A stretch of 64,000 nt of DNA from Asaia bogorensis. GTDB taxonomy: Bacteria > Pseudomonadota > Alphaproteobacteria > CACIAM-22H2. A model generated the notes under the pieces. The model had not been told where the DNA came from and made no database searches. It saw only the letters and a program-made list of their open reading frames with translations. The stretch lies in the NCBI GenBank assembly GCA_945901855.1, contig CAMDLT010000008.1:40743-104742 (forward strand). The letters are read 5' to 3'. Made by a program: the position numbers and the translations under genes. This document shows positions 1 to 64,000 of the stretch, one piece after another. Within the stretch, counting starts at the first letter, position 1. Each line of letters opens with the position of its first letter.

Positions 1-2131
1 CGAGATTTTCCGAAACCGACGCGATCGTTTTATGCACCTGGCGCCACACCGCATCGGCGGCAGGCGACAGGCTTTGCGGTGCGCCCGAATCCTTCGCCGC
101 AAACGGGATCTCGGGTTCGGCAATGTCGCGCCACAGCCGCTGCAAAAAGCGGAACGCGCCGTCAACGCCCGCTTCGCTCCACTCCAGATCGCGTTCGGGC
201 GGGCTGTCGGAGAGCATGAACAAGCGCGCGGTGTCGGCGCCGTATTCGTCGATGATGCGGCCCGGCGCCACGACGTTTTTCTTCGATTTCGACATCACCT
301 CGCGGCGGCCGACCGCGACGGGCTCGCCGGTGGCGATCTCGATCGTCAGATTCTCCGACTTGCGCTCGATCTCTTCGGGATAGAGCCATTTGCCCGCGGC
401 ACTTTTGTAGCTCTCGTGGCAGACCATGCCTTGCGTGAACAGGCCGGCGAACGGCTCGTCCAGATTGGCATGGCCCGTCGCGCGCATCGCGCGCGTGAAA
501 AAGCGCGAATAGAGCAGATGCAAAATCGCATGCTCGACGCCGCCGACATATTGGTCGACCGGCAGCCAGTAATCGACCGCCGCGCGATCGACCGGGGCCG
601 TGCTGCGCGGGCTGCAAAAGCGCGCGAAATACCACGACGAATCGACGAACGTATCGAACGTGTCGGTTTCGCGCCGGGCGGGTTTGCCGCAGGCGGGGCA
701 CGGCACATGTTTCCATGTGGGATGGTGGTCGAGCGGATTGCCCGGCTTTTCGAAGCTGACATCGTCGGGCAATTTGACGGGCAGTTGGTCTTTGGGCACC
801 GGCACCACGCCGCACGAATCGCAATGCACGACCGGGATCGGGCAGCCCCAATAGCGCTGGCGGCTGACCAGCCAGTCGCGCAGCCGCCACACGGTGGTGG
901 GCTCCCCCGCCGCAAGGCTTTTTAGCTTGTCGCCGACGACGCGCTTGGCGTCTTCGACCGCAAGCCCGTTCAAGAAATCCGAATTGGCAAGGCGCCCCGG
1001 CCCCGTATAGGCCTCGGTGCCGATTTCGAGCGACGTTTCGCCCTCGGGCACCACGACGGCTTTGACCGGCAGCGCGTATTTGCGTGCAAAATCGAGGTCG
1101 CGCTGGTCGTGCGCGGGGCAGCCAAAAATCGCGCCCGTGCCGTAATCGATCAGCACGAAATTGGCGATCCACACGGGCAGCGTTGCGCCCGCCACAAACG
1201 GATGGGCCGCACGAAGGCCCGTATCGACGCCCTTTTTTTCGAGCTGCTCGACCACGGCGGCCGACGTGCCCGCGCGCTGACATTCGGCAACAAAGGCCGC
1301 GATCGCCGGATTGGCGGCGGCAAGCTCGGCGCTCAGCGCATGGTCGGGCGACAGCGCCAGGAAGGAGGCGCCGAACAGCGTGTCGGGCCGCGTGGTGAAA
1401 ACCTCGACCCGGTCAGCGCGCCCGTTGAGGGCGAAGCGCACATAGGCGCCTGCCGACTTGCCGATCCAATTGTCCTGCATCAGCCGGACTTTTTCGGGCC
1501 AGCGGTCGAGCGAGCCCAGTGCCGCCAGCAGATCGTCGGCATAGTTCGTGATCTTGAAAAACCACTGCGACAGTTTTTTCTTTTCAACCGCAGCGCCCGA
1601 ACGCCAGCCTTTGCCGTCGATGACCTGCTCGTTGGCAAGCACGGTCTGGTCGATCGGGTCCCAATTGACGAAGGCTTCCTTGCGATAGACGAGGCCCTTG
1701 GCGAAGAAATCGAGGAACAGTTCCTGCTCGGCCGCGTAATAGCCCGGATGGCAGGTCGCTATTTCGCGCGTCCAGTCGATCGACAGGCCCACGCGCTTCA
1801 ACTCGCCGCGCATCGTGGCGATGTTGTCGTAAGTCCATTTGCCGGGATGGATCTTCATGTCGCGCGCGGCGTTTTCGGCCGGCAGGCCGAACGCGTCCCA
1901 GCCCATCGGATGCATCACGTTGTAGCCAAGGGCGCGGCGGTGGCGCGCGACGACGTCGCCCAGCGTGTAGTTTCGCACATGGCCCATATGAATGCGGCCC
2001 GAGGGATAGGGAAACATCTCGAGCACGTAGTATTTGGGCCGCGAAAAATCGTCGCTCGCCTCGAACACGTGCTGGGCTTCCCAGCGTTGCTGCCAGTGGG
2101 TTTCGGATTCGCGGAAATTATAGCGGGCCAT
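1..2131 (-). CDS. leuS: Leucyl-tRNA synthetase (partial; C-terminus runs off the window start)
   Basis: Reverse-strand translation starts [18 protein letters not shown] at 2131 and stays open to position 1, reading ...[12 protein letters not shown] at the edge; class I LeuRS character. Not in the ORF track because it is truncated by the window edge. Confidence 0.93.
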
Positions 2132-2196
2132 GCGTGCTCGAATTGGCTGAATTTGGGGACGATCTGATTAGCGGATCGCAGCACCCGCGTAAAGAA

Positions 2197-4047
2197 TCAA
2201 CCCGCCTGGGCCAAGCCCGCTTCGACTGCATCCAGCCAGCGCTTGCCAAACAGCCGGGCATCTACAAGCGCGCTCGTGGCCATCTGTTCGCGCAATCGAG
2301 CGCGCGGCGGCGGGTTTTTGCTCGCGAGCCGTACCGCGATTTCAAGATAGGCGCGCTCGGTTTCGGCCACCAGATCGTGCCTGCCGACGGCGGCTAGCAG
2401 CGACGCGCCGACCCGTGCGGCATGCCGATCGCCCGCCCGGCTTACGACCGGAACGCCCATCCACAAGGCTTCGCACGTCGTCGTGGTGCCATTGTAGACG
2501 AGCGGATCGAGCGCCACATCGACATCGCGGTAGAAGCCAAAAACATCGGCGCCGTCGTCCGCCGGGCCGACCAACGACAGACGTGTGGGATCGATGCCAT
2601 GGGCCGCAAACAAACTTTCGACATGGGCGCGCGCCTGTGCTGCCGCGAACAGGCGAAAGCTGCGCAGTTTCAATCGCGCATCAGGTACGGCGTTCAATAA
2701 CTGCGCCCACAGCGCGATCGTTCGCGGGCCGATTTTCAGAAAATTATTGGCTGAGCCAAATGTCACGGGCGCGTTTGGCGCGCGCGCGAACGGCATCGGC
2801 GCATCGGCGGGCGGCCCGTAGCACAAAAAGCAGCCCGCGATTCGTTGCAAGGGCTCGGCATTCAGCTTTTCGCTGTCGCCGGGCGGATCGGTGATCGCAT
2901 CGACGAGGCGAAAATCGAAACTCGCCAAGCCGGTCGTGTTGGCATAACCAAGCCACGTCGCCTGATAGGGCGCCAGGCGCCGCGCAAAAAGCGGCAGCCG
3001 GTTGCCTTGGCTATGGCCCGCCAAATCGATCAGCAAATCGATGCGGTCGGCGCGCAGTTTGGCAGCAAGCGCGTCTTCGTCGAGCGGGGCGACCATGTTC
3101 CAACTGGCCGCACGTGCCGCCAAATCGTCGCTCATGGCGTCTCGCACGCCGGCATCGGCATATAAATGCAGGCTGGCACGTGAAGGATCGGCCCCTTCGA
3201 GCAACGGTCGCACGAACCACGACACCGGATGGCGCCGCAGATCGGGCGACAAAAAGCCGATGCGCAAGGGCCGCTGCCGGGCCACATAGGCGCGCGGCAA
3301 TTTGCGCGCGCGGGCCGCACGCGACACTGCGATGCCCCAAGCGAAGTGGCGTTGGGCCAGATCCGCCGGGGCGAGGGTTTCGTCGTAATTGGCGTAAAAC
3401 AGCGCGTCTTGCGTCAAACCGGTCGCCGTCGCGTGGGTTGCCATCAAATTCTGGATTTCCGCGCCGCGCGCTTGGGCCGCGCGCAAATCGGCCAAACCCT
3501 GCACGGCCGTGCGCCGTGTGTGCGGGACCGCCAAACAGGCCATGAAATGGGCTTGCGCCTCATCGAGCCGCCCAGCTTTGCGCAAGGCGTGCCCCAGATC
3601 GGCGCGCGCCTCGGCGAAATCCGGTGCCAATTCCAGGGCGCGGGCAAATTCGGCAATGCCAGCTTCCGGCCCTTTGTCGGCAAGCGCGACCGCGTGCCCC
3701 AAATTGTGCCAAAGCTGCGGTGTTTCAGGCGCGCGCACCAGCGATTGGCGCAACAGCGTTGCCGCTTGCTCTGCCAGACCGAGCGCGCATAGCGCCATTG
3801 CCAGGGAATTCGTCAATCCCAGATTGCCGGGTGCGAGCCGCAAACCGGCCTCGAACGCGTGCTTCGCCGTCATAGCGTCGCCGCGCAGCAAAGCAACTTT
3901 GCCAAGCGCTTCGTGGCTGGCGGGATGCTGGGGGTAGGTTGCAGCCAGATTGCGGGCCGCCGCGAGGGCGCTGCTATCGGCGCCCAAGGCTTCTATTCGT
4001 GCCAGTGCCAGCGCGAATTTGCGCGCGGCGACAGCAGGATCCAACAC
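2197..4047 (-). CDS. TPR protein with C-terminal OGT/SPINDLY-type O-GlcNAc transferase domain
   Basis: GTG start directly after the upstream TAA; N-terminal TPR-like repeats (ALGKVALLRGDAMTAKHAFEAGLRLAPGN), then OGT-like RIGFLSPDLRRHPVSWFVRPLLE, IDLLIDLAGHSQGNRL, APYQATWLGYANTTGL. Confidence 0.85.
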   Translation of the reverse strand: MLDPAVAARKFALALARIEALGADSSALAAARNLAATYPQHPASHEALGKVALLRGDAMTAKHAFEAGLRLAPGNLGLTNSLAMALCALGLAEQAATLLRQSLVRAPETPQLWHNLGHAVALADKGPEAGIAEFARALELAPDFAEARADLGHALRKAGRLDEAQAHFMACLAVPHTRRTAVQGLADLRAAQARGAEIQNLMATHATATGLTQDALFYANYDETLAPADLAQRHFAWGIAVSRAARARKLPRAYVARQRPLRIGFLSPDLRRHPVSWFVRPLLEGADPSRASLHLYADAGVRDAMSDDLAARAASWNMVAPLDEDALAAKLRADRIDLLIDLAGHSQGNRLPLFARRLAPYQATWLGYANTTGLASFDFRLVDAITDPPGDSEKLNAEPLQRIAGCFLCYGPPADAPMPFARAPNAPVTFGSANNFLKIGPRTIALWAQLLNAVPDARLKLRSFRLFAAAQARAHVESLFAAHGIDPTRLSLVGPADDGADVFGFYRDVDVALDPLVYNGTTTTCEALWMGVPVVSRAGDRHAARVGASLLAAVGRHDLVAETERAYLEIAVRLASKNPPPRARLREQMATSALVDARLFGKRWLDAVEAGLAQAG

Positions 4048-4578
4048 TTAGCGTCCGGCAGTGCGGATCTGGCGGGCGCGCGTCAAAATCGCGTTTTCGA
4101 TGCCGACGCCGGTTTGCGCATCGACGGGCGCATCGATCCAATTGTTGGCGCCGTCGCGCCGCTGGCGAAACACCGAGACGCGCACGCCGTCCGCGCGCAA
4201 CTCGCGCCCGACAATATAAAGATTGAGCTTGAAACGCTCGTTGGGCGTTTCGGCGGGCGTGAACCAGTCGGTCAAAATCACGCCGCCAAACGGGTCGGCC
4301 GACGCGACGGGCATGAACGAAATGGTTTCAAGCGACGAACGCCACAGCAAAGCATTTACGCCAATACCGCCGCCGCCTTGTTCCTCAGGCCGACGGTTTG
4401 TGCCGAAAATACCGCTATCGCCAAACACGCCTTGATTATTGACCTGGTCGGCAGGCGCCCATTTGTCGCCGCCGGGAACGGGCGTTGGATAATTGTACTC
4501 GACCTTGCCCGTGCAAGCGCCAAGCAAGGCAACGGCGCCAACGACGATCAAAAGCGATGACTTACGCGACATAGCCAT
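4048..4578 (-). CDS. DUF3576-family lipoprotein
   Basis: Start MAMSRKSSLLIVVGAVALLGAC: lipobox LLGAC; sequence resembles alphaproteobacterial DUF3576 proteins. Confidence 0.75.
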   Translation of the reverse strand: MAMSRKSSLLIVVGAVALLGACTGKVEYNYPTPVPGGDKWAPADQVNNQGVFGDSGIFGTNRRPEEQGGGGIGVNALLWRSSLETISFMPVASADPFGGVILTDWFTPAETPNERFKLNLYIVGRELRADGVRVSVFRQRRDGANNWIDAPVDAQTGVGIENAILTRARQIRTAGR

Positions 4579-4691
4579 TTTAAGCCCCTTTGGGCGCAAG
4601 ACGTCGGCGGTGGCGCCGATCCGCGCCAAGCCAACAAGACGTATACATTAAGTAGCGACTTCGCAGCCCGCGATCAAGCCACCCTTGATAA

Positions 4692-4735
4692 CGGGCTAAC
4701 ACTTTATAATATATCAAAAATCTGGAGTCGAAAAA
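4692..4735 (-). promoter_or_regulatory. Candidate sigma70-type promoter for the DUF3576 gene
   Basis: Reverse strand TTCGAC - about 17 nt - TTATAA in an AT-rich patch of an otherwise GC-rich window. Confidence 0.3.
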
Positions 4736-4931
4736 AGCCAAATCGTATTTTCGTGCCGCGGCCCCCCGCAAAAACTATGTGGCGAATCTACCACAGTGGT
4801 GCCGCATTAAGCCCTTGGCGGTGCTTGATTGGTTGATTCCCTAGGCGGGGTTTGACATTACTCAGGGGCCTCAGCGGGCGAAGACCGGCCGCGCAGGCTT
4901 TAGGTCTCGTTCGAAATCAGGAGAAAAGTGA

Positions 4932-6194
4932 ATGAAGAAGATTCTTTTTGGAACTACGGCGCTTGCCGCCCTGGGTCTGGTCCTCGCCGCTGCCCCGGCA
5001 GTTGCGCAGGCACCGGCCGCAGGCTTCAAGTCGACCAACTTCGACTTCACGGTTGGCGGCTATGCCCGTCAGTTCGTAACGACGGCTGGCAATGAAGGCG
5101 GGTTCTCGCAGAGTGCCGCTGGCGCCCTGACGTTGAACAGCGTGCAGACGTTTGACCAGCAGTCGGATTTCCGTTTGGTCATCACCGCTGCCACGACGAT
5201 GGCAAACGGTATCCGCGTTGGTCAGCGTTTGGATTGGGACGCTCTCAGCGCCACGACCGGCGCTTCGAGCCAAATTCGTCGTAACTGGTCGTTCCTGTCG
5301 GGCGGCTTCGGCGAACTGCGTCTCGGCTCGTCGGACATCGTCGGCCAGCAGATGTTCGTCGGCGCCCCCGACGCATTCGGCCCCGGTTCGGTCAACGACG
5401 GCAAGATCTACGACAACATTGTGTCGCCGACCAAGACAAGCACCTCGGATGCCACGTTCACCACGAACATCCGTTTGTTTGACCGTTCGGCCAACAAGAT
5501 CGCGTACTTCACGCCGCGCTTTGAAGGGTTCCAGTTGGGCGTGAACTACACGCCGGACGCGTCGCAGAACATCAACGGCTCGTTGGCCCAGAACAACACT
5601 GGCTACCGTTACGGCAAAGCAGTTGCTTTGAACTACACGAACACGCTCGCGGGCGTGGCTGTGCAGGCCTACGGTACGTATTTCGAGTGGGAAAAGCCGG
5701 CGGCAACGATTGATACGACGACGGCCGTTGTTAAAGACCCGAAAGCTTATGGTTTGGGCCTTAACCTTGCCTATATGGGCTTCGGTCTCGGCGGTTCGTG
5801 GGCACAGATCAACGATGGCGTCAACATGGCACGTGGCAACACGGGCAGCGCTGTTGCATTTGCACCGAACCACACGATCGACGGTCAAGCGTTTGAAGTC
5901 GGCGTGTCGTACACGTTCGGCCCCGCCATGGTGTCGCTCAACTACTTCGACGGCCGTAACGAAGCCGCCAACATCAACACGATCACCGGCGTGAAGACGC
6001 TGAACAATCGTGATGAAACGCGTAAGTCGTTCGGCCTTAGCGGTCAGTACACGCTGGCCCCGGGCGTGCTCGTGATGGCGACGGCGTACCACGTGAAGCA
6101 GCAAGGTAACCAGACGCCGGCCAATGCTGCTAGGCCTATCAACCTCGACAACAAAGCGACGGGCCTCCTTGGCGCGTTGATCCTGAACTTCTAA
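4932..6194 (+). CDS. Gram-negative porin
   Basis: Signal peptide MKKILFGTTALAALGLVLAAAPAVAQA, amphipathic beta-strand pattern, C-terminal aromatic residue (LILNF); RBS aggagaaaagtg. Confidence 0.88.
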   Translation: MKKILFGTTALAALGLVLAAAPAVAQAPAAGFKSTNFDFTVGGYARQFVTTAGNEGGFSQSAAGALTLNSVQTFDQQSDFRLVITAATTMANGIRVGQRLDWDALSATTGASSQIRRNWSFLSGGFGELRLGSSDIVGQQMFVGAPDAFGPGSVNDGKIYDNIVSPTKTSTSDATFTTNIRLFDRSANKIAYFTPRFEGFQLGVNYTPDASQNINGSLAQNNTGYRYGKAVALNYTNTLAGVAVQAYGTYFEWEKPAATIDTTTAVVKDPKAYGLGLNLAYMGFGLGGSWAQINDGVNMARGNTGSAVAFAPNHTIDGQAFEVGVSYTFGPAMVSLNYFDGRNEAANINTITGVKTLNNRDETRKSFGLSGQYTLAPGVLVMATAYHVKQQGNQTPANAARPINLDNKATGLLGALILNF

Positions 6195-6224
6195 TTCTGC
6201 TCGCAAGAACAGAATTGTTGGTGG

Positions 6225-6257
6225 AAAGGGCGGCGAAAGCCGCCCTTTCTTCGTTTT
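6225..6257 (+). terminator. Intrinsic terminator after porin
   Basis: AAAGGGCGGC-GAAA-GCCGCCCTTT followed by cttcgtttt; perfect 10-bp stem. Confidence 0.85.
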
Positions 6258-6270
6258 GGCACCAGAAATC

Positions 6271-6939
6271 ATGACCGAGTCCCTCAAAACATCGTTGGCA
6301 ACGATTCGTGCGCGTATCGATCAGGCGGCGCTGAATGCTACGCGCGATCCGCACGATGTCACGCTGGTTGCCGTCGCTAAAACCAACCCGATCGAGGCTG
6401 TCCGCACCGCGCTTGCGGTCGGGCAAACAGTGTTCGGTGAAAATCGCGTGCAGGAAGCCCAGGCAAAATATCCGCCGCTGCGTGACGAGGGCCATAAATT
6501 CGAGCTGCATTTGATTGGCCCGCTGCAAACCAACAAGGTCAAAGACGCAGTCGCGCTCTTTGATGTTTTGCAAACGCTCGACCGTTCGAAACTCGCCGCC
6601 GCCTTGGCCAGCGAGATCAAGCGCAGCGGCCGCACGCCGCGCCTGTTTGTTCAGGTCAATACCGGTGCCGAGCCCCAAAAAGCCGGTATTTTGCCCGAAA
6701 ACACCGATGCGTTTGTTGCCGAATGCCGGGATCTGCATGGGCTGACATTGGCAGGCTTGATGTGCATCCCGCCCGCCGACGAGCCAGCCGCACCGCATTT
6801 TGCGTTGCTGCGCGAAATCGCACGGCGCAACGATTTGCCGGGTCTGTCGATGGGCATGAGTGCGGATTTTGAAACGGCAATCGCCCTGGGCGCCACACAT
6901 GTGCGTGTCGGCAGCGCTATTTTTGGAACCCGCGCTTAG
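6271..6939 (+). CDS. YggS/PROSC-family PLP-binding protein
   Basis: MTESLKTSLATIRARI..., VAVAKTNPIEAVRTAL, FGENRVQEAQAKYPPL, LHLIGPLQTNKV, LSMGMSADFETAIALGATHVRVGSAIFGTR. Confidence 0.92.
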   Translation: MTESLKTSLATIRARIDQAALNATRDPHDVTLVAVAKTNPIEAVRTALAVGQTVFGENRVQEAQAKYPPLRDEGHKFELHLIGPLQTNKVKDAVALFDVLQTLDRSKLAAALASEIKRSGRTPRLFVQVNTGAEPQKAGILPENTDAFVAECRDLHGLTLAGLMCIPPADEPAAPHFALLREIARRNDLPGLSMGMSADFETAIALGATHVRVGSAIFGTRA

Positions 6940-7922
6940 ATTCGCGGCGCAGGTCCGGAACCCGCGTCGCGCTGACGCTGCATCTGTTTGTAGCGATCGA
7001 GCCCTGCCGCCATCGCAGCCGCAAAATACGAGTCCGCGTCTTCCGACGATTTGGCGGTGCTCGCCAGTTCTTGCGCTGCCAGCGTGGCCGACGTTCCGGC
7101 CGGTTGGGTCCGCGGTGTTGCATTGAGCATGCTTTGCCGCGCGGTTTCGGCCTGGCGGTTGAAACCCAATTGTTCGAGCGGCGAGGGCGTGCGCGCCGCC
7201 GCACCCAAACTGACAACCGCGCTCTGCCGATAAGCGTCCAACGACCGACCCTTTGTGCCGGTCGAAACAGGCTCGAACAGACCGCCAATCGGACCGGTTT
7301 CGGCAGGCGCCGCGTTGGTTTGCGGGCGCGCTGGCGGCGGGACCGGTGCGGGGGCTGGAGCGGGCGCCGATGCCAGCGTTTGTGTCGGGACCGGCGCAAC
7401 CGAGCGCTCGGGCGAATTTTGTGCGAATGCCGCGCCGTCCGAGATCCAGCTTTGCAACATGCCGCCGTCCGATGCTGACGCCAGCAACGGCACGTTGGCG
7501 GAATCGATTCGCGGCGGTGCCATCGGCCGTTGGATCGCGCTGTCCTTGCCAAGCCCGACCATCGCCATCATGTGGCCGCCCACATCTTTGCCGCTGCTCT
7601 CGCCGACAATCGAATTGAACAGCGAGGTTGCGGCGCTGATCGGTCCGCCAAACAACAGCCCGCCAATGACGCCGGCTGCCGGTTCGATCGTATCGCCCGT
7701 GACGGCGCGATAGATCGTCCCGATCACGGGCAGATGCTGCAGCGGATTGAAGGATTTCAAGAAATCGTTGAAGGTCGGCCCGTCGCCGTCGGGATAGACG
7801 ATCTCGTCGGGCGCCGAATCGTTGAGTTTCGCAAACGGGCTCGGGCGAAACTCAAAGCGCCGAGCCGACCCGTTCGAAGCGGGTGCAAGCGAGCTCGATG
7901 AAAGATTTTGGCTGTCGTTCAT
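6936..7922 (-). CDS. Hypothetical protein with Pro/Ala-rich C-terminal half
   Basis: ORF of 328 aa convergent with the yggS-like gene; conserved-looking N-terminal segment FNDFLKSFNPLQHLPVIGTIYRAVTGDTIEPAAGVIGGLLFGGP. Confidence 0.7.
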   Translation of the reverse strand: MNDSQNLSSSSLAPASNGSARRFEFRPSPFAKLNDSAPDEIVYPDGDGPTFNDFLKSFNPLQHLPVIGTIYRAVTGDTIEPAAGVIGGLLFGGPISAATSLFNSIVGESSGKDVGGHMMAMVGLGKDSAIQRPMAPPRIDSANVPLLASASDGGMLQSWISDGAAFAQNSPERSVAPVPTQTLASAPAPAPAPVPPPARPQTNAAPAETGPIGGLFEPVSTGTKGRSLDAYRQSAVVSLGAAARTPSPLEQLGFNRQAETARQSMLNATPRTQPAGTSATLAAQELASTAKSSEDADSYFAAAMAAGLDRYKQMQRQRDAGSGPAPRI

Positions 7923-8030
7923 GGCGTTTAAACAGCAAGAACAACGCCAGCAAATTTCTCAATGATTCCAATATCGGGCGTACCGAAAATGCGCCCTACC
8001 GGCAGATCTTGCCGGGCGGATTTTGCCGCC

Positions 8031-8690
8031 TTACCGCAAATTGCGCTCGCGTCCGAGCGTCGGATCGACAAAGGCAAAATGCTTCGGATCGAGCGGTCGG
8101 CCCTGAATCGGCGACACGAGCGTGAGGCGCGTCACCAGGCCCTGGGCATCCGTCACACTCCAGCTCGCCAGCGCGAAGGGCCGCTCGGAAAACGCCAACG
8201 TCAAGCGCCCGGCGCGCGGATCGCTTGCTTGTACCAGACCGATCCGCAAGACCGCCGGCCCGCGTTCGACCCCGACCACCGAAACCGTGTTGGACAGCTG
8301 GATCCGTTCGCGCAAAAACAATCCCGCGGGCGTGGAATCGACCGGCAGATACGCGATCGTTTGCAGCCGTTTGTCGATATGGACAAACGCCCGCCCGTCC
8401 GCGACCAACAGATTGGGATTGGGCGCGTCGTATTCCAACCGCATACGGCCCGGCCGGGCGAGATAAAAATCGCCTTCCGAAACCGACCCATCGGGGCCAA
8501 TTTGGACAAAACGCGCTTCGAGCGTGCGGATTGCGTCGAGATACGCCTCCGCGCGCGCGATGTCGGCGGCATCGTCGGCGCTGGGTTTGAAGGCTTGCGC
8601 CTGCGCCCAAGCCGACGATACGTCCCAAAATCCACAGGCCGCGATGCCCGCAAGGGCAGCCCGGCGCGACATCAAAAAACCGCTGGCCAT
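8031..8690 (-). CDS. lolA: LolA-family outer-membrane lipoprotein carrier protein
   Basis: MASGFLMSRRAALAGIAACGF...(signal), TLEARFVQIGPDGSVSEGDFYLARPGRMRLEYDAPNPNLLVADG; LolA-like. The longer upstream extension in the ORF track is a shadow. Confidence 0.8.
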   Translation of the reverse strand: MASGFLMSRRAALAGIAACGFWDVSSAWAQAQAFKPSADDAADIARAEAYLDAIRTLEARFVQIGPDGSVSEGDFYLARPGRMRLEYDAPNPNLLVADGRAFVHIDKRLQTIAYLPVDSTPAGLFLRERIQLSNTVSVVGVERGPAVLRIGLVQASDPRAGRLTLAFSERPFALASWSVTDAQGLVTRLTLVSPIQGRPLDPKHFAFVDPTLGRERNLR

Positions 8691-8743
8691 GGGTTGTTTA
8701 CATGCCGCACAATTGCGGTTCAAACAAGGCCGCACCGAACGCC

Positions 8744-9604
8744 ATGCAAAAACCCATGCGCTACCCCGCCGATCAAGCGGCCCTCGACGCCTTGTTTTCC
8801 AATCGCGCGCGCTGGCCCAATTTCGACGAACATTTTGCGCGTTGGCAGAAAGCCGGTCGCGAGGCCTTGCGCGCGCCCGGCTGGTCGCTCGACGTGCCCT
8901 ATGGTCCAGGCCCCCGCCAAGTGCTGGATTTGATCCGCCCCGTTGCCAAGACGGCAAGGCGCGCGCCGTTGTTTGCCTTCATCCATGGCGGTTATTGGCA
9001 ATCGCTCGAAAAGGGCGATGTGCGCGGGCCGGGTCCGGCGTTTGCGGCGCAAGGGATCGCCTATGCCACGCTCGATTACGCGCTCTGCCCCAACGTGACG
9101 GTTGGCGCTATCGTCGATCAGATGCGCGCGGCGATTAAGTTTTTGTGGCGCGAGGCGCCGCGCTTTGGCTGCGATCCCGATCGCATCTATGTGGGCGGCC
9201 ATTCGGCGGGCGGCCAATTGGCAGCCATGCTGGCAAGCGACCCGACCCTCGGCGTTCCGATCAAAGGCTATTTCTCGGTCTCGGGCGTCTATGACCTTGC
9301 ACCGATTCAGCGCAGCTATCTGCAAGCGGTCTTGCGCCTGACCGACCGCGAGGTTGCGACCTTGTCGCCGCTGAAATTGAAGCCAAACCCGGGCACCAAT
9401 CTTTGGCTGACGGTCGGCGGCGACGAACTTGGCGGCTTTGTCGGCCAACAGGCCGATTTTGCGCAGCAATGGCGAAAAGCAGGCGCCAAAATTGTCGAAG
9501 TGCCCGCGCCGGGGCTTGGGCATTTTGATATCGTCGATCAGGTCGGCAATTTCCGCCATCCGATCGGAAAAGCTGCCTTGGCGATGATCGGCCAATCCGC
9601 CTGA
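8744..9604 (+). CDS. Alpha/beta hydrolase (arylformamidase/esterase-like)
   Basis: FIHGGYWQSLEKGDV, IYVGGHSAGGQLAAMLASD (GHSAGG nucleophile elbow), C-terminal GLGHFDIVD. Confidence 0.85.
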   Translation: MQKPMRYPADQAALDALFSNRARWPNFDEHFARWQKAGREALRAPGWSLDVPYGPGPRQVLDLIRPVAKTARRAPLFAFIHGGYWQSLEKGDVRGPGPAFAAQGIAYATLDYALCPNVTVGAIVDQMRAAIKFLWREAPRFGCDPDRIYVGGHSAGGQLAAMLASDPTLGVPIKGYFSVSGVYDLAPIQRSYLQAVLRLTDREVATLSPLKLKPNPGTNLWLTVGGDELGGFVGQQADFAQQWRKAGAKIVEVPAPGLGHFDIVDQVGNFRHPIGKAALAMIGQSA

Positions 9605-9741
9605 CAGTTGCCGCCAACCTGTCGTAATTTAGCAACAGGTCTTGAAGAACATTGCTGAAGTGTATGATCTGATCCCCAAACTCCTTTACCCGGTCCGGTG
9701 CTTGCTTCACGATTCGTATGAAACCGCGAATCGAGGGTAAG

Positions 9742-10620
9742 ATGCTCAAAATGAACAAGATTATGGCAATCTCCGGTGCAATTGCTGCAATTGTCGGCAT
9801 TTCATCGGTAGCGACACCGGCGCAAGCCCAAATCGAAACCTCGTTTGGCACGTTTGCGCCCGTTTTGACCGGAACAAGCAATTATCTGTTCCGTGGCATT
9901 TCGCAAACCAAGGGTACTGCAGCGATTCAGGGCGCACTTGATTATACCTACAATATCAATGCTTTCACGCCGTATCTGGGCGTCTTTGCCTCGACGACGC
10001 GCTTCCCTAACAACAATACCCCGGCGGGCGCCACCACCAACGACATCCGCCAATATTACGAAGTCGATCTGTATGGCGGCGTGAAGTACGAAACGCCGTT
10101 GAAGGGCTTGCTGCTGGATGTCGGTATCATCAGCTACCTCTATCCGGGCAACACGGCCGATCAGAATGTCGGCGGCGGTCCCAATACGTACGGCAACCCG
10201 CAATGGAACGAAGTCTACGGCAAATTCGCCTATGATTTCGGTTTGGCGACGGCCGTCGGTTCGGTCTTTTACGCCAAGGATTTCTCCTACGGTTCGGGCA
10301 AGGGTTTGTATGTCGAAGGCGGCGCCGACGTGCCGTTGCCCTACGAATTCCTGCTCTCCGCGCGTCTCGGCCGCCAGACGATCGAACGGAATGTCACTTT
10401 CGGTGCGCCCGACTACACGACCTGGAATGTCGGGCTCTCGCGCGAAATGACCTGGCCGTTGAGCTTTACGGTGGCGGCGGTCTATTCCGACACCAACATC
10501 AAGAAAGACGCCAATCTCGGTTTCGACAACGTTGCCAACACGGCGAATGTGCCGATGGGCCGCGACTCGTACAATCAGACGCAGAACCAGTTCTCGTTCT
10601 CGATCATCAAGAAGTTCTAA
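9742..10620 (+). CDS. TorF-family putative porin
   Basis: MLKMNKIMAISGAIAAIVGISSVATPAQAQ signal; SNYLFRGISQTKGTAAIQGALDY motif typical of the TIGR02001/TorF family; C-terminal F. Confidence 0.85.
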   Translation: MLKMNKIMAISGAIAAIVGISSVATPAQAQIETSFGTFAPVLTGTSNYLFRGISQTKGTAAIQGALDYTYNINAFTPYLGVFASTTRFPNNNTPAGATTNDIRQYYEVDLYGGVKYETPLKGLLLDVGIISYLYPGNTADQNVGGGPNTYGNPQWNEVYGKFAYDFGLATAVGSVFYAKDFSYGSGKGLYVEGGADVPLPYEFLLSARLGRQTIERNVTFGAPDYTTWNVGLSREMTWPLSFTVAAVYSDTNIKKDANLGFDNVANTANVPMGRDSYNQTQNQFSFSIIKKF

Positions 10621-10640
10621 ATCGGCGCTTGGGTCAAAAT

Positions 10641-10680
10641 CGGGTCGCCGGGGCATTCCCTGGCGGCCCGGTTTCTTTTT
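10641..10680 (+). terminator. Intrinsic terminator after TorF-like porin
   Basis: CGGGTCGCCGGGG-catt-CCCTGGCGGCCCG stem with G-U pairs followed by gtttcttttt. Confidence 0.75.
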
Positions 10681-10711
10681 GGGCGTCTGCCGGGCTAGAG
10701 TTAAGCTCAGC

Positions 10712-11395
10712 ATGAGCCGCACACGCATCCTCATCTTGGCCGACAGCGGTCTTGTCGCCGCCCTTGCCGATGGGCTTGCCGACCACGGGTTCCGGATCGA
10801 AGCGACCGGCGCGCTCGATGCGGCGTTGGCCATGGCGCAGGCGATCGGGTTCGATGCCGCCGCGGTCGATTATGCCGTGCTCGGCCGACGTCCGCGCGCG
10901 GCGCTGGCGCAACTGAATGCGGTTTTGGGGCCGTCGGTGTGCGTGCTGGTGCCAAAATCACTGCGCCGCCCGCCGGATGGCGGGCCTGTCTTGCGCAAAC
11001 CCGTTCGGTTGCAAACCCTGGCGGCGGCGCTGCATAGTTTGGTGCAGCACGCAAAACCGGCTGCCAAGGCGTCCAAACGCACGCCGCCCGCGTATCATTT
11101 CGATGCCGCCGCCCGCCAGATCGTCGATCCCAAAACCGGCCAGTCGCGGCGTTTGACCGAGATCGAAACGGGGCTGCTGACGGCGCTGACGCGCGCGGCC
11201 AGCGCGCCGCTAATGCGAGAAGACTTGCTCCGCGCCGTCTGGGGCTATAATTCAAAGGTCAGCACGCGTACGCTGGAAACGCACGTTTACCGGTTGCGCC
11301 AAAAACTTGCTTGGGACCGGAACCGAACGCCGATTCTCGAGACCGTGCCTGGCGGCTATCGTCTGGCGCCGAGTGGAAAGGAAAAACGCCGGTGA
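10712..11395 (+). CDS. Response-regulator-like protein with OmpR/PhoB winged-helix DNA-binding domain
   Basis: MSRTRILILADSGLVAALADGL... degenerate REC; C-terminal RRLTEIETGLLTALTRAAS...VSTRTLETHVYRLRQKL...ILETVPGGYRL. Confidence 0.85.
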   Translation: MSRTRILILADSGLVAALADGLADHGFRIEATGALDAALAMAQAIGFDAAAVDYAVLGRRPRAALAQLNAVLGPSVCVLVPKSLRRPPDGGPVLRKPVRLQTLAAALHSLVQHAKPAAKASKRTPPAYHFDAAARQIVDPKTGQSRRLTEIETGLLTALTRAASAPLMREDLLRAVWGYNSKVSTRTLETHVYRLRQKLAWDRNRTPILETVPGGYRLAPSGKEKRR

Positions 11396-12225
11396 CAGCC
11401 GACCGTCTTGCCGTCACGTTCTGGGGGACCCGGGGTTCGATCGCGTGCCCAGGTCCCGGCACCGTGCGCTACGGCGGCAATACCCCGTGTTTGGAAGTGC
11501 ATGCCGCTGGTCGCCAGCTGATTTTCGATGCCGGAACCGGGCTGTTGCCGTTGGGTCGTCGCATGGCCGCCGCCGGCACAACCTGCGAAACCGACTGGTA
11601 TTTCACCCATAGCCATTTCGACCATATCCAAGGCATTCCGTTTTTCGATCCGCTCTACAATCCCAAAAACAGCTTTCGCATGTGGGCAGGCCATTTGGCG
11701 CCCGAAATGGATCTTAAATCGGTGCTTTCCTCGATGATGCAGGCGCCGCTCTTTCCGATCCCGATCGGCATCTTTGCGGCTAAAGTCGAGTTCCACGATT
11801 TTGCGGTCGGTACCGATTTGTTGCCGGCCCCCGGTATTCGCATCAAAACGGCGCCGCTCAACCATCCCAACCGCGCGACCGGCTACCGGGTCGAGGTTGC
11901 TGGAAAGTCGCTGTGCTACATAACCGACACCGAGCACACGCCCGGCAAGCTCGACGCCAACATCTTGGGTCTGATCGCGGGTGCCGACTTGGTTGTTTAC
12001 GACAGCACCTATACCGATGCCGAATTTCCAGCGCATGTCGGATGGGGCCATTCGACGTGGCAGGAAGGGATCCGGCTTGTCGATCAGGCCGGCGCCAAGC
12101 GCCTCGTGATTTTCCACCACGACCCCTCGCACGACGATGCGTTCATGGACAAGGTGGGGGCCGAGGCGACAGCAATGCGTCCCGGCACGATCGTGGCCCA
12201 AGAAGGCATGACGATCGAACTGTGA
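11392..12225 (+). CDS. MBL-fold metallohydrolase
   Basis: GTG start overlapping the previous stop by 4 nt; VTFWGTRGSIACPGPGTVRYGGNTPCLEV, THSHFDHIQGIPFF. Confidence 0.88.
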   Translation: MTADRLAVTFWGTRGSIACPGPGTVRYGGNTPCLEVHAAGRQLIFDAGTGLLPLGRRMAAAGTTCETDWYFTHSHFDHIQGIPFFDPLYNPKNSFRMWAGHLAPEMDLKSVLSSMMQAPLFPIPIGIFAAKVEFHDFAVGTDLLPAPGIRIKTAPLNHPNRATGYRVEVAGKSLCYITDTEHTPGKLDANILGLIAGADLVVYDSTYTDAEFPAHVGWGHSTWQEGIRLVDQAGAKRLVIFHHDPSHDDAFMDKVGAEATAMRPGTIVAQEGMTIEL

Positions 12226-13025
12226 GTGCGGCGCGTCGCTTTTGGTTCGGGCTGTCGACGCTGCTGGGGCGTCCGCGCGGCTTTTTTGTTCCCTATCGCC
12301 ATGCGCAGGGCGTCGCGGCACCCGGCGACTATGCCGAACTTGCGACCCTGTTTCAGGCGTCGCACGCGGCGTTCGATACCGGCTTGGCGCGCATCCAACG
12401 CTACAGCCAAGAATTGAACGGTTTTGGCAGCGAACCGCCGCCCGCCCCGCGCTGGCAGCAAGATTGGTTTCCGGGCCTCGATGCCGCCTACGCCTATGCG
12501 CTGGTGCGCGAAACGAACCCCCGGCGCATCGTGGAAATCGGTTCGGGCCACTCGACGCGATTTTTGGCCCGCGCCATCAAGGACGGCAGCCTTGCAACCA
12601 AGCTGGTCGCGATCGACCCTGCGCCGCGTGCAGCGCTGGCGGGCCTCGATGTCGTGTGGGTGCGCCAGCGCCTGGAGACCAGCGGCTTCTCGTTTGCCGA
12701 GCTGCAAGCGGGCGACATTGTGTTCGTCGATTCCTCGCATATTCTGATGCCCGGCACCGATGTTGATTTTGTCTTGGGTCGCGTGCTGCCCGCTTTGCCT
12801 GCGGGCGTGCGCATCCATTTCCACGATATGTTTTTGCCGCGCCCCTATCCTGCCGACTGGGCTTGGCGCGGCTACAACGAACAGAACGCCGTCGCCGCCT
12901 TGCTCGCAGGCCCTGGCTTCGCGCTCGAATGGGGCTCGGCGTATGTGCGCCAAGCCATGGCGGCCGAAACATTCGACATGCCGCCGGGCGCGCACGAATC
13001 CAGCCTGTGGCTGGTCAAACGCTGA
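12222..13025 (+). CDS. Class I SAM-dependent methyltransferase
   Basis: GTG start in a 4-nt overlap with the previous gene; RRIVEIGSGHSTRFLARA, IVFVDSSHILMPGTDVDF, GVRIHFHDMFLPRPYP. Confidence 0.78.
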   Translation: MSAARRFWFGLSTLLGRPRGFFVPYRHAQGVAAPGDYAELATLFQASHAAFDTGLARIQRYSQELNGFGSEPPPAPRWQQDWFPGLDAAYAYALVRETNPRRIVEIGSGHSTRFLARAIKDGSLATKLVAIDPAPRAALAGLDVVWVRQRLETSGFSFAELQAGDIVFVDSSHILMPGTDVDFVLGRVLPALPAGVRIHFHDMFLPRPYPADWAWRGYNEQNAVAALLAGPGFALEWGSAYVRQAMAAETFDMPPGAHESSLWLVKR

Positions 13026-13028
13026 GCG

Positions 13029-14201
13029 TTATTTGTAAGGATCGGCCGCGTCGCGCAGCCCGTCGCCGAGGAAGTTGAACGCCAGCACCGTCGCGATCAC
13101 GGGCAGCACGGGCAGCAGCAGCCACGGATAGAGCGCCACCACGTTGATGTTCTGCGCCTCGGTCAGCAGCACGCCCCACGAGGTGATCGGCGGGCGCAGG
13201 CCGAGCCCCAAAAAGCTCAGTGCCGTTTCGCCCAGAATCATCGTCGGGATCGCAAGCGTGGCCGAGGCGATCAGATGGCTCATAAAACTCGGCACCAGAT
13301 GGCGGAAGATCACGCGCTTGGGCGAAGCGCCCATCAGGTTGGCGGCCGTGCAGAAATCCTCTTCGCGCAGCGACAGCAATTTCGAGCGCACCGCGCGCCC
13401 AAGGCCGGTCCAGCCGATCATGCCCAAAATCAGCGTGATGCCGAAATAGATGTAAAGCGGGCTCCACGATACCGGCAGCGACGCCGACAGCGCCATCCAT
13501 AGCGGCAGTTCCGGAAACGAGCGGATGATTTCGATGATGCGCTGGATCACCATGTCGACCCAGCCGCCGTAATAGCCCGCCAAGCCGCCGAGCACGATGC
13601 CCAGGACGAACTTGATCGTAACGCCGATCAGCCCGATGGTCAGCGAGATGCGCGTCCCGTAGGCAAGGCGGCTGAAGACGTCGCGCCCGAGCCGGTCGGT
13701 GCCGAAAAAGAAAAACGTGCCGCCCTCGGCCGGGCACACGAAATGGAAATTGCCCGCAACCAGCCCCATCCATTCGTAAGAATCGCCACGGCAAAAAAAC
13801 CGCAGCGGCTGGACCTTGTCGGGATTGGGCGCGTAGTTGCGCTTCAGCGTGTCCATGTCGAGCGAATAGTCGAGCCCGTAGACGAAGGGGCCGACGAACT
13901 TCCCCTCATGGAACAGATGCACGGCTTGCGGCGGCGCGTAGACGAACTCGATATTGCGCGTGGCGCTCGCATAGGGCGCGATCATTTCGCTGACAAAAAT
14001 CGAGGCGTACATGACCAGCAAAAACACGCCCGACCACACCGCCAGCCGATGGCGCTTCAGCTTCCACCACATCAGCCGCCATTGCGTGGCCATGTAGTAG
14101 GTTTCGAGCTTGGGATCGAGCTTCTCGCCATCGGCCGGGTCGAACGGCTCGCGGCGTACGTAATGGGGCAGTTTGTCGTCTTGCGGGAGGCTCGCGGTCA
14201 T
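13029..14201 (-). CDS. Peptide ABC transporter permease (YejE/OppC-like)
   Basis: FGTDRLGRDVFSRLAYGTRISL, EAA-loop FCTAANLMGASPKRVIFRHLVPS, ETALSFLGLGLRPPITSWG. Confidence 0.9.
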   Translation of the reverse strand: MTASLPQDDKLPHYVRREPFDPADGEKLDPKLETYYMATQWRLMWWKLKRHRLAVWSGVFLLVMYASIFVSEMIAPYASATRNIEFVYAPPQAVHLFHEGKFVGPFVYGLDYSLDMDTLKRNYAPNPDKVQPLRFFCRGDSYEWMGLVAGNFHFVCPAEGGTFFFFGTDRLGRDVFSRLAYGTRISLTIGLIGVTIKFVLGIVLGGLAGYYGGWVDMVIQRIIEIIRSFPELPLWMALSASLPVSWSPLYIYFGITLILGMIGWTGLGRAVRSKLLSLREEDFCTAANLMGASPKRVIFRHLVPSFMSHLIASATLAIPTMILGETALSFLGLGLRPPITSWGVLLTEAQNINVVALYPWLLLPVLPVIATVLAFNFLGDGLRDAADPYK

Positions 14202-15196
14202 TTCGTTGCCCCCCCATGCAGGCGAATGCGCGGATCGAGCGCGGCAAGGGCAAGGTCCGACAAGAACACGCCCACCACGATCAGCACCGCTTCGATCATC
14301 AGGAACGAGCCTGCCAGATACATGTCCTGGCTGCGCAAAGCGGCCAACAGCATCGGCCCGTTGGTCGGCAGCGACATCACGACCGACACGATGGCCGCGC
14401 CCGAAATCATGTGCGGCAGCAGATCGCCGATATCGGAAATGAAGGGATTGAGCGACATGCGCAGCGGGTATTTCAGCAACGCCCGGCGCGGCGGCAAGCC
14501 CTTGGCTTTGGCCGTGACGTAATACTGCTTTTGCAGCTCGTCGAGCAGGTTGGCGCGCAGGCGCCGGATCATCGCAGCCGTCCCGGAGGTGCCGATGACG
14601 ATCACCGGGATCCACAGATGCTCGAGGATCGAGACGAACTTGCCCCACGACATCGGCGCGTCGATGTATTCGGCATCCATCAATCCGCCGATCGAGGTGC
14701 CGAAAAATACGTTAGCAAGATAGAGCATCACCAGCGCCAGCAAAAACGACGGCGTCGCGAGTCCCAAAAACCCGAGCAGCGTCAGGCCGTAATCGCCCCA
14801 CGAATACTGGTGCGTGGCCGAGTAGATGCCGATCGGGAACGCGACCGCGTAGGTGAAAAGCACCGTCACGAACGCGATCAGAAAGCTCAGCGCCAGCCGG
14901 TCGCCGATCACGGCGCTGACCGGCAGATTATATTCGAACGACCAGCCAAGATCGCCTTGCAGCAACCCGAACAGCCAGTGGAAATACTGTTCGACCGGCG
15001 TGCGGTCGAGCCCGTATTGCTGGCGCAGAAAATCGATGCGCTCCAGGCTCGCGGCTTCGCCTTGCGACTGCAACTCTGCGATCAGCGTCGACAGGTAGTC
15101 GCCCGGCGGCAACTGGATGATCGTGAACACGATCGCGCTGATCGCCAGCAGCGTCGGCACCATGACCAAAATGCGGCGCATCAAATACTGGAACAT
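14198..15196 (-). CDS. Peptide ABC transporter permease (YejB/OppB-like)
   Basis: MFQYLMRRILVMVPTLLAISAIVFTIIQLPPGDYL, YYVTAKAKGLPPRRALLKYPLRMSLNPF; ATGA overlap with next permease. Confidence 0.9.
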   Translation of the reverse strand: MFQYLMRRILVMVPTLLAISAIVFTIIQLPPGDYLSTLIAELQSQGEAASLERIDFLRQQYGLDRTPVEQYFHWLFGLLQGDLGWSFEYNLPVSAVIGDRLALSFLIAFVTVLFTYAVAFPIGIYSATHQYSWGDYGLTLLGFLGLATPSFLLALVMLYLANVFFGTSIGGLMDAEYIDAPMSWGKFVSILEHLWIPVIVIGTSGTAAMIRRLRANLLDELQKQYYVTAKAKGLPPRRALLKYPLRMSLNPFISDIGDLLPHMISGAAIVSVVMSLPTNGPMLLAALRSQDMYLAGSFLMIEAVLIVVGVFLSDLALAALDPRIRLHGGATK

Positions 15197-15198
15197 GG

Positions 15199-17097
15199 CT
15201 ATTTGCGGGCCTCGCCGTCGAACCAGAACGTATCCATGCGATGCATGCCGAAAAAGGCGCCCGGATCCCAGTTCCACACCGCTTCGCCCGGCACGTTGCG
15301 CAAGCGGCGCGAGACGACCACGGGCTGGCGCACATTGGCAACCACGCCGATGCTCCACACATTCTGTGCGTGGTTGTCGAGCATGCGTTGCCAGATGCGC
15401 GCGCGTTCCGCCCGGTCGCCGGACGCGCGCCAGGCTTCGTTCAGCGCAAAAAGTTCCTTGGCGGCGTCCATATCGACGGGCTCGCCCGCCGTGCCGCCGG
15501 TTTCCAGATGCTGGCCCCATTTGGGCCATTGCAGATGCTGCTGGGAAACGGGCGCCAGTTCTTCGGGCGAAAAATCGGCGGTCGCCAGGCCGTTTTCCAG
15601 CCCGAACCACACGCTCATTTTGGTCTCGCCCGAGAAAATGCGATTGCGGAAAATCTCGCGCTGCTGCGGACGCGAATAGAGTTTGACGCCCGCCGCCAGC
15701 CACGAATCGTGGATAAGCTCCAGCACGTCGATCTGTTCGCTGTCTTCGCCCGCCGTCTCGACCACGATTTCGAGCGGTTTGCCGTCGGGCAGCAGGCGCA
15801 CGCCGCGCGCATCGCGTTTGGTAAGGCCGATCTCGTCGAGCAGCCGATTGGCTTGCGCCAGATCGAAGCCGCTCCATGCGTTGCGATAGCGCGCTTGGTA
15901 AAGCGGGCTCGCGGGCAGCAGCGTGTTGGCGCCTTCGACCGCGAGGCCGAAATAGACGACCTGGTTGACCTCGCGCCGATTGATCGCGAGCGACAGCGCG
16001 CGCCGGAAGCGCACGTCGCGCAGCAAACTGCGCCACATCGGGTCGCTCGCGTTCAAATTGGGATAGAGCGCGATATGCGCGCCCTTGGCCGTGTTCCACA
16101 GGCGCGCCTCGAAATCGTTGCGTTTGCCCGCTTGGCGCAAAAACGTGTAGTTCGCGAAGGTGAGGCCGCGCGCCTGCAAATCGCTCTCGCCCGATCCCGT
16201 TTTGGCGGCCAAAATCTTGCTGTCCGCGACGTTCATGATCAGCCGGTCCACATACGGCAACTGGCGGCCGTTTTCGTCGATGCGGTGGTAGAACGGATTG
16301 CGCTCGAACACAAAACGGTCGGCGGGTGCGCGCGTGCGCACGACCCATGGATCGAGCGTGGGCAGATCGGGATTGTCGTTGCGGTTGAGATTGTCGAGCC
16401 GATTGTGGAGCTGCGCCCAATTGCGCGCATTGGCCCGCCGCGCGCTCTGCGCCAGCGCGGTTGCGTCGGCGTAATGGGCGTGGAAAGCGCGCATGTAATG
16501 GGCAGGGCGGTACAGCACGAGCGGCGTCGGCCCCGCGAGCGCCGAAACGAAGCCGGGATTGGGCGCATGCCATTCGTAGACGACGGTCGCAGCGTCGGGA
16601 TACGAAACCTTGGGCAGTTTGCCGTCGACGGTCAGGCGCTTTTCGGGTCCCGTCGGCGACAGATCTTTGTTGTTGGCAACGTCTTCCCAGAAATAGCGGA
16701 AATCTTCGGACGTGAACGGCTTGCCGTCCGACCAGCGATGGCCGGGGCGCAGGCGCATCGTGAAAATGCGGTCCTCGACGATGTCGAGCGCTTCGAGCAG
16801 ATCGGGCGCAAGCTTCAGATCGGCATCGAACCCGACCAGCCGCGCGTAGCTGAAGACCGACATGATGCGCACGTCCTGGGCGCGGCCCGCCAGCATGCGA
16901 AGCTCCCCGCCATGGCGGCCGGGCTCCCAATCTTCGCGCGCGAGCTTGGTTGCCAGCGGCGCTGCGGGCAAACGCTCGGCGACCGGCGGCAGCTTGCCCG
17001 CCGCAACGTCGCCAGCAAGCGACGGCGTTTCGACAAACGCCGCGTTGGCGGCCGTGCTTGCCAGCAGCAGAAAGGCGAGGGCCAGCGCGCGCTTCAT
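15199..17097 (-). CDS. ABC transporter extracellular solute-binding protein family 5 (YejA/oligopeptide type)
   Basis: Signal peptide [70 protein letters not shown]. Confidence 0.88.
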   Translation of the reverse strand: MKRALALAFLLLASTAANAAFVETPSLAGDVAAGKLPPVAERLPAAPLATKLAREDWEPGRHGGELRMLAGRAQDVRIMSVFSYARLVGFDADLKLAPDLLEALDIVEDRIFTMRLRPGHRWSDGKPFTSEDFRYFWEDVANNKDLSPTGPEKRLTVDGKLPKVSYPDAATVVYEWHAPNPGFVSALAGPTPLVLYRPAHYMRAFHAHYADATALAQSARRANARNWAQLHNRLDNLNRNDNPDLPTLDPWVVRTRAPADRFVFERNPFYHRIDENGRQLPYVDRLIMNVADSKILAAKTGSGESDLQARGLTFANYTFLRQAGKRNDFEARLWNTAKGAHIALYPNLNASDPMWRSLLRDVRFRRALSLAINRREVNQVVYFGLAVEGANTLLPASPLYQARYRNAWSGFDLAQANRLLDEIGLTKRDARGVRLLPDGKPLEIVVETAGEDSEQIDVLELIHDSWLAAGVKLYSRPQQREIFRNRIFSGETKMSVWFGLENGLATADFSPEELAPVSQQHLQWPKWGQHLETGGTAGEPVDMDAAKELFALNEAWRASGDRAERARIWQRMLDNHAQNVWSIGVVANVRQPVVVSRRLRNVPGEAVWNWDPGAFFGMHRMDTFWFDGEARK

Positions 17098-19016
17098 GCC
17101 GGTATCCTCGGCCGCGCGAAACGGCGCAATTCGTCGTGCGCGCTGCCGCGCTGGGCACGCACCAAATGCCCGTGCCCAAGGTCGATCAACGTGGCGTCGC
17201 TTGTCGCGTCGATCGTGAACGGGGCGGGCCACAAAGCGGGCACCGAGGCGCGGCCTTCCATCAGCGCCGCCAGATCGAGCGGCTGGTCGATATTGGGCTC
17301 GGGCACGGCCGAGAGCAGCGCTTGCGTATAGGGATGGATCGGTTCTTGGAACAGGCGTTGGCGCGGCGCCACCTCGACCAGGCGGCCTGCGCACATCACG
17401 GCGATGCGGTCGGCCATGTAGTCGACGACGGCCAGATTGTGGCTCACGAAAATGTAGGTGAGGCCGAGCGCCTTCTTGAGATCCTGCAGCAGATTGAGCA
17501 CCTGCGCTTGGATCGACACGTCGAGCGCCGATACGGGCTCGTCGAGCAGCAGCAATTTGGGACCGAGGGCGAGCGCGCGCGCGATGCCGATACGCTGGCG
17601 CTGGCCGCCCGAAAACGAATGCGGGTAGCGGTTGAGCGCGCGGTCGTCGAGCCCGACGACGCGCAAAAGCTCGCTCACCGTCAAGCGCCGACCTTTTTCG
17701 TCGCCGATTTCGTGGATCACCAGCGGTTCGGCGACGATGTCGCCCACCGTCATGCGCGGATTGAGCGAGCCGAACGGATCCTGGAAAACGAACTGCACTT
17801 GGCGGCGATATTCGAACAGGGCCGCATCCTGCAGCTCGTGCACATTGCGCCCGTCAAATTCGACCGTTCCGGAATCGGGCGTCAGCGCGCGCATGATCAT
17901 CTTCGAAACGGTCGTCTTGCCGCAGCCCGACTCGCCGACCAGCCCCAGGCATTCGCCGGGCAGCACGTCGAAGCTGACATCGTCGACGGCGAGCACCGAT
18001 TGCGGCGCGCCTGCGCCAAGGAACCCGGATTTGCGGATCGCGTAGGTCTTGCGCAGATTTTTGACCGACAGAAGCGGCCGGCGCTGCTCGCCTGCGTCCG
18101 GCAGCGGGCCTGCGGTCTTTTCGCGCCGCTCGGGCGGCGCGTTGCGTCGGCGCACCATCTCGCCCAGATCGCTTTTGATGGCGCGCAACGGCACGAGCTT
18201 TTCGCCCGGTTTCATGTTGAAGCGCGGCACCGCGTTCAGCAGCGCCTTCAAATAGGGATGTTCGGGGCGCCGGAAGATGTCCTCGCGCATGCCCGCTTCC
18301 ATCACGCGGCCGCGATACATCACGACCACTTCGTCGGCCATGTTCGCGACCACGCCCAGATCGTGCGTGATCAGCAAAATCGCCATGCCCAGATCGCGCT
18401 GCAGATCCTTGAGCAGTTTCAAGATCTGCGCCTGGATCGTCACGTCGAGCGCCGTGGTCGGTTCGTCCGCGATCAGCAAAGCGGGCCGGCACACGAGCGC
18501 CATGGCGATCATCGCGCGCTGGCGCAACCCGCCCGACAATTCGAACGGATAGGTTTCGAGGGCTTTTTTGGGATTGGGGAAGCCCACGCGCGCGAGCATG
18601 TCCTGGGCGAGGTCGAGGGCCGCCTTTTCGTCTTTTGTCTGGTGCAGGCGCACGGCCTCGGAAATCTGGTCGCCGACCGTGTGCAGCGGCGAGAGCGACG
18701 TCATCGGTTCCTGGAAGATGATCGAGATGCGCCCGCCGCGCAGCTTGCGATAGCCGGGCCCGTCGCTGTCGAGCGTTGCGAGATCGGTCGTGGTGCCGCG
18801 GTCGTTGAACAGGATGCTGCCGCGCGCGATGCGGCCCGCTTTGGGCAAGATGCCCATCACGCATTGGCTGATGACGGTCTTGCCCGAACCCGATTCGCCG
18901 ACGATCGCGACCGTCGAGCCCGGCCGCACGCGAAAATCCACGCCGTCGACGGCCTTGATGTGCGTGTTGTGCACGCGAAACTCGATCGCCAGGTCGCGAA
19001 CTTCGAGCAGATTCAC
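17094..19016 (-). CDS. Dual-domain peptide ABC transporter ATP-binding protein (YejF-like)
   Basis: Two ABC cassettes: GESGSGKT / [15 protein letters not shown] / [12 protein letters not shown] and GESGCGKT / [15 protein letters not shown] / [12 protein letters not shown]. Confidence 0.93.
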
Positions 19017-19519
19017 GCCTGCACCGTGTCGCTCGCGGGCGGCAGACGGATGCCAAGCGCCGCCAAATTCGCATGCGTCGCAGGGTCGATAGGCAGGCCC
19101 AGGGCTTGGGCAGCCTTGGCCGCGCGCGCCGCCAGGGCCGCAAAATTCTCGGCGCCCGAATCGGCTTTCGCCGTCGTGCGGTCGCTGCGAATCGTCAGTT
19201 GCATCCAACCCCCCGTGCGGTCGCGGTTGGTGGCGTAGAACGCGACCTTCAGCGACCGAACCTCATCCCAGCGCAGACTAGCGTGCGTCGTACGCGAAAG
19301 CGAGAGACCCGTCTCGTCCCAGGCGATGCGGGTTTGTTGGCGCTGCCAGGTGCGAACGGCGAAGGCCACGAACAGCAAACACAACGGCACCAGAATCCAG
19401 TGCGCGAAGCTCCAAGTCCCCAACGACAGGGCCGGACCGCCGGTGAACGCGATGCCGACCAATGCGCGCGCATAGTCGCCGAGCACGGCTTTGGGCGGAT
19501 AAAAAAGCTGCTCTGTCAT
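19013..19519 (-). CDS. Membrane protein of unknown function (two TM segments plus PH-like/DUF region)
   Basis: ALVGIAFTGGPALSLGTWSFAHWILVPLCLLFVAFAV hydrophobic stretches; overlaps ABC ATPase start by 4 nt. Confidence 0.65.
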   Translation of the reverse strand: MTEQLFYPPKAVLGDYARALVGIAFTGGPALSLGTWSFAHWILVPLCLLFVAFAVRTWQRQQTRIAWDETGLSLSRTTHASLRWDEVRSLKVAFYATNRDRTGGWMQLTIRSDRTTAKADSGAENFAALAARAAKAAQALGLPIDPATHANLAALGIRLPPASDTVQA

Positions 19520-20283
19520 GCGGGCGTTGCAAAAATTTCAAGCGGATCGGCAAAGCGCGCGGCGCGATGCGTGCCTAACGCGACGAACAGTTTGGCCAAG
19601 AACGCCCAGGCCGCCTCGTCGTGCGCCAAATGGTGCGTCAGCAGGCCGGTCGGCTCGTCCGCATCGACGCGCCCGGCCAGCCGCGCTTGCAGATGCGCAA
19701 CCAGCGCGCCCAAACATTGGCGCTCGCCCGCGAACAAGCGCGTGCGCCAATCCATGATGTCGAGATGCGTATTGGTTTGCGCGATGCCCAATGGCACGCG
19801 CTTGCGCGCATTGAAGGTCGACAGGCCCCGCAGCCCCGCCCCGCGCAACCCCGCCGCCACTTCGGGCGCAATGCGATTATGCGGCGGCACCAGCATTGCC
19901 AGCATGTCGGGGAACAGCGCGCGCAAAGCCATATGCCCGCGCGCCAGTTCGCCCAGCACGTAGGCTGTCGGGCGATGGGCGCCAAGCTCGGCCTTGGGGG
20001 CGCCAAGCGGGGCGTGGTTCCAATGGTTCCAGCCATGCTGGCAGACGCGCACATGGCGCGCGCGCAAAAGCCGTTCTGCCAGCGCCGGTACGGCACGCGC
20101 CGGGATTACTGCGATCGCGATCGGCACGTCGGGCGCCACGGTCAGCAGCCGGTCGAGCGCTGCGGTCGGATGCGTTGCATCGTCGTCGCGCCACCACAGG
20201 CTCGCCGTTTTGCCCGCCGCTGCAAACCCGTCGAGGGCGGTCTTCAAATCGGCCCAATCGGCCAAGGGTGCAGTTACAGCCAT
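19516..20283 (-). CDS. Polysaccharide deacetylase-like protein
   Basis: SLWWRDDDATHPTAALDRLL, HVRVCQHGWNHWNHAP, AMLVPPHNRIAPEVAAGL, TGLLTHHLAHDEAAW motif arrangement. Confidence 0.75.
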   Translation of the reverse strand: MAVTAPLADWADLKTALDGFAAAGKTASLWWRDDDATHPTAALDRLLTVAPDVPIAIAVIPARAVPALAERLLRARHVRVCQHGWNHWNHAPLGAPKAELGAHRPTAYVLGELARGHMALRALFPDMLAMLVPPHNRIAPEVAAGLRGAGLRGLSTFNARKRVPLGIAQTNTHLDIMDWRTRLFAGERQCLGALVAHLQARLAGRVDADEPTGLLTHHLAHDEAAWAFLAKLFVALGTHRAARFADPLEIFATPA

Positions 20284-21344
20284 TGCGCAGCAAGTTTTGC
20301 GGCAATGGCGGCGCCTGCGCAAGAAATGTCGTGGGGGGCTGGCGCTTTGGCGGCGTCGATCGCGTCGTCGAGGGTTTGGTCGGTGCCCAAAACCGCAGCC
20401 AAACCGCGCCGCTTGAAAGCAGTGGCGCGAATCGTCTGTTCGCGCTCGTTGCCCGCCGCAAACGGCACCAAAATCGCCGGGCAGCGCGCTTGCAGCAGAT
20501 CGACGCAGGTATTGTAGCCGGCTTGGCTGATCGACAGGCGCGCGTGGCGCAGCAAATCGGCAAAATCCGGCCGGTTATGTTCGATCGCGACAAACCGATT
20601 GTCGCAGGCCCGCAGGGGACCCGCATTGCCCACCCGTATGCGCCAGCGCTCGCGCGCATGGGCGCGCCGCGCGGCGCACGCAAGCGCCCTATCGAGCAAA
20701 GCAGCCCCCGCCGCCCCGCCGCCAACCGATACGACAATTTCGTCGCGTCCGGTTGCAGGCGTTGCGCCAGGCGATGCGACGTAGCCCGTATAGACGAGCT
20801 TGCCTGCCAACGCCGCCGCCTCGGGCCAGCTTGTTTCCAGGGGCAGAAAATCGCGATCGCCATGCACCAGAATCGCGGCATACCGTCCGGCCGCCTCGAT
20901 CCGTTTGGCGGCTTTGCGGTCGTCGGCCGGGCGCTGCAGCACGTCGCGCACCGATCCTAGGACCGGAATCGACGCGGCTTTTGCCAGCAGCGCTTCAAGT
21001 TCGAACGCCAGCATGCCCCGCCCGAACGGATAAAGTTCGACGATCAGCAGATCGGGATCGACACGCTCGAACAGCTCCAGCGTGGCGCTGGCGCGTACGC
21101 CGCGCCATGCATCGTCGATCGCCCGGCCGTGCTCGTCGCGCAAATCCTTGAAGCTTGCATCGGCCGCGCGCAGCCACGGCAGCTGTACAAGGTGCGCGCG
21201 CCCGTGCGCCAGCCCCAGCGGCGCGCCGCCCGAGGCCAGCGTCGTGTCGTGGCCCGCATCCGCGAGCGCGGCGGCAAGGGCCGCCATGCGATGCGCATGG
21301 CCCGAGCCCAGCAGATGCTGGACATGGATCAGGACCTTTGCCAT
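20274..21344 (-). CDS. MurG-like (GT28-fold) glycosyltransferase
   Basis: MAKVLIHVQHLLGSGHAHRMAALAAALADAGHDTTLASGG; C-terminal LSISQAGYNTCVDLLQARCPAILVPFAAGNEREQTIRA. Confidence 0.82.
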   Translation of the reverse strand: MAKVLIHVQHLLGSGHAHRMAALAAALADAGHDTTLASGGAPLGLAHGRAHLVQLPWLRAADASFKDLRDEHGRAIDDAWRGVRASATLELFERVDPDLLIVELYPFGRGMLAFELEALLAKAASIPVLGSVRDVLQRPADDRKAAKRIEAAGRYAAILVHGDRDFLPLETSWPEAAALAGKLVYTGYVASPGATPATGRDEIVVSVGGGAAGAALLDRALACAARRAHARERWRIRVGNAGPLRACDNRFVAIEHNRPDFADLLRHARLSISQAGYNTCVDLLQARCPAILVPFAAGNEREQTIRATAFKRRGLAAVLGTDQTLDDAIDAAKAPAPHDISCAGAAIAAKLAAQWL

Positions 21345-21940
21345 CGCCGCTTGAGCGCCAGGTTCAGCGCTTCGACATGCGGCGTGCCGTCGGCGTCGAG
21401 CGCAAACAGATGCAGCGAATAGAGATCGAGTTTTTCGGGCGGCGGGCCGGTCATGTCCCAGTTGCGCGCATGCGCATAGACCGCGCGGAACACGCCGCGA
21501 TGCGTAACGCAGATCGTGTCGCGCCCGTCGGCGGCAATCTCGGCCAGCAGGGGCAGAACGCGCGCCTGCACCATGCGCGGCGATTCGCCGCCCGGCGGCA
21601 GAAAATCGAGGCCGCGCTTTTCATTTTCCGCAAAATCGAAATTGTGCGACAGGCGCAGCTCTTCGATCGTGCGGCCTTCGAATTCGCCCCAATCCATTTC
21701 GACCAAGCGCGGGTCGGTCTCGACCTCAAGCCCCAATATCTGCGCGGTTTGGCGGCAGCGCAGCAACGGCGAGCACAAGGCGCGGAAATGCGCGAACTCG
21801 TAGGGCAAGCGGCGCTCTTCCAGAAAATGCTGCGAGCGCGGCGTGATTTCGATGTCGGCGCGCCCTTGCAGGCGCCGTGCCCCGTTCCACGCGGTGGGCC
21901 CATGGCGCATGAAGGCGACTTGGGTGCGTTTGGCGGTCAT
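21329..21940 (-). CDS. Histidine phosphatase family protein
   Basis: VAFMRHGPTAWN (RHG motif), CSPLLRCRQTAQIL, EMDWGEFEGRT, TICVTHRGVFRAV. Confidence 0.88.
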   Translation of the reverse strand: MTAKRTQVAFMRHGPTAWNGARRLQGRADIEITPRSQHFLEERRLPYEFAHFRALCSPLLRCRQTAQILGLEVETDPRLVEMDWGEFEGRTIEELRLSHNFDFAENEKRGLDFLPPGGESPRMVQARVLPLLAEIAADGRDTICVTHRGVFRAVYAHARNWDMTGPPPEKLDLYSLHLFALDADGTPHVEALNLALKRRWQRS

Positions 21941-23028
21941 GCCGCGCGCCGCAAAACGCGGTCGAACAACGCCGCTGCAGCCGGCAGATCGTGGACCGCG
22001 CGCACTTTGGCAAAGGCGGCCGCACCCATGCGCGCGCGCAGGGCCGGATCACCGCCAAGCGCCGCAAGCGCAGCGCCGAACGCGGCCGCGTCGCCCGGCG
22101 GCGTCAGCAAGCCGGTCGCACCGTCGGCAACGATGGCGGCCACGCCCGGCATGGCACCGGCCACCACGGGCAGACCGCTGGCCTGCGCCTCCAAAATCGC
22201 CATGCCAAACGCCTCGCCGATGGCGGGCCAGACATAGACGTCGCTATCGGCCAAAGCGGCGGCAATTTGCGCGCTGTCGGCCAATCCGGCGAACGCCACG
22301 CGCGGACCCAGCCCCGCAAAAGCGGCTTCGATGGCGGGCCGCGCCGGTCCGTCGCCCACAATCGTCAGACGCCAGGGTTGCACCAGATTGCCGAGCGCTT
22401 GGGCCAGAATCTCGTACGAGCGCTGTTTGTCGCCGCTGCGCATCATGCCGATCGCAAGCAGGCGCAGGGGCTGTTGGTAGCTCAAAGCGGTCTGGGCATA
22501 GTGCGCGGCTTCCAGAAACGGCGGTTGCAAATAGTGTGCGGTCGCAGGCGCACGAAAGGCATCGATCGCGCGCGCATCGCCTGGATTGAGCGACACGATC
22601 GTCGTCGCTTGGGCAAGTGCGGCCAGCGTGGCGCGATGGCCGATATCCCATGCACCGCCCGCCCGTTTGTTGGCGATCGACGCTTCGACGACCACATAGG
22701 GAATGCCAAGCCCGCGCGCCACCGCCGGCCCCAGATGGTCGGGCGCTTTGTAATAAAGATGGTAGGTGAGCCACGCTTGCGGGCGCTGACTTACCGGGCG
22801 CGCCAGATAGCGGCGCAGCAGCCGCTCGGCCAGCCGCGCCCCCAGCAAGGCCAGCCGCAATTGGCGCAAGCGATTGCCGCTGGCATCGCGGCTGCGAAAG
22901 CGCGCCGCCCATTCCACCCGATGGCCGCCTTGTTGGAGAGCCTGCGCGATCAGCCGGGCCATGCGGCGATCGCCGGAGGGCACCGGATCGTCGGGCGGCT
23001 TCAAGGGGGCATAGGCTGCGACAAGCAT
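21937..23028 (-). CDS. Glycosyltransferase family 4/1 protein
   Basis: MLVAAYAPLKPPDDPVPSGDRRMARLIAQAL; LTIVGDGPARPAIEAAFAGL; SDVYVWPAIGEAFGMAILEAQASGLPVVAGAMPGVAAIV. Confidence 0.88.
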   Translation of the reverse strand: MLVAAYAPLKPPDDPVPSGDRRMARLIAQALQQGGHRVEWAARFRSRDASGNRLRQLRLALLGARLAERLLRRYLARPVSQRPQAWLTYHLYYKAPDHLGPAVARGLGIPYVVVEASIANKRAGGAWDIGHRATLAALAQATTIVSLNPGDARAIDAFRAPATAHYLQPPFLEAAHYAQTALSYQQPLRLLAIGMMRSGDKQRSYEILAQALGNLVQPWRLTIVGDGPARPAIEAAFAGLGPRVAFAGLADSAQIAAALADSDVYVWPAIGEAFGMAILEAQASGLPVVAGAMPGVAAIVADGATGLLTPPGDAAAFGAALAALGGDPALRARMGAAAFAKVRAVHDLPAAAALFDRVLRRAA

Positions 23029-24236
23029 GATCGCAGCAATTGGTAGAGCGCTTTGCACCCGCGTGCGAATGGAAAATCGTCGCGCACGCGCTTTTCGGCG
23101 GCGCTCCCCAATTGCCGGCGCCGCATCGGGTCGGCGATCAAAGCGCCAAGGGCAGCGGCCAAAGCGGCCGGATCTTGGGGCGGAACCAGCACGCCGCAGT
23201 CGGGCGTGACGAATTCGGGGATCGCGGCCGTATCGGTTGCGACCAGCGCCAAACCTTGGCTCGCCGCTTCCATCAGCACGTTGGGCAGGCCGTCGCGGTC
23301 GCCGTCGTCGGCAATGCGGCTTGCCAGCACGAACAGATCGCCTGCCTGCAGCGCCGCCAAAATGGCGCTTTGGTCTTGCGGGCCGTGCCAGTCGATGCGC
23401 CGCTCGATGCCTGCGGCGGCGGCTTGGGCTTGCAGCACGTCCTTGAGCGGCCCGCCGCCGATATGGATCAAGCGCCAAGCGATTTTTGGGTCGAGCTGCG
23501 CAAGGGCGGCAATCAGATCGTCATAGCCTTTTTTGGCGACAAGGCGGCCGACAGAGAGGATCTGGACCGGATCGTCTGCGTTGCTGCCGTCGCGCGGCGC
23601 CGGGCGGTGCGCAGGTGCAGGCCAGCGCGTCAGATCCAGACCGTGATAGATCAGATGCGTTTTGCCGGGCACCAGCGCGTTTAGATGCCGCGCGCCCGCC
23701 GCCGTGCAGGTCGTGCACCATTTCATGTCGCGCAGCTTTTCGCGCTTCTCCCAGTCGGGCGTGGTCCAAATATCTTTGGCATGCGCAGATGTCGACCAGC
23801 CCAACGCGCGCATCTGGCTCGCATAGCGCGCGACCGATCCGGGCGTATGGATGAAATGCGCGTAGAGATGTGCTGTGTCCGCGTGCATTTCGGCCGCCAG
23901 CACGCAGGCCTGGCCAAAGCGCCGCACGCGGTTGGCCGTGCGGTCGCGCGCCAAATCGCGCCAAAATGCGGCCAGCGCCGCCCGGTAGCCGGGCAAGCGG
24001 CGCGCAATCCGCCAGCCGCGCCAGACGCGCAAGGGCTCTTGCCCCAAATATTCCGGCAGATAGCGCACGCGTGCCCTGAGCTTCAGATGCAAGGCGTGCT
24101 GGCGCGTGTCGGTCGGATGGCGCAGCGACCACAGATCGAGCGTCAAGCCCTGCGCTTCGAGCCCGACCAGCTCCTGCGCCACGAAGGTTTCCGAAAGGCG
24201 CGGCCAGCCTTTGACGATGACGGCAAGCCGGGTCAA
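23001..24236 (-). CDS. Glycosyltransferase family 4 protein
   Basis: VKGWPRLSETFVAQELVGLEAQG; SVGRLVAKKGYDDLIAAL; ASRIADDGDRDGLPNVLMEAASQGLALVATDTAAIPE. Confidence 0.9.
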   Translation of the reverse strand: MTRLAVIVKGWPRLSETFVAQELVGLEAQGLTLDLWSLRHPTDTRQHALHLKLRARVRYLPEYLGQEPLRVWRGWRIARRLPGYRAALAAFWRDLARDRTANRVRRFGQACVLAAEMHADTAHLYAHFIHTPGSVARYASQMRALGWSTSAHAKDIWTTPDWEKREKLRDMKWCTTCTAAGARHLNALVPGKTHLIYHGLDLTRWPAPAHRPAPRDGSNADDPVQILSVGRLVAKKGYDDLIAALAQLDPKIAWRLIHIGGGPLKDVLQAQAAAAGIERRIDWHGPQDQSAILAALQAGDLFVLASRIADDGDRDGLPNVLMEAASQGLALVATDTAAIPEFVTPDCGVLVPPQDPAALAAALGALIADPMRRRQLGSAAEKRVRDDFPFARGCKALYQLLRSCLSQPMPP

Positions 24237-24279
24237 GCTCCGCTCGTCTCGAGTCGCAAGGGGCGGGTTGCCGGTCAGG

Positions 24280-24855
24280 CTATGGACCCGCCATCAAGCG
24301 GCCGCCGACAGCTTGTCCCAGCACGCTGTCGGACAAGACCGGATAGCGGCGGGAGTCGAACAGTTGGTAGTGCCACCATTCGCGCGAATAGAAATCCCAG
24401 CCGGCGGCCGACATCAGCCCGAGCAGCACCAGCCGATTGCGCTGCGCTTCGACGCCAATGGCGGTTTCCCCGTGAGAGGACAGATGCGTAAATTCGTCGA
24501 AGCCGGTGCCAAAATCGAGCTCTTGGCCCGTCCGGCCGTCGATCAGCGCAAGATCGACCGCCACCCCGCGCGAATGCGGCGAGCCGCGCCGCGGATCGGC
24601 GAGAAAATCGGGATCTGGGCGGAAATTCCACAACGCCCATTGCGCTTCGGAGGGCCGGAACGCGTCGAAAATCTTGAAGCGCAGACCCAGCGCCGCGGCC
24701 AAGCCGATCGCGCGCTGCAAGGCGTTCGCGGCATCGCGATGCAGCCATGCTTTTGCATTGGCATAGACCGGCTTGCCGGTAAAATTGTCGGCCGTCGCGT
24801 AGCGCAAATCGATCTCGACATCGAATTGCGGCGCGACAATGGGCACCAAAACCAT
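24280..24855 (-). CDS. M15-family D-Ala-D-Ala dipeptidase (VanX/DdpX-like)
   Basis: VEIDLRYATADNFTGKPVYANAKAWLHRDAA, IFDAFRPSEAQWALWN, GSPHSRGVAVDLALID, FYSREWWHYQLF: VanX-type zinc and catalytic motifs. Confidence 0.88.
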   Translation of the reverse strand: MVLVPIVAPQFDVEIDLRYATADNFTGKPVYANAKAWLHRDAANALQRAIGLAAALGLRFKIFDAFRPSEAQWALWNFRPDPDFLADPRRGSPHSRGVAVDLALIDGRTGQELDFGTGFDEFTHLSSHGETAIGVEAQRNRLVLLGLMSAAGWDFYSREWWHYQLFDSRRYPVLSDSVLGQAVGGRLMAGP

Positions 24856-24869
24856 GCGGCACTCTTAGC

Positions 24870-25505
24870 ATGAAAATTCTGGCTTTCGATACGAGCTTTG
24901 CCGCCGTTTCGGCCTGCGTTCTGGTGGACGGGCAGGTGTGCGCCTACCGCCATGTGCCGACCGCGCGCGGCCATGCCGAACTGCTGCTGCCGCTGCTGGC
25001 CGACTTGCTGGCGCAAGCGGGGCTTGGCGCCGGTGCGATCGCGCGCGTCGCGGTGGTGCGCGGTCCCGGCCACTTCACGGGTTTGCGTGCCGGGATCGCC
25101 GCTGCCCAAGGGTTTGCCGCCGCCAGCGGCGCCGCGTTGATCGGGTTCGACGCGTTTGCGGTTGTCGGCGCCCAAATGGGCGCACCGGCCGCTGACGAGC
25201 ATCGGCTGATCGCGTTCGATTCCAAACGTGCGGAGGCGTTTGTCCAGCTGGGCGAAACGCTGCCGACTGCCTGCGCTGCCGCCGATTTCGACCCGCCCGG
25301 CGCTGCGTTTTTGGTGGGCGGCGACCGCGCCGAACTTTTTGCCGCGCGTCTGCGCACGCTTGGCAAGCGCGCGCGCGTCGATCCGGGCCCGCCTTTGCCC
25401 GACGCAAAAACGCTGGCCGTTCTGGCGCAAAACGCCGTCGCGGCCGGGCCGCTTTTGCCGCTTTACATCCACCCCCCTGCCACCAGCGCGCCCAAACCCG
25501 CATGA
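24870..25505 (+). CDS. tsaB: tRNA threonylcarbamoyladenosine biosynthesis protein TsaB
   Basis: MKILAFDTSFAAVSACVLVDGQV, RGPGHFTGLRAGIAAAQGFAAA. Confidence 0.93.
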   Translation: MKILAFDTSFAAVSACVLVDGQVCAYRHVPTARGHAELLLPLLADLLAQAGLGAGAIARVAVVRGPGHFTGLRAGIAAAQGFAAASGAALIGFDAFAVVGAQMGAPAADEHRLIAFDSKRAEAFVQLGETLPTACAAADFDPPGAAFLVGGDRAELFAARLRTLGKRARVDPGPPLPDAKTLAVLAQNAVAAGPLLPLYIHPPATSAPKPA

Positions 25506-25954
25506 TCGAAATCCATCCGGTCGATACCGCCTACAGTGCGGTGCTGTCGGCGCTGCATTGCGAATGTCTGGACGAAGCCTGGGGCCCCGGCGCGATGGCC
25601 GAGGTCATGCGCTCGCCCGGCGTCTATGCGCTGATGGCGTTCGACGGCGAAATGCCGGTCGGTTTTGCCATCGGCCGCTTGGCGGGCGATGCAGCCGAAT
25701 TGCTCAGCCTTGGCGTGCGGCGCGCGCTGCGTCGCAACGGCATCGGACGCGCGCTGGTGGTGGCGATGGCGTCTTGCGTGCCGCGCGCGACGGCCGTGTT
25801 TTTGGAGGTTGCCGAGGACAATCCGGGCGCGCTTGCGCTCTATCGCAGGCTTGGTTTTGGCGATGTCGGGCGCAGGGCCAACTATTACGCGCGCGGCCAG
25901 GGCCGATTTGCGGCAGCCCTGACCTTGTCGGCCGCGCCCGAAACTGTGCGATGA
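25502..25954 (+). CDS. rimI: Ribosomal-protein-alanine N-acetyltransferase (GNAT)
   Basis: ATGA overlap with tsaB; GNAT motifs LSLGVRRALRRNGIGRALV, FLEVAEDNPGALALYRRLGFGDVGRRANYY. Confidence 0.88.
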   Translation: MIEIHPVDTAYSAVLSALHCECLDEAWGPGAMAEVMRSPGVYALMAFDGEMPVGFAIGRLAGDAAELLSLGVRRALRRNGIGRALVVAMASCVPRATAVFLEVAEDNPGALALYRRLGFGDVGRRANYYARGQGRFAAALTLSAAPETVR

Positions 25955-26032
25955 TTTGCCGATACTTGCGTGCTGGACCCCCAATAACTACCTATGCCTG
26001 ACTGGATACAGGCGAAATCAGGGGGTATTGGG

Positions 26033-26455
26033 GTGAGCGACGACAAATCAAACGATATTCTTGCGTTGACGGCTTCTATAGTTGCCGCCCACGTTTCCAA
26101 AAATGCGCTGGCAGCGGACGAGCTTCAGGGCCTTATTCGTCAAACTTATCAGACGCTTGTTGGCCTCGACGGCGGCGTTGTACCGGCCGAACGACCGCAG
26201 CCCGCAGTGACGATCAAAAAATCGGTGACCAGCGATTACATCGTTTGTCTGGAAGACGGCAAAAAACTCAAGATGTTGAAGCGCCATCTCAAATCGGCCT
26301 ACAACATGACGCCCGAGCAGTATCGCGAGCGTTGGGGATTGGCGCCCGACTATCCGATGGTTGCCCCCAATTATGCCAAAAAGCGCAGTCAGTTGGCGCG
26401 CGCGTTGGGGTTGGGGACCAAAGCCAAGCGGCGGCGCGGAGCCACCGGCGACTGA
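26033..26455 (+). CDS. mucR: MucR/Ros-family transcriptional regulator
   Basis: GTG start; ASIVAAHVSKNALAADELQGLIRQTYQTL; YIVCLEDGKKLKMLKRHLKSAYNMTPEQYRERWGLAPDYPMVAPNYAKKRSQLARALGLG. Confidence 0.93.
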   Translation: MSDDKSNDILALTASIVAAHVSKNALAADELQGLIRQTYQTLVGLDGGVVPAERPQPAVTIKKSVTSDYIVCLEDGKKLKMLKRHLKSAYNMTPEQYRERWGLAPDYPMVAPNYAKKRSQLARALGLGTKAKRRRGATGD

Positions 26456-26591
26456 CAGCCGGCGCCTTGCGCGCAGCGAGCGACACAACGTCACTGCGTT
26501 GACATAATTTTCGGTTACACCAGCGCCATCGCATTCATTTGTCTCGAGTCGCACGAACCGCGCGGGACCAAGGAAAGAGGTGGCGTTCAAC

Positions 26592-27071
26592 ATGCCGGAC
26601 GGACACGGGAGCACCTCAGCGATGTCGCAGCGAATCGAGCAACTTTGCGCCGACAAAGGCCTCAAAATGACCGGCCAGCGTCGCGTCATTGCGCGCGTGC
26701 TTTCCGAATCCAGCGACCATCCGGATGTCGAACAGGTCTATCGCCGGGCGGCAGCGATCGATCCGCGCATTTCGATCGCGACCGTGTATCGCACGGTCAA
26801 GCTGTTCGAAGAGGCAAGTATTCTGGCCCGTCTCGATTTCGGCGACGGACGCTCGCGCTACGAAGAAGCGCCCGAAGAACATCACGACCACCTGATCGAC
26901 ATGAAAAGCGGCACGGTAATCGAGTTCCACAACGAAGAAATCGAGCGCCTGCAAAAAGAAGTGGCGCGTCGGCACGGGTTCGAACTGGTCGGCCATCGGC
27001 TCGAACTGTACGGCGTCCCTTTGGGCTTCACCGACGCAACGCTTCCGAAAAAGAAGGACAGTTCGCCATGA
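26592..27071 (+). CDS. fur: Fur-family transcriptional regulator
   Basis: CADKGLKMTGQRRVIARVL, ISIATVYRTVKLFEEASIL, EEHHDHLIDMKSGTVIEFHNEEIERLQ. Confidence 0.9.
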   Translation: MPDGHGSTSAMSQRIEQLCADKGLKMTGQRRVIARVLSESSDHPDVEQVYRRAAAIDPRISIATVYRTVKLFEEASILARLDFGDGRSRYEEAPEEHHDHLIDMKSGTVIEFHNEEIERLQKEVARRHGFELVGHRLELYGVPLGFTDATLPKKKDSSP

Positions 27072-27919
27072 CCGCTTCCGCCCTCTCTTTGTTCGACATC
27101 GGCGACGCGACGATCCGCTCGGGCGCCTTGGAAGTGCGCTTGGCCCGCAGCCGCTTCGAAATCGACGCGGCGCAACGGCTGCGCTACCGCGTGTTTGTCG
27201 ACGAGATGGGCGCCAAGCCTGTCGGCGCCGCCGCAGACCAAGGGCGCGATGCCGACAAGTTCGACGAATATTGCGACCATCTGCTGGTGCTCGACCATTC
27301 GGCGGGCGACACTGCGCAAATCGTCGGCACCTACCGGTTGCTGCGCCGCTCGGTCGCCGAGCGCCACGACGGGTTCTATTCCGCAGGCGAATTCGACATT
27401 TCGCGCATGCTGTCGATGGAAGGCGAGCTGCTCGAGCTTGGCCGTTCGTGCGTCGACAAGGCGCATCGCAACCGCCCGACCATGCAGCTCCTTTGGAAGG
27501 GCATTGCGGCCTACGTGTTCGCGCACGACGTCAAAATGCTGTTCGGCTGCGCAAGCTTGCCCGGCACGGATGTCGCGGCACATGCGGGCGCGCTTGGCTA
27601 TTTGCACCACAACCATCTGGCGCCCGAAGCCATCCGCGCGCGTGCGCTGCCCGAACGATTCGTTGCGATGGATCTGGTGGCCGCCGACAAAACGAGCCAC
27701 GCCGACGCGTTGGGCGCGTTCGACGCGCGCACCGCGATCGCGGCATTGCCGCCGCTCATCAAAGGTTATCTGCGGGTCGGCGGATATGTCGGCGAAGGCG
27801 CCGTGATCGACCGCGAATTCAACACGATCGACGTTTGCATCCAGGTCGTGACGGATGCGGTGACCGACAAGTACTTCAAGCATTACAGCCGCGAGGTCGG
27901 CACGTCTGGTCCGGGCTGA
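27068..27919 (+). CDS. olsB: Ornithine-acyl[ACP] N-acyltransferase-like GNAT protein
   Basis: LEVRLARSRFEIDAAQRLRYRVFVDEMGA, FDEYCDHLLVLD, LELGRSCVDKAHRNRPTMQLLWKGIAAYV; followed by a PlsC-like acyltransferase. Confidence 0.85.
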   Translation: MTASALSLFDIGDATIRSGALEVRLARSRFEIDAAQRLRYRVFVDEMGAKPVGAAADQGRDADKFDEYCDHLLVLDHSAGDTAQIVGTYRLLRRSVAERHDGFYSAGEFDISRMLSMEGELLELGRSCVDKAHRNRPTMQLLWKGIAAYVFAHDVKMLFGCASLPGTDVAAHAGALGYLHHNHLAPEAIRARALPERFVAMDLVAADKTSHADALGAFDARTAIAALPPLIKGYLRVGGYVGEGAVIDREFNTIDVCIQVVTDAVTDKYFKHYSREVGTSGPG

Positions 27920-27924
27920 TCGCT

Positions 27925-28710
27925 TTGGACAAGATTGCCTCGGGAACTTTGGCGTTCTTGCGCGCCGCCGCATATGTGGCGCTCACCGTTCCGCTGATGC
28001 CGCTGCAAGCGCTGTTTGTGGCGCTCGATTGGCGCCAGGCGGCGTCGCTGCCGCGCTGGTACCATGCGCGCTGCGCGCGCCTGTTCGGCGTCGACATCAA
28101 GATCGTCGGCATGCCGGTTGCCGACCGCCCCGTGCTGTTTGTTTCCAACCATGTGTCGTACATGGACATCGTGGCGCTGTCGGCGGTCGCGGAAGTCAGT
28201 TTCGTTGCCAAAAGCGAAGTCGCCGCGTGGCCGTTTTTCGGCTGGCTTGCCAAGCTGCAACGCACGGTTTTTGTCGGCCGCCAGCGCAATAAAGTCGCCG
28301 ACGAAAAATCGGTCCTCGAGCGCCGATTGGCGCAAGGCGGCGCGCTGGTGCTGTTCGCCGAAGGCACCACGGGCGACGGCAACCGCACGCTTCCTTTCAA
28401 AAGCGCTTTGTTTGCCGCAGCCGAACGCGCGGGCGTACGCGTGCAGCCGGTGACGATCGCCTACACGCGGCTCGACGGCATGCCGCTCTGCCGCTCGTTA
28501 CGTCCGGCGGTCGCTTGGTATGGCAGCATGGAATTGCTGCCGCATTTGTGGCGTTTAATTGGTCTCGGGCGCCTCGGGGTCGAAATCGTCTTTCACCCGG
28601 CCACGTCGCTGGCCCAAGCAGGTTCCCGCAAAGCCTTGTCCCATCACTGCGAATCGACGATTTCCCGAACCCTTGCAAACGCCAATGCCGGGCGGCCGGT
28701 CGCAGCTTGA
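27925..28710 (+). CDS. olsA: 1-acyl-glycerol-3-phosphate/lyso-lipid acyltransferase (PlsC/OlsA family)
   Basis: TTG start; VLFVSNHVSYMDIVAL (NHxxxxD), LVLFAEGTTGDGNRTLPFKSALF. Confidence 0.82.
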   Translation: MDKIASGTLAFLRAAAYVALTVPLMPLQALFVALDWRQAASLPRWYHARCARLFGVDIKIVGMPVADRPVLFVSNHVSYMDIVALSAVAEVSFVAKSEVAAWPFFGWLAKLQRTVFVGRQRNKVADEKSVLERRLAQGGALVLFAEGTTGDGNRTLPFKSALFAAAERAGVRVQPVTIAYTRLDGMPLCRSLRPAVAWYGSMELLPHLWRLIGLGRLGVEIVFHPATSLAQAGSRKALSHHCESTISRTLANANAGRPVAA

Positions 28711-28758
28711 AGCGGGCCTTCGGGCAATGCTAGTTTCGGCGATGGATTTTGGCGACGC

Positions 28759-30108
28759 GTGAAAAAACTCCATATCAAAACATATGGCTGCCAGATGAAC
28801 GTTTACGACTCCGGCCGTATGGCGGATGTCCTGGCGCCGCTTGGCTATCGGCAGGTCGATCGGCCCGAAGGGGCCGATCTGGTGATTTTGAACACTTGCC
28901 ATATCCGCGAAAAAGCCGCCGACAAGGTTTTCTCCGAGCTTGGCCGGCTCAAACCGCTCAAGGATCGCGACGGCACGTTGCTGGCCGTCGCGGGGTGCGT
29001 CGCGCAAGCGGAGGGCGCGGCCATTCTTGCGCGAGCGCCCTATGTCGATGTGGTGCTTGGCCCCCAAGCCTACCACCGGTTGCCGGAATTGGTGGCGCTG
29101 GCGGCGCGCGGCGCCGGGGCTGCGCTCGACACCGATTTTCCGGTCGAAGTGAAGTTCGACCATCTGCCAGCGCCGGCCGCAACGCAGGGCGTATCGGCAT
29201 TTTTGACGGTGCAGGAAGGCTGCGACAAATTCTGCACGTTTTGCGTAGTGCCCTATACGCGCGGCGCCGAATATTCGCGGCCCCCCGCCTCCATCGAAGC
29301 CGAAGCGCGTGCACTGGTCGCGGGCGGTGCTCGCGAAATCACGCTGCTGGGCCAGAACGTCAACGCCTATCACGGGCTCGACGAAACCGGCGCCGAGCTG
29401 GGTTTGGCGGCTTTGGTGCGGCGCTTGTCGGGCATCGAGGGGTTGGCGCGATTGCGCTACATGACGTCGCATCCGCGCGACATGGACGATGCGCTTGTCG
29501 CCGCGCACGCCGACGCGCCCAAGCTGATGCCGTTTTTGCATTTGCCCGTACAGTCGGGCGCGGACCGCATTCTGGACGCGATGAATCGCGGCCACACGAG
29601 CGCGCAGTTTTTCGATCTGGTCGCGCGGCTGCGCCAGGCGCGGCCCGATCTGGCTTTTTCAAGCGATTTCATCGTGGGGTTTCCGGGCGAAACCGAGGCC
29701 GATTTCGAGGCGACGTTGGCGCTGGTGGAGCGCGTGGGCTTCGCGCAATCTTTTTCCTTCAAATATTCGCCGCGTCCCGGCACGCCCGCATCCTTGCTCG
29801 ATGTCCAGGTGCCCGAGGCGGTCAAGGACGCGCGCTTGCAGCGCCTGCAGGATCTGCTGCGCCTCCAGCAAGACGCCTTCAACCGCAGCCTGCTTGGCCG
29901 GACGGTTCCGGTCCTGTACGAGCGCGCCGGGCGCAATGCGGGCCAGATGGTCGGCAAAACGCCGTGGCTCCAGCCCGTGCATGCGCCTGCCGACGGCGCG
30001 GTCGCGGGCCGGGTTCTTGCAACGAAGATCCTATCGCTCGCGGCAAATTCGCTGGGCGGCACCATCGTCGACGAAACGCATCGATCCACAGAAAGGCGGT
30101 CGGCTTGA
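28759..30108 (+). CDS. miaB: tRNA-2-methylthio-N6-dimethylallyladenosine synthase
   Basis: GTG start; [24 protein letters not shown]; radical-SAM [25 protein letters not shown] tail. Confidence 0.96.
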
Positions 30109-31070
30109 GTGCTCCCATCGTGCTGGCGTTCGACGATACGTCGCTGCTGACGCTGCTTTTCGGCGAGCACGACCGCCATCTGGCGCGCATCGAGCAAATG
30201 CTCGGGGTCGCCATCGTGTCGCGCGGCAACCAGGTGCGCATCCAGGGCCCGCATTCCGCCATGGAAGCCGCGCGCGATGCGCTCACCGCCGTCTACACGA
30301 AACTCCAAAAAGGGATGAATGTCGACATGGGCGAAGTGGAAGCAGCCGTGCGCCTCTCGCAGCCGCGCAGCGCCGAAGACGGGCTCGATCTGTTCGGCGC
30401 CGAGGGGCTGGCGATCACCACGCGCAAGCGGCGGGTGGCGCCGCGCACGCCCAACCAAGGCGCGTATCTCAAGGCGCTGAAGCTCAACGAGCTGGTGTTC
30501 GGCATCGGACCTGCGGGCACGGGCAAGACCTATCTTGCGGTCGCGATGGCGGTCGACGCGCTCACCTCGGGCAAAGTCGATCGCATCATCCTGTCGCGCC
30601 CTGCCGTCGAGGCGGGCGAGCGGCTTGGCTTTTTGCCGGGCGACATGCGCGAGAAGGTCGATCCCTATCTGCGCCCGCTTTACGACGCGCTCTACGACAT
30701 GCTGCCGGGCGAGCAGGTGACCAAGCGCCTGGCGACCGGCGAGATCGAAATCGCGCCGCTGGCGTTCATGCGCGGGCGCACGCTTGCCAACGCGTTCGCG
30801 ATTCTGGACGAAGCCCAGAACACCACCGCGATGCAGATGAAAATGTTTCTGACGCGCCTTGGCGAAGGCAGCCGAATGGTGGTGACGGGCGATCTTACCC
30901 AGGTCGATCTGCCGCCGGGCACGCGCTCGGGCCTTGCCGACGCGCTCGAAGCGCTCGAAGGCGTCAAGGGCATCGGCACGGTGCGCTTTCTGAACCAGGA
31001 TGTCGTGCGCCATCCGCTGGTCGGGCGCATCGTCGATGCGTACGACGCCAGGGACGGAGCCAAGAAATGA
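30105..31070 (+). CDS. PhoH-family ATPase
   Basis: TTG start overlapping miaB stop; [84 protein letters not shown]. Confidence 0.93.
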
Positions 31071-31516
31071 ACGCCGACATTCGCGTCGCGATTTTCGATC
31101 CGCGCTGGCGCCGCCATTGGCGCCAGGCCGAATGGCGCGTGCGCCAGGCGGTGGCGGCGGCCCGCGAAAATGCCGGCGCGGGGGCGATCGACGTGGCGCT
31201 GGGCGACGACAAGCTGCTGCGCGCGCTCAATCGCGATTTTCGCGGCCGCGACAAGGCCACCAACGTGCTGTCGTTCGCCTCGGGTCCGGGGGCGGGCGAC
31301 ATCGCGCTGGCCTTCGAGACGTGCGCCAAGGAAGCCAAACGCCAGCAAAAGTCGCTGTCCCAGCATGTGCGCCATCTGGTCGTGCACGGCACGCTGCATT
31401 TGCGCGGGTTCGACCACGAAAATTCCGCCGACGCGGTCGCGATGGAAGCGCTGGAGCGGCGCGTGCTGCGCCGCCTGGGACTGCCCGACCCCTATCGCAT
31501 GGGACGCGCGGCATGA
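31067..31516 (+). CDS. ybeY: Endoribonuclease YbeY
   Basis: HLVVHGTLHLRGFDHENSADAVAMEALERRVLRRLGLPDPY (HGxLHLxGxDH). Confidence 0.95.
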   Translation: MNADIRVAIFDPRWRRHWRQAEWRVRQAVAAARENAGAGAIDVALGDDKLLRALNRDFRGRDKATNVLSFASGPGAGDIALAFETCAKEAKRQQKSLSQHVRHLVVHGTLHLRGFDHENSADAVAMEALERRVLRRLGLPDPYRMGRAA

Positions 31517-32403
31517 ACGACGAACCGCACAGTTTTGCCGACAAGCTGCGCGAGCGGCTGCGCGACATGCTGCGCCCGCGCGGGCGCGCGGCCGAAGAGC
31601 AATTGCGCGACACGATCGAAGAAATCATCGAGGAGGGCGACGCGCCCGCCGAGCCGATGGGGGCGGCCGAGCGCGCCATTCTGGCCAATGTCTTGCGCCT
31701 GCGCGAAGTGATGGCCGACGACGTGATGGTGCCGCGCGCCGACATCGTGGCGATCGACAGCGATATCGGGCTCGACGCGCTGGTGGCGTTTTTGGTGCGC
31801 GAGGCGCACAGCCGCGTGCCGGTCTATCGCGGTTCGCTCGACGAGGTGCTGGGCTTCGTGCACGTGAAAGACGTGCTGCGCGTCCAGCAGTCGGGCGAGG
31901 CGTTCCGGCTGTCGGATGTGCTGCGCAAGGTCCTGTTCGTCTCGCCGTCGATGCGCGTGCTCGATCTGCTGCTCGAGATGCGCAAGAGCCGAACGCATCT
32001 GGCGCTCGTGGTCGACGAATATGGCGGCATCGACGGGCTGGTGACGATCGAGGACGTGGTCGAAGCGATCGTGGGCGACATCGAAGACGAACACGATGCC
32101 GAAGACGGTCCGCTGCTGATCAAGCTCGACGACGCAATGTGGCAGGCCGATGCGCGTCTGCCGATCGACGAATTCCAGGCGCAGACGGGCATCGCGCTCG
32201 ACGATGCCGACCGCGCGGCCGATGTCGACACGGTCGGCGGCGCGGTCGTCTCGGTCGCAGGTCGCGTGCCGGGGCGCGGCGAAATCATCCGCCATCCGGC
32301 GGGTTGCGAGTTCGAAATCATCGACGCCGATCCGCGGCTCATCAAAAAGCTCAAAGCGCGCCGCATTCCGCCGCGCACCGCATCCGACGAGCCGGCCGGC
32401 TGA
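31513..32403 (+). CDS. corC: CBS-domain hemolysin/CorC-family protein
   Basis: VMADDVMVPRADIVAIDSDIGLDALVAFLVREAHSRVPVYRGSLDEVLGFVHVKDVL; C-terminal CorC_HlyC-like. Confidence 0.92.
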   Translation: MNDEPHSFADKLRERLRDMLRPRGRAAEEQLRDTIEEIIEEGDAPAEPMGAAERAILANVLRLREVMADDVMVPRADIVAIDSDIGLDALVAFLVREAHSRVPVYRGSLDEVLGFVHVKDVLRVQQSGEAFRLSDVLRKVLFVSPSMRVLDLLLEMRKSRTHLALVVDEYGGIDGLVTIEDVVEAIVGDIEDEHDAEDGPLLIKLDDAMWQADARLPIDEFQAQTGIALDDADRAADVDTVGGAVVSVAGRVPGRGEIIRHPAGCEFEIIDADPRLIKKLKARRIPPRTASDEPAG

Positions 32404-32407
32404 CACG

Positions 32408-33967
32408 ATGCGCGCCGCCCGACTGGCCCGCACCCTTGGCGCCCTTGCGGGCAAAAAACGCGCGGCTGCCGCAATCCTTTTTGGAATAGCCGCCGCCGCG
32501 ATTTTGCCGCCGCTGCATTGGCTGCCGCTGGGTTTTGTCGGGTACACGGGTTTGGTTTGGCTGCTGGCCGACAAATCGCCGCGCGCCGCCTTCGCGATCG
32601 GCTGGCTGTTCGGGCTCGGGCATTTTTCGACCAGCCTCTATTGGATCGCCAACGCGCTGATGATCGAATGGTGGCGCGTGGGCTGGATGATCCCGTTTGC
32701 CGTGCTGGGGCTGGGCGCGCTGCTGGGGGTGTTTGCAGGCTTTGCGGCCATGGCGGTGCGGCTGTTGCGGCTGTCGGGCGCGGCTTTGCCGTTTGGCCTT
32801 GCGCTGTTTTGGGGGCTGGGGGAGTTCGCGCGCGGCCATGTGCTGACGGGCTTCGCGTGGAATCTGGTCGCAACGGCCTGGCTTGCCTCCGACGCGCTCG
32901 CCCAAAGCGCCGCGTTCACCGGCGCTTACGCGCTGTCGACGTTGAGCGTGCTGGTATTCGCATTGCCCGCGTGTCTGGCGCGCGGCGAATGGCGGCCCGC
33001 AGCGGCGGGTTTTGTCGCGCTCGGGCTTGTGTGGCTTGGCGGCGCATGGCGGCTGGCCGATGCCGATCCGGGCTTTGTGCCGGATGTCCGCTTGCGCCTG
33101 GTGCAGCCCAATGTGCCCCAAGCGCTCAAATGGGATCCCGAAGCGCGCGAGCGCAATCTCGAAGAACTGATCGATCTCACGCGCAGCGCCGGTTTCGAAA
33201 CCCGTACCCATACGATCTGGTCCGAAACCGCGACGGCCTTCCCGATCTGGGGCGATCTGCCGCAACTGGCCGACCGCCGCCGCCAGATCGCGGCGGCGGT
33301 TCCGACCGGCGGCATGCTGGTGACGGGGGCGCCGCGTTTTGCGCGCGACGCGGCGGGCGACATCCATGCGTGGAACGCGCTGCATGCCCTCGACGGCGAC
33401 GCGACGATCGCGGCGACGTACGACAAGTTCCATTTGGTACCGTTTGGCGAATACGTGCCGCTGCGCGACTGGTTGCCGGTCGAACGCATCGTGCCGGGCG
33501 GCATCGATTTCAGCGCCGGCCCCGGCCCGCAGCTGCTCGCGATTCGCGGATTGCCGCTCGCCAGCCCGTTGATTTGCTACGAAATAATCTTCCCCGGAAA
33601 CGTTGTACCCGCCGGCATGCGGCCGGGCTTGTTGCTCAACATCACAAACGACTCCTGGTTCGGCCAATCGGCCGGGCCCTACCAGCATTTTGCCGCCACG
33701 CGGCTGCGCGCGATCGAGCAAGGCTTGCCGACGATCCGCGCTGCGGGCGGCGGAATTTCAGCCGTGCTCGATGCCTATGGCCGTCCCGTTGGGATGTTGG
33801 GGCTTGGGCAGCGCGGCGTGCTCGACGCGGGCCTGCCGGTCGCTTTGCCGCCGACGTTGTATGCCCTGGCGGGGGAGGCGGTCTTTTGGGCGTTGCTCGC
33901 ATTGCTTGCGATCTGCGCGCTGGCGTTGCACGTCCGCCGCAAAGCGGGCGTCCAAAAAGACCTTTGA
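32408..33967 (+). CDS. lnt: Apolipoprotein N-acyltransferase
   Basis: Multi-TM N-terminus; WDPEARERNLEELIDLT, WSETATAFPI, KFHLVPFGEYVPLRDWLP, CYEIIFPGNVV, NITNDSWFGQSAGPYQHF. Confidence 0.95.
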   Translation: MRAARLARTLGALAGKKRAAAAILFGIAAAAILPPLHWLPLGFVGYTGLVWLLADKSPRAAFAIGWLFGLGHFSTSLYWIANALMIEWWRVGWMIPFAVLGLGALLGVFAGFAAMAVRLLRLSGAALPFGLALFWGLGEFARGHVLTGFAWNLVATAWLASDALAQSAAFTGAYALSTLSVLVFALPACLARGEWRPAAAGFVALGLVWLGGAWRLADADPGFVPDVRLRLVQPNVPQALKWDPEARERNLEELIDLTRSAGFETRTHTIWSETATAFPIWGDLPQLADRRRQIAAAVPTGGMLVTGAPRFARDAAGDIHAWNALHALDGDATIAATYDKFHLVPFGEYVPLRDWLPVERIVPGGIDFSAGPGPQLLAIRGLPLASPLICYEIIFPGNVVPAGMRPGLLLNITNDSWFGQSAGPYQHFAATRLRAIEQGLPTIRAAGGGISAVLDAYGRPVGMLGLGQRGVLDAGLPVALPPTLYALAGEAVFWALLALLAICALALHVRRKAGVQKDL

Positions 33968-33978
33968 ATCGGGAAGAT

Positions 33979-34007
33979 TTGATTTTATTATTCAATCTGC
34001 CTACAAA
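33979..34007 (+). promoter_or_regulatory. Candidate sigma70-like promoter for the XRE gene
   Basis: TTGATT - 17 nt - TACAAA, just after lnt stop, in an AT-rich island. Confidence 0.5.
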
Positions 34008-34051
34008 TGTACACGCGCGAGGTTTTTGCGCGTAGCTTTGGAGAGTTTTGA

Positions 34052-34582
34052 ATGGTTGAGAAAAAGAAGTCGGCGCCTGCCAAAGCGCGCGGTCGGCGCG
34101 GCCGCGCTTCGGACGGGCCCAATCCGGTCGACATCCATGTCGGCGGCCGTCTGCGCGAACGGCGCACGATGATCGGTCTCTCGCAGCTCGAAGTGGGGCG
34201 CCTGCTCGGCATCACTTTCCAGCAGGTCCAAAAGAACGAGCGCGGCACCAACCGCATGTCGGCTTCGCGTCTGTTCGAAGCCGCGCGCGCGCTCGACACC
34301 AACGTCCAGTATTTTTTCGACGAAATGCCGTCCGAAGTGGCGAGCTACGGGCGCAAGCACATCCAGGGCGTTGCCGAAGGGCCGGTGCCCACCTACCAGA
34401 CCGATCCGATGGTGCGCCGCGAAACGATCGAGCTGGTGCGCGCCTATTACGATATCGAAGACCGCAAACTGCGCCAGAACATGGTCAATGCGATCCGCGC
34501 CATCGGCAGCAACAGTCCGACGGCGCTGGCGCGCCCGCGGCGCGGCCGTCCGCCGGGTTCGCTGAACAAAAAGTCGAAATAA
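34052..34582 (+). CDS. XRE/HTH transcriptional regulator (the one conserved between lnt and metK in alphaproteobacteria)
   Basis: VDIHVGGRLRERRTMIGLSQLEVGRLLGITFQQVQKNERGTNRMSASRLFEAARALDTNVQYFFDEMP. Confidence 0.92.
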   Translation: MVEKKKSAPAKARGRRGRASDGPNPVDIHVGGRLRERRTMIGLSQLEVGRLLGITFQQVQKNERGTNRMSASRLFEAARALDTNVQYFFDEMPSEVASYGRKHIQGVAEGPVPTYQTDPMVRRETIELVRAYYDIEDRKLRQNMVNAIRAIGSNSPTALARPRRGRPPGSLNKKSK

Positions 34583-34637
34583 ACCGCGCTTTGGGGCGTT
34601 CTTTGCGGGTCGGCGGTCCGGTTGACTGTTGACGCGC

Positions 34638-34735
34638 GGAACGAACCTTGCCACAAGACCAGCGTTTTCGTGCCCGGCTCGGCGAAATCCCGAGTCGGGC
34701 GCGTTTGTGTGGCGGGGCGTGCCGTCGTTCGTTCC
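34638..34735 (+). ncRNA. Structured 5' leader of metK (putative cis-regulatory RNA, family unknown)
   Basis: Outer stem GGAACGAAC (34638-34646) / GTTCGTTCC (34727-34735); inner stem GCCCGGCTCGG-CGAAATC-CCGAGTCGGGC (34672-34700). Confidence 0.45.
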
Positions 34736-34768
34736 CGTTCCCTGAAGTCCTTTTCCGGAGGAAAGCCC

Positions 34769-35983
34769 ATGCGCAAGGGCGAGTATGTCTTCACCAGCGA
34801 ATCCGTTTCCGAAGGCCATCCCGACAAGGTGTCGGACCGCATCTCGGATGCCGTCGTCGACGCGTTTCTGGGCCTCGATCCGTACGCGCGCGTCGCGTGC
34901 GAAACGCTGGTCACGACCAACCGCATCGTGATCGCGGGCGAAGTTCGCCTCGACGCCAAAAAGTGCGGCGCCAAGGCGCCGATGCTCAAGGGCGGCAAGG
35001 TCAACAAGGCCGTGATCGAAAAGCTCGCGCGCGAAGCGGTGCGCGAAATCGGCTACGAGCAAAAGGGCTTCCACTGGAAGAAGGCCAAGGTGCAGGTCCA
35101 TCTGCACGGCCAGTCGGCCGACATTGCCATGGGCGTCGATGCCGCTGGCAACAAGGACGAAGGCGCCGGCGACCAGGGCATCATGTTCGGCTACGCGACC
35201 AACGAAACGCCCGAACTGATGCCCGCACCCTTGCAGTACGCGCACAACATTCTGCGCTTGATGGCCGAAGCGCGCCATTCGGGCAAAGAAAAATATCTCG
35301 AGCCCGACGCCAAGAGCCAGGTCACGCTGCGCTATGTCGACGGCAAGCCGGTCGAAGCGACGGCGATCGTCGTCTCGACCCAGCACTCGCCCAAGGTCGA
35401 CCAGGACGACGTGCGCGAAATCGTGCGTCCCTACGTTCAGGCCGTGCTGCCCAAGGGCTGGAAGATTCCCGAAAAAGAGTTCTACGTGAATCCGACCGGC
35501 AACTTCGTCATCGGCGGTCCGGACGGCGATTGCGGCCTCACGGGCCGCAAGATCATCGTCGACACCTACGGTGGTGCTTCGCCACACGGCGGCGGCGCGT
35601 TCTCGGGCAAGGATCCGACCAAGGTCGACCGCTCGGCCGCCTATGTCGCGCGTTATCTTGCCAAGAACGTCGTGGCGGCGGGTCTGGCCGACCGCTGCAC
35701 GATCCAGCTCTCTTACGCGATCGGCGTGGCGAAGCCCTTGTCGGTGTATGTGAACACCGACAACACGGGCACGGCCGACGAAGAAAAGCTCGCCAAGGTG
35801 CTGCAGGATCTGGTGAACCTGACGCCGCGCGGCATTCGCGAGCATCTGGGCCTCAACAAGGCGATCTATCGCCGCACCTCGTCCTACGGCCATTTCGGCC
35901 GTGCGCCCGAGAAAGACGGCGGCTTTTCGTGGGAAAAGACCGATCTGGTCAAGGACCTGCGCAAGGCGTTTGGCGCGCGTTGA
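34769..35983 (+). CDS. metK: S-adenosylmethionine synthase
   Basis: [83 protein letters not shown] ggaggaaag. Confidence 0.98.
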
Positions 35984-36699
35984 GCGCGCCGGTCGATCGC
36001 GAAACGGAAAAGGCGCCGGGCGAACCCCGGCGCCTTTTGCATTCCTATGGCCGCCGCCATGGGCGCAAGCTGAAGCCGAGCCAGCAAGGGCTGATCGACC
36101 AAGCCTTGCCGGCGTATGAAATCCACGCCGACTGCACGTTCGACCTTCCGGCCGTGTTCGGGTTTGCGCCGCGCGCTTTGTGGTTCGAAATCGGCTTTGG
36201 CGGCGGCGAACATCTGGCCCACCAAGCCGCCAACAATCCGGACGTGGCGCTGATCGGCGCCGAGCCGTTCGAAAACGGCGTCGTTGCGGCCGTGCGGCAT
36301 TTGGAACAGCGCGGCCTCAAAAACGTGCGGCTCTATCGCGGCGATGCGCGCGATCTGTTCGCATCGCTGCCCGCAGCCGCACTCGAAAAACTTTTTGTCC
36401 TGCATCCCGATCCGTGGCCCAAGCAACGCCATCACAAGCGCCGTTTGATCCAGCAGCCGTTTCTGGACGAAGCGGCGCGCTTGCTGGTGCCGGGGGGCGA
36501 GCTGCGCTTGGCGACCGACGACGAGCCCTATCTTTTGTGGATGCTCGAGCGTGTGCCGCTGCATCCGGCATTTGAATGGCGCGCGCGCACCGCCGACGAT
36601 TGGCGCCTCTATCCGCCGGACGCGATCGAAACGCGCTACGCCGCCAAAGCGCGCGCCGAGGGCCGCAAACCGACCATGCTGCGATTCGGGCGACGCTAA
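35980..36699 (+). CDS. trmB: tRNA (guanine46-N7)-methyltransferase
   Basis: [58 protein letters not shown]. Start uncertain: TTG 35980 (4-nt overlap with metK) or TTG 36037. Confidence 0.93.
36008..36038 (+). terminator. Intrinsic terminator of metK embedded in the predicted 5' end of trmB
   Basis: AAAAGGCGCCGGG-CGAAC-CCCGGCGCCTTTT: perfect 13-bp stem ending in TTTT, 25 nt after the metK stop. Confidence 0.8.
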
Positions 36700-37592
36700 C
36701 CCTGCTTCGCTGCGACCACGCTGCGGCGGATGCGGCGCGCTTTGGTGAACAAGCGCTCCAGCGTGTCGCCTTCGTCGTGGCGAATGGCTTTTTGCATCAG
36801 CGCAATATCTTCGTAAAGACGGCCCAGCATTTCGAGCACGGCGTCTTTGTTGGCGAGGAAAATGTCGCGCCACATCACGGGGTCGGAGGCGGCGACGCGC
36901 GTAAAATCGCGAAAGCCCGAGGCCGAATAGCGGATGACTTCGGCGCGCAGCGTGGATTCAAGATCGCTTGCGGTGTTGACGATCGTGTAGGCGATCAGAT
37001 GCGGCACGTGGCTGGTGATCGCCAGCACGCGGTCGTGATGGTCGGGCGCCATGACGGCGACGCGGCTGCCAAGACGCGCCCACAGAGCTTCGACCTTCGC
37101 CACCGCCGTGCGCGCAGCGCCCGCAGGCGGCGTTACGATGCACCAACGCCCGTCGAACAATTCGGCGAACCCCGCTTCGGGTCCCGAATTTTCGGTGCCG
37201 GCGATGGGGTGGGCGGGCACAAGGTGGCAGCCGCGCGGCACATGCGGTGCCAATTGATCGAGGGCCGCGCGCTTGACCGAACCCGCATCGGTCAGGATCG
37301 CGCCCTTTTTCAGATGCGGGCCGATGGCGCGCCCAAGGGCGGCATAGGTCGACATGGGCGTGGCAACCAGCACCATGTCGGCCTCGGCCACGGCCGCTTG
37401 CGGCGACGCTACGACCGCGTCGGCCAGCTTCAGGCGTTTGATCGTGCGGCGCGCGGCCGCACTTTTGTCGTAAGCGACAATGCGCCCCACCGCGCCCGCG
37501 CGTTTGCACGCCCGCGCGATCGACGAGCCGATCAGCCCGAAGCCGATGATGGCGAGCGTGCCGACGACCGGTTTTGGCGCGGGCGGCTTCAT
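36696..37592 (-). CDS. tyrA: Prephenate/arogenate dehydrogenase family protein
   Basis: LAIIGFGLIGSSIARACKRAG Rossmann motif; HLVPAHPIAGTENSGPEAGFAELFDGRWCIVTP; ITSHVPHLIAYTIVNTA. Confidence 0.92.
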   Translation of the reverse strand: MKPPAPKPVVGTLAIIGFGLIGSSIARACKRAGAVGRIVAYDKSAAARRTIKRLKLADAVVASPQAAVAEADMVLVATPMSTYAALGRAIGPHLKKGAILTDAGSVKRAALDQLAPHVPRGCHLVPAHPIAGTENSGPEAGFAELFDGRWCIVTPPAGAARTAVAKVEALWARLGSRVAVMAPDHHDRVLAITSHVPHLIAYTIVNTASDLESTLRAEVIRYSASGFRDFTRVAASDPVMWRDIFLANKDAVLEMLGRLYEDIALMQKAIRHDEGDTLERLFTKARRIRRSVVAAKQG

Positions 37593-38671
37593 TTCATGAA
37601 ATCCGCAAGGGCCGAAACGACCGCGCGCATTTCGGCTTCGGTGCCGATGGTGAAGCGCAGAAAGTCCGGCAGGCCGTAATTGGCAACCGACCGCGGAATG
37701 ATCGCGCGCGCCATCAAAAAATCGTTGGCCGCGGCAGCGCTGCGCGCGGCGGGAAACTTGACCAGCACAAAGTTCCCGACCGAGGGCAGCGGCTCAAGCC
37801 CGAGCTTTTTGCATTCCCCCGCAAACCAGGGCAGCCAAACATCGTTGTGCGCCCGCACGCGATCTTGGAACGCCGTGTCTTCGAGCGCGGCGACGCCCGC
37901 CGCCATGGCGCTGGCGCCCACATTGAAGGGCCCGCGCACGCGGTTCAAAACGTCGGCAATGCCGGGCGGGAAATAGCCCCAGCCCAGCCGCATGCCGCCC
38001 AGCGCAAACATTTTGGAAAACGTGCGCAGCATGACCGTGTTGTCGCCCGCATCGACGATCTCGGTCCCGGCCGAATAATCGTTCTGGCTGACATATTCGG
38101 CATAGGCCGCGTCGATCACCAGCAGCGTGTGCGGCGGCAGGCCCGCGCGCAGACGCTTGATGTCGTCGCTGCTGACGTAGGTGCCGGTCGGGTTGTTGGG
38201 GTTGGCAAGGAAACAGATTTTTGTTTTCGGCCCCGCTTTGGCAATCAGCGCGTCGATATCGGTCTTGTAGCCGGTTTCGAGCGCGGTGACGGGCGTTGCC
38301 CCCGCCGTATGCGCCGCGATCGGATACATGACGAAGCCGTATTGGCTGTAGAGCACCTCGTCGCCCGGCCCCGCATAGGATTTGACCAGCAGCGCGATCA
38401 ATTCGTCGGAGCCAGCGCCGCACACGATGCGCGCAGGATCGAGCCCAAAATGCTTGCCAAGCGCCGTGCGGAGGGCGGTCGCACTGCCGTCGGGATAGCG
38501 ATGCATGTCGGCGGCCGCCTTGGCGGCGGCTTCAATGGCCTTGGGCGAGGGGCCCAACGCGCCCTCGTTCGACGACAGCTTGATCGGTTTGGCCGCGCCG
38601 GCCGCGCTCGATTTGCCGCCCACATAGGGCGTAATTTCCAGAATGCCGGGGCGCGGAACGGGGGCGCTCAT
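37589..38671 (-). CDS. hisC: Histidinol-phosphate aminotransferase family
   Basis: KLSSNEGALGPSPKAIEAA, ICFLANPNNPTGTYVS, LLVIDAAYAEYV, RTFSKMFALGGMRLGWGY. Confidence 0.92.
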   Translation of the reverse strand: MSAPVPRPGILEITPYVGGKSSAAGAAKPIKLSSNEGALGPSPKAIEAAAKAAADMHRYPDGSATALRTALGKHFGLDPARIVCGAGSDELIALLVKSYAGPGDEVLYSQYGFVMYPIAAHTAGATPVTALETGYKTDIDALIAKAGPKTKICFLANPNNPTGTYVSSDDIKRLRAGLPPHTLLVIDAAYAEYVSQNDYSAGTEIVDAGDNTVMLRTFSKMFALGGMRLGWGYFPPGIADVLNRVRGPFNVGASAMAAGVAALEDTAFQDRVRAHNDVWLPWFAGECKKLGLEPLPSVGNFVLVKFPAARSAAAANDFLMARAIIPRSVANYGLPDFLRFTIGTEAEMRAVVSALADFMK

Positions 38672-39549
38672 GCGCGGACTCCTTTGGACGAGGGCTCGGA
38701 TGCGAGGCCCAGCGGCACGCCGTAGCCGCCCGCAACGACGGCGCGCAGGCCGTTGGCAGCGAGCGCCGCCATGCGCGCGTCTGCCGAACCGACATAGGTC
38801 TCGTTGACAACCAAGAACAGCGGCTGGCCCGCGACCGCCATCTCGGCAATGATGCCGATCGGCGCAAAACCCGCATTGACCAAAAGTTGGATCAGCTTGG
38901 CGCGGCTGGCCTGGATCTCGGCCGCAACGATCAGCAGGCCGCGATCGGCGCCCGATTCCTCGAACGGCTGGCGGCCCACGACAAACGCGCCGGGCTGGGT
39001 TTCCTGGCCGTCCACCGGCAAGCGGGCCAGCACTTGCAGCCCCGTCGGCGACAGATTGCGCCACCAATTGAGTTCGGGCGCGTCTTCGGGGACCGGCAGC
39101 AACGCAAGCTGGGCGCGCGCATCGTCGAGCCTGGCGATGGCTTGCGCTGGCGAGCTTGCGGGCAGCAGCGGCGTCGCTTGCCCGTAATGGCGCCGTGCCA
39201 ACCCCATCAGCGACCCGCCGGCGGAACTGGCATTGGCATTGGCGTTCGAATCCCAGACGGCGATCGAAAAAGTCCCTTGCAGGCGCGTAAAACTGGTCAT
39301 GATGTCGCGCCATATCCGCACGACCAGGCCGGGCGGCAGCGGGCCTTGGATGCGCGCGACCAACCGGCGCAGGATCGCCAATTCGCGCCCCGGCCGCACG
39401 AGTTTGGCGTTGGGGCCTTCGGCGGCGTTTTTGGCGGCGCGCACGTCTTCCATCGCGCGCGCGCGCTCCATCAGCAGATCGAGCAGACGTTCGTCGATCG
39501 AGTCGAGGCGCCGACGCAGATCGGCAAGCGTTGCGGGTGATTGCGACAT
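38668..39549 (-). CDS. Chorismate mutase with degenerate prephenate-dehydratase-like C-terminal region
   Basis: AroQ-type N-terminus LADLRRRLDSIDERLLDLLMERARAMEDVRAAK...; remaining ~200 aa lacks the TRF catalytic motif of PheA. Confidence 0.8.
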   Translation of the reverse strand: MSQSPATLADLRRRLDSIDERLLDLLMERARAMEDVRAAKNAAEGPNAKLVRPGRELAILRRLVARIQGPLPPGLVVRIWRDIMTSFTRLQGTFSIAVWDSNANANASSAGGSLMGLARRHYGQATPLLPASSPAQAIARLDDARAQLALLPVPEDAPELNWWRNLSPTGLQVLARLPVDGQETQPGAFVVGRQPFEESGADRGLLIVAAEIQASRAKLIQLLVNAGFAPIGIIAEMAVAGQPLFLVVNETYVGSADARMAALAANGLRAVVAGGYGVPLGLASEPSSKGVRA

Positions 39550-39604
39550 TGGATGCGCTCAGCCATAGCCCAGGGCAAGCGACGGGCGCAAGACCAATGG
39601 ACAC

Positions 39605-40846
39605 TTGAATCCGCTCGACGCTTGGCCCATCGTGCGCCCGGATCCAACCCCCAACGGCCGTCGCAAAATTTTGAGCGTCAATCCCTCGATCGTTGCCGTC
39701 GATACGGCCGCTGCGGATTTTCCGGGCAAACGGTTTGTCGTGCCGGCGAGCGCGCCTTTGCGCCTCGATTCGGGCATCGAACTTGGACCGGTGACGATCG
39801 CCTACCAGACTTACGGCACGCTCAATGCCGACCGCTCGAACGCGGTGCTGGTCTGCCATGCGCTGACCGGCGACCATTTTGTCGCCAACCGTCATCCCGT
39901 GACCGGCAAGCCCGGCTGGTGGGAGGCGATCGTCGGCCCCGGCAAACTGCTCGATACCGAGCGTTATTTCGTGATCTGCACGAATGTCTTGGGCGGCTGC
40001 ATGGGGACGACGGGCCCCAAAGACATCGATCCTTCGACCGGCCAGCCTTACGGGCTCGGTTTTCCAGTCATCACGATCGGCGACATGGTGAAGGCGCAGG
40101 CGCGCCTGATCGACCATCTGAACATCGACAAACTTTTTTGCGTCATCGGCGGTTCGATGGGCGGCATGCAGGTGCTGGAATGGGCTTCGGCCTATCCCGA
40201 GCGCGTGTTTGCCGCGATCCCGGTCGCCACGTCCTATCGCCATTCGGCGCAGAACATCGCGTTCCACGAAGTCGGCCGCCAGGCGATCATGGCTGATCCG
40301 CAATGGACGGGCGGCGCCTACCAAAATGCCGGTACCATGCCGCAGCGCGGCTTGGCGGTTGCGCGCATGGCCGCCCACATCACCTACCTGTCGGAAACGG
40401 CCTTGCATCGCAAATTCGGCCGCAAGTTGCAGGACCGCGCGCAGCTCTCCTACGGCTTCGATGCCGATTTCCAGGTCGAAAGCTATTTGCGCCATCAAGG
40501 CTCGACTTTCGTCGATCGCTTCGATGCCAATTCGTATCTCTACATCACGCGCGCCATGGATTATTTCGATCTGCAGGCCGAACATGGCGGCAGCCTGGCC
40601 GAAGCGTTCACGGGCACCAAGACGCGCTTTTGCGTCGTCAGCTTCACGTCGGACTGGCTGTTCCCGACGTCGGAAAGCCGGGCGCTCGTGCACGCGCTCA
40701 ATGCGGCGGCGGCCAACGTGTCGTTTGTCGAAATCGTTTCGGACAAGGGCCACGACGCGTTTTTGCTCGACGAGCCCGAATTCCATGCGGTGCTCGGCGG
40801 TTTCCTCAACGGGGCGGCCGAACATCGCGGGCTCCGATTCAAATGA
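39605..40846 (+). CDS. metX: Homoserine O-acetyltransferase
   Basis: TTG start proposed; [62 protein letters not shown]. Confidence 0.94.
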
Positions 40847-41493
40847 ACAGCGTGTTGCCGTTGGCGGCCCAGTCGCGCCCGCGCGCCTCGATCCGCGTCG
40901 ATCTTCGGGCGATCGCGGAGATGATCGCGCCCGGCAGCCGCGTGCTGGATATCGGCTGCGGCGACGGCGCGTTGCTCGACTATCTGGCGCACGAAAAAAA
41001 CGTCGATGCGCGCGGCATCGAAATCAGCCAGGCAGGCGTGAACGCGTGCGTGGCGCAGGGCCTGTCGGTCGTGCAGGGCGATGCCGACACCGACCTCAAA
41101 GACTATCCCACGCGCGGTTTTGACTACGCCATTCTCTCGCAGACGCTGCAAGCGACGTGGGACCCCAAGGCCGTGCTCGAACATTTGGTGCGCATCTCAA
41201 GGCGCGCGATCGTCTCGTTCCCCAATTTCGGCGTGTGGCATGTACGCTTGCGTTTGCTGTTTGGCGGCAAAATGCCGGTGACCGGCGCGCTTGCCTCCAA
41301 ATGGTACGAAACGCCGAATATCCATCTCTGCACGCTCGACGATTTTGTCGAATTGTGCCGCGCGCTGAACGTGACGATCGAGCAGGCCATGGTGCTCGAC
41401 GCGGCCGGGCAGCCCAAGGGCCTGCAAGCGCCGGGGCGCCTCGCCAATCTGCTGGGCGAGCAGGGCCTGTTCGTGCTGACGCGCGAAGGCTGA
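40843..41493 (+). CDS. metW: Methionine biosynthesis protein MetW
   Basis: ATGA overlap with met[62 protein letters not shown]. Confidence 0.95.
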
Positions 41494-41504
41494 GCCCGGC
41501 CTGC

Positions 41505-42404
41505 ATGTTCGACCCGACCTGGATCTGGATTCCCGCAACCATGCTGGCGGCTGCGGCGCAAACCGCGCGCAATGCCATGCAGCGCCATTTGACCCAAACG
41601 CTCGGCACCGTGGGCGCCACGCATGTGCGCTTTCTTTACGGATTTCCGTTCGCGCTGGCGATGCTCGGGCTCGCCTGCGCGCTTGCCGGGCGCCTGCCGC
41701 CAACCGTGGACGGGCACGCGCTTGCCTGGATTGCCGCCGGCGCGTTCGCGCAAATTCTGGCGACAGCGGGCATGCTGGCGGCGATGCAGACGCAGGCGTT
41801 TGCCGTCTCGATCGCCTTCACCAAGACCGAGCCCGTCCAGGTTGCAATCTTTGCCGCCCTCGTCCTTGGCGAGCCGGTCGGCATGGCGGGCGGCCTCGCC
41901 ATTTTGATCGCCACGGCCGGCGTGCTGGTGCTGTCGGGCAATCCCTTTGCGGGCGCCGGAAAAAACTGGCGCGCGGCTGTTTACGGCGTCGGCGCGGGCG
42001 GCTTCTTCGCGCTGTCGGCCGTGTGCTATCGCGGCGGCATTCTGGAACTCGATGCGCCGTTTTGGCTTGCAGCCCTCGCAGCGCTCGCGATCGCGTTGGG
42101 CTTGCAGGCGACGGCGCTGTCGGCGTTTTTGGCGTGGCACGATATGGCGGTACTGCGCCGCGTTGCGGCCGCATGGCGTTTGTCGCTGTTTGCGGGCGCC
42201 ATGGGGGCGCTTGCGTCGGCGGGCTGGTTCACGGCCTTTTCGCTGGCCTCGGCCGCGCTCGTGCGCACGCTCGGGCTGGTCGAGATGCTGTACGCGTATT
42301 TTGTCGGCCGCCGCGTTTTTGCCCAGCGCGTGCAGATGCGCGAGGCGGTCGGACTCGTGCTGATCGTTGCGGGCGTGGGGCTTTTGCTGGCGCTTGGCGC
42401 CTAG
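41505..42404 (+). CDS. EamA/DMT-superfamily transporter
   Basis: About ten hydrophobic segments, two EamA-like halves (AFTKTEPVQVAIFAALVLGEPVGMAGGLAILIATAGVL; ASAALVRTLGLVEMLYAYFVGRRVF). Confidence 0.85.
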   Translation: MFDPTWIWIPATMLAAAAQTARNAMQRHLTQTLGTVGATHVRFLYGFPFALAMLGLACALAGRLPPTVDGHALAWIAAGAFAQILATAGMLAAMQTQAFAVSIAFTKTEPVQVAIFAALVLGEPVGMAGGLAILIATAGVLVLSGNPFAGAGKNWRAAVYGVGAGGFFALSAVCYRGGILELDAPFWLAALAALAIALGLQATALSAFLAWHDMAVLRRVAAAWRLSLFAGAMGALASAGWFTAFSLASAALVRTLGLVEMLYAYFVGRRVFAQRVQMREAVGLVLIVAGVGLLLALGA

Positions 42405-42410
42405 GCCGGA

Positions 42411-44174
42411 TCAGCGCGTGGGCGCCAGCGGCGGCAATCCGCCGCGCAGCTTCTTTTCGATGTCGCGTTTCAGATCGGGCTCGGGCTCGTTTTCGAGCGC
42501 GCGCCGCCACTGGAACGTCGCTTCGAGCTGGCGGCCCACGCGCCACAGCCCGTCGCCCAAATGGTCGAGCACGGTGGCATCTTGGGGCAGCAGCTCGACC
42601 GCGCGCTCGAGCAGCGGCACCGCCTCCTCGAAACGCCCGAGGCGGAAATACGCCCACGCCAACGAGTCGACGATATGGCCCGAATTGGGGAGCTGCTCGA
42701 CCGCGCGCTTCAGCATGCGTTCGGCCTCGACGATGTTGAGGCCCTTGTCGACCCAGGTATAGGCCAGATAGTTTAGCACGTCGGGCTGGTCGGGCTGCAA
42801 CTCCAGCGCGCGCTTGAAATGCTGCTCGGCGGCGGGCCAGTTTTTGGCGCGCTCGAAGGCGATGCCGCGCACGTAGAAGATCGACCAGTGGCGCGCTTCG
42901 GGCACGCCCAAGCGCGCGATGGCGCGCCCGTAAGCGGCGGCGGATTCGACAAAGCGTTCTTTCTCGCGCAGCGCGTTGCCCATCGTCACCAGCGGTTCGA
43001 TGCGGTCGGTGCGCTCGCTCGCGAGCTGGTCGAGCAGGCGCACCGCGCCGTCGGTGTCGCCGCTCTCGTGCCGGTTTTCCGCGATGCGCAGCCGCGCCGC
43101 ATAGCCGTAGGGCGAGGCGGGATCGACCTGCATATAAAGCGCGTCCGCGTCGGCGCGCTGGTCGAGCTGGTCCAGAATGTCGCCCGCCGTTGCCAGCGCC
43201 GCGGCATCGCGCGGGTTCAGATAGACCGCCATGCGCGCATAGGCGAGGGCCAAGCCGATCGTATTTTCCTGCCGGAAACTTGCGGCGAGATTGGCAAGCG
43301 CCTCGGCCGCGCCGGCAATGCCGTTGGACACCGGCGCTGCGGGGGCGGCAGCGGGTGCACCGCCCCCGGCCGTGCGCGCGAGGCCCGCCCGGATGACGGG
43401 CGAATCGCCGAGCGCCCCGCGCATGCGCAGATAAAGTGCCCGCGCTTCGCCTGCCCGGCCGCGCCGTTCGAGAAATCCGCCCAGCGCCTCGACCAGACGC
43501 GGCGGCGCGCCGCCGTCGCCATCGAGCGCGCGCCGAAAATAGTCTTCGGCATCGGGGAATCGCCCGGCCATCTCGGCGATCAGACCGGCATGGTAGTCGT
43601 GCATCGAGCGGAAGCCCTGCACCTCCTGCACCGGGCGCAGCGCGTTGAGCGCCGCGGCGGGCCGCCCCAACGCCATGTCGATCCACGCCAGCATCAACGG
43701 ATGGACCAGCCGATTGACCCCCTGGATCGGCAGGCGCACAAGGCGCGCGCGCGCTTCTTCAAGCCGGTCGGCGCGCATTTCCACGACCGCCAAGGTCAGA
43801 TGGCCCGGCGCGTAGTCGGGATCGATCGCGACAAGCTGCGCTGCGATCTTGGCGGCATCTTCCAGACGCCCGGCCTCGACCAAGATCGGGTGGGCGCGGG
43901 CCAAAAACTCGCGATTGTTCGGCGCCGCCTCAAGCGCCTTGAGGGCGAACTCGCCGGCTGCCGCCACATCGCGACGGCGTTGCGCGTGCTGGCTGGCAAG
44001 GAAGCTGCCGGAGGCCGTATTGGCGATCGAATCGGGTTGGATTGCGGCCGGCCTGAATTCGCTTGGAATCTGCGCGCATCCGCCCATCGCGCCGGCGCCA
44101 AGCAATCCGGTCGCCAAGCCGACGGCAATCCGGGTTCGCGCACGCTTCATCGTCGGCATCTGTCTGGCTTCCAA
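42411..44174 (-). CDS. TPR-repeat lipoprotein
   Basis: Lipobox region ATGLLGAGAMGGCAQIPSEF; many TPR units, e.g. VLNYLAYTWVDKGLNIVEAERMLKRAVEQLPNSGHIVDSLAWAYFRLGRFEEAVPLLERAVELLPQDATVLDHLGDGLW. Confidence 0.88.
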   Translation of the reverse strand: MEARQMPTMKRARTRIAVGLATGLLGAGAMGGCAQIPSEFRPAAIQPDSIANTASGSFLASQHAQRRRDVAAAGEFALKALEAAPNNREFLARAHPILVEAGRLEDAAKIAAQLVAIDPDYAPGHLTLAVVEMRADRLEEARARLVRLPIQGVNRLVHPLMLAWIDMALGRPAAALNALRPVQEVQGFRSMHDYHAGLIAEMAGRFPDAEDYFRRALDGDGGAPPRLVEALGGFLERRGRAGEARALYLRMRGALGDSPVIRAGLARTAGGGAPAAAPAAPVSNGIAGAAEALANLAASFRQENTIGLALAYARMAVYLNPRDAAALATAGDILDQLDQRADADALYMQVDPASPYGYAARLRIAENRHESGDTDGAVRLLDQLASERTDRIEPLVTMGNALREKERFVESAAAYGRAIARLGVPEARHWSIFYVRGIAFERAKNWPAAEQHFKRALELQPDQPDVLNYLAYTWVDKGLNIVEAERMLKRAVEQLPNSGHIVDSLAWAYFRLGRFEEAVPLLERAVELLPQDATVLDHLGDGLWRVGRQLEATFQWRRALENEPEPDLKRDIEKKLRGGLPPLAPTR

Positions 44175-44313
44175 ATCTTCAGGTTTTCGCGAATCGCGAC
44201 CTGTCTTGGGAACTTAGCGCGTCTGTCGGGGGCTTCCAATGGCCGTTCCGTGAAAGCCCAAAAAAGGAAAGGTTCCCTCGGAATTCGCGGAATGCCGGGG
44301 TTTCTGGGAAAAC

Positions 44314-44341
44314 TTGATTCGGACGCAGAAATGCGTATATT
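44314..44341 (+). promoter_or_regulatory. Strong candidate sigma70 promoter of the rimP-nusA-infB operon
   Basis: TTGATT - 16 nt - TATATT, about 84 nt upstream of rimP ATG. Confidence 0.65.
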
Positions 44342-44386
44342 GCGCGCTTCATAGCGTCCGATGTTTGGTTTGGACGAACGTTAAAC

Positions 44387-44414
44387 AAGTGCGCCCAAAC
44401 CGGCGCACTTTTTT
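44387..44414 (+). terminator. Leader terminator/attenuator upstream of rimP
   Basis: AAGTGCGCC-CAAACC-GGCGCACTT followed by TTTT, located between the candidate promoter and rimP ATG (44425). Confidence 0.7.
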
Positions 44415-44424
44415 GTTGGGGCCT

Positions 44425-44931
44425 ATGGAGTCACGCACGCGCAACTTGGAAGAACTTGTCGGCCCGACCATCGACGGTCTGGGCTACGAGCTTGTGCGCG
44501 CTGTGGTGACGGGCCGCGACCGGCCGACCTTGCAGATCATGGCCGAGCGCAAGGACCGCAAAGCGATGCGCATCGAAGATTGCGAATCGCTGTCGCGTGC
44601 GCTGTCGGCCAAGCTCGATGTCGAAGACCCGATCGTTTCGGCCTATGTCCTTGAGGTGAGCTCGCCCGGCATCGACCGGCCTTTGGTGCGCGCGGCCGAC
44701 TACGAACGCTTTGCAGGCCATGCGGCCAAGATCGAAACCAAAATGCCGCTCGACGGGCGCAAGCGCTTTTCGGGCAAGCTTCTGGGCGTGGCCGACCAGC
44801 GCGTGCGCATCGAAACCAAAGAAGGCCCTGCCGACGTGCCGCTGGCCGAAATCGCGCGCGCCAAGCTGCTGCTGACCGACGAACTGATCGCCGCCACGCG
44901 CGCCGTCGAAGCGGCCGCCGCCGCTTCCTGA
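44425..44931 (+). CDS. rimP: Ribosome maturation factor RimP
   Basis: LEELVGPTIDGLGYELVRAVVTGRDRPTLQIMAERKD, CESLSRALSAKLDVEDPIVSAYVLEVSSPGIDRPL. Confidence 0.95.
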   Translation: MESRTRNLEELVGPTIDGLGYELVRAVVTGRDRPTLQIMAERKDRKAMRIEDCESLSRALSAKLDVEDPIVSAYVLEVSSPGIDRPLVRAADYERFAGHAAKIETKMPLDGRKRFSGKLLGVADQRVRIETKEGPADVPLAEIARAKLLLTDELIAATRAVEAAAAAS

Positions 44932-44966
44932 ACCCGCCCGTCATTTTCAATCCAACAAGAGATACG

Positions 44967-46487
44967 ATGACCATGGAACGCACCACCGCCTACAACCGCA
45001 TCGAAATGCTCCAGGTAGCCGACGCCGTCGCGCGCGAAAAAGGCATCGAGCGCGAACAGGTTCTGGAAGCCATGGAGCAGGCCATCCAAAAGGCCGGCCG
45101 CGCCAAATACGGCCTCGAGCACGACATCCGCGCGCATATCGACCGCGACAACGGCGAAATGCAGCTGCTGCGCTATCGCATGGTCGCCGATCCGGTGACC
45201 AACGATGCGACCGAAATGTCGTTCGAGGAGGCGCTGCGCAAAAATCCCGACGCCAAGGTCGGCGACTATTTCACCGATCCGCTGCCGCCGATCGATTTCG
45301 GGCGCATCGCGGCGCAGACCGCCAAGCAGGTCATCGTCCAGCGCGTGCGCGAGGCCGAGCGCACCCGCCAGTTCGACGAATACAAGGATCGCCTGGGCGA
45401 GATCGTCAACGGCGTGGTCAAGCGCGTCGAGTTCGGCAACGTCACGGTCGATCTGGGGCGCGCGGAAGCCATCTTGCGCCGCGACGAGACGATCCCGCGC
45501 GAAAGCTTCCGCGTGCAGGACCGCGTGCGCGCCTACATCTACGACGTGCGCGCCGAAACGCGCGGCCCGCAGATCTTCTTGTCGCGCACGCATCCGCAAT
45601 TCACGGCCAAGCTGTTCGCCCAGGAAGTGCCCGAAATCTACGACGGCATCATCGAGATCAAGGCCGTCGCGCGCGATCCGGGCAGCCGCGGCAAGATCGC
45701 CGTCATCAGCCACGACCATTCGATCGACCCCGTGGGCGCGTGCGTGGGCATGCGCGGCAGCCGCGTGCAGGCGGTGGTCGCCGAACAGCAGGGCGAAAAG
45801 ATCGACATCATCCCGTGGTCGAACGACCCCGCGACGTTCGTCGTCAACGCGCTGGCCTCGGCCGAAGTCACCAAGGTCGTGCTCGACGAAGAAGCGCGGC
45901 GCATCGAAGTGGTGGTGCCGGACGAGCAATTGTCGCTCGCCATCGGGCGTCGCGGCCAGAACGTGCGTCTCGCCTCGATGCTGACGGGCTGGGCGATCGA
46001 CATTCTGACCGAGGCCGAAGAATCCGAACGCCGCCAGCAGGAATTCAAGGAACGCTCGCAAGTGTTCGTCGACGCGCTCGACGTCGACGACGTGATCGCG
46101 GGCCTGCTCGTGACCGAAGGCTTCACCACGGTCGACGAAGTCGCGGCGGTCGAACTCGAAGACCTTGCCAACATCGAAGGGTTCGACGAGGGCGTTGCGG
46201 GCGAACTCAAGACGCGCGCCGAAGCGTTTGTCGCCAAGGAATACGAGCGTTTGGAAGCCGAGCGCCTGCGCCTGGGCGTGGTCGAGGCGGTTGCCGATGC
46301 CACGGGCTTCGGCCCCGCCCTGCTGGTCAAGCTCGGCGAGAAGGGCGTCAAGACGCTCGACGATCTTGGCGACCTGGCGGGCGACGAATTGGTCGAAATC
46401 GTCGGCAAGGACACGCTCGACGAAGAAGCGGCCAACGCGATCATCATGAAGGCGCGCGAACATTGGTTCGCGGACGAAAAGAAATAG
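44967..46487 (+). CDS. nusA: Transcription termination/antitermination protein NusA
   Basis: [68 protein letters not shown]-type KH/S1 motifs ([15 protein letters not shown]), [31 protein letters not shown]. Confidence 0.97.
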
Positions 46488-46503
46488 GAACGGCCAAGAA
46501 CAC

Positions 46504-47124
46504 GTGACCGAAGCGCTCGAAATCGACCGCGAACTCGACGAAGCGGGGGCCGATGCCGGCCCGCTGCGCCGCTGCATTGTCAGCGGCAAGTCGGGCCCGC
46601 GCGCCGATTTCGTGCGGTTCGTCGTCGGTCCGGAAAACACGGTCGTGCCCGACATTGCGGGCAAGCTGCCGGGACGCGGCATTTGGGTTACCGCCACGCG
46701 CGCGTCGGTCGAACTGGCGGTGGCCAAAAATTTGTTTGCCAAGGCGGCCCGCGGGCGCGTCAAGGCGGAAGCGGATTTGGGCGAGCGCGTGGGCTTTTTG
46801 CTCGCGCGGCGCGCGATCGAAAGCTTGGCTTTGTGCAGGCGCGCGGGCCAAGCGGCTTCGGGTTTTGCCAAGGTCAAAGAGAAGATCGAAAAGGGGCGTT
46901 GCGCGCTTCTGGTGGCGGCCAGCGACGGCTCGCTGTCGGAGCGCGCGCGCTTGGGCGGCCACCAGATCGCGATCGCTACGGGTTTGACGGCGGTCGAAAT
47001 GGGCGAAGCCTTCGGGCGCGAGCACGCGGTCCACGCGGCGATCGCGCCGGGGGCTTTGGCTGCGCGGGTTAAAGAAGATTTGGCGCGTCTGGCGGCCTAT
47101 CGCCACGACGACAGCAACCGATGA
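46504..47124 (+). CDS. YlxR-family RNA-binding protein fused to L7Ae-like domain (DUF448)
   Basis: [46 protein letters not shown]; between nusA and infB. Confidence 0.9.
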
Positions 47125-47143
47125 AAGCGATGACGGGCGACAA

Positions 47144-49810
47144 ATGACGGACAGCAAAGATCTCGACACGGCCCAAGACGCAAAGAAGAAGCTCGCCCTT
47201 GCCGGGAAGGCCGGCGGACGGCTGGAGCTGCGCGCAGGCAGCGGCGCTGGCGGGGATGCTGGCCAAGTGCGCCAAAGCTTCCCGCATGGCCGCTCCAAGA
47301 CCGTGCAGGTCGAGGTGCGCAAGAAGCGCCTGACGGGCGGTCCGGCCGCCCCCGCGCCCGTGCCCGAAACGTCCGTCGCGGCCCAAGCGGCCGCCGCCCC
47401 CGCAGCGAAACCCGCCGCCAAGCCGCAAGTGCTGCGCGCGTTGACCGAAGAAGAGCGCACCGCACGCCAGCGCGCCATTCAAACGGCGATCCGCGCCGAC
47501 ATCGAAGCCAAGCGCCGCTCGGAAGAAGAAGCCAAGATCTTCGAAGCCGAAATGGCGCGCAAGGCGGTCGAAGACGCCAAGCGCAAGGCCGAAGACGCCG
47601 TCCAGAAAAAGACCGACACAGTCGAAGCCCAGCGCATCGACGAAGCCCAGAAGAAAAAAGCCGAAGAAGAAACGCGCCGCCTCAACGACGAAGAAGGCAA
47701 GCGCCGCCAGGCCGCCGAAGCCGCAAGGCCCGCAAGCGCGCCCGTCGCCGCCGCAATTCCCGCCCGCGTGGGCGTGCCCGCGACCGCCGAAGACGAAGAA
47801 CGCCCGCGCCGTCCGGGCGCATTCCGCTCCGGCCAAGCGCCCGGCCGTGCGGGCCCCGGCGGCATGCGCCCCGGTCCCGGCAAGGTTGCGCCCGAAGGCG
47901 GCCGCGACTTGAAAGAACGCCGCCAAAACAAAATGTCGGTCGGCCAGGCGCTGGAGTCGGAAGAAACCATCCGCGTGCGTTCGCTCGCCGCCATGAAGCG
48001 CGCGCGCGAAAAAGAACGCTCGCGCATGTTCCAGCAGGGCCCGTCGGTCAAGGTCGTGCGCGACGTGGTCGTGCCCGAAACCATCTCGGTGCAGGACCTT
48101 GCCAGCCGCATGGCCGAACGCGGCGTGGACGTCGTCAAAAGCCTGATGAAAATGGGCGTCATGGCGACCGTCAACCAGGTCATCGACGCCGACACGGCCG
48201 AACTGATCGTCGCCGAATTCGGCCACAAGGTGAAACGCGTCGCCGAAGCCGACGTCGAAATCGGCCTTGAAGGCACGGGCGACCAGGACGAAGCGCTGGA
48301 ATCGCGCGCCCCTGTCGTTACGATCATGGGCCATGTCGACCACGGCAAGACGTCGCTGCTCGATGCGCTGCGCGAAACCGACGTCGCCAAGCACGAAGCG
48401 GGCGGCATCACGCAGCATATCGGCGCCTACAAGGTGAAGCTCAAGAACGGCCAGGCGATCGCGTTCCTCGACACGCCCGGCCACGAAGCCTTCACGGCCA
48501 TGCGCGCGCGCGGCGCCAAGGTGACCGACATCGTCGTGCTGGTCGTTGCCGCCGACGACGGCATCCAGCCCCAGACCATCGAAGCCATCGCGCACGCCAA
48601 GGCCGCCAACGTGCCGGTCATCGTCGCGATCAACAAGGTCGACAAGCCGGGGGCCGACTCCAACCGCGTGCGCAGCGACCTGCTGCAGCACGGCATCGCC
48701 ATCGAAGGTTTCGGCGGCGACACGCTGGGCATCGACGTGTCGGCCAAGGCCCGCACGGGTCTCGACAAGCTCGAAGAAGCGATCTTGCTCCAGGCCGAAT
48801 TGCTCGAACTGCGCGCCAACCCCAATCGCCCCGCGCAAGGCGCGATCGTGGAAGCCAAGCTCGAACGCGGTCGCGGTCCGGTCGCCACCGTGCTCGTGCA
48901 GAAAGGCACGCTGCGCGTCGGCGATATTTTCGTCGCCGGCGAAGAATGGGGCCGCGTGCGCGCCCTGGTCGACGAGCGCGGCAAGCAGATCGTCGAAGCC
49001 GGTCCCTCGACGCCGGTCGAGGTCATCGGCCTCAACGGCACGCCGCAAGCGGGCGACGATTTCCAGGTCGTGGAATCCGACGCGCGCGCCCGCGAAGTGA
49101 CCGAATTCCGCCAGCGCCGCACGCGCGACGCCTCGTCCGCCATGCGCGCGCGCGGCACGCTCGAACAGATGTTCACCAAGATCCAGGAAGGCGAAGCCAA
49201 GGAATTGGCCGTCGTCGTCAAGACCGACGTGCAAGGTTCGCTCGAAGCGATCGTGGGCTCGCTCTCGCGGCTGCGCACCGAGGAAGTGGCCGTGCGCGTT
49301 CTGCACGGCGCGGTCGGCGGCGTGACCGAAGGCGACATTGCGCTCGCCAAGGCCAGCCAAGGGTTCGTTGTGGGCTTCAACGTGCGCGCCAATCCGCAGG
49401 CCCGCGAAATGGCCAAGCGCGACGGCATCGAGATCCGCTACTACTCGATCATCTACCAGGTGATCGACGAGATCAAAGCCGCGCTCTCGGGCATGCTCTC
49501 GCCCACGCTGCGCGAAAAGTTCCTGGGCAATGCGGAGATCCGCCAGATCTTCAACATCACCAAGGTCGGCAAAGTCGCGGGTTGCCGCGTGGTCGAAGGC
49601 ATGGTCAAGCGCGGCGCCAAGGTGCGCTTGCTGCGCGACCAGACCGTCATCCACGAAGGCACGCTCAAGACCCTGCGCCGCTTCAAGGACGAAGTGCGCG
49701 AGGTGCAGGACGGCTACGAATGCGGCATGGCCTTCGAAAACTACGAAGACATCCGCGAGGGCGACCTGATCGAGTGCTTCGAAATCGAAGAAATCGCGCG
49801 CACGATCTAG
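47144..49810 (+). CDS. infB: Translation initiation factor IF-2
   Basis: [71 protein letters not shown]. Confidence 0.98.
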
Positions 49811-49821
49811 GACGTCTCCAC

Positions 49822-50391
49822 GTGCACGGTATCGATCAAAGGAACAAGCAGGGTAACATCCCACTTGTTCCTTTTTTCTATCTGCGGCACGGCGAAACCG
49901 AATGGAACCGCCAGCGTCTGCTGCAAGGCAGCCGCGACGTGCCGCTGAACGAGACCGGCCTTGCCCAAGCGCATGCAGCGGCCGCGGCGATGGCCGCGAT
50001 GCGCTTTGGCACTATTGTCGCAAGTCCCTTGTCGCGTGCGCGCGCGACGGCCGAAACGATCGCCGCCAGGCTAAAGCTTGGCGTTGCGATCGAACCGGGT
50101 TTGGCCGAGGGCAGCTGGGGCGACAGCGAAGGCATGCCCTACGACGACAAGCTTGAGCGCTGGTACGCGGGCGAGGCGTTGCCCGGTGCTGAATTGTTTT
50201 CCGACTTTGTGCGGCGCATTGCCGGTGCTGTGGCGCGCGTGCTGGAATTTCCCGGTCCGGTTCTGATTGTGGGGCATGGCGGCGGCTTCAATGCGCTGCT
50301 TGCGTCTCTCGACCTGCCGCCGAGCCCAACGATTCCCAACGCCGTCCCCATCCGTCTCGACCCCAACCCATGGCGCATAACGACGGTTTGA
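49822..50391 (+). CDS. Histidine phosphatase family protein
   Basis: GTG start; FFYLRHGETEWNRQRLLQGSRDVPLNETGLAQA, SPLSRARATAETI, VLIVGHGGGFNALLA. Confidence 0.85.
   Translation: MHGIDQRNKQGNIPLVPFFYLRHGETEWNRQRLLQGSRDVPLNETGLAQAHAAAAAMAAMRFGTIVASPLSRARATAETIAARLKLGVAIEPGLAEGSWGDSEGMPYDDKLERWYAGEALPGAELFSDFVRRIAGAVARVLEFPGPVLIVGHGGGFNALLASLDLPPSPTIPNAVPIRLDPNPWRITTV
49841..49877 (+). terminator. Intrinsic terminator of infB embedded in the 5' end of the histidine phosphatase gene
   Basis: GGAACAAG-ca-GGG-taacat-CCC-a-CTTGTTCC followed by TTTTTT; 30 nt after infB stop. Confidence 0.75.
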
Positions 50392-50678
50392 AGGGCGAGG
50401 GGTCAAGCGGCGGATTTTCGGCGCAACCGCATGCTCTCGCAGGACATCGAAAATCTTGTCGTTCAAAAAGATGTGCGATCGCATTGTTGACTTCATTTTC
50501 CGATATGACGAATAGTCCAAATCGTCCGGGGTCCAGTCAAAAGGGCGGTTCATTGCGTGCAAAACGTACACCAAATTCTGTAATTTCTGAAATATAAGCT
50601 ACTGATCGTAGTTCTATTGTTAAGTGTATTATAAATATGATATGCAAACATATGAACCGTTAATGCTTTGGAAAACAA

Positions 50679-53321
50679 ATGTCTATATCAAACGAACTCC
50701 TTCAGTGGTCGCTTGAGCGACCGGATTGGCAGCGGGACGCTTTACGTCGATTTGCAACTCGACAGGACTTTTCGACCGAGGACGAAGGCGAGGTTATCTC
50801 GATTCTTAAGGCGGAGCACGGTGTCACCCAGCAAAAAACGGTGTTGGCGCTGCCCTTAGACGAAAAGCACTTGCCAGAAATTTCAGGCGGCGAATTTTCG
50901 GTTCAATTGGCGTCCTTAGGGAATTTAGCGAACGCGAATCGTTTGGCTGAGGGACAGGTGCTACGTTTTGCCATCGATGGGCTGACGGCGATCTACGGGG
51001 ACAATGGAAGCGGTAAATCTGGTTATGTCCGAATTCTCAAAAAAGTTTGCCGGACACGAGAATCTGATGTCGTTTTGCCAGATGTTTTTAGTGCTGGTGG
51101 CACGGGCGTTCCTACTGCAGAGATTCGTTATCGTTTGTCACCAATGGAGAAGGATCCTAAGTTAGAGACGTGGACTAGCGGCGGGGAATTTGCGGCAGCG
51201 CTGTCGCAGATATCCGTTTTTGATAGCCGCATAGCGTCCATCTCAGTGGACAAAGAAAACGAGCTGGCTTTCGTACCGTTCGGCTTGGATGTTTTGGACA
51301 AGTTGGGCGAGCTGTGTGGGCGGATCAAGGAGTCATTGACACTTGAGCGCAATCAGATCGCTCAGCGTATAGCCGACAGCCGGCTTGGATTTGGTGACGA
51401 CCAAGATATCGTGACCGCGCTCGACAAGATCAGCGCAAAGACTAACGACCACTTTCTGTCCAAAATGTCCACTTGGACCATAGCCGATGCAGCGCGCTTA
51501 GACGAAGTCCGCTTGTTGCTGAATGACCAGATCAATCAGGCGAAGCAGTTGAGGGCACGAAAGGCTCGTTGCGACGAGGCCCTAAGCAGGATAACGGTTG
51601 CAAAACAGGCCTTGGACGAGGATGCGGAAGTTCAGTTAAAGGCTACAGTAGCGGAAGTTGCCGCCGCCAAGCAGGCCGTCCGGATGCTGTCGATTGGGTC
51701 TTTTGCAAAAGAACCGCTTCCAGGGGTGGGTTCTGATCCCTGGGGCGTTATGTATGAGGCGGCAAGGGCATTCTCGGTACAGCAGGCGTATTCCGATCGC
51801 GAGTTCCCTGCGACTCAACGCGGTGACCGGTGCGTGTTGTGCCATCAGTCGCTTGATGACCAAGCTCGTGAGCGCCTTGATCGATTCGAGGCATTTATCA
51901 AAGCCGACGTGGAGGCGAGGGCTAAGGCGGCCAATGCGGCACTGGTTGAAATGCTAATTTCTCTTGATGCGGCTGTTGTTCATCTTAATTCAGTAGAGGA
52001 AGAACTGAGGGCTCCTCATCCAGATGATGGCGCGTGGTGCTCTGAGATGTTGATGCTTTCTCGCGCATTTATTGAGCGTGCTAACGCTTTGAAGGCCTCA
52101 GTGAGCAATGGTGACTGGTCGAAGTTGCCGATGACTCCTGTTTTTGTTCTCAAAGATACGGCGTTGTGGTCGGCTGAGTTGGAAGCTCGAGCTATGACCT
52201 ACGATGGTGCGCTAGACCCTGCCAAAAGGTCGGAGCTACTGGCAGAGCAGCAAAATCTGAAGGCGCGCAAGGCGTTTTCGGAGAATACAGCGGCAATTTT
52301 GACCCTGCGAAATCTTCTGATCGAAGATGCCGCCTACGAGAAGTGTTTAGGGGCATTAGCTACCAATAAAATATCACAGAAGCGCAAGGACATGGATGAG
52401 GCCCATGTTCAAGGAGCGTTGCAGACTAAGCTGATGGAGGAACTAGAGGCCCTGCGCTTATCATCCATTCCAATTAATCTTGGATTTAAAGTTGCAAAAG
52501 CTAAATCGCGGCATCAGATACAGCTGAGTAGCAACTTGACAACGGCCAAAGTTAAAGACGTGGTCAGTGAAGGGGAATATCGCGCCGTGGCTCTGGCATG
52601 TTTTCTTGCCCAAGTTCGGCAGCAATCGGACACGGCCGGAGTTATCGTCGATGATCCTGTGTCGTCTCTTGATCATGATCGCCGGGAATTGGTCGCCGAG
52701 AGACTGGCGAAAGAAGCTAAGAACCGGCAGGTCATCGTCTTCACGCATGATCTTGTCTTCTTCTTCATGCTACGAGCAGCCGCCGCCCAATTCCAAACAC
52801 CGTTCGAAGGGCGTAACCTCTATCGCGGTGCCGAGAGCTTTGGAGTTGTCGATCCCGTCGAGCCATGGAAGGCGAAGTCCCTAGCTCAACGTCTCGATTC
52901 TCTCGAGAAGGTTGATTTGAATAAACTTAGGGACCTCCATCACAAAGGGGGGGCGGAATATGATGACTATGCTCGATCTTTTTGTGATCGGTTGCGCGAG
53001 AGTTGGGAGCGGCTGATCGAGGAGGTCGTTTTCTGCGAGACGGTTCTCCGATTTCACCCGGCTGTCAAGACGCTGAACTTAGATAGTGTGGAAGTCAGCG
53101 ACGAAGTCGCAGATTACGTATATTGGGGGATGACGAAAATTTCGAAATGGACAGCCCATGATCCGGCGAGAGCCAGTGGCCTCAATCCGCCTACCCCAGA
53201 TGAGCTAATGGCGCATATTGCGGATATCCGAAATTGCGTCGCCAGAATTCAGGCGGATCGGAAAGTAACTTCTGACCGGCGAAAAACGCGCCGCAGTCCG
53301 CCCAGGGCCACCATGCTTTAA
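50679..53321 (+). CDS. ABC/SMC-type AAA ATPase (AAA_13/RloC-PrrC-like), putative solo defence-type protein with CxxC zinc-hook-like motif
   Basis: Walker A YGDNGSGKSGY (50997-51020), CVLC (51831-51842) in a predicted helical region, signature VVSEGEYRAVAL, Walker B/D-loop GVIVDDPVSSLDHDRR, H-switch IVFTHD; lower GC than neighbours. Confidence 0.85.
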   Translation: MSISNELLQWSLERPDWQRDALRRFATRQDFSTEDEGEVISILKAEHGVTQQKTVLALPLDEKHLPEISGGEFSVQLASLGNLANANRLAEGQVLRFAIDGLTAIYGDNGSGKSGYVRILKKVCRTRESDVVLPDVFSAGGTGVPTAEIRYRLSPMEKDPKLETWTSGGEFAAALSQISVFDSRIASISVDKENELAFVPFGLDVLDKLGELCGRIKESLTLERNQIAQRIADSRLGFGDDQDIVTALDKISAKTNDHFLSKMSTWTIADAARLDEVRLLLNDQINQAKQLRARKARCDEALSRITVAKQALDEDAEVQLKATVAEVAAAKQAVRMLSIGSFAKEPLPGVGSDPWGVMYEAARAFSVQQAYSDREFPATQRGDRCVLCHQSLDDQARERLDRFEAFIKADVEARAKAANAALVEMLISLDAAVVHLNSVEEELRAPHPDDGAWCSEMLMLSRAFIERANALKASVSNGDWSKLPMTPVFVLKDTALWSAELEARAMTYDGALDPAKRSELLAEQQNLKARKAFSENTAAILTLRNLLIEDAAYEKCLGALATNKISQKRKDMDEAHVQGALQTKLMEELEALRLSSIPINLGFKVAKAKSRHQIQLSSNLTTAKVKDVVSEGEYRAVALACFLAQVRQQSDTAGVIVDDPVSSLDHDRRELVAERLAKEAKNRQVIVFTHDLVFFFMLRAAAAQFQTPFEGRNLYRGAESFGVVDPVEPWKAKSLAQRLDSLEKVDLNKLRDLHHKGGAEYDDYARSFCDRLRESWERLIEEVVFCETVLRFHPAVKTLNLDSVEVSDEVADYVYWGMTKISKWTAHDPARASGLNPPTPDELMAHIADIRNCVARIQADRKVTSDRRKTRRSPPRATML

Positions 53322-53394
53322 ATGGTTCTACGTACTCGTCTAGATGTAAAAAATGAAGCTGTCTACTGTCGGACCGGAAAGAGTCAGTCTCCAA

Positions 53395-53424
53395 GGTAAG
53401 GAGTAGTCGTTGAAGCTCCTTACC
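53395..53424. repeat. Perfect 9-bp inverted repeat
   Basis: GGTAAGGAG - 12 nt - CTCCTTACC; no T-tract. Confidence 0.6.
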
Positions 53425-53647
53425 GCCGATCCGAAGCTGATCGAAAAATCAGAGCGGTGTGAGCTTCCGCCCCCAGTTCGTTCTTGACTCGTACGCAATC
53501 TTTAGTTACACTCAAAACCGATGGCAGTGTATCGCCATTGCGCTGTTTGACATGGTGAAGACTCCGAAAATTTCCGTGCGATTCCGTCGCGCGGGAAGAA
53601 CGGGAATGTTTTAAAATCAGGCATTTGGCGCGACAAGCTCGAAAAAA

Positions 53648-53724
53648 CGTCGCGCAGATGTCGCGTCTATGTCGCGCAGGAATCGCATCCATGTCGCGCA
53701 GATGTCGCGTCCGTGTCGCGCAGG
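53648..53724. repeat. Seven-unit 11-bp degenerate tandem repeat
   Basis: CGTCGCGCAGA|TGTCGCGTCTA|TGTCGCGCAGG|AATCGCATCCA|TGTCGCGCAGA|TGTCGCGTCCG|TGTCGCGCAGG. Confidence 0.85.
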
Positions 53725-53743
53725 GCGCGCTCGATCCTGCGAA

Positions 53744-55699
53744 CTAACCTGGCCGCATCGCCTCTTTGGCTTTGGCCGCAAGCTGGTCAAGACTGAAGGG
53801 TTTGGGCAGGAAGTGCACGCTGTCGAACCCTTCCAGGTTTTGCCGGAACTGTTCTTCGGCGTAGCCCGAAATGCACACGATCTTGAGGGCCGGAAACAGT
53901 TTGCGCGACTCCCGGATCAGCACCGTGCCGTCCATCTGCGGCATGACCACGTCGGTGATCATCAAGTCGATGGTCGCGCCCATCTCGCGCACGATGTCCA
54001 GCGCCGCATCGCCGGTCTTGGCCTCGACCACCTTGTAGCCTTTGTTGCGCAGCGCCCGCGCCCCGAACAGTCGCACGGCGTCTTCGTCTTCGACGAGCAG
54101 CACCGTGCCGGCTCCGGTCAGGTCGCGCCGCCGTGCCATGGGTTCGCTGGCGGCGTCGGCTTGGGCAGCCCCCGCCCAGCGCGGCAATAGCAGCGTGAAG
54201 ACCGTCCCCTTGCCTTGCGCGCTTTCGACCAGCACGAAGCCGCCCGTCTGGCGCACGATGCCGTAGACGGTCGACAGCCCCAAGCCGGTGCCGGAGCCGA
54301 CCGCTTTGGTCGAAAAAAACGGCTCGAAAATGCGGCCGACAATGTCGCGCGGGATGCCCGTGCCGGTGTCCTCGACATCGACGCGCACATATTCGCCTGC
54401 CGGGATTTCTTCGTCGCCGTGGCGCTCGGGCGCGGTCTTGACCGCGTTCGCGGTGCGGATCGTCAATATGCCGCCGCCCGGCATCGCATCGCGCGCATTG
54501 ACGGCAAGGTTGATGATGACCTGTTCGAGCTGCCCTTGGTCCACGCGCACCAGCCACAGATCGCGCGCGTGAACCACCTTCAGCTCGATCGCCGCCCCGA
54601 TCAGCCGGCGCAGCAGGTGCGAAAGTTCGGTCAGCGCATCGGTCGTGTCGATTACTTTTGGTTGCAGCGTCTGCTGGCGCGAGAAAGCCAACAGCTGGCG
54701 CACCAGATTGGCGGCGCGGTTGGCGTTCTGGCGAATCTGCATGATGTCGGCGAACGACGCGTCGCCGGGCTGGTGGCGCAGCAGCAAAAGATCGCAAAAG
54801 CCGATCATCGCGGTCAGAAGATTGTTGAAGTCGTGGGCAACGCCGCCCGCCAGTTGCCCGACCGCCTGCATCTTTTGCGATTGGGCGAATTGCTGTTCCA
54901 GGCGGCGCTGCTCGCTGGTATCGAGAAAGTGCAGGATGATGGCGCCTTGGCTGCCGGCCGCTTCGTCGAGCGCGCGGGCAAACACGGCAACCTCGTGTTC
55001 TTTGCCGTCTTCGCCGACCAGACGCAGATTGAGCCGGTCGGGCACCGTGCCCGCCGCATCGTTGGCGGCGGCAGCGGCGGCAAGGCGTCGCAGTTTCGTC
55101 ACCAGCTCGGCGCGTTCGTCGGGGACAACGAACATCGCGATGTTGCGGCCCGCCGCCGCTTCGCGCTCGCATCCGCTGAGGCGCTGGAAAACGCGGTTGG
55201 TTTCCGTCAGTCGGCCGTCGGGATCGACAAGCGCTATGCCGACCGGCGCGTTTTCGAAAAAGCGCCGGAAGCCTTGTTCGCTGCGCGCGAGCGCGGATGC
55301 CATCTCGCGCTCGGGTTCGGCGTCGCGCACCATCGCGCGCACGACCATACCGTCGGCCGCGTCCGCATCGAGCGTCAGCGCAAGCGATACCAGCACCGGC
55401 GCCGAGCCCACCCGGCGCAAGCGAAGATCGCCTTTCGTGCGGCCAGCCTCCTCGAACGCCTGGGACGGGGCCATGCCCGGTCGGATCGGATCGGCCAGCA
55501 CGTCGTGCAGCCGAAGCCCGCCGAGGATCTCGGCCAACGGGCGGCCCAGCAGCTCGGCAAACGCGGCGTTGGCGAAAACGAATCGACCCGCCCGGTCGAG
55601 CGCGTAGAAGCCGACCGGCGCCGCTGCCAGAAAGGCGGCTGCGCCCGCATCGCTTGCGCCGGGTCGTTTGCCGAAGATCGTTCCGAACACCATGGCCAC
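53744..55699 (-). CDS. cckA: CckA-like hybrid histidine kinase (PAS-PAS-HisKA-HATPase-REC)
   Basis: RRLEQQFAQSQKMQAVGQLAGGVAHDFNNLLTAMIGFCDLLLLRHQPGDASFADIMQIRQNANRAANLVRQLLAFSRQQTLQPKV; C-terminal receiver TVLLVEDEDAVRLFGARAL...LMITDVVMPQMDG. Confidence 0.9.
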   Translation of the reverse strand: MAMVFGTIFGKRPGASDAGAAAFLAAAPVGFYALDRAGRFVFANAAFAELLGRPLAEILGGLRLHDVLADPIRPGMAPSQAFEEAGRTKGDLRLRRVGSAPVLVSLALTLDADAADGMVVRAMVRDAEPEREMASALARSEQGFRRFFENAPVGIALVDPDGRLTETNRVFQRLSGCEREAAAGRNIAMFVVPDERAELVTKLRRLAAAAAANDAAGTVPDRLNLRLVGEDGKEHEVAVFARALDEAAGSQGAIILHFLDTSEQRRLEQQFAQSQKMQAVGQLAGGVAHDFNNLLTAMIGFCDLLLLRHQPGDASFADIMQIRQNANRAANLVRQLLAFSRQQTLQPKVIDTTDALTELSHLLRRLIGAAIELKVVHARDLWLVRVDQGQLEQVIINLAVNARDAMPGGGILTIRTANAVKTAPERHGDEEIPAGEYVRVDVEDTGTGIPRDIVGRIFEPFFSTKAVGSGTGLGLSTVYGIVRQTGGFVLVESAQGKGTVFTLLLPRWAGAAQADAASEPMARRRDLTGAGTVLLVEDEDAVRLFGARALRNKGYKVVEAKTGDAALDIVREMGATIDLMITDVVMPQMDGTVLIRESRKLFPALKIVCISGYAEEQFRQNLEGFDSVHFLPKPFSLDQLAAKAKEAMRPG

Positions 55700-55717
55700 G
55701 ACCCTAACAGGAGTGGG

Positions 55718-56983
55718 TTACGAATTGTCGGCCAGAATGCGGCCGCACAGATAGAGCGAGCCGCAGATCAGCACGCGCACGTCGGAGCGCGCTTCGGCTT
55801 GAAGGCTGGCGATCGCTGCGGCGGGGCTCGGCGCTTCGGCAACGTCCAGGATGCCGACGGCGCGCGCGGCCTCGGCAATCTCCGATGCCGGCCGTGTCAG
55901 CGGTTCGTCGTCGATCTTGATCGCGCGCAGCCGCCGGATGGACGGCGCGACGTGGCGCAAAAAATCCGTCGGTTCCTTGGTCGACAGCATGCCGAAGACC
56001 AAATCGATTTTTGTGTCGCCGCACCAAGCCGCCAAAACTTCGCCCGCCGCTTCGTTGTGGCCGCCATCGAGATAGAGCCCGATCGTCGGTCCCAGCGCCG
56101 TCGCAAGCGGACCCTGCGTCAGACGTTGCAGCCGGGCAGGCCAACGTGCGTTCGCAACGCCCGCGGCAATCGCGTCGGCGCCAAGGCCGAGCCCGTCGGC
56201 GATCGCCGCGGCCAGCGCCGCATTGTCGATCTGATGGCGGCCCGGCAGCGCGGGGTGCGGGAGTTCGTAGCGGCGATTGCCAATATCGAGCGCAAATCCC
56301 GTCGCGGTCGGGCGATAATTCCACTCGTGGCCGCAGCGCCGCAGCGGCGCGCCGCGCGCTGCCGCAACGCACTCGAACACGGCCTTGGCCGCGTCGGGCT
56401 GCACGCCGACATAGGTCGGCACGTTGGGCTTGATGATGCCCGCCTTCTCGCCCGCGATTGCGGCCAGCGTGGTGCCCAAAAACTGCATATGGTCGAACGA
56501 AATGGGCGTAAGGCCGACGGCAACCGGCTGCTTGACGATGTTGGTCGCATCGAGCCTGCCACCCATGCCGGTTTCGAGCAGCACGTAGTCGGCGCTTGTT
56601 CGGCTGAAGGCCAAAAACGCCGCTGCCGTGGTGACTTCGAAAAACGTGATCGGCGCGCCCGCGTTGACCGCTTCGATTTCGGCCAGGATATCGGCCAAGG
56701 CGTCGTCCGAAATCAGCTCGCCGTGCAGCCGGATGCGTTCGTTGAACCGCACCAGATGGGGCGAGGTATAGACATGGACCCGCTTGCCGGCCGCTTCCAG
56801 CATCGCGCGCAGGCACGCCAGCGTCGAGCCCTTGCCGTTGGTACCCGCCACATGCACGACCGGCGCGAGTTTGTCCTGCGGATCGCCAAGGGCGTGCATC
56901 AGCCGCACAAGCCGGTCGAGCGACATGTCGATCGCTTTGGGATGGAGCGTTTTCATCCGCTCCAAAATCGGATCGGCGCTCAC
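55718..56983 (-). CDS. folC: Bifunctional folylpolyglutamate synthase/dihydrofolate synthase
   Basis: VVHVAGTNGKGSTLACLRAMLEAAGKRVHVYTSPHLVRFNERI, VLLETGMGGRLDATNIV. GTG 56983 or ATG 56956 start. Confidence 0.94.
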   Translation of the reverse strand: MSADPILERMKTLHPKAIDMSLDRLVRLMHALGDPQDKLAPVVHVAGTNGKGSTLACLRAMLEAAGKRVHVYTSPHLVRFNERIRLHGELISDDALADILAEIEAVNAGAPITFFEVTTAAAFLAFSRTSADYVLLETGMGGRLDATNIVKQPVAVGLTPISFDHMQFLGTTLAAIAGEKAGIIKPNVPTYVGVQPDAAKAVFECVAAARGAPLRRCGHEWNYRPTATGFALDIGNRRYELPHPALPGRHQIDNAALAAAIADGLGLGADAIAAGVANARWPARLQRLTQGPLATALGPTIGLYLDGGHNEAAGEVLAAWCGDTKIDLVFGMLSTKEPTDFLRHVAPSIRRLRAIKIDDEPLTRPASEIAEAARAVGILDVAEAPSPAAAIASLQAEARSDVRVLICGSLYLCGRILADNS

Positions 56984-57891
56984 GTCTTGGCGGCGGGGAT
57001 CTCGAGCTGCGGCTGCGGCAGCGCCACGATCTCGGCGCGCGGCTGCGGCTCGGTCAACAGGCCGATCAGCCGAATCAGCGTGGCGCGCAGCGCATGGCGA
57101 TGCACGACCATATCGACCATGCCGTGTTCGAGCAGATATTCGGCCTTCTGGAATCCGGCCGGCAGCTTTTCGCGGATGGTTTCTTCGATCACGCGTGCGC
57201 CCGCGAAGCCGATCGTGGCGCCGGGCTCGGCGATCGCGATGTCGCCCAGCATCGCAAACGAGGCCGACACGCCGCCTGTCGTCGGATCGGTCAGCAGCAC
57301 GATGTAGGGCAGGCCCGCTTCCTTGACCTCTTCGGCCGCGATCACGCTGCGCGGCATCTGCATCAGCGACAAAATGCCTTCCTGCATGCGCGCCCCGCCC
57401 GACGCGGGAATGGCGATCAGCGTGGCCTGCTGCAGGACCGCAAGTTTGGCGGCAGCCACAAGACCCTCCCCCACCGCAATGCCCATCGAGCCGCCTTGGA
57501 ACTCGAAGTCGAACGCGGCGACGACCGCCGCCATGCCGCCGATGCGGCCATGTGCCACCAGGATCGCGTCCTGTTCGCCGGTCTTCTCGCGGGCGGCTTT
57601 GAGTCGGGCGGCGTATTTCTTCTGGTCGCAAAACTTCAACGGATCGCCGACGACTTTGGGCAGTTCGATGCGCGCATAGACGCCGTCGTCGAACAACGTT
57701 TCCAGTCGGCGCTTGGCGGGCAGGCGCATATGGTGGCCGCAATGCGTACAGACGCGCTGGTTGGCCTCCAGATCGCGATGGAAGATCATCTTGGCGCAGG
57801 CCGGGCAGGTGTCCCACAGATTGTCCGGCACCTCGGTCTTGCGGACGAAGGCGCGGATCTTGGGACGCACAAAGTTGGTGAGCCAGCTCAT
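56980..57891 (-). CDS. accD: Acetyl-CoA carboxylase carboxyltransferase subunit beta
   Basis: LWDTCPACAKMIFHRDLEANQRVCTHCGHHMRL zinc ribbon; PASGGARMQEGILSLMQMPRS, LTDPTTGGVSASFAMLGDI. Confidence 0.97.
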   Translation of the reverse strand: MSWLTNFVRPKIRAFVRKTEVPDNLWDTCPACAKMIFHRDLEANQRVCTHCGHHMRLPAKRRLETLFDDGVYARIELPKVVGDPLKFCDQKKYAARLKAAREKTGEQDAILVAHGRIGGMAAVVAAFDFEFQGGSMGIAVGEGLVAAAKLAVLQQATLIAIPASGGARMQEGILSLMQMPRSVIAAEEVKEAGLPYIVLLTDPTTGGVSASFAMLGDIAIAEPGATIGFAGARVIEETIREKLPAGFQKAEYLLEHGMVDMVVHRHALRATLIRLIGLLTEPQPRAEIVALPQPQLEIPAAKT

Positions 57892-57901
57892 CGCAACTCC
57901 C

Positions 57902-58702
57902 TCAAGCGCTGTGTTGGACGCGCGCGCCGCGAACGGCATTCGCCAATTCGCGCACCAGCGCGTGCAGACTTGCCGGATCGCTCGCGCGTTCCACCAATGC
58001 CGAGCCCACCACGCACGCATCGGCATGGCGCGCGATCGCGGCGGCGCCCGGCGCATCTTTGATGCCAAAGCCAACGCCGATCGGCAAATCGCTCGACCGC
58101 CGGATACGGGCAATTGCGGCGGCCACCTGGTCGCTTGCGGCCGAGCGCGTTCCGGTCACGCCGAGCACCGCAACGTAGTAGATGAAGCCCGATGCGCCCT
58201 CGAGCACGGTCGGCAAGCGCCGGTCGTCGGTCGTGGGCGTCGCGAGGCGCACAAGATCGAGCCCGGCCGCGTTGGCGTAGGGGCGCAGTTCCGCGTCTTC
58301 CTCGGGCGGAAGATCGACGATGATCAAACCGTCGGCCCCTGCGGCGGCGGCGTCGCGGCAGAATTTCTCGGGGCCATATATATAGATCGGGTTGTAGTAG
58401 CCCATCAGCACGACGGGCGTCGTTTTGTCCCTCACGCGGAAGGCGGCGAGTTGCGCCAGTGCCTTTTTGGTCGAACCGCCGGCTTTCAGCGCGCGCAACG
58501 CGGCGGCTTGAATGGCGGGGCCGTCGGCCATCGGGTCGGAGAAGGGCAGACCCATTTCGATCAGATCGGCGCCAGCACCCGGCAGACCGTCGAGGATCGT
58601 CTGCGCCGTTGCGGCATCGGGATCGCCCGACATGACGTAGGTGACGAGGCCCGCACGCCCTTCGGCGGCCAAGGCAGCAAAGCGCGCGGCAATGCGGCTC
58701 AT
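57902..58702 (-). CDS. trpA: Tryptophan synthase alpha subunit
   Basis: [60 protein letters not shown]. Confidence 0.96.
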
Positions 58703-59910
58703 AATTTCACCCCAAGCCGTTCGCCGATGGTGAAGATGTCTTTGTCGCCGCGTCCGCACAGATTCAAGATGATGGTGTAGTCCTTGGGCAGCGTCGGGGC
58801 GATGCGTGCCACATGGGCAATCGCATGGGCGGGTTCGAGGGCTGGCAGAATGCCCTCGGTGCGCGACAAAAGCTTGAAGCCTTCGATCGCCTCGTCGTCG
58901 GTCGCGGCGACGTAGTTGACCCGCTTGATGTCGTAAAGCCAGGAATGTTCGGGGCCGATGCCCGGATAGTCGAGCCCGGCCGAAATCGAGTGGGCTTCGT
59001 CGATCTGCCCGTCTTCGTCCATCAGCAGGAACGTGCGGTTGCCGTGCAGCACGCCGGGCCGTCCGCCTTGCAGCGAGGCCGCATGTTTGCCCGAATCGAG
59101 CCCAAGGCCCGCCGCCTCGACCGCGTCCATTGTCACGTCGCGATCGTCGAGGAACGGATGGAACAAGCCCATCGCGTTCGAGCCGCCGCCGATGCAGGCC
59201 ACCAGCTTGTCGGGCAGCTTGCCTTCGACGGCCAAAAACTGCTCGCGCGCTTCCTTGCCGATGACGCTTTGGAAATCGCGCACCATCATCGGGTACGGGT
59301 GCGGGCCCGCGACGGTGCCGATGATGTAGTAGGTGTCTTCGACATTGGCGACCCAATCGCGCAACGCTTCGTTCATCGCGTCTTTTAGCGTCGCCGTGCC
59401 CGAGGTGACGGGCTTCACTTCCGCGCCCAAAAGCTTCATGCGGAACACGTTGGGCGCTTGGCGCGCGATGTCGGTCGCCCCCATATAGACAGTGCAGGGC
59501 AGGCCGAACAACGCGCAGACCGTGGCCGTCGCAACGCCATGCTGGCCAGCCCCGGTCTCGGCGATGATGCGGCGTTTGCCCATGCGCTGGGCCAGCAGGA
59601 TTTGGCCCATGCAGCTGTTGATCTTGTGGGCGCCCGTGTGGTTGAGCTCGTCGCGCTTCAAATAGATTTTGGCGCCGCCCAAGGTTTTGGTCAGCCGCTC
59701 GGCAAACCACAAAGGCGATGGCCGCCCGACATAATGGGCCAAGTAGTAATCGAGTTCCTTTTGGAACGCCGGATCGAGGCGCGCGGCCGTATAGGCGCGT
59801 TCGACCTCCAATATCAGCGGCATCAAGGTTTCGGAAACATAGCGGCCGCCGAACAGGCCAAAATGGCCGCGTTCGTCGGGACCCGAGCGGTAGGAGTTGA
59901 TCTGGTTCAT
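58699..59910 (-). CDS. trpB: Tryptophan synthase beta subunit
   Basis: [68 protein letters not shown]. Confidence 0.98.
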
Positions 59911-59955
59911 GGCCGCGTGGTTATAGCCGACCGCGTGCCCAGGGCCAAGCCCGGC

Positions 59956-60594
59956 TCAAGCGACTGCGGCAGCATCCAAAAAGCGCCGGATCAAGCGCGG
60001 CGCTTTATGGCCGGGCCGGTCCTCGACACCCGACGATACATCGACCGCAACAGCCCCTGAAATGCGCACGGCCGTCGCAACATTGGCCGCCGCAAGGCCG
60101 CCCGACAGCATCCACGGCGACGGCCACGACGTGCCCGCCAGCAGATGCCAATCGAATTGGACTGCGTTGCCGCCTGGCAAGGCGTCGGGCCGCTGCGGCG
60201 GTTTGGCGTCGAACAGCAGGCGGTCGGCCACGCCCGCATAGGCTTCGGCCGTTGCGACATCGGCCGCGCTTGCAACGCCGATCGCCTTCATCGCCGGAAG
60301 CTGCGTGCGCGCCTTGATGGCGCCAACACGTTCGGGCGTTTCGTGCCCATGGAGCTGCCAAAGATCGGGCCGAAAACTGACCCGGATCACATCCAGCATG
60401 TCGTCCGTGGGATCGACCACCAGGGCGACGCGAACGGTTGTGCGCGGCAGACGTTCCGCAAGGAACCTAGCTTCGGTGGGCGTCACATGGCGCGGGCTTT
60501 TGGCAAAAAAAACAAAGCCGGCAAAATCGGCTTTTGCTGCCGCCTCGATCGCCGAAACGGAATTGAGACCGCAGATTTTGACGGCCACGCTCAC
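59956..60594 (-). CDS. trpF: Phosphoribosylanthranilate isomerase
   Basis: GTG start; VAVKICGLNSVSAIEAAAKADFAGFVFFAKSPRHVTPTEA, LWQLHGHETPERV, WMLSGGLAAANVATAV. Confidence 0.95.
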   Translation of the reverse strand: MSVAVKICGLNSVSAIEAAAKADFAGFVFFAKSPRHVTPTEARFLAERLPRTTVRVALVVDPTDDMLDVIRVSFRPDLWQLHGHETPERVGAIKARTQLPAMKAIGVASAADVATAEAYAGVADRLLFDAKPPQRPDALPGGNAVQFDWHLLAGTSWPSPWMLSGGLAAANVATAVRISGAVAVDVSSGVEDRPGHKAPRLIRRFLDAAAVA

Positions 60595-61292
60595 GCGGCG
60601 ATCTCGTCCAGGATACGCGCCAAAGCCGCTTTGGGGTCGGGGGCCTGCGTGATCGGACGGCCGATCACCAGGTGGTCGGCACCCAAGGCGACCGCCTCGC
60701 GCGGTGTCATGACGCGTTTCTGGTCGCCTGCTTCGGCCCAGTTGGGTCGGATGCCGGGAACCACCAGCTTGAAGCCAGGTCCGCAGGCGGCGCGCAGCCG
60801 CGCAATTTCGTGGGCCGAGCACACCACGCCGTCGGCGCCGGCGTCGCGCGCCACAAGCGCCAACCGCAAGGCCTGGTCGCTGGCCGTGCCATGTTGGCCG
60901 ACCGCCTGGAGATCGCGATCGTCGAGGCTGGTCAAGACCGTGATCGCCAAAAGCTGCACCCGATTGCCGCCGGCTTCGTCGGCAGCCTGGCGTGCGGCCT
61001 TGACCATCGCCGGTCCGCCGCTGCCATGGATTGTCAAAAAGACCGGCGCGCAGGCTCGGGCCGCGCGAACGCCGCCCGCCACCGTATTGGGGATGTCGTG
61101 GAGCTTCAGATCCAGAAACAGCGGCCGCGTGCCGGCCACGGCGCGGACGCCCGCAGGCCCGTTGGCGACAAAAAACTCGAGCCCGAGCTTGAGCGCGAAT
61201 CCATCGGTGCCAAGCTTGGCCAAATCCGCCGCCGCCTGGGCGGGATCGGAGCGGTCGATCGCGACGAAGACGCGCGGTACGGCAACGGGCAT
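60591..61292 (-). CDS. pyrF: Orotidine 5'-phosphate decarboxylase
   Basis: PRVFVAIDRSDPAQAAADLAKLGTDGFALKLGLEFF, LFLDLKLHDIPNTVAGGVRA, LVVPGIRPNWAEAGDQKRVMTPREAVALGADHLVIGRPI. Confidence 0.95.
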   Translation of the reverse strand: MPVAVPRVFVAIDRSDPAQAAADLAKLGTDGFALKLGLEFFVANGPAGVRAVAGTRPLFLDLKLHDIPNTVAGGVRAARACAPVFLTIHGSGGPAMVKAARQAADEAGGNRVQLLAITVLTSLDDRDLQAVGQHGTASDQALRLALVARDAGADGVVCSAHEIARLRAACGPGFKLVVPGIRPNWAEAGDQKRVMTPREAVALGADHLVIGRPITQAPDPKAALARILDEIAA

Positions 61293-61361
61293 TGAAAAAC
61301 CTTCCGCATTGGGCGATAGAGGCTACTCTATACGCTCGATTCCAACAGGATTTCCAGTCCC

Positions 61362-62558
61362 ATGGCCGCGTTCAAAACGCTCGACGATTTCGACTTTGCC
61401 GGCAAGCGCGTGCTGATACGCGCCGATTTGAACGTGCCGATGCAAGACGGGCATGTGAGCGACGCCACGCGTCTCGAACGTTTTGCGCCCACGGTGCGCG
61501 AGCTTGCGGCCAAAGGGGCCAAGACGATCGTGCTGTCGCATTTTGGCCGTCCCAAGGGCCGCGACGAAACCCAATCGCTTGCACCTTTGGCACCGGCATT
61601 GGCAAAAGAAATCGGCCGTCCGGTTGCGTTTGCTGACGATTGTGTGGGCGATGTCGCTGCCGCCGCTGTTGCCAAGATGGCGGTGGGCGACGTGCTGCTG
61701 CTCGAAAATCTGCGTTTCCACAAAGGCGAAGAGAAAAACGACAAGGCCTTTGCCAAAGCGCTTGCAGCGCTCGGCGACATCTATGTCAACGATGCGTTCT
61801 CCTGCGCGCACCGTGCCCATGCTTCGACGGAAGGGCTGGCGCATCTGCTGCCCAATGCGGCCGGGCGCGCGATGCAGGCCGAACTCGACGCGCTGTCGTC
61901 CGCACTCGACCGGCCTCTGCGGCCCGTGGCGGCGATCGTCGGCGGCTCGAAGATTTCGACCAAGCTCGATCTGATCGGCAATTTGCTGGCGCGCGTCGAT
62001 CTGCTGGTGATCGGCGGCGGCATGGCAAACACGTTTCTGCACGCAAAAGGCATTTCGATCGGCCGTTCGCTGTGCGAGACGAATATGGCCCAAACCGCAC
62101 GGCGCATCATGGAAGATGCCGTTGCGAGCGGCAAACACATCCTGCTGCCAGTCGATGCGGTGGTTGCGGGCGCGCTTAGCGACGGCGCGGCTACCCAAAC
62201 CGTTCCGATCGGCCGCATTCCGGACGACAAGATGATTCTCGATATTGGCCCCTTGTCGGTCGCGGAAATCCTTGCCGCGTTCGAGAATGCTCGAACGTTG
62301 GTCTGGAACGGTCCGGTCGGCGCCTTCGAATTTTCACCGTTCGATGCGGGCACGCGCGCGCTGGCGCAGTGGGCCGCCGCGCGAACGACGGCCGGAAAAT
62401 TGATGACGGTTGCGGGCGGCGGCGACACCGTTGCGGCCCTTGCCAAAGCCCACGCTGTCGCGCAGTTCAGCTACGTGTCAACGGCGGGCGGCGCGTTCCT
62501 CGAATGGCTCGAGGGCAAGGAATTGCCCGGCGTGGCAGCGCTCCACAGCGGGAACTGA
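61362..62558 (+). CDS. pgk: Phosphoglycerate kinase
   Basis: [73 protein letters not shown]-type motif. Confidence 0.97.
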
Positions 62559-62565
62559 GGCAAAC

Positions 62566-63792
62566 TCAGTTCAAGCGGCCGAATGGGTTTTTGGATCGCA
62601 CCGGCGCCGCGTACATTTTGCGCGTCGGTCCCTCGGCAACGGGTTTGCGTTCCGGTTTGGCTGCGACCACGCGCTCGTCGCACAAAGGTCCATGCGTTTC
62701 GCCGCGCCGCCAAGCAGCCACGCGCATCTCTGCCTGCTTTTCGTCGACCAAATCGAAATAGGACAACGCATCGAACAGCTCGGCTGTATCCAATTCGCCG
62801 CCGCTGTTTTCGCTCAGTTGGCGCAGTACAATAAAAAACTCGGTGAACAGAGTTTTTTCCACGTGGCAGCCGCGGCACGCCACGGCCAGCGCCCGGCCGC
62901 CCGATTCGTACAGGCAGCGGCGCGCCGTCGCGACCGAAATGCCGACAAATTTGGCGAACAGCGCCTCGAACAACGAGCGTTCGCCCGCGCGCACCAGCGG
63001 CATCAGCATCATCAAATCGTGCACTTCGTCGCGATCCACAGCAAAGCGCACACGCTGCAGCGTGCCGTTCAGCGCCGCCGCGCGCGCATGGTCGCCCAGC
63101 ACTTCGGCCAACGCTTCGGCGACGGCCCGGTCGAGCAGATGGCTGTCGATCTCGAAATTCTCGACGATAAAACGCCGCAGCGCCTCCGAGACCCAACCAT
63201 ACATACGGCCCGCAAGTCGCGGTTCGAGGTCTTCGCGCTTCAGCAGCGCTTCTTGCAGGTCGGTATCGGTCTGCGAATGCTCGACCAATGTTTCAAACGT
63301 ATAGCCGCCGATCGTTGCGCCGCGATTTTCGAGCACGGCGCGCACAACATCCTCTTCGCCCGGCTGGATCAACGCATCGCTGACCGGTGCAGAGATTTTT
63401 TCTCGCCGCGCGATCGCCAGGCGATGCTGCATCGTGCGCGAGCGAATGACGCTCAGCAATTCGCCGTCGTCGAGCAAGCCCGAGCGCAGCAAAACCGGCC
63501 AAGCCACTTCAATGCGGTCATTGGCGAGCTGTACGATCAAGTGGCGCTGCGCAGCATCTTCATGCGCCAGCCGCTCGGCAAGGCTGCGCCGGATCGGCAT
63601 TTCCAGCTGATGCAGCAAGCGCTGCAAAATCTCTTCTGCCAGTTCGCGCTCGCGCGCCGACATGCCGCCCAAATCCGTGCCCAGAATCATATCGCCCATG
63701 CGCGTGGCCAGTTGGGCGCGCGCATCCGCACGCTTGTCTTGCGCCAGCACCAGAAGGCTTTGCAGCTCCGTGCTATCGAAACCTGAATTCAT
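62566..63792 (-). CDS. DUF2336 domain-containing protein
   Basis: All-helical ~408 aa protein beginning MNSGFDSTELQSLLVLAQDKRADARAQLATRMGDMIL; SLAERLAHEDAAQRHLIVQLANDRIEVAWPVLLRSGLL is HEAT-like, characteristic of DUF2336 proteins. Confidence 0.75.
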   Translation of the reverse strand: MNSGFDSTELQSLLVLAQDKRADARAQLATRMGDMILGTDLGGMSARERELAEEILQRLLHQLEMPIRRSLAERLAHEDAAQRHLIVQLANDRIEVAWPVLLRSGLLDDGELLSVIRSRTMQHRLAIARREKISAPVSDALIQPGEEDVVRAVLENRGATIGGYTFETLVEHSQTDTDLQEALLKREDLEPRLAGRMYGWVSEALRRFIVENFEIDSHLLDRAVAEALAEVLGDHARAAALNGTLQRVRFAVDRDEVHDLMMLMPLVRAGERSLFEALFAKFVGISVATARRCLYESGGRALAVACRGCHVEKTLFTEFFIVLRQLSENSGGELDTAELFDALSYFDLVDEKQAEMRVAAWRRGETHGPLCDERVVAAKPERKPVAEGPTRKMYAAPVRSKNPFGRLN

Positions 63793-64000
63793 GACGAAAC
63801 ACTGCCCAAGGTTTATTCCCTCGAATCGATACGCTCTAATACAGTAGTATACACTCTAACGCTCCCAATTCGGTGAAGCGAGTCTGCTCATTGAAATAAC
63901 TGACACTTAGATATCGTCCGTGGCTGTGTTGCCGCAGCTTTTGCAATAGAATTCGCAAATTGCACAACGCGTCGACGACTGTGCGCAATCGATCGATAGA

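What the first reader, a model, noticed from the sequence alone, without database searches (positions are those of the whole stretch)
50400..53743. Lower-GC islet with a solo zinc-hook-like ABC/AAA ATPase: best candidate for an undescribed defence system
Seen directly: base composition drops visibly between the GC-rich infB/phosphatase and cckA genes, and the segment holds one 880-aa ORF. Its nucleotide-binding motifs are split between the N-terminus (GDNGSGKS) and C-terminus (VSEGEYRAVAL, VIVDDPVSSLDHD, VFTHD), as in SMC/Rad50/RloC/PrrC-type ATPases. Established knowledge: proteins of this architecture (AAA_13; RloC, PrrC, PtuA of Septu, OLD-like) are recurrent anti-phage or DNA-damage sensors. 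Inference: the short N-terminal module (LLQWSLERPDWQRDALRRF...) and the C-terminal ~180 aa after the ATPase may carry the effector or sensor. No partner gene (HNH, TOPRIM or restriction subunits) is apparent, so it would be a single-gene system.
Basis: partly seen in the sequence, partly recalled or inferred. Interest (0 to 1): 0.75.

Follow-up and report, generated by a model that had tools for sequence, protein, structure and literature searches.

The report
Solo RloC-like tRNA-cutting defence gene
A horizontally acquired, single-gene anti-phage defence candidate: a Rad50-like DNA-sensing ATPase with a zinc hook joined to what is very probably a tRNA-cutting (HEPN/anticodon-nuclease) tail, so it is a divergent relative of the known protein RloC rather than a new kind of system.

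Summary
Window 50679-53321(+) encodes one 880-aa protein with a split ABC ATPase, in a 51.6% GC islet (rest of window 64.5 ± 2.1%, z = -6). It is an insertion: in six same-genus genomes the flanking phosphatase and CckA-like kinase genes lie 17-38 bp or 677-685 bp apart, without it.

The label 'undescribed' does not hold. PADLOC model PDC-S06 (phage-defence candidate) covers it end to end (E = 1e-176).

The new step is the effector. In 123 family members every sequence keeps a CxxC zinc hook (C385, C388) and, in the C-terminal helical domain, R773, E777 and H827. That is R-x3-E-x(48-52)-H, the published signature of the RloC/PrrC anticodon-nuclease triad. The AlphaFold model of that domain (pLDDT 92) resembles HEPN RNases: they dominate the better-probability Foldseek hits, although no hit is significant on its own.

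Homologues are sporadic, found on plasmids and in many phyla, and sit among defence genes. The best reading is a single-gene, DNA-break-responsive, ATP-gated, translation-disabling nuclease of the RloC type, in a deep clade with its own N-terminal helical module. tRNA cleavage, DNA-break sensing and phage defence are all inferred; nothing was tested biochemically.

The parts
50392..53743 (.). Lower-GC inserted islet between the phosphatase and the CckA-like kinase
   Evidence: GC 51.6% vs 64.5%; absent between the same two genes in six same-genus genomes
50679..53321 (+). 880-aa RloC-like zinc-hook ABC ATPase with HEPN/anticodon-nuclease-type C-terminal domain (PADLOC PDC-S06)
50679..50903 (+). 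Family-specific N-terminal helical module (residues 1-75; W10 and W17 nearly invariant), function unknown
50997..51020 (+). Walker A (GDNGSGKS, residues 107-114)
   Evidence: K113 invariant in 123/123
51831..51842 (+). Zinc-hook CxxC (C385-V-L-C388) in the loop between the antiparallel helical arms
   Evidence: both Cys invariant in 123/123; loop between helices 353-370 and 394-408 in the AlphaFold model
52563..52595 (+). ABC signature (VSEGEYRAVAL, residues 629-639)
52641..52751 (+). Walker B/D-loop (DDPVSSLD) to H-switch H690 (residues 655-691)
   Evidence: D658, D659, D665, H690 invariant
52797..53318 (+). C-terminal all-helical domain, HEPN-like, predicted RNase (residues 707-880)
   Evidence: AlphaFold pLDDT 92.2, pTM 0.83; HEPN structures among the Foldseek hits
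52995..53009 (+). Catalytic-triad positions R773 and E777 (R-x3-E)
   Evidence: invariant in 123/123; matches the RloC/PrrC motif
53157..53159 (+). Catalytic-triad position H827, preceded by K820 ([KR]x4-6H-type HEPN motif)
   Evidence: H invariant in 123/123; K or R at 820 in 114/123

Best explanation
The gene is a solo, horizontally acquired, RloC-like anticodon nuclease, a divergent ABC-HEPN protein of the PDC-S06 group. The two ATPase lobes pair into a Rad50-like head from which a coiled-coil arm with a CxxC zinc hook projects. By analogy with RloC, linear DNA or double-strand breaks (from infection, restriction or genotoxic stress) trigger an ATP cycle in the head, and the arm relays this to the C-terminal HEPN domain. 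That domain then cuts tRNA (or another RNA) through R773, E777 and H827, which shuts translation and aborts phage growth. Shown here by sequence and structure prediction: split head, zinc hook, invariant triad, helical HEPN-like tail, mobility, defence-gene context. Inferred: tRNA as substrate, DNA breaks as trigger, anti-phage outcome.
For: Full-length PADLOC PDC-S06 match, E = 1.3e-176. Pfam AAA_13 in 20/20 members scanned. C385 and C388 and R773, E777, H827 invariant in 123/123 homologues at about 30% identity; spacing E-x(48-52)-H. The published RloC motif is R-x3-E-x36-52-H plus CX2C, 658-897 aa, and mutating any triad residue abolishes tRNA cleavage (PMC2610378). RloC-type AAA_13 proteins taken from other genomes carry a CxxC and, where complete, exactly one R-x3-E-x36-44-SH, and align to this family over zinc hook, arm and C-lobe with 99.7% HHalign probability (residues 347-729). 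PADLOC groups both clades and their PrrC similarity under PDC-S06. The C-terminal AlphaFold model is a helical bundle; HepT (7bxo, prob 0.91), ST0689, AF_0298, SO_3166, TT1696, Csx1 and Csm6 are among the Foldseek hits. The full model matches Rad50/SMC heads, E to 3e-10. Homologues sit among RM, Mza, YhcG, Hhe-like, BREX and AbiE genes: 270 PADLOC families hit by 145 neighbours versus 11 by 126 control proteins. RloC is activated by DNA breaks (PMC3874168).
Against: The isolated C-terminal domain has no significant profile similarity to PrrC, and its alignment to RloC beyond residue 729 is low-confidence. No HEPN Foldseek hit is significant alone (E 0.3-1.3). The HEPN arginine is mostly lysine here. 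The clade is joined to RloC-type proteins by a very long branch. No phage-challenge data for this clade were found in the papers held, and in this genome the gene has no defence neighbour.
Confidence: 0.78

Rival explanations
1. An ABC-HEPN defence RNase that is not an anticodon nuclease: same switch, but the HEPN domain cuts mRNA, rRNA or non-anticodon tRNA sites, or modifies RNA as some HEPN toxins do.
For: The HEPN fold is shared by mRNases (RnlA, LsoA), Csm6 and other toxins (PMC3710099); the tail has diverged beyond profile detection from PrrC.
Against: The specific R-x3-E-x(48-52)-H arrangement together with a zinc hook is that of RloC, not of the generic Rx4-6H HEPN families.
Confidence: 0.14
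2. A housekeeping Rad50/SbcC- or RecF-like DNA-repair ATPase.
For: Structural matches to Rad50 heads; SMC_N Pfam hit; DNA-repair exonuclease/YhaN pairs near some homologues.
Against: 9 of 385 class genomes and 18 of 399 phylum genomes, none of the 10 other same-genus genomes examined; inserted between core genes; plasmid-borne in 264 records; near-identical copies across classes; the C-terminal invariant triad has no role in Rad50.
Confidence: 0.04
3. ATPase subunit of a two-gene nuclease system (Septu PtuA, Lamassu LmuB, or with the YhaO/YhaN pair), with the partner lost or encoded elsewhere in this genome.
For: LmuB similarity (E = 5e-11; Foldseek 9hqu); YhaO within 10 kb in 13 and YhaN in 8 of 96 loci.
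Against: No partner family recurs in more than 13 of 96 loci, and the pair lies on either side and either strand; the similarity to LmuB is over the SMC-like region only; the protein carries its own invariant triad; no AAA_27/YhaN was found in the own genome.
Confidence: 0.04

Closest known systems
RloC (zinc-hook anticodon nuclease; Geobacillus kaustophilus, Acinetobacter baylyi; PMC2610378, PMC3874168)
   Same: Split Rad50-like ABC ATPase, coiled-coil arm with CxxC zinc hook, C-terminal R-x3-E-x(n)-H domain, 880 aa within the 658-897 range, usually solo, mobile
   Different: Own deep clade; 75-aa N-terminal helical module before the ATPase, not seen in the AAA_13/RloC-type proteins compared; E-H spacing 48-52 (36-44 in the RloC-type proteins compared); Ser before the His in only 14 of 123; tail not alignable with confidence by profile
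PDC-S06 (PADLOC-DB 2.0 phage-defence candidate)
   Same: Model PDLC04891 covers 857 of 858 positions, E = 1.3e-176; PDLC04893, 04888 and 04892 also match
   Different: PDC-S06 is a label without mechanism; it pools this clade with RloC-type AAA_13 proteins
PrrC anticodon nuclease
   Same: ABC ATPase followed by a C-terminal R-x3-E...H nuclease domain
   Different: PrrC is half the size, has no zinc-hook arm, and sits inside type I restriction loci that silence it
Rad50/SbcC and Lamassu LmuB
   Same: Same head and arm architecture by fold comparison
   Different: They act with separate nuclease subunits (Mre11/SbcD, LmuA) and lack the C-terminal RNase domain

Membership tests
RloC | ABC ATPase split by a long helical insert (Rad50-like) | tested here: met
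   Walker A at 107-114, signature to H-switch at 629-691, helical arm between them; Rad50 heads top the Foldseek list
RloC | CxxC zinc hook in the middle of the insert | tested here: met
   C385 and C388 invariant in 123/123
RloC | C-terminal Arg-x3-Glu-x36-52-His triad | tested here: met
   R773, E777, H827 invariant in 123/123; x48-x52
RloC | Length 658-897 aa | tested here: met
   880 aa
RloC | Homologous ACNase (HEPN) domain by sequence profile or fold | tested here: inconclusive
   No significant HHalign hit for the isolated tail against PrrC; HEPN structures among Foldseek hits but E about 0.3-1.3
[quoted passage not shown] activated by linear DNA or breaks; inhibited by Zn | not testable with these tools
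   Needs biochemistry
PDC-S06 (PADLOC) | Match to the curated profile over its length | tested here: met
   E = 1.3e-176, positions 1-857/858
PrrC | 341-416 aa, no zinc-hook insert, linked to type I restriction genes | tested here: not met
   880 aa, zinc hook present, no hsd genes beside it
Septu / PARIS / OLD-type | HNH partner (PtuB), or TOPRIM nuclease domain or subunit | tested here: not met
   No TOPRIM domain; recurrent neighbours contain neither
Anti-phage defence system | Protects against phage when expressed | not testable with these tools
   Only genomic association available

The most novel reading that the evidence does not exclude
The clade is a separate, mechanistically distinct branch of ABC-HEPN defence RNases. 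Its family-specific N-terminal helical module would be the infection sensor, and it would sometimes work together with a YhaO/YhaN (SbcD/SbcC-like) pair that processes DNA ends and hands over the break signal.
Probability: 0.15. Interest if true: 0.65.

Novelty: new member of a known kind. Interest (0 to 1): 0.35.

Why it matters
PDC-S06 is a mechanism-free label reported in bacterial defence surveys (for example 38 of 100 P. aeruginosa strains, PMC10855318). The invariant zinc hook plus R-x3-E-x(48-52)-H triad gives this clade a specific, testable mechanism (ATP-gated, zinc-hook-controlled RNA cleavage) and names the residues to mutate. It also extends the RloC architecture to a deep clade found across many phyla.

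Tried and rejected
Single-sequence scan of genome contigs with short exact peptides found nothing; an alignment query found 578 relatives, 80 kept. Isolated C-terminal domain against PrrC by HHalign: no significant match. Sequence search of solved structures gave only head-domain and coiled-coil hits, and a PrrC-type protein found no solved PrrC. Attempts to reach the ABC-HEPN protein APECO1_4465 in E. coli APEC O1 failed: that record is not searchable by protein, and one guessed region did not hold it. That control is weak, because simple ORF calling in GC-rich DNA also yields false ORFs. Small reading frames at 50404-50574(-) and 53423-53692(-): no Pfam match, treated as remnants or noise. 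Promoter and terminator scans were at chance level. OLD/TOPRIM, Septu and housekeeping repair readings considered and rejected (see rivals). The N-terminal module was sought in 150 phylum genomes and seen only in ORFs of about 900 aa, as expected for this family.

Full report
Observation. The islet 50392-53743 has 51.6% GC against 64.5 ± 2.1% for other 3.3-kb stretches of the window, z = -6.1. It is below every one of 132 sample windows taken elsewhere in the genome, and third-position GC is 0.55 against 0.81-0.84 in infB and the neighbouring kinase.

Insertion. The two flanking genes, a His_Phos_1 phosphatase and a CckA-like hybrid kinase, were sought in the 10 other same-genus genomes held. 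In six of them they are neighbours: 17-38 bp apart in G006, G007 and G008, and 677-685 bp apart in G002, G003 and G004, where a different short gene (213 aa, weakly phosphatase-like) occupies the gap. None of the 10 has the ATPase (one weak partial hit, in G004, covers only the ATPase motif region). The family occurs in 9 of 385 class genomes and 18 of 399 phylum genomes, is plasmid-borne in 264 records, 130 of them conjugative, and has no match in the annotated phage collection, though full-length copies occur on some IMG/VR viral contigs. The tree mixes phyla, with near-identical copies in different classes, for example L081 (Pseudochelatococcus) and L076 (Pseudomonas).

What it is. PADLOC's PDC-S06 model covers the protein end to end (E = 1.3e-176). 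PDC-S06 is a 'guilt-by-embedding' phage-defence candidate without validation in the papers I could read (PMC10855318; PMC11514479; PMC11811056). Pfam sees AAA_13 in all 20 members scanned. An alignment of 123 full-length homologues has few invariant columns. They include Walker A K113, the signature and Walker B/D-loop residues and H690; the two cysteines C385 and C388 of a CxxC; and, beyond the ATPase, G722, R773, E777 and H827. The spacing is R-x3-E-x(48-52)-H, with K or R at position 820 in 114 of 123. Davidov and Kaufmann defined RloC by a Rad50-like split ABC ATPase, a CX2C zinc hook and a C-terminal R-x3-E-x36-52-H triad. They showed that changing any triad residue abolishes tRNA cleavage and that changing the hook cysteines enhances it (PMC2610378). 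All sequence features of that definition are met.

Independent support. Proteins fetched from other genomes by Pfam AAA_13 carry a CxxC and, in every complete one, exactly one R-x3-E-x36-44-SH, so by the published definition they are RloC-type. Profile-profile comparison aligns this family to them with 99.7% probability over residues 347-729, hook on hook. PADLOC pools both clades in PDC-S06, and some of its models also recognise PrrC, tail included. AlphaFold gives a confident full model (pLDDT 89.7), which Foldseek matches to Rad50, SMC and Lamassu heads. The C-terminal domain modelled alone (pLDDT 92.2) is a helical bundle. HEPN proteins (HepT 7bxo, ST0689, AF_0298, SO_3166, TT1696, Csx1, Csm6) are prominent among its better-probability hits, but no hit is significant alone (E >= 0.16). 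RloC and PrrC tails are HEPN domains according to Anantharaman et al. (PMC3710099).

Where the case is weaker. The isolated tail does not match PrrC by profile, and its alignment to RloC past residue 729 is low-confidence even though H827 falls on the RloC histidine there. The tree joins the clade to RloC-type proteins by a very long branch, warned as a long-branch join. It also has a 75-aa N-terminal helical module with W10 and W17 nearly invariant, which lies ahead of the Walker A lobe and was not detected outside this family. So 'works like RloC' is well supported; 'is an RloC' rests on signature and architecture, not on continuous homology of the effector domain.

Context. Recurrent neighbours in 96 homologous loci are an SbcD/YhaO-like metallophosphoesterase (13 loci), type II methylases (9), integrases (9 and 7), a YhaN-like AAA_27 ATPase (8), DUF4011/DUF3320 (PDC-S37/Hhe-like) proteins (5), YhcG/PDC-S02 nucleases (5) and Mza B and C (4 each). 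BREX and AbiE genes appear in annotated plasmids. A sample of 145 neighbours hits 270 PADLOC families, against 11 for 126 proteins from elsewhere in the window's genome; the control is rough because of simple ORF calling. YhaN is far more frequent near this gene than expected from its background rate (8 against about 0.06), but the pair lies on either side and either strand. It therefore looks like a frequent island companion rather than a subunit. In the window itself the gene stands alone.

Mechanism. Steps supported by prediction: a split ATPase head, an arm with a zinc hook, and a HEPN-like tail with an invariant triad. Steps inferred by analogy with RloC: linear DNA or breaks and ATP turnover switch on the tail (PMC3874168); the tail cuts tRNA in the anticodon loop; translation stops and phage growth is aborted. 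I put 0.78 on this, 0.14 on an ABC-HEPN RNase with another substrate or chemistry, and the remainder on repair or multi-gene readings.

Verdict. The finding is real and correctly flagged, but it belongs to a known kind: an RloC-like member of PDC-S06. What is added is the identification of the zinc hook and the catalytic triad as fixed in the whole clade, which makes a mechanism-free candidate directly testable.

Noticed in passing
96 homologous loci, e.g. L016, L018, L049, L053, L110, L117: A YhaO (SbcD-like phosphoesterase) and YhaN (AAA_27) pair lies within a few kb of the RloC-like gene far more often than its background rate predicts (8 YhaN loci, about 0.06 expected); it might be a defence module of its own. 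PADLOC had no dedicated model for it.
   Followed up: partly
window 53649-53735: Tandem repeat with an 11-bp phase (TGTCGCGCAGA-like) at the 3' edge of the islet; 17 further related copies are dispersed in the genome. A mobile or REP-like element that may mark the insertion edge.
   Followed up: partly
L216, L217, L218 (gap between phosphatase and kinase): In the three same-genus genomes with the most similar phosphatase gene, a 213-aa weakly phosphatase-like, possibly secreted protein sits exactly where the islet is here, so the spot may be a small variable site.
   Followed up: partly
L005, L041, L043: Some family members are split by a stop or frameshift (G087, G707), possibly decayed or costly genes.
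   Followed up: no
L024 (Klebsiella pneumoniae plasmid) and similar records: A homologue travels on many Klebsiella and Pseudomonas conjugative plasmids, in one examined record beside a tmexCD-toprJ efflux cluster.
   Followed up: no
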